This document shows positions 1-26,569 of a stretch of 26,569 nucleotides of DNA, in pieces. The DNA is from a virus. The DNA is taken from IMG/VR virus record IMGVR_UViG_3300025132_000238, positions 1 through 26,569 of that record; one strand, written 5' to 3'. Both the position numbers and the translations under genes were made by a program. The notes under the pieces were generated by a model that was not told where the DNA came from, searched no databases, and saw only the letters and a program-made list of their open reading frames with translations. Position 1 is the first letter of the stretch. Every line of letters starts with the position of its first letter.

Positions 1-99
1 CCGAAAGTTTGATATATATAACCTTGTAATAATCTAATAAGTAACGATGAACACAATCGAAAAAATCCGAGAGGTATTAGGACTTCCAAAGCAGAAGTT
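1..99. repeat. Terminal direct repeat, left copy
   Basis: Bases 1-99 are identical to 26471-26569. This is the usual sign of a circular assembly graph, or of a terminally redundant genome, and gives a unit length of 26,470 bp. The repeat holds a 46-base leader and the first 53 bases of the scaffold-candidate gene, so it is not a gene-free terminus. The sequence alone cannot tell an assembly overlap from real terminal redundancy. Confidence 0.95.
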
Positions 100-724
100 T
101 TATGCCGAAGCACGCCTTGAAGATGGGCGTGTAGTCGTTACCGAAGCTGAGTCAATGGACGTAGGCGTAGAAGTTAGAATCCTTGACGACAGCGGCGAGG
201 CATCACTTCTTGACGCCGGCACGTACACACTTGAGGACGGTACGAAAATTGTTGTTAGCGACGATTCGCGCCTTGCACAGCTTGGCGACGATGAGGCCGT
301 TGACGTTGACGTTGAACTTGAAGACGCCGAAGAAGTCGAGGAAAAACTCGAAGACGAGGAAGAAGAAGTAAAGGTGGACATGAACTACGACAAAGTTCGC
401 GACGCTTTAGACCAAGGCTTCCCCGATTTAGGCCAAGACACTATTGACGCTATCGCGACACTTGTTGCAACAATCTACTCAAACGACGAAGAAGTTGAGG
501 TTGAAGTTGAAGCGACTCACACTCCCGACCACGACGAGTACGCAAAAGTTCTTGAAGAGGCTTTCTCTAAAATCGACTCAAGATTAAAAGTATTAGAAGA
601 CGCACCTGCGTCAGAGGGCGTAAAGCACTCACCTAACAAGTTTTCGGCTACGCACAAGTCGAAGGAACTAAATAAATTAAATAGTGTAGAACGTGCGCTA
701 CATATCATTAACTCTAACAAATAA
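47..724 (+). CDS. Putative capsid scaffold / assembly protein
   Basis: A 225-residue acidic protein lying between the prohead protease (across the circular join) and the major capsid protein, which is the usual scaffold position. Residues 1-75 look beta-rich. Residues 80-112 are a dense Asp/Glu linker. The region after 112 is predicted helical by eye, with a probable coiled coil near 170-190, and the last 30 residues are basic (KSKELNKLN, then a helix). An acidic middle with a basic helical C-terminus fits scaffolds, which bind capsid through a basic tail. No family was recognised by sequence, so the role is inferred from position and composition. The ATG follows an A-rich leader without a strong Shine-Dalgarno. 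Alternatives are a head decoration or a minor capsid protein. Confidence 0.6.
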   Translation: MNTIEKIREVLGLPKQKFYAEARLEDGRVVVTEAESMDVGVEVRILDDSGEASLLDAGTYTLEDGTKIVVSDDSRLAQLGDDEAVDVDVELEDAEEVEEKLEDEEEEVKVDMNYDKVRDALDQGFPDLGQDTIDAIATLVATIYSNDEEVEVEVEATHTPDHDEYAKVLEEAFSKIDSRLKVLEDAPASEGVKHSPNKFSATHKSKELNKLNSVERALHIINSNK

Positions 725-728
725 TAAA

Positions 729-1703
729 ATGAGTAATTTGAAGAAATACGATTTCGATATTACCGTTACTGGCGGAACTTATGCCGGCGAGTTAGCTTTA
801 CCGTATGTAACGGCGGCTCTACTTGGTGCGGAAACTATCGCAAAAGGCCGTTGTCGTCTAATCGAAGGCGTACAATACAAGGCTGTAATTAACAACCTTA
901 CAACTGCGGACACTATCCAAGCGGCTACTTGTGCTTTCGCTGACGGAAATGACCTTACACTTACAGAGCAAGTGGTTGAACTTAGCGACCTTGCAGTTAT
1001 GGAAGTTATCTGTCGTGGCACGTTATTCCCAACTTGGGTTGCGGCACAAGGTTCAATGAACCGCGATGGAGATTTACCTGTTGCGTTTACAGACTTCCTC
1101 ATGGCATCTGTTGCTGACAGAACAGGAACAAACCTTGAATCTTTAATGTGGTCAGGTGCGGCTCCTTTCGGAGTTGGTCTTCTTTCTACTGACGGAGTAA
1201 TTGACGACGACGCTACTGGTATTGGCGGATCAGCAATGAAGGGCTTCGCAGAAGCTGATACAGGTGCATTAGGTGCTTGGACAAAAGCTAACATCCTTGG
1301 CGTTCTTGATTTAGTATTCGATGCGGCTCAAGCTACACCGGGTATTCTATTAAAGCCGGGTGCAGGATTCTACGTTTCTTACGAAGCTTACGCTTTCTTC
1401 TTACAAGCTATCGCGGCACAAAGCACAAACCAAGGATACAATCAAGAACTTGGCGGAGCGACGTATCTTGGATACCCTGTTTACCCAACAGGCGGAATAC
1501 CTAACACGACTGACGTTTGTGTGTTCACTTACCCTGACAACATCGTTGTAGGAACTAACAACTACACTCCGGACATTTCGGCTCAGTTAATTCCGGCTTA
1601 CGCTTACGACGGATCGGACAACGTAAAAGTTGCGATGCGTTTCGGCGTTGGTGTTCAGACAGCAGTACCGGGCGACGGCGTTGTAGGATTTAACTTTTCA
1701 TAA
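729..1703 (+). CDS. Major capsid protein
   Basis: A 324-residue protein placed directly after the scaffold candidate and downstream of the prohead protease, the standard protease-scaffold-capsid order. It is neutral, rich in Gly, Ala and Thr, has no membrane segments, and shows many short beta-like stretches, as expected for an HK97-fold shell protein of this size. I chose the ATG at 729, preceded by AATAATAAA, over an in-frame start at 693 that would overlap the upstream gene by 32 bases and add an unlikely leader. The A-rich leader without a purine Shine-Dalgarno is typical of highly expressed Bacteroidetes genes. The gene lies upstream of a strong terminator at 2343-2378, fitting high late expression. 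The assignment rests on context and general character rather than a diagnostic motif. Confidence 0.8.
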   Translation: MSNLKKYDFDITVTGGTYAGELALPYVTAALLGAETIAKGRCRLIEGVQYKAVINNLTTADTIQAATCAFADGNDLTLTEQVVELSDLAVMEVICRGTLFPTWVAAQGSMNRDGDLPVAFTDFLMASVADRTGTNLESLMWSGAAPFGVGLLSTDGVIDDDATGIGGSAMKGFAEADTGALGAWTKANILGVLDLVFDAAQATPGILLKPGAGFYVSYEAYAFFLQAIAAQSTNQGYNQELGGATYLGYPVYPTGGIPNTTDVCVFTYPDNIVVGTNNYTPDISAQLIPAYAYDGSDNVKVAMRFGVGVQTAVPGDGVVGFNFS

Positions 1704-1720
1704 CCACTAAATAAAATAAC

Positions 1721-2323
1721 ATGGCTTGCAATATTACAGCAGCGAGGGGCATTGATTGCCGCGACGCAATTGGAGGGTTAAAGGCCATCTATTTTTGTAG
1801 TTCTTATTGTTCGGATATACTTAAAGAAGCAACGGTAACAGGAAACTCTTACACTATCACAACAGCGGGTTTCGCTAACTGGGATATTGTAGCTGGCGGT
1901 GCGGTTACTGTATTTAAGTACAACTTGGTTTCTGACTTGTCTAACTTTACAACTGCTATTGAAGCGGATAAAGCGACTGGTTCGGTTATGTACAACCAAT
2001 CTCTGAACGTAGTTCTTCATAAAGTGGTGGCGGCTGACTTATTTCAGCTTGGATTAATCGCAAAGAATCGCGCTCAAATCTTCGTACAAGATAGCAACGA
2101 CAACGTGTTCCTTATGGGAATTACTGACGGTTGTTACTTAACGGGAGGCGACACGATTGCAACGGGTACAAATCGTTCAGACATGAGTGGTTTAACTTTG
2201 AACTTCACAGCGAAGGAACAAGATCCGTTGTATATACTACCGCAATCGGCTGGAGTAGCTACGGCAAAATATCCGTTCGACGGGTTGACTGACGAAGCAG
2301 ACCTAACAATCACAGCGGTATAA
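1721..2323 (+). CDS. Virion structural protein, tail-tube-like candidate
   Basis: A 200-residue protein 17 bases after the capsid gene, with the leader AAATAAAATAAC before its ATG, and the last gene before a strong terminator, so probably co-expressed with capsid at a high level. The N-terminus (MACNITAARGIDCRDAIGG) contains two cysteines, and two more lie in FCSSYC. The protein is beta-rich, with a Gly/Thr strand pattern ending in SGLTLNFTAKEQDP. This resembles phage tail-tube proteins, where a strand near the C-terminus precedes a conserved acidic residue. High expression also fits a tube subunit. The position among head genes is unusual for a tube protein, so a head decoration protein is the main alternative. 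No family was confirmed. Confidence 0.5.
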   Translation: MACNITAARGIDCRDAIGGLKAIYFCSSYCSDILKEATVTGNSYTITTAGFANWDIVAGGAVTVFKYNLVSDLSNFTTAIEADKATGSVMYNQSLNVVLHKVVAADLFQLGLIAKNRAQIFVQDSNDNVFLMGITDGCYLTGGDTIATGTNRSDMSGLTLNFTAKEQDPLYILPQSAGVATAKYPFDGLTDEADLTITAV

Positions 2324-2342
2324 ACCGTTGACCAGATAGATG

Positions 2343-2378
2343 AAAAGGGAGGGTGGCAATGCGCCGTCCTCCTTTTTT
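2343..2378 (+). terminator. Strong intrinsic terminator after the capsid genes
   Basis: GGAGGGTGGC (2348-2357) pairs with GCCGTCCTCC (2363-2372): ten consecutive pairs including two G-U pairs, with loop AATGC, followed by six T. The preceding AAAA extends the stem onto the T tract. It sits 19 bases after the stop of the tail-tube-like gene, so it would end most transcription from the scaffold-capsid unit and lower expression of the portal genes beyond it. Confidence 0.88.
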
Positions 2379-2416
2379 AATTAAACAAACATCGCGTCTT
2401 TATATATTGAATTGAA

Positions 2417-2890
2417 ATGCAACAAATACGCAACGCTAACAACACAACAAACACTGACGTAGTAAACAAATTCTACGTAACCGCTAACCAAACGCAAAGT
2501 ATTGCACAAGCGTCTGTTAAGTATTTAGTTGAGTTAACGTCGCAAGGTTCGCAAAATTCTTTGTACTTTATACCGACTTCGGTTGACACAACCAAAACAC
2601 CGAGGTTCATAGCGTTGACATTTACAGTAATTGACAAAGACGAAACGGCATCACCAACAACGGGACGCATAAAGTTTTATGACGCTACCGGAAAACTTGA
2701 CACTTATCCGATGGGTTTTTATCATTACAAGATATATGAGCAGACGAGTAGTTCTAACCTCGATCCGGCTAACGCAACGGAATTAGAAGAAGGCATTGCG
2801 TATGTAAGAGATTATGACGGCAATATGGAAGAGATAACGCCGGACTTCAAAGAATACAACCCTACGGTTAATCAATACGTTTACCCATGA
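2417..2890 (+). CDS. Small virion-associated protein of unknown function
   Basis: A 157-residue beta-rich protein, first gene after the terminator at 2343-2378 and overlapping the portal start by four bases (ATGA). The C-terminal half includes YHYKIYEQTSSSNLDP followed by an acidic strand-rich tail. From memory, a YxxYEQTSSxNLDP motif recurs in small proteins beside portal genes of Bacteroidetes phages and prophages. No enzyme motif, signal peptide or membrane segment is seen. Coupling to the portal suggests a head or neck component, for example a decoration or connector protein. The function is not established. The leader TTGAATTGAA before the ATG is A/T-rich with no Shine-Dalgarno. Confidence 0.6.
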   Translation: MQQIRNANNTTNTDVVNKFYVTANQTQSIAQASVKYLVELTSQGSQNSLYFIPTSVDTTKTPRFIALTFTVIDKDETASPTTGRIKFYDATGKLDTYPMGFYHYKIYEQTSSSNLDPANATELEEGIAYVRDYDGNMEEITPDFKEYNPTVNQYVYP

Positions 2891-5070
2891 TGAACAAACA
2901 CGACCTAAGTGTTATAAGCTACACCGATTCAGAGATTCCGGTGTTTGATGAAAAGCAAGGACAGAAGTACGTTAACTACGGACACGACGACTTGTACGGC
3001 GAATACTTACGCGACTTATTTTTAGCAAGTTCAACAAACGGCGCAATCATTAACGGCGTTGCAGATATGATTTACGGCGGAGGGTTAGACGCAACGGATC
3101 GTGAAGAGAACGACGGGAAGCGTGAGCAATGGTTGAGGCTTCAAGACTTACTACGCAAAAGCGACTCACACCTTGTTCAAATGGTGTGCTTCGATATTAA
3201 GCTTTACGGCATGGCGTACTTGAATGTTATTTGGAACAAATCGCGTACTCGAATTGCTTGCATTAAGCACCTACCGGTTCACACTATGCGAAGCGGAGTA
3301 GCTGACGGCGACGGTAAGGTGTTCGAATACTATTACAAACCGGACTGGCGCAACAAAAGACACAAAGAAAAGACGATCCCAGCCTTTGATTTAGAGAACA
3401 GAACATCGGCGTCAACGTGCTTCCAAATAAAAAGGTACACGCCTTCTTATCATTACTACGCATTACCTGACTACGCGGGAGCTACTAACTACATCGAATT
3501 AGACCGCGAGGTATCGGAGTTTCATTTGAACAATATCAGACGCGGCTTTTTCCCGTCTATGCTTTTATCGTTTAAGAACGGCGTACCGACACAAGAAGAG
3601 CGTCGACAAATAGAGCAGAAGGTTATTCAAAAGTTCACAGGCGCAGACAACGCGGGACGTATTCTTATTACGTTTAACGATGGCGACGAAACCGCACCTG
3701 AGTTCACACCTATAAACACAAACGGCGCGGACGGAATGTACGAGTATCTGTCTAAGCTTGTCAGCGAAAAGATACTAACCGGACATAGGGTAACGAGTCC
3801 GCTTCTATTTGGTGTGCGTTCCGAAGGTGGAGGCTTTGGAAATAACGCCGACGAGTTGCGCGACTCTTATTCTTTATTTAACAACACGGTAGTAGCCCCA
3901 CTACAAGACATCGTTTTGGAATCGTTGGGCTTGTTGTTTGGCATCAACGATATAGAGTTAGACTTGTTCTTTATAACGGCAAAGCCGGCTGACTTCTTAG
4001 ACCTTGACGTTATCAATACACTTGACGAAGGGGAGCAACAAAAGGAAGGTGTTACAAAGGAAGAAGTCGAAGTAAAAGTCGACGAGTTTAGCAGTAAAAA
4101 AAAAGACCTGTTTGCGGAGAGCATTAGCGACTATCCGCAAGGCGTAAGGAGCAACGCGCAGAAGGTGTTGGACTTTGTAGAAAAGAACGGTTGGGGATCT
4201 TGCGGAACGGCTGTGGGGAAGCGTCGTGCAAACCAATTAGCCAAAGGCGAACCAATAAGTATCGAAACGGTTCAACGTATGGCGAACTACCTAACGCGCC
4301 ACGCTAAAGACTTAGAGTCAAGCACAACGTACAACGACGGATGCGGCAAGCTTATGTACGACGCTTGGGGCGGTAAAGCCGGACTACGTTGGGCAAAGTC
4401 TAAGCTAAAAGAATTAAACCTAAACGACAAGGATAAGGAGAGGCTATATAAAGCACAGGCAATAGACTTTCTAATGGAGATGAGCGAAGACCATGACGAG
4501 ATGCTTGACAAATACGAAATGGTAGACGCTAAAAGAGTTGACTACGATCGCGAAGACTTGTACAACGCAATGTGGACATTTGCAAATCCAAGGGTTATTC
4601 CTGACTCATCTCAAGAACGAGCAAGTCGTGGCGTTTCTGAACAAGACACCGACTTAATAAGAGTTAGATATGCCTATATGCTAAAGAAGACAGGAATCAA
4701 CGGAAACCCATCACGCGACTTTTGCGAACTAATGGTTGCCGCCGGCAATAAAGTATGGACAAAAGAAGCAATCGAACAAGCATCTAATCAAGCAACGAAT
4801 CCGGGATGGGGGCCTGCCGGTTCAGACTTCTACAACATTTGGTTCTACAAAGGCGGTGGATCATGTCAGCACTTTTGGGAGCGTAGAACGTACCTAAGAA
4901 AAGACAACACGCGCATAAGCGTAAACGAGGCGCGTCGAATTATTCGTGAGAATCAAGACACACCTTTGCAAACGAACGACATAAACGTTGCTAAAAGACC
5001 GCGCGATATGGATAATCGCGGATTTATTAACCCGAACATTGCTCAAGCAATTACTACACCAAAGAACTAA
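2887..5070 (+). CDS. Portal protein with a long C-terminal extension
   Basis: A 727-residue protein, far longer than usual siphovirus portals (about 400-550 residues). Residues 1-385 form a portal-like body. YVNYGHDDLY, FLASSTNGAIINGVAD and the stretch around LTGHRVTSPLLFG (about residue 300) fit portals of Bacteroidetes phages, and the VSEKIL/DELRDSYSLFNN region fits the stem and crown helices. After an acidic and lysine linker, encoded partly by A9 at 4096-4104, come two further modules. The first, residues 410-510, contains YPQGVRSNAQ, GWGSCG, KRRANQLAKGE and YDAWGG, a domain I associate with phage prohead-protease fusions. The second, residues 605-672, contains NPSRDFCELM, NPGWGPAG and a Cys-His-Trp patch (GGGSCQHFWERRTY). 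The start is the ATGATG at 2887, which gives an ATGA overlap with the gene before; its stop overlaps the adaptor start. The portal call is solid; the role of the extension is unknown. Confidence 0.82.
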   Translation: MMNKHDLSVISYTDSEIPVFDEKQGQKYVNYGHDDLYGEYLRDLFLASSTNGAIINGVADMIYGGGLDATDREENDGKREQWLRLQDLLRKSDSHLVQMVCFDIKLYGMAYLNVIWNKSRTRIACIKHLPVHTMRSGVADGDGKVFEYYYKPDWRNKRHKEKTIPAFDLENRTSASTCFQIKRYTPSYHYYALPDYAGATNYIELDREVSEFHLNNIRRGFFPSMLLSFKNGVPTQEERRQIEQKVIQKFTGADNAGRILITFNDGDETAPEFTPINTNGADGMYEYLSKLVSEKILTGHRVTSPLLFGVRSEGGGFGNNADELRDSYSLFNNTVVAPLQDIVLESLGLLFGINDIELDLFFITAKPADFLDLDVINTLDEGEQQKEGVTKEEVEVKVDEFSSKKKDLFAESISDYPQGVRSNAQKVLDFVEKNGWGSCGTAVGKRRANQLAKGEPISIETVQRMANYLTRHAKDLESSTTYNDGCGKLMYDAWGGKAGLRWAKSKLKELNLNDKDKERLYKAQAIDFLMEMSEDHDEMLDKYEMVDAKRVDYDREDLYNAMWTFANPRVIPDSSQERASRGVSEQDTDLIRVRYAYMLKKTGINGNPSRDFCELMVAAGNKVWTKEAIEQASNQATNPGWGPAGSDFYNIWFYKGGGSCQHFWERRTYLRKDNTRISVNEARRIIRENQDTPLQTNDINVAKRPRDMDNRGFINPNIAQAITTPKN
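4096..4104 (+). promoter_or_regulatory. A9 run in portal linker, candidate slippage site
   Basis: Nine consecutive A encode Lys404-Lys406 exactly between the portal body and its C-terminal modules. A -1 slip here leads to RPVCGEH and a TAG at 4125-4127, giving a 413-residue portal of ordinary length. A +1 slip also meets an early stop. A runs of this length are known sites of polymerase slippage and -1 frameshifting. Whether slippage happens here is inference. Confidence 0.35.
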
Positions 5071-5642
5071 TGGCAAGCCAAGCACTATTTGTTTCAGCAA
5101 ACAGGCTGAAAAGAGATACCGCAATAGGCGGTTCAGTTGACGACGATTTAATCCGTCCTTACGTTTACATGGCGCAACAGCGTTGGATTCTTCCGGTACT
5201 CGGAACAGACCTATACAACAAGCTATGCAACGACATAGACACGGGCGCAGTTGCCGGCGTGTATGCAACGCTTCTAACGGACTATATTATCCCTGCTACC
5301 GTTCAGTATTCCTTTGTTCAGTTAGTGCCGTTCTTGCGCCTTAGATTCGTTAATAACGCCGTTGTTATAATGAACAGCGAACAAAGCGCGGCGGCAACCT
5401 ACGACGACTTAAAGCCGCTAATGGATCAAGCGCACGATATGGCGCAGTTCTATCGTCAAAGACTTATCGACTATTTGTGCGACAACTCAGGAAGCTATCC
5501 GGAGTATTCAAGCAACACTGGTTCGGATTTATCACCAACGTCAAACAATTACACGCAAGGCTTAAACGTGGACGACGTGTATATGGATTTAAGATACAAA
5601 GCGTTTTTGTCAGCTATTGGCGCAGACTCTGGAATATGTTAA
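5070..5642 (+). CDS. Head-tail connector (adaptor) protein
   Basis: A 190-residue mostly helical protein whose ATG overlaps the portal stop by one base (TAATG). The N-terminal LFVSANRLKRDTAIGGSVDDDLIRPYV, then AQQRWILPVLGTDLY and YNKL, match the pattern of the DUF6712-type connector proteins found next to portals in Bacteroidetes phages. These are related in role to the gp6/gp15-type adaptors that dock on the portal ring. Residues 1-125 make up the helical core. The Ser/Asn-rich stretch near 145-165 is probably a flexible loop. It has no membrane segment or enzyme motif. Position right after the portal and before a fibre-like gene supports a neck role. The family call is from memory and not confirmed by a search. 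Confidence 0.65.
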   Translation: MASQALFVSANRLKRDTAIGGSVDDDLIRPYVYMAQQRWILPVLGTDLYNKLCNDIDTGAVAGVYATLLTDYIIPATVQYSFVQLVPFLRLRFVNNAVVIMNSEQSAAATYDDLKPLMDQAHDMAQFYRQRLIDYLCDNSGSYPEYSSNTGSDLSPTSNNYTQGLNVDDVYMDLRYKAFLSAIGADSGIC

Positions 5643-5761
5643 AACCAAAGCGAAAAAAATATAAGCCGAAAGAAAAGAACGAGCAGAAACTAAAGAAATA
5701 CATCAATGGCAAACAAGAAAGTAAGCGACCTGACGGCCTTGGGGGGAACTCCGGCAAATGA
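5636..5761 (+). CDS. Possible small basic protein
   Basis: A 41-residue reading frame starting inside the last codons of the adaptor gene. The first half is almost entirely Lys, Arg, Glu and Tyr (MLKPKRKKYKPKEKNEQKLK). It fills the otherwise gene-free 5643-5705, but its C-terminal 18 residues overlap the fibre-like gene in another frame. Coupled start position argues for it. The low-complexity composition and 56-base overlap argue that this may only be an A-rich leader for the next gene. Confidence 0.3.
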   Translation: MLKPKRKKYKPKEKNEQKLKKYINGKQESKRPDGLGGNSGK

Positions 5762-6263
5762 CGACGTTCTATATATTGTAGATACTTCCGCAACGGCGAG
5801 CAAGAAAGTAACATACGCAAACCTTATTGCAGGCGCAGGAGGTGGCCTTTCAATAGTTACGTCAAAGGTGTCGGTGAACAACGCGGCAGTTTTAGCTATG
5901 AAGTACAACGACACACCCGTAACCTTAAAGGCGGCGGAGTCGGGTAAAATAATAGTACCTGTCAAGGCAATCATTGTAGCAACACACGCAGGAAGTAATG
6001 AAAGTTCTTCGGACGATTTACGAATGGGATGGTCTGCGACTGACTCAACAACTTCTCAATACTGGGGGGCGGCAAGGGACTTTATGAACGGCGTTTCAAG
6101 TGGAACAAGAACGCAAGCTTGGTCAGGGACAGCCGGAGGAGGAACAGCTAACAACATGACTTTCAGTATAACAAACAAGCCGTTTCAAGCTTGGTGTACT
6201 GACGTGTTCAACGGCGGGTGGTCTATGGATATTTATTTTTCTTATTATATGATTGACGCATAA
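5706..6263 (+). CDS. Fibre-like virion protein
   Basis: A 185-residue protein. Its N-terminus (KVSDLTALGGTPANDDVLYI, then VDTSATASKKVTYANLI) is the short unit found in many phage tail-fibre and spike proteins, where a D-LTAL stretch, a D-x-LxIVD strand and a KKVTYANL helix form an attachment or trimer-stem module. Residues 50-185 are Gly, Ser, Thr and Asn rich with beta character and could be a C-terminal head or receptor-binding domain. There is no cysteine or membrane pattern suggesting secretion. It lies between the adaptor and the lysis genes rather than with the main tail module. A head fibre or neck whisker is therefore as likely as a tail fibre. Confidence 0.55.
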   Translation: MANKKVSDLTALGGTPANDDVLYIVDTSATASKKVTYANLIAGAGGGLSIVTSKVSVNNAAVLAMKYNDTPVTLKAAESGKIIVPVKAIIVATHAGSNESSSDDLRMGWSATDSTTSQYWGAARDFMNGVSSGTRTQAWSGTAGGGTANNMTFSITNKPFQAWCTDVFNGGWSMDIYFSYYMIDA

Positions 6264-6466
6264 TGGACGTAACACAATACGAATTGATTGCTTTATTGAC
6301 TGGATTGCTTGGCACAATCTTTAAATTCCAAAGGGACTACACAATCTTAACGGCTCGCGTCGTGTCATTAGAAAAGCACGAAAACGAAGTTAAAGAAATG
6401 CTCAAGGAACTTTGCACAGGTATGCAAGACATTAAATTACTATTAGCAGAACAAGGCATCAAATGA
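6263..6466 (+). CDS. Small membrane protein with coiled coil, lysis-associated candidate
   Basis: A 67-residue protein with one short hydrophobic segment at residues 7-20 (LIALLTGLLGTIF), followed by a charged helix at 25-64 with heptad-like hydrophobic spacing. The start overlaps the previous stop (TAATG), and the end overlaps the amidase start by four bases (ATGA). A membrane anchor plus coiled coil directly coupled to an endolysin is reminiscent of XhlA-type lysis accessory proteins, although XhlA has its membrane segment at the C-terminus. It could be an accessory holin or a membrane anchor for the lysis complex. No family was firmly recognised. Confidence 0.6.
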   Translation: MDVTQYELIALLTGLLGTIFKFQRDYTILTARVVSLEKHENEVKEMLKELCTGMQDIKLLLAEQGIK

Positions 6467-6930
6467 GAGAGATTAAAGAAGTAATACTACACTGCACGGC
6501 TACACCGGCAGAACGCGAACTAACAATCAAGATGATACGCAACTGGCACGTTAAGGGCAACGGATGGGAAGACATAGGCTATCACTTCGTTATTCATCAA
6601 GACGGAACGGTCGAACGTGGACGTCATATTGACAAAGTAGGTGCGCATACTTGGGGACAAAACTACGGCTCTATCGGCGTGGCTTACGTTGGTGGATCAG
6701 TAGTGAAAATAAAAAAGGCACTCGATAAAAAGAAGGCTAAAGACAAAGTAACCTTAGAACCTAAAGACACAATAACCGAAGCGCAGAAGCAAGCGTTCCG
6801 AGATTTGGTTAAGTTCTTAGAGGTTTGCTTTGGTGAACTTAAAGTTCGAGGACATAATGATTATAACAAAGACAAAGCTTGTCCGTCATTTAATATGCGC
6901 GACCACTTTGGCGACTTAGTAAATAGATAA
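6463..6930 (+). CDS. N-acetylmuramoyl-L-alanine amidase (endolysin)
   Basis: A 155-residue single-domain amidase of the Amidase_2 / T7 lysozyme family, which cuts the amide bond between N-acetylmuramic acid and L-alanine in peptidoglycan. The T7 lysozyme zinc ligands and catalytic residues have clear counterparts: His10 (in ILHCTATP), Tyr40 (GYHF), His131 (RGHNDYN), Lys138 and Cys140 (DKACPSF). Length matches T7 lysozyme (about 150). There is no signal peptide or cell-wall-binding domain, so export should depend on a holin, consistent with the small membrane proteins on both sides. The start gives an ATGA overlap with the upstream gene. In T7 the same protein also inhibits RNA polymerase, but nothing here supports that role. 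Confidence 0.95.
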   Translation: MREIKEVILHCTATPAERELTIKMIRNWHVKGNGWEDIGYHFVIHQDGTVERGRHIDKVGAHTWGQNYGSIGVAYVGGSVVKIKKALDKKKAKDKVTLEPKDTITEAQKQAFRDLVKFLEVCFGELKVRGHNDYNKDKACPSFNMRDHFGDLVNR

Positions 6931-6933
6931 AAA

Positions 6934-7128
6934 ATGGAATTTATTCAACAAAACTGGATAGAGCTTGCACTTGCCCTTATTGCTTTTTGCAGCACTTGGA
7001 CAGCATTAACAGCAACTAAGAAAGACGATGAACTATTGGATATTATCAAACGTATTTTTAATGCCATTGTTCTTGGTAAGAATAGTTGCGCGAAGGATTG
7101 CAAAGAAGAAGGATGCAACAAAAAATAA
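6934..7128 (+). CDS. Small membrane protein, holin candidate
   Basis: A 64-residue protein with one hydrophobic segment at about residues 9-27 (IELALALIAFCSTWTALTA), then a short amphipathic helix and a charged C-terminus carrying three cysteines (SCAKDCKEEGC). It starts four bases after the amidase stop with leader AAAA before the ATG. Size, single membrane span and position beside the endolysin fit a holin or spanin-like lysis component, but the sequence has no diagnostic motif. The clustered cysteines are unusual for a holin and might bind metal or form disulphides. Confidence 0.6.
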   Translation: MEFIQQNWIELALALIAFCSTWTALTATKKDDELLDIIKRIFNAIVLGKNSCAKDCKEEGCNKK

Positions 7129-7331
7129 TAGGCCTACTTTCAAAGCTTGACATTAGCGAAATATTCCGCGACAAAGGCGGTCTTCGTAAATGGTCAGCAA
7201 AGCGCACTATCGGCGGCGTAATAGTTACCTACGCACTAACATCTATGAACGGGGAGATTGAATGGAACGGGGTGGTGTTGTGTGTTGTAGGCATTGTCCC
7301 ACTATGTCTTTCTTTCTTTGAGCGATCATAG
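7113..7331 (+). CDS. Two-span membrane protein, holin candidate
   Basis: A 72-residue protein. The chosen ATG at 7113 is preceded by GAAGAAGG, an unusually good purine ribosome-binding site for this genome, and overlaps the previous gene by 16 bases. An upstream in-frame start at 7086 would add an Arg-rich leader with no better support. Two hydrophobic segments lie near residues 31-42 (IGGVIVTYALTS) and 50-67 (WNGVVLCVVGIVPLCLSF), joined by a short acidic loop containing NGEIEW. That fits a class II holin topology with both ends in the cytoplasm. It is the better holin candidate of the three small membrane proteins here. Function is inferred from topology and neighbours. Confidence 0.65.
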   Translation: MQQKIIGLLSKLDISEIFRDKGGLRKWSAKRTIGGVIVTYALTSMNGEIEWNGVVLCVVGIVPLCLSFFERS

Positions 7332-8061
7332 ACCAAGACTAAAAGGTAACAGGCTTAAAGCCTTCCAACACCTAACTAAAAAGGAGCGTCGGATTCTCGT
7401 CATTGGGGATCTGCACGAGCCTTTTTGTCTTAATGGGTATCGCGAGTATTGCGAAGAAATGTATGCGCGTTGGAATTGTAACCAGGTCGTGTTCATAGGC
7501 GACATAATTGACAACCACTACGCAAGCTATCACGAAACAGACCCTAACGGTTTAAGCGGTATCGACGAACTAAAGCGTGCAATTAAACGCGTACAAAAGT
7601 GGTCGAAGTCTTTTCCTAAAGCCGACGTATGTATTGGCAACCACGACCGAATAATTATGCGCAAGGCGTTTTCGTCCGCGATCCCGCGCGAATGGATAAA
7701 AAGTTACAACGAAGTCCTTGGTACTGATTGGAATTGGGTAGAGCGGATCGTTTACGACGGGGTGCAATACGTCCACGGCGAAGGCGGAACGGCAAGGACT
7801 AAAGCAAAGAACGATATGCAAAGCACCGTGCAAGGCCATATACACACGCAAGCTTACACGGAGATTATGGTTGGACGAAACTTTAAAATCTTTGGAACTC
7901 AAGTAGGATGCGGCATAGATTGGGAAAGCTACGCGGCGGCGTATGCTAAGAACTTCAAGAAGCAAGCTATCGGTTGCGCCGTTATATTAGGCGGACACAC
8001 GGCCATTAATTGCATGATGCCCCTTGGCAAACCTAAACCAAAACCGGGAGTAGTCTTATAG
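7318..8061 (+). CDS. Metallophosphoesterase (calcineurin-like)
   Basis: A 247-residue protein with the full calcineurin-like metal-binding set: GDLH (30-33), GDIID (61-65), GNHD (107-110), YVHGE around His153, and GHIH (173-176). These residues bind two divalent metals that activate water to cleave phosphoesters. The substrate (protein, nucleotide or DNA end) cannot be read from the sequence. No ATG lies upstream of the GDLH motif. The start is therefore a TTG, either at 7318 (chosen, 14-base overlap with the holin candidate) or at 7294 (eight residues longer). It is the last gene of the late operon, followed directly by a hairpin region. Lambda encodes a comparable phosphatase among its nin genes, whereas here the gene follows lysis functions. 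Confidence 0.88.
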   Translation: MSDHRPRLKGNRLKAFQHLTKKERRILVIGDLHEPFCLNGYREYCEEMYARWNCNQVVFIGDIIDNHYASYHETDPNGLSGIDELKRAIKRVQKWSKSFPKADVCIGNHDRIIMRKAFSSAIPREWIKSYNEVLGTDWNWVERIVYDGVQYVHGEGGTARTKAKNDMQSTVQGHIHTQAYTEIMVGRNFKIFGTQVGCGIDWESYAAAYAKNFKKQAIGCAVILGGHTAINCMMPLGKPKPKPGVVL

Positions 8062-8062
8062 G

Positions 8063-8106
8063 GTTCGAGAAGTGTCCCGAATTGGTAAGCACAGCGGGAC
8101 TCGAAC
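8063..8106. repeat. Bulged inverted repeat with tRNA-3'-end-like arm
   Basis: GTTCGAG (8063-8069) plus TCCCG (8075-8079) pair with the continuous arm CGGGACTCGAAC (8095-8106), leaving a five-base bulge on the left and a 15-base loop. On the minus strand 8083-8106 has the exact spacing of a tRNA 3' end: G53, a TTCGAGT T-loop, five T-stem bases, seven acceptor bases, one discriminator base and CCA. The other half of a tRNA is absent. It lies immediately after the metallophosphoesterase stop. Confidence 0.6.
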
Positions 8107-8111
8107 TAATA

Positions 8112-8145
8112 AGTAAAAAGAAACCCCGCATCCGTTGATGCAGGG
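8112..8145 (-). terminator. Intrinsic terminator of the minus-strand operon
   Basis: Read on the minus strand: CCCTGCATC, loop AACG, GATGCGGGG, then TTTCTTTTT. The stem has nine pairs, with the T-G position a wobble only on this strand; on the plus strand it becomes an A-C mismatch and no T tract follows. The hairpin is therefore oriented to end the winged-helix / methyltransferase transcript, about 60 bases beyond the stop at 8206. Confidence 0.82.
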
Positions 8146-8152
8146 CTTCCGA

Positions 8153-8186
8153 CGTTGGGGGGAAAGGTATGTAAAGGAGTCCAACG
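8153..8186. repeat. Short inverted repeat in intergenic region
   Basis: CGTTGG (8153-8158) and CCAACG (8181-8186) are perfect complements separated by 22 bases. With the two hairpins to its left this makes the 8062-8205 gap heavily structured. It may be a transcript-end structure or chance. No promoter or T tract goes with it. Confidence 0.4.
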
Positions 8187-8205
8187 CCACTCAAAGGCAA
8201 ACAAA

Positions 8206-8610
8206 TCAATATGCCTGTGTAAATATACGAAGGTTTTCTTTTGTATTTACATTGTCGCCGGCTAATTGTTCAATGATTGCGTTGCGAGTTTCTTGGATCG
8301 CGTTCAGTCGTTCCGTTAGCGACTTTATATATTTTTCTACTTCATCCTTGCTTGTCGCTATGTAGTAGCCTTTAGACGTTGCAATAACTAAAGGAACGAT
8401 ATGGTTAACTCTTATGTATTGCACAAGCTTACGAACCCGGGCGTCATTTAACTTGTAGCCTTGTTCTTTTAACGCCTTGCATATTTGCTTATTGGTTACG
8501 GCGTTTTCTTTACCAACCTTAGTTCTTAAACCTTTAACAAGCAAAGGCAACAAGGTGTTGCGCTCGTAGTCGTTTAATTCGTGGGTTTCGTTCTCGAAAT
8601 TCGTTATCAT
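8206..8610 (-). CDS. Winged-helix DNA-binding protein, regulator candidate
   Basis: A 134-residue basic protein. Residues 17-70 form helices including AVTNKQICKALKEQ and LNDARVRKLVQYIRVNH, a helix-turn-helix pattern. VPLVIATSKGYYIATSKDEV (72-91) reads as the two-stranded wing, as in winged-helix proteins. Residues 88-117 look like a helix suited to dimerisation. It is the second gene of a two-gene minus-strand operon, 15 bases after the methyltransferase. Together with its position across the divergent promoter region from the early genes, this makes a transcriptional regulator or replication-control role plausible. Similar small winged-helix proteins are common in Bacteroidetes phages and prophages. 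The target site is unknown. It is not a recognisable CI-type repressor, lacking a peptidase domain. Confidence 0.65.
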   Translation of the reverse strand: MITNFENETHELNDYERNTLLPLLVKGLRTKVGKENAVTNKQICKALKEQGYKLNDARVRKLVQYIRVNHIVPLVIATSKGYYIATSKDEVEKYIKSLTERLNAIQETRNAIIEQLAGDNVNTKENLRIFTQAY

Positions 8611-8625
8611 GTCTTAGTCTTTATC

Positions 8626-9336
8626 TTAGAATAATTCTTGGGCGGCTTTAGATATTCTCTCGTTTGATAGTTCAATAGCTAAAGGATTAATATCGTAAGC
8701 TCTAAATTCATATCCTAATTGCTGTGCTACAAATGGAGTTGTTCCTGTTCCTGAGAATGGATCCACAATGGTGTCATCTTCTTTGGCTGTTATCTTTATT
8801 ATTCTACTTATAACTTCTTGAGGTATTTGATTTGTGTATCCCTTTATTTTTTCCTTAGATACGTTTTTAACGAGGTTAATATCCCACCAATCGGGCAAAG
8901 CTCTACCACCCGTTCTTTTATAAAGTTCCACAACCCTTTTATCTTTCATGTCTTGATAAGGCACTCTTACTTTGGTAAAATCAGGCTTACAATTCCACCA
9001 AGCAACCACCCTCCATGAGCGGTTTTTTAAGTTGCTATTATAAACCCATGACACAACCTTGTCAGGTACGCCTAAGATGGGTACAATATCACGTATTATA
9101 TGTTCAATGTAATGTATAATTACAACGCGGTGTCCTTGCATAGGCTTAAAAAGCTCTTGATATTCTTGTTGCGTTTGACTGTCTTTAAAGCTTCCATTAT
9201 ACTTATAGCCTACATTATATGGCGGATCGCATATTATCAAGTCGTTATCTGAGTACGTTAATGTACGGGCGTCTTTTAGTTGTATCATCTGAATAAGTGT
9301 ATTGACATGAGGATGGCAAGAAGAACAATCAAACAA
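8626..9336 (-). CDS. DNA methyltransferase, N4/N6 amino type
   Basis: A 236-residue S-adenosylmethionine-dependent methyltransferase of the N6_N4_Mtase family. The catalytic motif DPPY (37-40, in ICDPPYNVGY) comes before the cofactor-binding motif DPFSGTGTT (192-200), the circular order of beta-class enzymes. No paired restriction endonuclease is present, so it is an orphan enzyme, probably protecting phage DNA or marking it. The start is uncertain: TTG at 9336 (used) or the better ATG at 9288 (Met17), which still keeps the catalytic motif. The reading frame stays open upstream to 9381, with no ATG or GTG. The coding sequence looks more AT-rich than the late genes, suggesting a separate origin. 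The recognition site cannot be inferred. Confidence 0.88.
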   Translation of the reverse strand: MFDCSSCHPHVNTLIQMIQLKDARTLTYSDNDLIICDPPYNVGYKYNGSFKDSQTQQEYQELFKPMQGHRVVIIHYIEHIIRDIVPILGVPDKVVSWVYNSNLKNRSWRVVAWWNCKPDFTKVRVPYQDMKDKRVVELYKRTGGRALPDWWDINLVKNVSKEKIKGYTNQIPQEVISRIIKITAKEDDTIVDPFSGTGTTPFVAQQLGYEFRAYDINPLAIELSNERISKAAQELF

Positions 9337-9384
9337 GTAATGAACTTTGCCAAGGGTGAGGAGGGGTCGTTTGTAATCATATCA

Positions 9385-9392
9385 CAAAGGTA
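9385..9392 (-). promoter_or_regulatory. Candidate -7 box for the minus-strand operon
   Basis: The minus strand reads TACCTTTG, a perfect match to the Bacteroidetes -7 element TAnnTTTG. At the expected -33 distance the minus strand is a T-rich stretch instead of TTTG, so only half of the promoter is convincing. The box sits between two inverted hexamers, TTTGTA (9370-9375) and TACAAA (9394-9399), which could be an operator. Confidence 0.45.
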
Positions 9393-9427
9393 ATACAAAT
9401 AAAGTTTAGAAAAAAATAAACTTTTCT

Positions 9428-9459
9428 TTTGGTTTAATGGAAGTTTTATTATATCTTAG
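9428..9459 (+). promoter_or_regulatory. Bacteroidetes-type promoter for the early genes
   Basis: TTTG at 9428-9431, a 20-base spacer, then TATCTTAG at 9452-9459. This matches the Bacteroidetes housekeeping promoter TTTG-N19-21-TAnnTTTG with one mismatch in the -7 box. It faces the plus strand just upstream of the first early gene. It also rules out a start at 9437 for that gene, since such a start would lie inside the promoter. Confidence 0.65.
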
Positions 9460-9490
9460 CACCATGTTAAACAACAAAAAACAAAATAAA

Positions 9491-9664
9491 ATGATTTTAG
9501 GAACTTACATAAATAAGCGTAGCGGTAAAGAGTGGATACTAAACGCTGTTGTAGATGACGAGTGTATCATGTACACTAATTCAGGTAGATACAATAGCAG
9601 AATGTTACCATTAGAAACTTTTCAAAGGTGCTATACTAAAAAACAAATAACCCCTACAAAATGA
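9491..9664 (+). CDS. Small early protein, possibly SH3-like
   Basis: A 57-residue basic protein and the first gene after the early promoter. I chose the ATG at 9491, preceded by ACAAAATAAA, because in-frame starts at 9437 and 9464 lie within or right at the end of the promoter. The strand pattern GTYINKRSGKEWILNAVV, then IMY and RMLPLETF, suggests a small beta-barrel like the short SH3-like proteins in phage early regions, but no family is confirmed. It ends with an ATGA overlap into the next gene. The sequence is more AT-rich than the late genes. Small first early genes often encode host-takeover factors; that is only a contextual guess here. Confidence 0.65.
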   Translation: MILGTYINKRSGKEWILNAVVDDECIMYTNSGRYNSRMLPLETFQRCYTKKQITPTK

Positions 9665-9846
9665 AAACTATCAAAACATTTTTAGAGGACGTTACTTATA
9701 ACACAGAAAACGGAGCTGTAATTCACAACAATGATGTACTTGGGTATGTAAACAAAGAAGGAGATGTTTGGTCTTGTAAAGGAAACGGCTTTTTCAGAAC
9801 CCGTAAAGCAGCTTGTTCTTACTTGTTAGAGCAATTAGGTAAATAA
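9661..9846 (+). CDS. Small early protein of unknown function
   Basis: A 61-residue protein starting in an ATGA overlap with the gene before, so translation is probably coupled. It has an N-terminal helix (MKTIKTFLEDV), a central beta-like stretch (AVIHNNDVLGYVNKEGDVW) and a C-terminal helix (TRKAACSYLLEQLGK). Two cysteines are present (WSCKGN, AACSY). No motif or family was recognised. It shares the AT-rich composition of its neighbour and probably belongs to the same early transcript. Confidence 0.6.
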   Translation: MKTIKTFLEDVTYNTENGAVIHNNDVLGYVNKEGDVWSCKGNGFFRTRKAACSYLLEQLGK

Positions 9847-9863
9847 ACAAATCAATAAACAAG

Positions 9864-10001
9864 ATGACACTCGAAGAATTAATCAAAGATGCTGAATGGA
9901 ATATTCAATACCATCAAAAGCGACTCAAAGAAGAACAAACAAAGCTTGATGCGTACTACATAGCACGCGACGCAAAAGCTGATAACCCACACGCAAAATG
10001 A
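9864..10001 (+). CDS. Small helical early protein
   Basis: A 45-residue, highly charged helical protein (MTLEELIKDAEWNIQYHQKR at the start), possibly a short coiled coil. It starts 17 bases after the previous stop behind an A-rich leader (AATAAACAAG) and overlaps the next gene by four bases (ATGA). This packing supports it as a real gene despite its size. The function is unknown. Confidence 0.6.
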   Translation: MTLEELIKDAEWNIQYHQKRLKEEQTKLDAYYIARDAKADNPHAK

Positions 10002-10144
10002 AAACAGTATATCCCAAAGAACCAATCCACGACTTTGACGAGTGGCGCGAATGGATCAGCCGACAAGTTATTAGCGCAAATGAAGAGCGAATCATTGAGG
10101 ACTTCAAGCAGTCAATTATAAACGCAAGAACCAAGAAGAAATGA
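9998..10144 (+). CDS. Small early protein of unknown function
   Basis: A 48-residue protein with an aromatic and acidic N-terminal half (FDEWREWISRQ) and a basic C-terminus (NARTKKK), probably helical. ATGA overlaps at both ends couple it to the genes before and after, which is the main evidence that it is translated. No family was recognised. Confidence 0.6.
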   Translation: MKTVYPKEPIHDFDEWREWISRQVISANEERIIEDFKQSIINARTKKK

Positions 10145-10599
10145 GCAAGGTATTAGTAGACATATCAAACGAATACGGCTACACCATTTTGGGAGTAGAA
10201 GGTGAATCTTTAGACATAGGCGGATGCGCATTACAAGCTCCCGGACTAACGGACTTTGAGTTAAACAAAACCTACGAGAAACGAATAACGATGCAAGTCG
10301 AAGGTCAGTATATTGGATTCGTCGGCGTAGCTTCTGCGGTTAATTATATCCGCAAGGTTGAAAAAGCCAAGAAGATTATAAACATAACTTATTGGGGAGA
10401 TTCGGACGCTATGAACTATTTGAAGCTTAGGTTTGCACTATGTAAAGACGACGCAGAAGACTTGCTTTGGTCTAAAAAAGACAACGAGATATGGCCAAAT
10501 AAAAAAAGTAAAGAGGGATATTTGGGACGAGTATCGGGAATGAAGATAGGAAAATCAGTAACTAAATATAAAATAAATTGTAAACCTTATAATTATTAA
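10141..10599 (+). CDS. Early protein of unknown function
   Basis: A 152-residue protein whose start overlaps the previous stop by four bases. Residues 1-70 are beta-rich (VLVDISNEYGYTILGVEGES, then a QVEGQYIGFVGVAS stretch). A basic helix follows near residues 73-84, and the C-terminal part is very basic (IWPNKKSKEGYLGRV, then KIGKSVTKYKI), suggesting nucleic-acid contact. Four cysteines are dispersed without a zinc-finger spacing. There is no known enzyme motif. It precedes the OB-fold-like gene and is presumably part of the early replication set. The function is undetermined. Confidence 0.6.
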   Translation: MSKVLVDISNEYGYTILGVEGESLDIGGCALQAPGLTDFELNKTYEKRITMQVEGQYIGFVGVASAVNYIRKVEKAKKIINITYWGDSDAMNYLKLRFALCKDDAEDLLWSKKDNEIWPNKKSKEGYLGRVSGMKIGKSVTKYKINCKPYNY

Positions 10600-10602
10600 A
10601 CA

Positions 10603-11070
10603 ATGCAAACAAGCAAAATAAAGACCACGCAATCAAGTGGCACTTACGTAAGTAAGTTTGACGGAGCGACTATGTACACTTCGGAAGTTGAATTGGAAGA
10701 CGGAACAGTTGGCGAAGTGTCAGCTAAGTCACCAGACCGTTGGAACGTAGGCGACGAAGTTGCGTACACAGTAACGGAAGGAAAGTTTGGCAAAAAACTA
10801 AAGCTGAACCGACCAGACTTTGGAAGCAATCCAACAAGCACGGGCAATACGGTAACAAGTTTTCACGATCGCGACGAAAAAAGACAGCATTTAATAATGA
10901 ATCAATGGGCAATCAAAACAGCTATGGATTGGGAAATGAACCAAGCACCACCGGACAAAGTAAGCCTAAGAAATGCGGTAAACATTGCAAAGCAACTCAA
11001 GAAGTATGCGCTTGATTTAGAAGAGGCTAATGTTGAACTTCCAGAAGTGGAACTACCCGGCCCGTTCTAA
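10603..11070 (+). CDS. OB-fold-like protein, candidate single-stranded-DNA-binding protein
   Basis: A 155-residue protein. Residues 1-70 show five beta-like segments (YVSKFDGATMYTSEVELEDG, GEVSAKSP, WNVGDEVAYTVTEG, KLKLNRP), a pattern like small OB-fold domains. Residues 85-140 are helical. The C-terminus ends in ELPEVELPGPF: acidic residues followed by a terminal Pro-Phe, as in the tip that bacterial SSB uses to recruit partner proteins. The gene is next to the HTH and DnaD-like replication genes, and no other SSB is visible. I infer an SSB-like role. It differs from canonical SSB, so another OB-fold function is possible. The stop overlaps the next start (TAATG). Confidence 0.5.
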   Translation: MQTSKIKTTQSSGTYVSKFDGATMYTSEVELEDGTVGEVSAKSPDRWNVGDEVAYTVTEGKFGKKLKLNRPDFGSNPTSTGNTVTSFHDRDEKRQHLIMNQWAIKTAMDWEMNQAPPDKVSLRNAVNIAKQLKKYALDLEEANVELPEVELPGPF

Positions 11071-11297
11071 TGAAAAAACAAAGATCAGACTTCAAGGAGT
11101 TTATTGGCAAACATTACGGAACACAAACCCGAATGGCCAAAGAACTTGGAATAACAACCGCTACTATAAACGGTTGGATTAAACGAAACCCGCGTGGCAT
11201 ATTAAAGTATGCACCGGAAATTGTTAAAGACAAAAACGTAACCGCCTCGCAGATAGTTTGGGAGGTTATGCACCACGAGCGTATTTTGTCGGAATGA
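11070..11297 (+). CDS. Cro-like helix-turn-helix protein
   Basis: A 75-residue basic protein with a helix-turn-helix at residues 17-38 (GTQTRMAKELGITTATINGW), in which the first helix carries the Q-x-x-x-A pattern and the second is the recognition helix. Size and layout match phage Cro-type or small transcription regulators. It overlaps the gene before by one base and the DnaD-like gene by four (ATGA). Position between the OB-fold-like and replication genes suggests early-gene control or origin binding. There is no partner CI-type repressor in the genome. The DNA target is unknown. Confidence 0.75.
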   Translation: MKKQRSDFKEFIGKHYGTQTRMAKELGITTATINGWIKRNPRGILKYAPEIVKDKNVTASQIVWEVMHHERILSE

Positions 11298-11980
11298 TTG
11301 ACTACTTCACATTCTCACGAATAGACGCCGAACAATACGGAGTGGATGAGGCAGTAATGCTTCACCACATCCGTTATTGGGTGGCTAAGAATGAGGCTAA
11401 CGATCACAACTACCGTGATGGTAAGTATTGGACATACAACACGCAGTCGGCTTTGGCGCAGTTATTTCCATATTGGAGCGCGCGCAAAGTTGGCCGAATA
11501 CTGTCTAAGCTTGAAGAGGCCGGCGCAATAGAGTCCGGCAACTACAACGACAAGAAGTACGACCGTACTAAATGGTTTACTTTGTCAAATGCAAATGACA
11601 AAACCGGTGACGTCCATTTGTCAAAATTGACGAATGCAAATACCGAAACTGTCGAACCTATACCAAATAACAACCAAAGTACTAAGCATAGTATTAACAT
11701 AGTATATCCGTGGGACTCTGAATTGTTCAAAAAAACTTGGGATATATGGAAGCAATACAAAAAGGAACAGTTTAATTTTAAGTACGCTAACAAATACACC
11801 GAACAAGCACAACTCAAAAAGCTAACAAATCTTGCTCAAAATGAAGAACACAAAGCAATCGAACTTATTGAATACGCAATTGCAGAAGGGTGGAAAGGAT
11901 TCTACCCAATTAGAAATAAGGCAACAACAAGTAATGGCTTCGACGCTGAAAAGTATCGCGCGCATCTCGAGTCGCTCTAA
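11294..11980 (+). CDS. DnaD-like phage replication protein
   Basis: A 228-residue protein. I chose the ATG at 11294, which gives an ATGA overlap, over an in-frame start at 11258. Residues 5-100 form a winged-helix domain (DAEQYGVDEAVMLHHIRYW, YNTQSALAQLFPYWSARKVG, LSKLEEAGAI), as in phage replisome organisers and DnaD-type primosome proteins. Residues 101-140 are a low-complexity linker with imperfect repeats (LSNANDK, LTNANTE). Residues 141-205 form a helical C-terminal domain (WDSELFKKTWDIWKQYKKEQ, ending WKGFYP) like DnaD/DnaB2 domains. By analogy with lambda O the protein should bind the origin and recruit the host helicase. The DNA encoding its linker contains repeats that could be that origin. 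Confidence 0.8.
   Translation: MIDYFTFSRIDAEQYGVDEAVMLHHIRYWVAKNEANDHNYRDGKYWTYNTQSALAQLFPYWSARKVGRILSKLEEAGAIESGNYNDKKYDRTKWFTLSNANDKTGDVHLSKLTNANTETVEPIPNNNQSTKHSINIVYPWDSELFKKTWDIWKQYKKEQFNFKYANKYTEQAQLKKLTNLAQNEEHKAIELIEYAIAEGWKGFYPIRNKATTSNGFDAEKYRAHLESL
11556..11705. other. Candidate replication origin (iterons plus AT-rich repeats)
   Basis: Inside the linker-coding part of the DnaD-like gene lie an inverted repeat AGTACG/CGTACT (11556-11569), TTTGTCAA at 11581-11588 and 11617-11624, the inverted near-copies ATGACAAA (11595-11602) and TTGACGAA (11627-11634), and ATGCAAAT twice (11589-11596, 11634-11641). An AT-rich stretch with two tandem CATAGTAT copies at an 11-base period follows (11687-11705). 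Lambdoid phages place their origin at the same spot, inside the O gene. Confidence 0.5.
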
Positions 11981-12476
11981 GATCACACCGGCGGAAGCGT
12001 GGCATCATGGAACAAATGTACGCGCCGCATTTAAGTATTGCCCAAGACAAACGCACGCCGCACTTACCGCCTTGCTAAAGTCTACGCTTGACTATCTAAA
12101 CTACAACAAGACGATCCGCGAAACCGAACACATCATAGAAGCGGTTGACTATTTGATTGAGGAATTTCCGGCCATGAAGATTGAAGAGTGGCGTTGCATA
12201 ATGACAAACTTCAAAGCGGGCAAATATGGCAACCAATATGAACGTCTAATGCTTCCGGAACTTGTCGAGGCTTTTCAGATATACGAAGGACAACGAGCAG
12301 AACGTCGCGAAACTAAATGGAAGCATTTAAGAGATAAACCGGTCGAACCCATGACGGACGAACAACGCGACATACTCAAAAAGTTGTCGGAGGATCTAAA
12401 CCTAAAAGAAGACGACACCGACGAGAGAGGAAGATGGAAGCACATACCGCACCCAAATTCGGAAGAATCTGATTAA
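11934..12476 (+). CDS. Helical protein following the replication gene
   Basis: A 180-residue protein. I chose the ATG at 11934, within the last 47 bases of the DnaD-like gene; an upstream in-frame start at 11832 would add 34 residues lying wholly inside that gene. The core is all helical. The block EEWRCIMTNFKAGKYGNQYERL, then LPELVEAFQIYEGQRAERRE, is a pattern I associate with small proteins that follow the replication gene in Bacteroidetes phages and prophages (DUF6633-like). A helicase-loader or primosome accessory role is the contextual guess. The last 40 residues are acidic and then basic, probably disordered. There is no Walker motif, so it is not a DnaC-type ATPase. Confidence 0.6.
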   Translation: MASTLKSIARISSRSKITPAEAWHHGTNVRAAFKYCPRQTHAALTALLKSTLDYLNYNKTIRETEHIIEAVDYLIEEFPAMKIEEWRCIMTNFKAGKYGNQYERLMLPELVEAFQIYEGQRAERRETKWKHLRDKPVEPMTDEQRDILKKLSEDLNLKEDDTDERGRWKHIPHPNSEESD

Positions 12477-12514
12477 ATTTGGAAACAAACCAAACATGTC
12501 GTATATATGTTTGT

Positions 12515-12646
12515 ATGGATGGTTTAATTATAGCAATGATTGTACTCGCGTTTGTAGACATAGGCGTCGAGTATTATATATCTCAAGGCGTCAGAGTAAA
12601 TGAAGCCGTTATTGCTTTGCTTGGTGTATTGTATTTATGCCTGTAA
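12515..12646 (+). CDS. Small two-span membrane protein
   Basis: A 43-residue protein with two hydrophobic stretches, residues 3-18 (GLIIAMIVLAFVDIGV) and 31-43 (AVIALLGVLYLCL), separated by a short polar loop. It overlaps the NinG start by ten bases. It fills a 160-base gap between two genes, which supports it. A shorter version from Met8 is possible. The function is unknown; small early phage membrane proteins sometimes act in superinfection exclusion, but nothing here shows that. Confidence 0.5.
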   Translation: MDGLIIAMIVLAFVDIGVEYYISQGVRVNEAVIALLGVLYLCL

Positions 12647-13014
12647 AGCGTTCGACACTTGTCAAGAAGTTAGACAAAGTATTTAGTCAATACGTCCGAA
12701 TGAAGGACGCCGACCACGCAGGCTACGTTTCTTGTTTCACTTGTGGTGTAAGTAAAAATTGGAAGGAAGTGGACGCAGGCCATTTTCAATCTCGTGGAAA
12801 GTACGCAACGCGATGGACTGAGGATAATGTCAAGCCCCAGTGTAAACGGTGCAATGGCTTTCGCGGTGGTGAGCAGTACTTGTTCGCTCTCAACCTTGGG
12901 ACAGAGTTAGCAGATGAGCTTGTTATCCAAAGCAACCACCCGGCCAGACTTACTAACGAATGGTTGTTAGAAAAAATAAAACACTACCAAGCGGAAGTGA
13001 AGAAACTTTTGTAA
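12637..13014 (+). CDS. ninG: NinG/Rap-type recombination nuclease
   Basis: A 125-residue protein of the lambda NinG (Rap) family, a structure-specific nuclease acting on Holliday-junction and D-loop recombination intermediates. The zinc cluster and catalytic core are visible: Cys33-x-x-Cys36 (SCFTCG), the signature DAGHFQSRG (46-54) with His49, and Cys69-x-x-Cys72-Asn (QCKRCNG). The short N-terminal basic helix (residues 1-25) is also typical. Lambda NinG is longer (about 200 residues), so this is a compact version covering the conserved domain. Position after the replication genes matches the lambda order O-P-ninG. It probably aids resolution of replication or recombination intermediates before packaging. 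Confidence 0.85.
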   Translation: MPVKRSTLVKKLDKVFSQYVRMKDADHAGYVSCFTCGVSKNWKEVDAGHFQSRGKYATRWTEDNVKPQCKRCNGFRGGEQYLFALNLGTELADELVIQSNHPARLTNEWLLEKIKHYQAEVKKLL

Positions 13015-13023
13015 ACTTTAGAG

Positions 13024-13572
13024 GTGGTTCAAAAGTACATACGCGAAAACTATGACGCAATTATTGAGATTGCTAAGGTAATAACGCAAGCACGCTACCC
13101 TGACTTTGAAGACTTAGCTCACGAAGTTATTATTGCCGTCTTAACGGCTAACCGCGAAAAGATGAACGCTATAGTTGCAAAGAATCAGATGCGGTTTTGG
13201 ATCATACGACTTTGCGTTAACAATTACAGAAGCACCACAAGTCGCTACCACTACAAATACAGGAAGCCATCAGAACGACACAGGCAAGCGGCCGAACATT
13301 TGCGACACCTTCACAAGTTGGACGAGATAGACCAAAAGAAGTGGAACGAAGTATTGCTTAAATTTATAGACGAAAAGCTTGAAGACGTCGAATGGTTTGA
13401 AAAAAACTGCTTTGCTATATACTACGGCGACAAGCACTCGCTTAACTCATTAGCAAAAGAAACGGGAATAAGTCGCAACACTTTGTACCGTGCAATCCGC
13501 GACGTCAGAACATACATACAAAATGAAAAAGAAAAGCAAGGGCTTAGGCGACACTATACAAAAAGTAACTAA
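13024..13572 (+). CDS. Sigma-factor-like protein
   Basis: A 182-residue basic protein with a GTG start at 13024 preceded by GAG; no ATG is available before the conserved region. Residues 26-40 (PDFEDLAHEVIIAVL) resemble sigma region 2.2, the core-polymerase contact. Residues 58-80 (FWIIRLCVNNYRSTTSRYHY) resemble regions 2.3-2.4. Residues 139-165 (SLNSLAKETGISRNTLYRAI) are a helix-turn-helix like region 4. Length and the two-domain layout match ECF-type sigma factors, and phage-coded copies occur in Bacteroidetes phages. It sits before the packaging and late genes, so late-gene activation is the natural hypothesis. It could also act as an anti-host or regulatory DNA-binding protein. Confidence 0.65.
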   Translation: MVQKYIRENYDAIIEIAKVITQARYPDFEDLAHEVIIAVLTANREKMNAIVAKNQMRFWIIRLCVNNYRSTTSRYHYKYRKPSERHRQAAEHLRHLHKLDEIDQKKWNEVLLKFIDEKLEDVEWFEKNCFAIYYGDKHSLNSLAKETGISRNTLYRAIRDVRTYIQNEKEKQGLRRHYTKSN

Positions 13573-13918
13573 GGCAACAGGCGTAGAAAAAGTCGTGAAG
13601 AAATTCTTCGGCGACGATTGCGGTTGTAACGAACGCCGCGAGCGACTCAACAAAATGTTCCCTTATCGCGACATTGAACAAATGACGTCAGAGCAGATGA
13701 CGTTTTTCAAAGACGTACTACAACCGGCCTACCGTTCCGGACAGAACTTAGGCAAACAAAACGCAAAAGGGTTTTATCAGCTCTACGAGGAGGTCTTTAA
13801 AAAGAAAATGAAGCAGACGTCTTGTGCGTCTTGCAATAAGAATATGTATATTGAATTATTGAAGGTCTACGAATCTTCATGCGAAACAGAATCAGATGGC
13901 ACACAGACAAGCAAATAA
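13523..13918 (+). CDS. Cysteine-containing protein of unknown function
   Basis: A 131-residue protein. The ATG at 13523, 50 bases before the end of the sigma-like gene and preceded by ATACAAA, fits better than an in-frame start at 13490. The N-terminus is lysine-rich (MKKKSKGLGDTIQKVTKATG), followed by GDDCGCNERRERLN and a C-terminal SCASCNKN pair. Two close Cys pairs could form a zinc site. I recall similar proteins beginning KGLGDTI-KVTKATGIKKVV in Bacteroidetes phages, always of unknown role. The position before the packaging genes suggests a late or virion-associated function, but nothing proves it. Confidence 0.65.
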   Translation: MKKKSKGLGDTIQKVTKATGVEKVVKKFFGDDCGCNERRERLNKMFPYRDIEQMTSEQMTFFKDVLQPAYRSGQNLGKQNAKGFYQLYEEVFKKKMKQTSCASCNKNMYIELLKVYESSCETESDGTQTSK

Positions 13919-14147
13919 GAACATAAACACAAGCGACGACTTCTTGTTAATCTCAAGACACAAGAACGTCATCAAGATACAGTCGCACAACAACGACTCC
14001 CCGAATATCATATTAGACTTAGCCGTAGCAAACAAGCCCTTCTTGGAATTGCTTAGGGCTGTTTTAAAATCAGTAGATGAACATCAAGAAAACCAAAAGA
14101 CCGATAGGCCAACTCCAGACGGATCCGCACAACCCGCGAAGCCTTAA
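13896..14147 (+). CDS. Small protein of unknown function
   Basis: An 83-residue protein that starts 23 bases before the previous stop and overlaps the next gene by 71 bases in another frame. Residues 14-60 look folded (DDFLLISRHKNVIKIQSHNN, then LDLAVANKPFLELLRAVLKS), with beta strands followed by a helix. The C-terminal 25 residues, which fall in the overlap, are polar and disordered. That is what is expected if the overlap is tolerated. No family was recognised. Confidence 0.55.
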   Translation: MAHRQANKNINTSDDFLLISRHKNVIKIQSHNNDSPNIILDLAVANKPFLELLRAVLKSVDEHQENQKTDRPTPDGSAQPAKP

Positions 14148-15555
14148 CAAGGAGAAGTACAAGAAGCTGAAATCCTCGATTGAGGCATTTCCTGAAATGT
14201 TATCTGTTCGCCCTTTAGTGGTAGCGGACGGTTATGTGGTGGGCGGTAATATGCGACTACTTGCCCTTAAAGAATTAGGCTACCGAGAGGTTGACGTTAT
14301 AGACGTTAGCGATTGGACGAAAGCACAGCGCGACGAGTTTATGATTAAAGACAACCTAAGCTACGGCGATTGGGATTGGGACTTGCTTGCTAATGAGTGG
14401 GACGCGATGGATCTTGAAGCATGGGGACTTGACGTTTGGACTGACGACGTAGACGTTGCACCGGGGCTGACAGATAAAGACGAACTACCCGACAAAGCGG
14501 GAATCGAACTCAAGACACAGCCCGGCGACATTTGGCAACTGGGCAACCACCGCATCATGTGTGGCGATTGCACCAAGCCGGAAAACTTAGCGAAGTTATT
14601 CGACGGCGAAAAGGCCGACCTTATTCACGCCGACCCACCTTACGGAATGGGTAAGCAAAAGGACGGTGTGCAGAACGACAACCTATACCGCGAAAAATTA
14701 GACGCCTTCCAAATGGATTGGTGGAAGACTTGCCGCGCCTTTACAATAGACAAAGGAAGTGCCTACATTTGGGGCAACGCACCGGACTTGTGGAGGCTAT
14801 GGTATAAAGGTGGACTCCAAGACTTTGAGCAATACGACCTACGCAATGAGATAGTTTGGGACAAGAAAAATGTACCAGGCATGAAGTCCGAACTAATGCA
14901 CCAGTACCCGGAAGCGTCAGAGCGTTGTTTATACTTTCAATTTGGCCAACAGTTTATAGGCAACATAAACGCCGCAGACTTTCCCGACGAATTTAGACCG
15001 CTTTTAGACTTTCAGCAAAAGGAACTTGAACGCGCAGGCATAGGCAAAAAAGAAGTCGAAAGAATAACCGGCGTGCAAATGTTCAGCCATTGGTTCACGG
15101 AGTCGCAGTTTCAGATTATAGGAGAGAAGCACTACAAGAAACTACAAGAAAAAACTACGGCATTCGTTAAACCTTGGTCAAACCTTAAAGAACAATGGGA
15201 CGAAATAAAGGGAGTAAAGTCCGGAATTATTAGAGGCAAGTTAAAAGGAATGCGCTCATACTTTGATAACGCCCATGACATCATGCGCGACGTTTGGGAG
15301 TTTGACAGGGTACACGGCGACGAACGACACAACCACGCAACACCAAAGCCGGTGGATATGATGGAGCGTTGTATAAAGTCAAGCTGTCCTGTAGGGGGCA
15401 TAGTCCTTGAGCCGTTCCTTGGTTCGGGTTCTACACTTATTGGCGCAGAAGCCACAGGCCGTTCTTGCTATGGTTTAGAACTAAGTCCGGAATATATAGA
15501 CACAGTAGTCAATCGTTGGGAAAAGTACACCGGAAGACAAGCCTTTAAGATATGA
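14077..15555 (+). CDS. ParB-domain / DNA methyltransferase fusion
   Basis: A 492-residue protein. Residues 8-95 form a ParB/sulfiredoxin-like domain (IGQLQTDPHNPRSLNKEKY, VVGGNMRLLALKELGY), in which the GGNMR motif is the nucleotide-binding box. Residues 160-492 are an N6_N4-type DNA methyltransferase with DPPYGMG from 186 and EPFLGSGST at 445-453. Between them lies an insertion at about 250-400 that probably recognises the target. ParB-methyltransferase fusions are common directly upstream of phage terminases. They probably modify phage DNA to evade restriction, or link modification to packaging. The start keeps the canonical ParB beginning despite a 71-base overlap. The stop overlaps the small terminase start (ATGA). 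Confidence 0.9.
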   Translation: MNIKKTKRPIGQLQTDPHNPRSLNKEKYKKLKSSIEAFPEMLSVRPLVVADGYVVGGNMRLLALKELGYREVDVIDVSDWTKAQRDEFMIKDNLSYGDWDWDLLANEWDAMDLEAWGLDVWTDDVDVAPGLTDKDELPDKAGIELKTQPGDIWQLGNHRIMCGDCTKPENLAKLFDGEKADLIHADPPYGMGKQKDGVQNDNLYREKLDAFQMDWWKTCRAFTIDKGSAYIWGNAPDLWRLWYKGGLQDFEQYDLRNEIVWDKKNVPGMKSELMHQYPEASERCLYFQFGQQFIGNINAADFPDEFRPLLDFQQKELERAGIGKKEVERITGVQMFSHWFTESQFQIIGEKHYKKLQEKTTAFVKPWSNLKEQWDEIKGVKSGIIRGKLKGMRSYFDNAHDIMRDVWEFDRVHGDERHNHATPKPVDMMERCIKSSCPVGGIVLEPFLGSGSTLIGAEATGRSCYGLELSPEYIDTVVNRWEKYTGRQAFKI

Positions 15556-15914
15556 GCAAGTTCAAACACCCCGACATACAGAAGTTACAAATGGCACACA
15601 ATAAAAAAGAATTTTTAGAAGCTTTGGAGCGATCACTTGGAGTAGTTACTACCGCGGCCAAAACTTGCAACATATCAAGACGCACGCACTACCGTTGGTT
15701 AGAAGAAGACGAAGATTACAAAGATGCGGTCAAGGACATACAAGAAAGCGCGATAGACTTCGCCGAAAGTTCACTACATCAGCAAATTAAAGAGAAGATA
15801 CCAAGTAGCACCATCTTTTATCTAAAGACTAAAGGCAAGCATCGCGGATATGTAGAGAAGCAAGAAATAGAAGTAAACGAACCCAAGCCGTTCAAATGGT
15901 TCGATGACGAGTAA
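15552..15914 (+). CDS. terS: Terminase small subunit
   Basis: A 120-residue helical protein with a helix-turn-helix at residues 30-50 (GVVTTAAKTCNISRRTHYRW), a DNA-recognition domain of the small-terminase type (phBC6A51-like). Residues 55-95 are a helical oligomerisation region (VKDIQESAIDFAESSLHQQI). The stretch SSTIFYLKTKGKHRGY (85-100) is a strong family feature. It recognises phage DNA and feeds it to the large subunit. It overlaps the methyltransferase by four bases and the large subunit by eleven. Confidence 0.9.
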   Translation: MSKFKHPDIQKLQMAHNKKEFLEALERSLGVVTTAAKTCNISRRTHYRWLEEDEDYKDAVKDIQESAIDFAESSLHQQIKEKIPSSTIFYLKTKGKHRGYVEKQEIEVNEPKPFKWFDDE

Positions 15915-17064
15915 ACAGCCGTCGACATATTACCACGTTAAAAAGTCCAAGGCTAAGATTCAAGTACACCAAGGCGGCACAAGATCGGGCAAGACGTACT
16001 CAATCTGTCAGAGCCTTATTGAACTATGCTACAAAAACAGAAGTGCCGGCACGGTCATAACAATAGTCCGCAAGACATTTCCTGCGCTTAGGTCGTCAGT
16101 AATGCGCGACTTCTTTGACATACTCACACAAGGCGGACACTACAAAGAAGAATACCACAACAAGAGCCAAGCGACTTACACACTATTTGGCAACCTCATC
16201 GAGTTTATATCAGCCGATATGCCCGCGAAATTGAGGGGACGTAAGCGTCATATTCTATATATTAACGAGGCCAACGAACTAAGCCTCGAAGACTGGCGAC
16301 AGCTTATCCTTAGAACAACAGATAAAACCCTGCTCGACTTTAACCCGTCTGACCAATACCATTGGATATACGACCACGTATTAGAGCGCGACGACGTAGA
16401 CTTCTTTAAGACTACATACAAAGACAACCCCTTCCTTGAGCAGTCGGTTGTTGAAGAGATTGAGAGGTTTAAAGAAACGGACGCTAACTACTGGCGTATC
16501 TATGGTCTTGGCGAGCGCGGAGTTAATACAGCCGCAGTCTTCCCACAATGGCTTTTAGCGGACGATATACCGACGAACGCGAAGTTAGTGGCGTATGGCA
16601 TGGACTGGGGCTTTACAAACGATCCTACGGCCTTAGTTTCGGTTTGGCGTGTTGACTACTCGTTATACATTAAAGAACACCTATACAAGACAGGCATGAC
16701 TAACCACGATATAAGCAAAGAACTAACGGCACTAAACTTAGACCGCACACCGATAATTTGCGATAGTGCCGAACCGAAGTCAATCGAAGAACTACACCGC
16801 TTCGGGCATAACGTGAAGCCATCTAAGAAAGGCCCTGACAGTATTCGTCTTGGCATTGACATAATGAAACGCCACAAGCTATATATACTTGCAGACTCAC
16901 TTAACGCACAGAAAGAATTTAGGAACTATCAATGGGAGGTAGACCGTAACGGAACACAGCTCTCTAAACCCAAAGACCAAAACAACCACATCGTCGACGC
17001 CGTGAGGTACGTTTGCATTAACCGCATAGGCGCACCTTATTCAGGCAAATATTACATATCATAA
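15904..17064 (+). CDS. terL: Terminase large subunit
   Basis: A 386-residue packaging motor of the Terminase_3 type. The ATPase has Walker A GGTRSGKT (24-31), Walker B HILYINEAN (116-124, with Glu122 in the catalytic position) and the coupling motif DFNPSD (145-150). The nuclease domain shows the three acidic positions of the RNase H-like fold: Asp234 (YGMDWGFTNDP), Asp287 (IICDSAEPKS) and Asp365 (NHIVDAVRYV). Length is slightly short but complete. It cuts concatemeric DNA and pumps it through the portal. Unusually, tail genes and not the portal follow it. The stop overlaps the next small gene by one base. Confidence 0.96.
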   Translation: MTSKQPSTYYHVKKSKAKIQVHQGGTRSGKTYSICQSLIELCYKNRSAGTVITIVRKTFPALRSSVMRDFFDILTQGGHYKEEYHNKSQATYTLFGNLIEFISADMPAKLRGRKRHILYINEANELSLEDWRQLILRTTDKTLLDFNPSDQYHWIYDHVLERDDVDFFKTTYKDNPFLEQSVVEEIERFKETDANYWRIYGLGERGVNTAAVFPQWLLADDIPTNAKLVAYGMDWGFTNDPTALVSVWRVDYSLYIKEHLYKTGMTNHDISKELTALNLDRTPIICDSAEPKSIEELHRFGHNVKPSKKGPDSIRLGIDIMKRHKLYILADSLNAQKEFRNYQWEVDRNGTQLSKPKDQNNHIVDAVRYVCINRIGAPYSGKYYIS

Positions 17065-17195
17065 TGAACATATCAATCTTCAAATTACACGCACAATTTA
17101 TCCCTTTTCCCACAATAACTATATCGTGGGATTTCACATTAGACATCACCTTTGCGTGGGGATTGTGGGGCATTAACATTGAAATAAAACACTAA
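17064..17195 (+). CDS. Small aromatic protein of unknown function
   Basis: A 43-residue protein starting in the stop of the large terminase (TAATG) and ending in the start of the tail chaperone (TAATG). One-base overlaps at both ends strongly argue that it is translated. It is rich in Ile, Phe and Trp with alternating polar residues (FPTITISWDFTLDITFAWGL), which suggests beta strands rather than a membrane helix. No homologous family can be named. Confidence 0.7.
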   Translation: MNISIFKLHAQFIPFPTITISWDFTLDITFAWGLWGINIEIKH

Positions 17196-17755
17196 TGCAA
17201 ATAACCGTACCCGACTCTATGGCCGATATAACGGTCAAACAATACAAAGCAATAGCAGACCTTAAAGTTGAGGAAGGAAGCACCGAATGGTTAGCGAAAT
17301 CCATTGGTATCTTTTGCAACCTTACGCCGGCCTTAGTAGCCAAGCTTACAGTTGCAGAACTTGAAAGGATAAGCAAAATAGTGCAACGTATTAACGATCC
17401 TGAGGAGAACAACCAAGAACTTGTAAAGAAGATTGACTACAAAGGGAAGCGTTATGGCTTTCACCCCAACCTTTCAAAGCTAACTGTCGGCGAGTTTGCA
17501 GACTTAGAAACATACTGCGCCGGAGGCTTCTTTGAAAACATAAACGAAATAATGGGCATACTATACCGACCTATTAAAATCGAAGGGGGGAACTTCTACT
17601 CAATAGAAGATTACACCGGCGACGTATTGCCGAACCATTGGGACGATTTACCTATGGCAGTTGTATTGGGCGCAACCAATTTTTTTTTGTCTATAGGCGT
17701 GAGCTTAACAACCGATTTAGCCAACTCTTTAGTGGAGGAGGAAAAGGAAATTTAA
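17195..17755 (+). CDS. Tail assembly chaperone, upstream frame
   Basis: A 186-residue protein ending VEEEKEI. The beginning (MQITVPDSMADITVKQYKAI) and the helical body fit tail-assembly chaperones that Bacteroidetes phages carry ahead of their tail genes, playing the role of lambda gpG. A T9 run at 17680-17688 (codons Asn162-Leu165) lies near the C-terminus. A -1 slip there enters a frame that stays open through the next gene, giving a fused product of about 243 residues, equivalent to lambda gpG-T. Both forms would chaperone the tape measure during tail assembly. The start and the following gene each overlap their neighbour by one base. Confidence 0.7.
   Translation: MQITVPDSMADITVKQYKAIADLKVEEGSTEWLAKSIGIFCNLTPALVAKLTVAELERISKIVQRINDPEENNQELVKKIDYKGKRYGFHPNLSKLTVGEFADLETYCAGGFFENINEIMGILYRPIKIEGGNFYSIEDYTGDVLPNHWDDLPMAVVLGATNFFLSIGVSLTTDLANSLVEEEKEI
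17680..17688 (+). promoter_or_regulatory. T9 slippery site, candidate -1 programmed frameshift
   Basis: Nine T in the context AAT-TTT-TTT-TTG. After a -1 slip the ribosome or polymerase product reads TTT-GTC-TAT-AGG and stays open through 17755 to the stop at 17923-17925. No clear downstream hairpin or pseudoknot was seen, so polymerase slippage on T9 is as possible as ribosomal slippage. Tail-chaperone genes of many siphoviruses use this device. Confidence 0.6.
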
Positions 17756-17925
17756 TGTCCGACAAGTGGGGGTGGTATGTTATCATCCACGCTTTGGCTG
17801 GAGGCGACGCTTTGAAAATCAAAGCCGCTACCGAAATTGAGATAGAATCGGCGTTTACATATTTAGCTTATGAACAAGACAAAAACCGACAAGGCAAGTC
17901 CCCTGACGCACAACAATACCGATGA
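17755..17925 (+). CDS. Tail assembly chaperone, downstream frame (frameshift extension)
   Basis: The frame downstream of the T9 slip. If translated alone it starts at the ATG in TAATG at 17755 and makes 56 residues. As a -1 frameshift extension it adds 79 residues from 17686 to the first 164 residues of the upstream gene. The core (MSDKWGWYVIIHALAGGDAL, then IEIESAFTYLAYEQDKN) has a Lys-Trp-Gly-Trp-Tyr motif that I recall at the same place in Bacteroidetes phages. The in-frame linker between T9 and the ATG ends SGGGKGNL, a plausible flexible joint. Role equivalent to lambda T. It overlaps the next gene by ATGA. Confidence 0.65.
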   Translation: MSDKWGWYVIIHALAGGDALKIKAATEIEIESAFTYLAYEQDKNRQGKSPDAQQYR

Positions 17926-18383
17926 AATCGTACATACAAATAACTGACCTACTCCAAACGATAACCAACGACCACCTTATGCTACAGCATTTCGTGGCCG
18001 GTCCTTTGGATCAGGTAGACATTGACAAGCTTGGACAAACGAACTACCCGTTCTTGTATTGTGAGATATTAGGCGCAAACATTGACAACGGCGTTATGAG
18101 CTACGACTTGGAGTTGTTGGTAGCTGACATGATCCAAACAGACCTAACAGACCGCAACCAAGTGTACTCCGATACGCTTCAAATGTTGCACGACGTTTTA
18201 AATCAATTCATACAATCACTCGCAACGACTAACACAACAGTAGATGACGACTACAAAGTCGAACTGCCTATAACTTGTACACCGTTTACTGTTCGGTTTG
18301 ATAACGAACTGACAGGTTGGAGTGGTTCATTAACAATAGAGGTATCGAATAAGAACAACCTTTGTATTGCACCCTTTAGTTAA
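17922..18383 (+). CDS. Tail completion / terminator-like protein
   Basis: A 153-residue alpha/beta protein (YIQITDLLQTITNDHLMLQH, FLYCEILGANIDNG, YDLELLVADMIQTDLTDRNQ, then a long helix and beta strands such as FTVRFDNELTGWSGSLTIEV). Strand-helix order and length resemble tail terminator or neck proteins that close the tail tube and join it to the head. Its place between the chaperone and the gp10-like gene supports this. The family call is by general pattern, not by a diagnostic motif. ATGA and TAATG overlaps link it to both neighbours. Confidence 0.5.
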   Translation: MKSYIQITDLLQTITNDHLMLQHFVAGPLDQVDIDKLGQTNYPFLYCEILGANIDNGVMSYDLELLVADMIQTDLTDRNQVYSDTLQMLHDVLNQFIQSLATTNTTVDDDYKVELPITCTPFTVRFDNELTGWSGSLTIEVSNKNNLCIAPFS

Positions 18384-18973
18384 TGGCTAAGTTACAATTT
18401 ACAGTCAAGGGCGTTAGCTATCCGGCAACACACACTAAGAAGGCATTAACGTTCATCGGTAAGCGATGGCGTAAGAACGCACGAACTTCGTTAAAGATGC
18501 AAGACAAGGTAAACACCGGTGCGCTTTACAATTCGATGAAGGTGTTTGTGGGTGCTAATAAACACGCGATGTATATGAATATGACTCCGAAAGTAGACTA
18601 TTGGGAGTACGTCGATAAGGGTGTGCAAGGTGCTTCCAAGAACATCTTTCGTAAACAATCAGAATCGCCGTTCAAGTTTGGAAGCGGAAGAGGAAAGCCG
18701 GGACTACGTAGCGCGATTGATCGTTGGACGGTACAGAAGAACATATCCGGAACAAGGGACGAGAAGGGTCGCTTTGTTCCTCGTCAGTCGATTGTGTTTG
18801 CGATAAGTCGCGCAATATGGCATAGGGGCTTAAAGCCTACGCTGTTTATAAGTGGCACTTGGAAGCGTCTACGAGTCAAAGCCCTTAAAATTTTAAACGA
18901 TGCTGTAACCAAAGACATCGCGGAAGTAATAAAACAATCACTACAAACAAACCCTAATCTCGAAGTAGAATGA
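18383..18973 (+). CDS. HK97 gp10-like neck protein
   Basis: A 196-residue basic protein. VNTGALYNSM (43-52) is the phage gp10-like signature, where a D/N-T-G-x-L-x-x-S helix start is common to head-tail joining proteins. YWEYVDKGVQG (73-83) fits the second conserved stretch (Y-x-x-x-V-x-x-G-V-x-G). These proteins form the ring between connector and tail tube. The C-terminal part is Arg- and Lys-rich (KRLRVKALKIL). Its length is above the usual 120-150 residues because of an insertion around 85-140. It overlaps the preceding gene by one base and the next by four. Confidence 0.65.
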   Translation: MAKLQFTVKGVSYPATHTKKALTFIGKRWRKNARTSLKMQDKVNTGALYNSMKVFVGANKHAMYMNMTPKVDYWEYVDKGVQGASKNIFRKQSESPFKFGSGRGKPGLRSAIDRWTVQKNISGTRDEKGRFVPRQSIVFAISRAIWHRGLKPTLFISGTWKRLRVKALKILNDAVTKDIAEVIKQSLQTNPNLEVE

Positions 18974-20472
18974 GTATGACAGTACAACAAAGGCCGGACA
19001 CCGCATACGTACACGGCGTATTCGAACAACTTATGTATGTTATAACAAGCACCGAGCAAGCAAGTGCGTCTAACTTTAAATTCAGATACATTGCCGACGT
19101 GTATGTTGGTGGCGTTATGGTTAGTCGCGTTAAGGTATTTCCGAACACCGCAGGTGCAGGAGTATTTAGAGTAGACAAGTTATTAGTGCCACACTTTAGC
19201 ACAACCAACGCATACCAAGACACAACCGCCGGCACAGTCGTGCAGACGAACACAATATTCAATACGGGTGGTGTTGGTGGTGCAACAACGAAAGTATTCA
19301 GCTCAAGCAACGGTGAAAGCGTGCGACAAATTGAGATGCGTTTCAAGCAAGAATACGCTTCATCAGCGACGGCAAATCCTGTTATTGATACCGTTAATAA
19401 GATAGACGGCGAATACATCAACTTGTTCATGAGCGCAGGACTAACAAGATTAAACACTTGGGACGCCGGAATTAAGTCCTACACAAGCGACAACCTTTGG
19501 ACAACGGTACACAATATGGACAGCTTCCGCGATTTGTTTTTGTCGGATCGTCAAACCGCAAATACTCAAGGGTTCACTTCAAACCTTGTCAGTTCTATTT
19601 CGCCGATTCTTGTAGAAGTTGAATACAAGCAACCCTATGTTCTTGGATTCTTTAACGATAACACTGCGCCTTTTGGTAGCACTCTAAAAAGTATCTACGT
19701 CGCGTTGTACAACTCGTCAAATGTGTTGCTCGATTCGCGGAACTTTATACCGGGAACGGATGGCGGTGTAGAAAACACATCGGTAAGTGCAGACAAAGAC
19801 AAGCTACAGTTCTTCGGATGTGGGCCGGGTAACTTTGACACTCAAACAGTCGACACGACTTTTAGGGATTTCTTTGTTAACGAACAGGTCGCATACTACG
19901 AAGTTTGCGGAGTTACCGGAACAGCTACGACACCAAGTGCAACAGGCGACCTTGTAAGCACAGTCTACCGCTTTAACATCAACACTTGCAAAAGCATATA
20001 CCAAGACGACGACTACACGAAAATGTATGTAGCTTGGCAAAATTCGCTTGGGTGTTGGGACTTCCAAACGTTCAGACTAAGGCACGACTATGCAGACACA
20101 ATAAGCCGCAAATCTTTTGACCAAGTGGCCGGCAATTGGAACACGGCTGACGCCGCACAAGACTTTGAGTATAGAGGCACACAAGGCGGAACACGAATAG
20201 CACGTGTTGACGCTACGCAAGAACTAACAGCAACTACAGACTTGCTACAAGATGCAGACGTAGCCGTTCTCGAAACTTTGATGCTATCGCCACAAGTGTT
20301 TTTAATATCAGCCGCTGATGGATTAGGCGTGACACCTATCACAGTAACGGACACAGGTTACGTGAAGAAGCGTCGCGTTAACGATCGTCAACCGTTCTTG
20401 TATCAAATCAAATTCAAATACGCAAAACAAAGGCCAACAACAAAAGGCGGAACATTTAGAGGATTGTCATAA
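18970..20472 (+). CDS. Tail structural protein of unknown fold
   Basis: A 500-residue beta-rich protein without cysteine clusters, membrane segments or enzyme motifs. The N-terminal region (FKFRYIADVYVGGVMVSRVK, then AGVFRVDKLL) and the C-terminal stretch (KRRVNDRQPFLYQIKFKYAK) are those of strand-dominated tail or baseplate proteins. It lies between the neck proteins and the giant baseplate-like gene, overlapping the first by four and the second by one base, and its expression should match both. Candidates are a baseplate hub, distal-tail-type protein or upper fibre. No specific family is claimed. Confidence 0.55.
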   Translation: MSMTVQQRPDTAYVHGVFEQLMYVITSTEQASASNFKFRYIADVYVGGVMVSRVKVFPNTAGAGVFRVDKLLVPHFSTTNAYQDTTAGTVVQTNTIFNTGGVGGATTKVFSSSNGESVRQIEMRFKQEYASSATANPVIDTVNKIDGEYINLFMSAGLTRLNTWDAGIKSYTSDNLWTTVHNMDSFRDLFLSDRQTANTQGFTSNLVSSISPILVEVEYKQPYVLGFFNDNTAPFGSTLKSIYVALYNSSNVLLDSRNFIPGTDGGVENTSVSADKDKLQFFGCGPGNFDTQTVDTTFRDFFVNEQVAYYEVCGVTGTATTPSATGDLVSTVYRFNINTCKSIYQDDDYTKMYVAWQNSLGCWDFQTFRLRHDYADTISRKSFDQVAGNWNTADAAQDFEYRGTQGGTRIARVDATQELTATTDLLQDADVAVLETLMLSPQVFLISAADGLGVTPITVTDTGYVKKRRVNDRQPFLYQIKFKYAKQRPTTKGGTFRGLS

Positions 20473-23400
20473 TGATTGAACTTGTAGCATACGAACAAAA
20501 GCCAGCGTCAGCAAACGCAGTGCATGGCAAACAGCATGTCCTTGACTTAGCAAATCCGGGCGCAATTTCTTTGACTTACGAAGTAGGAAGAGGCGATAAC
20601 GTATTAGGTAGATTTAGCCCATTCTCGCAGACGTTTAGGCTTCCCTTCTCAAATACTAACTCCGAATACTTTGGGTACTATTACGACGTTAATATTCAAC
20701 CGACGGCCGTTCAAAGTACGCAAGTAGCAAGATTCAACGTTCACCAAAAGTGCTACGCAGAAATAAGAGTAGACGGTGTGCCGATTATATGCGGATCGTT
20801 ACAGCTTAAAAACGTACACACGAAGACAGAAGAGTTCGAGGTTGCGGTGTTTGGGATGGAAGCTAACATCTTCCAAGAGCTAAAAGACAAGAAGTTAATT
20901 GACTTATTTATAAGCTCAACAAACGCTCAAAATGTAGACTATGACGTTGCACTAAACGCGACTAAAATTTCGGACTCGTGGACGCTCTCAAATGACGTTA
21001 CAGAAGGATCGGTTGGCAACGGCGTCATTATATTTCCGTTAGCCGACTACGGGTTAGCAGGTGAGTATAATTTCTTGCACTACGAAAACAACCAATACGG
21101 AACTGGCGGATTGGCAGAAGACAACTTTCTGCAACCGTATATGTTCAAGCCTGCAATAAAAGTAGCGCACCTATTTGAAGAGATAGTAAACCAAGCCGGG
21201 TACACTTTAGCGTCTAACTCGTTTTTAACGTCTGACGCTTGGACAAAACTGTATATGACGTTAGGCAACCAAAGAGAATCCGTTGCAACTCGCGGTGTAC
21301 TTGGGTTGTGTGTAGCAAGCGACCAAGCAACGGTTCACACGTTTACAACAGTAGGTGGCGAATCTGAGTGGCTAACACCCGTCCCACTAAACGACGACTC
21401 TGGCGTTGGTGTGAGTAGTAACCCACCGGCACTATTTGACGCAGCTGACAATTGGAGTACAACGGCCTATGAGTTCACCGCACCGGCAACAGGCTACTAT
21501 TACGGACAGCTAAACATTAACTACACTGCAACCTACGTCGGTAACTATGGTGGACAAATTGGCTACGGTATCTTTGGCCCTAATGGCGGTTCAGTAATTG
21601 CGGCAGGCACTAACGGTTTAGTAGCAGCAACAGCCGGAACACACGATGCCCCGGTCTTAGACTTTGAACTATTCCTTGAAGCCGGTCAGACAGCACAAGT
21701 AACAATGCGTGCAGTTATATATAATAACACAGGCGGACAGAGTATAAGACTAAACGGCGCAGGTACTTTCTTAACTGTCTACGCAAGCCAACTTACAAAC
21801 GGTATTGCTTCGATGCCGCAAAATATGCCTGATATGCAACAGGTAGACTTTGTTAAGGACTTGTGCGAACGCTTTAACCTTTGTATTGTAACTGATCCAC
21901 AAGACGCACAAAATTTACAAGTGCAACCTTGGCAAGATTATATAAACGCCGGCTCATCAAAAGATTGGACAGATAGGCTCGACACTTCAAAAGAATTTAC
22001 GATAACCCCAACCGACTCAATCCGTAATAAGTTCATACACTTTGAAGACGCTCTCGGTGAAACGTTAGACAACGCTAAGTTTCAACAAGCTAACGACTAC
22101 GCTATTGGACGTTATCGCGACGAGGTAGGTTTGGACTTTACTTCGGGAACGTTATCGAATCAGCCACAGTTTGCGCCGTTTTTAGTTACGCCAATACCTA
22201 AAATAAGCAACACCGACATCTCGGAATATCCAAACGTTGTAATTCACAAAGGTTACGGAATAGACACAAATGGGCCTCTCTCAAACGCAATGCCGAAGTT
22301 GTTTTACTACAATGGACTAAAAGCAATAGACGCAGGCCACTATTTTAAGATTGGCACAACGTCGTTTACTTCTTATCCGCTTTGTTTACCTTTCTACAAT
22401 AACGGCAATAACATTGCAAGCGATTCGCCATTGTTGTTATGGGATTGGCAACCGATGCCGGCTATGAACAACCCAGTCTTTGGTTCTACGCCAAGTTCAG
22501 AGGGTTACTTTGCAAGATATTGGCAACAGTTTCTGATGGGCATTTATAGCGACGAGGCAAGGCTTGTCAATTGCTCGATGATGCTGTCAGCTGACGACAT
22601 ATTCAACTTTCAGTTTAACGACGAAATAAGAATAAAGAACACGCCATACCGTGTGCTTAAAATAAGCAACTACCAACCGTTTGCCGACGTTCCTACAAAA
22701 GTTCAGTTGCTTAAAAAGTTAGATGCGTTCAAGGCTCAAAACATAGTGCAACCCGATCAAGATTGCGACCTTGAACTTACGGGATTCTTGCAAGACGGCA
22801 CGGTTGTCTTCACCGATCCAACAGACGGCACTACGTCAAGCGGTACAGAGAAGTGTTGTAACGAAGCGCACTACTATTGGAACGGTTCGGCTTGTCTTTG
22901 GAACACAGGCCCGGGTGGAGGCGGTAACGGCAACAACGACGGCAACAATCCAAATACGTCCGCCTTTGAAGGTAAAAGCCTTGTGACTAATGTTGGTGGC
23001 GTTCACGCTCTTAAAAACAAGCAAGCGCAGAACTTCAATCCGGTAGTTGGTGAAGTATCAATAAGGGGGACAAACTTCGTGAGCAATACAAACTCAACGC
23101 AGAAGAACTTTGTTTACTATTCTACGACATACGGAACGACATTATCAAACGCAACTCCAACGGGTAACGACGACAAAACGGGCAACCTATTGCTGCCGCC
23201 AAACTTTATGGCTCGCTTTGTTATTTGTGCGCTATCTATACAAAGCGATAACTATTCGGGAACGTCAGGCACGGGATCTTTTGGTTCGACGTCTTTCAAA
23301 GTGTTTACGTTTATAGCAAAGAATATCGACGGAACAATAACAACAAGCGGAGCTGAACAGACAGACTTTGCACAAGCTGATGGCGACGCCGGAACAAGAA

Positions 23401-23630
23401 CGGTATCGCTTGCCGCAAGTAAAGGCTCAGGCTCTTTTGCTGATCAAAACTTAGGCGTGGTTATTCGTTGCGCCGGATCAGCCGACCGCGTTGTGACTTG
23501 GCACTTGGATTGTTCGGTTACATTTATTGACATAAGCAACCCCGACCAAAACAAGTCAACCAATCTTTTGCTCTTGGAAGACCTTGGCAACATACTTACG
23601 GAAAATAGCAACAACCTTCAACAAGAATGA
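20472..23630 (+). CDS. Large tail-tip / baseplate protein with C-terminal receptor-binding candidate
   Basis: The largest protein here, 1052 residues. The first 780 are beta-rich, including LTYEVGRGDNVLGRFSPFSQ and FRLPFSNTNSEYFGYY near the N-terminus, where it may contact the tail. A small Cys-Trp module follows (EKCCNEAHYYWNGSACLW, from residue 793), then a Gly-Asn linker (to about 830) and a 220-residue Ser/Thr/Gly-rich domain. A flexible linker before a separate C-terminal domain is typical of a host-binding tip. It lies directly upstream of the tape measure, where tail-tip genes are usually downstream, so gene order is reversed. Its start overlaps the previous stop by one base and its end overlaps a small gene by four. 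Confidence 0.6.
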   Translation: MIELVAYEQKPASANAVHGKQHVLDLANPGAISLTYEVGRGDNVLGRFSPFSQTFRLPFSNTNSEYFGYYYDVNIQPTAVQSTQVARFNVHQKCYAEIRVDGVPIICGSLQLKNVHTKTEEFEVAVFGMEANIFQELKDKKLIDLFISSTNAQNVDYDVALNATKISDSWTLSNDVTEGSVGNGVIIFPLADYGLAGEYNFLHYENNQYGTGGLAEDNFLQPYMFKPAIKVAHLFEEIVNQAGYTLASNSFLTSDAWTKLYMTLGNQRESVATRGVLGLCVASDQATVHTFTTVGGESEWLTPVPLNDDSGVGVSSNPPALFDAADNWSTTAYEFTAPATGYYYGQLNINYTATYVGNYGGQIGYGIFGPNGGSVIAAGTNGLVAATAGTHDAPVLDFELFLEAGQTAQVTMRAVIYNNTGGQSIRLNGAGTFLTVYASQLTNGIASMPQNMPDMQQVDFVKDLCERFNLCIVTDPQDAQNLQVQPWQDYINAGSSKDWTDRLDTSKEFTITPTDSIRNKFIHFEDALGETLDNAKFQQANDYAIGRYRDEVGLDFTSGTLSNQPQFAPFLVTPIPKISNTDISEYPNVVIHKGYGIDTNGPLSNAMPKLFYYNGLKAIDAGHYFKIGTTSFTSYPLCLPFYNNGNNIASDSPLLLWDWQPMPAMNNPVFGSTPSSEGYFARYWQQFLMGIYSDEARLVNCSMMLSADDIFNFQFNDEIRIKNTPYRVLKISNYQPFADVPTKVQLLKKLDAFKAQNIVQPDQDCDLELTGFLQDGTVVFTDPTDGTTSSGTEKCCNEAHYYWNGSACLWNTGPGGGGNGNNDGNNPNTSAFEGKSLVTNVGGVHALKNKQAQNFNPVVGEVSIRGTNFVSNTNSTQKNFVYYSTTYGTTLSNATPTGNDDKTGNLLLPPNFMARFVICALSIQSDNYSGTSGTGSFGSTSFKVFTFIAKNIDGTITTSGAEQTDFAQADGDAGTRTVSLAASKGSGSFADQNLGVVIRCAGSADRVVTWHLDCSVTFIDISNPDQNKSTNLLLLEDLGNILTENSNNLQQE

Positions 23631-23806
23631 AAAATTTCATAAACAACGTAGGGAAGACAATCCCTCAGACGCTTCGCTTCGCTCAAAGAAAAGAAGTAAT
23701 AAAAGATACATACGGGCTTGTTTTATATGGTTACTATGAAGACACGGGTTTTCGTGGATTCTTCAAAAAAATAAGACAAGGACTAAAAGCAAGAAGTAAT
23801 GGCTGA
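23627..23806 (+). CDS. Small basic protein preceding the tape measure
   Basis: A 59-residue protein starting in an ATGA overlap with the tail-tip gene and ending eight bases inside the tape measure gene. The overlaps make it a convincing small gene. It has a hydrophobic-aromatic centre (YGLVLYGYYEDTGFRGFF) and a basic C-terminus (KKIRQGLKARSNG). No signal peptide or clear membrane helix is seen. Position just upstream of the tape measure suggests a tail-assembly factor; the function is not known. Confidence 0.6.
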   Translation: MKNFINNVGKTIPQTLRFAQRKEVIKDTYGLVLYGYYEDTGFRGFFKKIRQGLKARSNG

Positions 23807-25568
23807 AAAAATTGAAGTAGGTGTTGTCATAAAGGGTGCTGATAAAGCCGCTCAACAAATAGACGGTATCGACGAAGCCACTAATAATTTAGGCACAGGC
23901 GTTGAGGGTGTAACCGGTGCTTTGGATAAAATGACGATGGGCGCGGTTAGCGGATTTAAGGCCGCCTACACGGGTACACTTTCATTTATCAAAGGTCTAC
24001 AGCTAACAAAGGTTGCTTTGATAAGTACGGGTATCGGGGCAATCGTTGTTCTTGTTGGTGCTTTAGTAGCGGCCTTTATGAGTACGAACGAGAATGCAAA
24101 AAAGATGCAGGTCGAAATGGCCGGACTTGGAGCAATTATGGAACGTTTAGAGGGGTACTTGGCAGCGGTAGGTGGCTGGATTGCCGGTCTATTTACAGGG
24201 GGCGTAACAAAAGCGGCTGAGAATTACAACAAGGAAATGGAAAAGCTTCCTGGCACGATGGAGGACGCTATTGAGAAGGCCAAAGAGTTAGAGGCGAGGA
24301 CACAATCTTTGGCTACGGCCCAACGTCAACTGGGAGTGGTGTTTGCAAAAGGTCGCGCGAAGATTAAGAAGTTCAATATGATTGCCGAGGACACTACTAA
24401 TAGTTTAGAGAGAAGACTCGAATACGCAGAAAAAGCGATCCAAATTGAACAGATATTGATGGAGGCAAGAGAAAAGGCCGCACAAGAGGCGTATGATATA
24501 GCAGTTCAGCAAGCCGCACTATCCGATACCAGTGAAGAAGACTTAGACAACCTTGCACAGTTAGAAATTGACTTAATTAACGTTCGCACTGAGTCCTTTG
24601 AATTGCAGACGACGCTGAACAATAAGATAAACACTATTCGAAAAGAAGCTGCGGCTAAAGCTGACGCGGAAGCCAAAGCAGTTGCAGACGCAGAAAAGGA
24701 AAAGCAAGAAGCGATAAAAGAAACGCAACGCTTGATGAAAGAGGAAGAAGATAAGAGGATAGAAGAATACAAAGACTACCTAAAGACAGACGAACAACTT
24801 GCACTTGACAAGCACGCCGAAAAAGCGCAAAGGCTGTTGATTGCTGAGATGGAAGCTATGGCAAACGGCGAAGAAGTAAAAGCCGGTCTTAGACAAAAAC
24901 TCGAAGAAGAACGTCAAGCAATACAGAAGAAATTTGCCGACCAACGTCAAGCCATTATTGATAAGGCGGCCAAAGAAGCCGCAGACAAGAAGAAAGAGCA
25001 AGACGAAAAAGATAAAGAGTCAAGGGAGAAAAGATTAGCGGAAGAGTTAGCGGTAACGGAAGCTATCAAAGCCGCTAATGTGGGTCTTATACAAGCCGGA
25101 TTCGATGCTCTAAATGCTATGGCTAAAACGGAAGAAGGACAGAAGAAGTTAGCTATGGCTCAAATTTTAGTCAACCAAGGTATTGCACTTTCTAACGCAA
25201 TAGCAGGCGCGCAAGCCTCAGCACTTGCAACAGGGCCGGGAGCTGTATTTAGCGCACCGGGATTTACAGCGACGCTTGTTGGTTTAGTGCTGTCTTCGTT
25301 TGCACAAATTAAAGGTATAATGAACCAAGCAGGCGCGGCTACAGAAGGTCTTCAAACAAGCGCACCTAATCTTAGCGGAGGTGGTTCGGGTAGTCCAAGT
25401 GCAGGCGGTGGTGGGGCTCAGCTTGCTTTAACGCCAGACCTTGCTCAATCGTTTAACGACGCTTTAGGATCGCAAGCAGTACAAGCCTATGTCGTACAAC
25501 AAGACTTAGCAGATGCCAACGCACTACAACAGTCTATAGCCAACCAAGCTTCACTTGGAGGCGGATAA
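23799..25568 (+). CDS. Tape measure protein
   Basis: A 589-residue protein. Residues 1-60 are polar, with a Val-x-Ile-Lys-Gly-Ala-Asp start common in tape measures (VGVVIKGADKAAQQIDG). A hydrophobic segment at 72-93 (VALISTGIGAIVVLVGALVA) follows. Residues 130-420 are dominated by Lys, Glu, Ala and Gln with strong coiled-coil character. A second hydrophobic region lies at 455-515, and the C-terminus is Gly- and Gln-rich. Tape measures set tail length at roughly 0.15 nm per residue, so this one would predict a tail near 90 nm. The membrane segments may help DNA enter the host. It follows the baseplate-like gene, the reverse of the usual order. Confidence 0.88.
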   Translation: MAEKIEVGVVIKGADKAAQQIDGIDEATNNLGTGVEGVTGALDKMTMGAVSGFKAAYTGTLSFIKGLQLTKVALISTGIGAIVVLVGALVAAFMSTNENAKKMQVEMAGLGAIMERLEGYLAAVGGWIAGLFTGGVTKAAENYNKEMEKLPGTMEDAIEKAKELEARTQSLATAQRQLGVVFAKGRAKIKKFNMIAEDTTNSLERRLEYAEKAIQIEQILMEAREKAAQEAYDIAVQQAALSDTSEEDLDNLAQLEIDLINVRTESFELQTTLNNKINTIRKEAAAKADAEAKAVADAEKEKQEAIKETQRLMKEEEDKRIEEYKDYLKTDEQLALDKHAEKAQRLLIAEMEAMANGEEVKAGLRQKLEEERQAIQKKFADQRQAIIDKAAKEAADKKKEQDEKDKESREKRLAEELAVTEAIKAANVGLIQAGFDALNAMAKTEEGQKKLAMAQILVNQGIALSNAIAGAQASALATGPGAVFSAPGFTATLVGLVLSSFAQIKGIMNQAGAATEGLQTSAPNLSGGGSGSPSAGGGGAQLALTPDLAQSFNDALGSQAVQAYVVQQDLADANALQQSIANQASLGGG

Positions 25569-25601
25569 ATAAACAACATCACAAACCGTATTTTTTAAGA
25601 T

Positions 25602-26459
25602 ATGAGAAAGAAAGTAGAATTACTTATTGACGAAGAAGAGCCGATTAGCGGAATCGAGGCTGTAAGCCTTGTAAGATTTCCTGCAATAGAAACGGACTTC
25701 GTGTACCTATCGAGTCAAGCAGACAAGAAAATGGCGTTCGCTATGGACGACGAAAAGCAAATGCTCATAGGGCCGGCTTTAATTCCTGACAAGTTAATCA
25801 TGCGACTTGACGAAAACGACGAGGAATACGACGTCTTCTTTTCTAAAGAAACGGTGCGTCAAGCGATGGAGTTATTTATGCGTGAGGCAAGAACAAACGA
25901 AAGCACACTCGAACACGCGTCAAAGATTGACGGAGTTACAGTTGTTGAGTCTTGGTTAGTAGAAGATTCCAAGAAAGATAAGAGCGCGTTGTACGGTTTT
26001 GACTTGCCTGTTGGCACGTGGATGATTGCTTCTAAAGTAAACAACAAAGACATTTGGGAAAAAGTAAAGAAGCGCGAAGTGCGCGGATATAGTATAGAGG
26101 GCTACTTTACAGACAGACTTGTTGAGATGAAGCGCGGGAAGCTTTGCAAGAATTGCCCACAAGACGACCAAATTATAGCAGAACTAAAGTCATTACTATT
26201 GGAAGAGGTTAAACCTGCGGGAGTGCTAAACGGTCAGCCGTTATTTGCACGCTCACAAGACGCGTCATTATGGGGCGAAACTTTCTACAATAGAACCGGC
26301 TTTACTGTGGTAAAACTAAACGACGAAACGTTGTACGCGGCCAAGGAAGCATTTGAAAGCTACCCATGGGACGAATGCGTCCGCGATCAGATAAACCGCT
26401 ACGGCTCAAAAGAAGTAGCAGAGAAGGTTTGTGGCATGATTAGAAGCAAATACGGCTAA
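25602..26459 (+). CDS. Prohead protease, XkdF-like
   Basis: A 285-residue protein matching the XkdF-like prohead protease family. LIGPALIPDKLIMR (55-68), a TLEH motif with His105, VVESWLV (114-120), YGFDLPVGTW (131-140) and RGYSIEGYF (161-169, with Ser164) give the pattern of catalytic His and Ser found in viral proheads. It would cleave scaffold and capsid during maturation. A Cys-x-x-Cys (182-185) follows. A C-terminal tail (SYPWDECVRDQINRYG, then EKVCGMIRSKYG) is a conserved add-on I recall in Bacteroidetes phage head proteins. On the circle it lies directly upstream of the scaffold and capsid genes. The third catalytic residue was not identified. Confidence 0.82.
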   Translation: MRKKVELLIDEEEPISGIEAVSLVRFPAIETDFVYLSSQADKKMAFAMDDEKQMLIGPALIPDKLIMRLDENDEEYDVFFSKETVRQAMELFMREARTNESTLEHASKIDGVTVVESWLVEDSKKDKSALYGFDLPVGTWMIASKVNNKDIWEKVKKREVRGYSIEGYFTDRLVEMKRGKLCKNCPQDDQIIAELKSLLLEEVKPAGVLNGQPLFARSQDASLWGETFYNRTGFTVVKLNDETLYAAKEAFESYPWDECVRDQINRYGSKEVAEKVCGMIRSKYG

Positions 26460-26470
26460 TAAATAAACAG

Positions 26471-26569
26471 CCGAAAGTTTGATATATATAACCTTGTAAT
26501 AATCTAATAAGTAACGATGAACACAATCGAAAAAATCCGAGAGGTATTAGGACTTCCAAAGCAGAAGTT
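26471..26569. repeat. Terminal direct repeat, right copy
   Basis: Exact copy of bases 1-99. It includes the leader and the first 53 bases of the scaffold-candidate gene (26517-26569), which runs off the window here and continues at base 100 when the circle is closed. Confidence 0.95.

Follow-up and report, generated by a model that had tools for sequence, protein, structure and literature searches.

The linker of a phage initiator gene very probably doubles as the replication origin of the phage, as judged from its sequence and that of its relatives. The DNA analyzed here is a virus record of 26,569 bp, in the following termed the window, and the gene belongs to a family of replication initiators. 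The DNA encoding the linker is under selection as DNA. It combines palindromes around a common core, a fixed register of these cores to a box, and neighboring DNA of low stability. The element consists of three palindromic sites of ~22 bp with an ATG(C/G)A core, a half-site, the box CCTATACCA, and then unstable DNA. From this architecture, we infer protein binding, DNA melting, helicase loading, and origin activity at the element. The features are listed in window coordinates, with core positions given relative to the box.

11294-11980, + strand: initiator gene of replication, O-like/DnaD-like by PHROG profile matches, 228 aa; its ATG start overlaps the upstream stop codon
11318-11587, + strand: N-terminal winged-helix domain, predicted and likely iteron-binding (AlphaFold2, mostly pLDDT 67-87; weak Foldseek matches)
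11557-11569, no strand: AGTACG/CGTACT inverted repeat, present, unconserved, and not part of the element
11581-11602, + strand: iteron 1, TTTGTCAAATGCAAATGACAAA, with arms TGTCA/TGACA and the core ATGCA at 11589, 68 bp upstream of the box
11582-11683, + strand: DNA-constrained segment and proposed origin core, synonymous identity 0.936 versus 0.597 in the rest of the gene
11597-11692, + strand: disordered linker, residues 101-132 (AlphaFold2 pLDDT about 36-43), whose coding DNA overlaps the DNA element
11608-11623, - strand: iteron 2, inverted, TGAC-GTCCATTT-GTCA, with arms TGAC/GTCA around TCCAT and the core at 11613 (-44)
11626-11648, + strand: iteron 3, ATTGACGAATGCAAATACCGAAA, with the core ATGCA at 11634 (-23) and imperfect arms
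11649-11656, + strand: terminal half-site CTGTCGAA, adjoining the box
11657-11665, + strand: invariant box CCTATACCA, coding for P-I-P, at the junction of iterons and unwinding region
11658-11707, + strand: candidate DNA unwinding element, the least stable 50 bp of the gene and within the lowest 0.5% of the window
11687-11705, + strand: CATAGTAT pair, inside the AT-rich stretch, unconserved
11720-11887, + strand: C-terminal helical domain, proposed helicase-loader contact (AlphaFold2 helices at residues 142-159, 166-179, and 184-197)

The gene starts at ATG 11294 and not at TTG 11258. The resulting protein of 228 aa matches the profiles of PHROG 11233 "replication initiation protein" (E 1.5e-31), PHROG 6493 "DnaD-like helicase loader" (E 7e-15), and PHROG 678 "replication initiation O-like" (E 3e-13). 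It belongs to these families both by profile and by its succession of winged helix, linker, and C-terminal domain. The same succession is seen in the AlphaFold2 model (mean pLDDT 70), in which the linker is disordered and the C-terminal part is helical. Searching with this model by Foldseek gave no match at E<0.001, and a named initiator fold is thus weakly backed. The weak matches are mostly of a general winged-helix type and include the N-terminal domains of the plasmid initiators 4pql, 4pt7, and 5kbj, which align to the initiator N-terminal domain with a Foldseek probability of 0.82-0.97 but an E value of 0.13-0.26. A sequence search against solved structures gave no meaningful match to the initiator. 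Relatives of the C-terminal domain (residues 135-218; about 42-49% identity) are found in other phage proteins (L061, L062, L063, L064, L066, and L067) behind an unrelated N-terminal domain; hence, domains seem to be swapped at the linker, which is the proposed origin.

The first-pass annotation had placed a candidate origin at 11556-11705; the conserved element is narrower and extends over about 11580-11690. Within it, the four TTTGTCAA-type sites of that annotation are found at 11581 (+ strand, exact), 11595 (- strand, one mismatch), 11617 (+ strand, exact), and 11627 (- strand, one mismatch). Since such sites occur 55 times in the whole 26.6 kb at up to one mismatch, four of them within 54 bp form a strong cluster. 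The two exact copies of ATGCAAAT are likewise present, at 11589 and 11634, with one further copy in the window at 17195. The AGTACG/CGTACT repeat does exist (11557-11562/11564-11569) but lies outside the conserved element, in DNA whose synonymous conservation is not raised, and relatives have not retained it. The CATAGTAT pair occurs at 11687 and 11698 in an AT-rich stretch as described but is unconserved, its first copy being missing even in L001 and L002, relatives of 99-100% identity. Overlooked in that reading were the best conserved part, CCTATACCA at 11657-11665, and a third, inverted site at 11608-11623.

The arms of iteron 1 are exact, and the only exact match to TGTCA-N8-TGACA in the window is at 11583-11600; in iteron 3, the right arm is imperfect. 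By repeat density, the linker ranks second among all 110-bp windows (99.96th percentile). Recoding its peptide at random with synonymous codons yields weaker repeats than the natural DNA has; P is 0.0075 for the window sequence, and P<0.05 was reached in 19 of the 23 sequences tested. The box codons CCT, ATA, and CCA are kept in 17/18, 18/18, and 18/18 close representatives, respectively, and CCTATACCA is found again at the same place in distant phages. The arms differ from this pattern of conservation: in the clade L014-L028, they are mostly GGTAA/TTACC in place of TGTCA/TGACA, with core and box unchanged. A covariation of wing residues with the arms (acidic with TGTCA, Gly/Lys with GGTAA) was considered and dropped because L085 and L086 have Asp together with GGTAA or mixed arms. 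As in an embedded iteron origin, repeated palindromic sites under DNA-level selection lie within an initiator gene, and easily melted DNA is adjacent to them (11658-11707). In the L014-L028 clade, the stability minimum of the gene lies elsewhere than behind the box, where the DNA is at the 12-21st percentile.

The same layout recurs in wider relatives. Viral contigs were scanned for CCTATACCAGATA-N(1-3)-AAAC, and 81 places were examined among the matches listed. In 64 of these 81, again among the matches listed, the motif lies in frame within a gene that has a winged-helix signature upstream. Sixty-five loci, drawn from the matches listed together with close and distant relatives and freed of near-duplicates, were aligned on the box. 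In this alignment, among the matches listed, 33 of the 65 loci have an ATG(C/G)A core beginning at -23, and 30 have one beginning at -45; further cores start at -67/-68 in 12 and at -89 in 10 of the 65 (among the matches listed). Inverted cores peak at -22, -44, -66, and -88 in the same 65 loci among the matches listed, which defines a register of 22 bp. The cores of the window fall at -68, -44 (inverted), and -23. The arms flanking the cores are complementary (at least 4/5) in 57% of cores versus 16% of background occurrences (p 3e-21, among the matches listed), and their sequence varies between phages. The 5-mers at the position of the half-site are found again in the iterons upstream of it in 30-38 of the 65 loci among the matches listed, versus 12.9 expected. 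On its downstream side, the box is followed by a continuing 12-bp AT-rich repeat (65 loci, among the matches listed), of which the search pattern covered the first part only.

A check leaning less on the box used 41 nonredundant loci picked by protein similarity alone, with a box match defined as a score reached by at most 2% of the same-length windows of the own locus. At this threshold, 26 of the 41 linkers match the box consensus, and cores peak at -23 (11 loci) and -45 (9 loci) versus 0.12 expected per position. Several of the 41 loci also belong to the set of 65, so that the two sets are not fully independent. Protein-selected loci with a box include phages of Bacteroides, Vibrio, and Flavobacterium; Burkholderia phage BcepMigl shows a weaker box match (13/20). 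A clear box is absent in about 15 of the 41 protein-selected relatives, for example, in Bacillus BhaS-171 and Staphylococcus 96. Many members without the box nevertheless have a linker that ranks with the most repeat-dense regions of its locus. The linkers of L032, L039, L056, and L068 contain tandem peptide repeats (e.g., AQNEQGSETL and FQNETRS) that mirror strong DNA repeats of very different sequence. Plasmid proteins related to the initiator exist. No plasmid copy of the box was found with the 33-nt consensus, and hence no natural minimal replicon.

Taken together, it appears probable, with some reservation, that O-like/DnaD-like initiator genes follow a single origin grammar in their coding linker, in phages of Bacteroidota, of Proteobacteria, and of further hosts. 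It would comprise palindromic iterons in which the ATG(C/G)A core is constant and the arms are particular to each phage, a 22-bp register (-23, -45, -67, -89) fixed relative to a nearly invariant CCTATACCAGATA box, and 12-bp AT-rich repeats thereafter; at this box, strands would be opened or the helicase loaded in all of these phages.

Palindromic sites of this kind might instead be operators, through which the initiator or an upstream helix-turn-helix protein represses or tunes transcription through the initiator gene, with no origin involved. Winged-helix proteins typically bind palindromic operators, and a Cro/YdaS-like helix-turn-helix gene lies immediately upstream (11070-11297). The sites, however, are located mid-gene rather than at a promoter, and the window contains no second copy of the perfect palindrome. 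Neither the fixed register to the box and the AT-rich repeats nor the placement in the linker across so many phages is predicted by an operator, which makes this explanation improbable.

An origin of the constraint in RNA, with the inverted arms forming mRNA hairpins that regulate translation or stability, is less probable still. Palindromes make hairpins by construction, and folding prediction gives 11575-11715 a somewhat higher stability than shuffled sequences (z -2.25), a mild excess that is expected of any palindromic region. Hairpins, however, need neither a common arm sequence between copies nor a 22-bp register. They also do not require the invariant CCTATACCA, which is predicted to be mostly unpaired, or the AT-rich repeats that follow it, and an Rfam search of the region returned no family match.

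The level at which the constraint acts was determined from close relatives, 29 at first (56-100% amino acid identity) and five added later. The codon alignment comprises 18 representatives, and its columns were permuted 20,000 times. The best window of 34 codons is exactly 11582-11683, and none of the 20,000 column permutations reaches it (P at most 5e-5). Amino acid identity is 0.546 inside this segment versus 0.656 outside. Codon position 3 is the best conserved inside (0.78 vs 0.71 and 0.75) and the worst conserved outside (0.54). Because synonymous sites are conserved more and amino acids less in the linker, the constraint acts on DNA. The linker DNA, and not the peptide, is under strong selection, and the comparison of DNA repeats with amino acids in related phages that the first-pass annotation had proposed comes out clearly in favor of DNA.

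The reading of the core word points in the same direction. At -23, it is read as Asn-Gly/Asn-Ala and at -45 as Met-Glu/Met-Asp; a step of 22 bp is not divisible by three and thus shifts the reading frame between the two positions. One core word in two frames means that the DNA is conserved rather than the protein, and an explanation at the peptide level fails. The earlier view of the linker peptide repeats as a by-product of DNA repeats is supported by this two-frame reading. That the peptide itself (NA/NG, PIP, and similar motifs) is selected and the DNA repeats are incidental is therefore hardly credible, even though P-I-P and Asn residues recur in many members: besides the two frames, codon position 3 is the most conserved, the amino acids are less conserved than elsewhere in the gene, and the linker is predicted to be disordered. 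A second gene overlapping in another frame or strand, for which antisense ORFs are open in the window at 11542-11817 and 11621-11812, is refuted as a conserved source of the synonymous constraint by stops that break nearly all alternative frames in relatives, and its probability is negligible.

For the linker as an origin, the following mechanism can be envisaged from the arrangement of sites and domains. The N-terminal winged-helix domain, probably as a dimer, would bind the three palindromic iterons spaced by ~22 bp (11581-11648) and the half-site (11649-11656). The two-turn spacing would place all copies of the site on one face of the DNA. The complex of initiator and DNA would strain and open the adjacent unstable DNA of about 11657-11707, which starts at CCTATACCA; the helical domain at the C-terminus may then bring the replicative helicase or its loader to the opened strand. 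The cumulative GC skew of the whole window climbs throughout with gene direction, shows no minimum at 11.6 kb, and is uninformative in this regard.

Initiator genes with an internal origin are already known from phage lambda (gene O) and plasmid pSK41 (Rep). In lambda, dimers of O occupy inverted-repeat iterons within gene O, whereupon a neighboring A+T-rich region of 40 bp is opened (PMC5043065). The positional parallel to lambda drawn in the first-pass annotation is borne out, with four annotated lambda iterons at codons 117-145 of gene O. In the lambda record, they are located at 39034, 39054, 39078, and 39101, that is, 20-24 bp apart and close to the 22-bp register found here. The lambda origin, like the origin proposed here, is flanked within the initiator gene by the segments coding for the DNA-binding part and the C-terminal part. 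The lambda iterons are inverted repeats of 18-19 bp; their spacing of about two turns resembles that found here, and they are followed by an A+T-rich region. The sequences of arms and core differ, and no CCTATACCA-type box follows the lambda iterons. Between lambda O and the protein studied here, no sequence homology is detectable (BLAST E 1.4; hhalign probability 0.2%). In Rep of the staphylococcal plasmid pSK41, the winged-helix domain binds four Rep boxes in the central part of rep, and the protein can do without its linker peptide (PMC5703833). Both its N- and C-terminal domains resemble DnaD, and the linker is encoded by ori (PMC5703833). The pSK41-type RepA_N initiators resemble the present one in having a winged-helix N-terminal domain, a linker encoded by the ori (here the proposed one), and a C-terminal domain. 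They differ in that pSK41 is a plasmid and the present system a phage; the fold similarity is weak, and Pfam RepA_N gave no match to the initiator up to E 1. Because the protein groups by sequence with neither lambda O nor RepA_N, the claim is that it works like them, within the O-like initiators of PHROG. A homologous protein is encoded by phages of PHROG 11233/678/6493, for example, Bacteroides phage B124-14, Vibrio phages 1.247.A and 1.213.O, and Flavobacterium elemoE. Several phages of these families carry the same linker module, with the box and cores at -23/-45; they differ in iteron arms and core count, and some members have no clear box.

The next gene downstream (11934-12476, + strand) shares 47 bp with the initiator gene, and its sole match is to the uncharacterized PHROG 35728 (E 2e-9); by its position, analogous to lambda P, it could encode a helicase loader. 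A NinG/Rap-type nuclease gene (12637-13014) precedes a gene for a small sigma-factor-like protein (13024-13572, + strand; weak match to PHROG 1740, E 1.6e-4). DNA methyltransferase genes are located at 14077-15555 (+ strand) and 8626-9336 (- strand), the former showing a weak ParB-like N-terminal match (E 0.06) ahead of an N6/N4 methylase domain. Gene order suggests that the window is a circularly permuted, nearly complete genome of a small phage. Structural-type genes run off both window ends, and the contigs of the relatives L011 and L012 are 26.5-26.8 kb in size. The IMG/VR topology of the record is linear.

To our knowledge, the origin has been located in only a minority of uncultured phages and seldom emerges from skew analysis. 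A limited literature search found no description of the box or the 22-bp register, which is weak evidence of their novelty. Here, sequence alone leads to the prediction of an origin at the level of base pairs. The box with cores at -23/-45 provides a rule by which numerous phage genomes can be scanned and which short plasmids can put to the test. One stretch of DNA herein serves both as protein code and as candidate binding site, with the DNA role dominant and the same word used in two frames. The invariance of the box, as opposed to the phage-specific arms of the iterons, raises the testable question of what reads the box.
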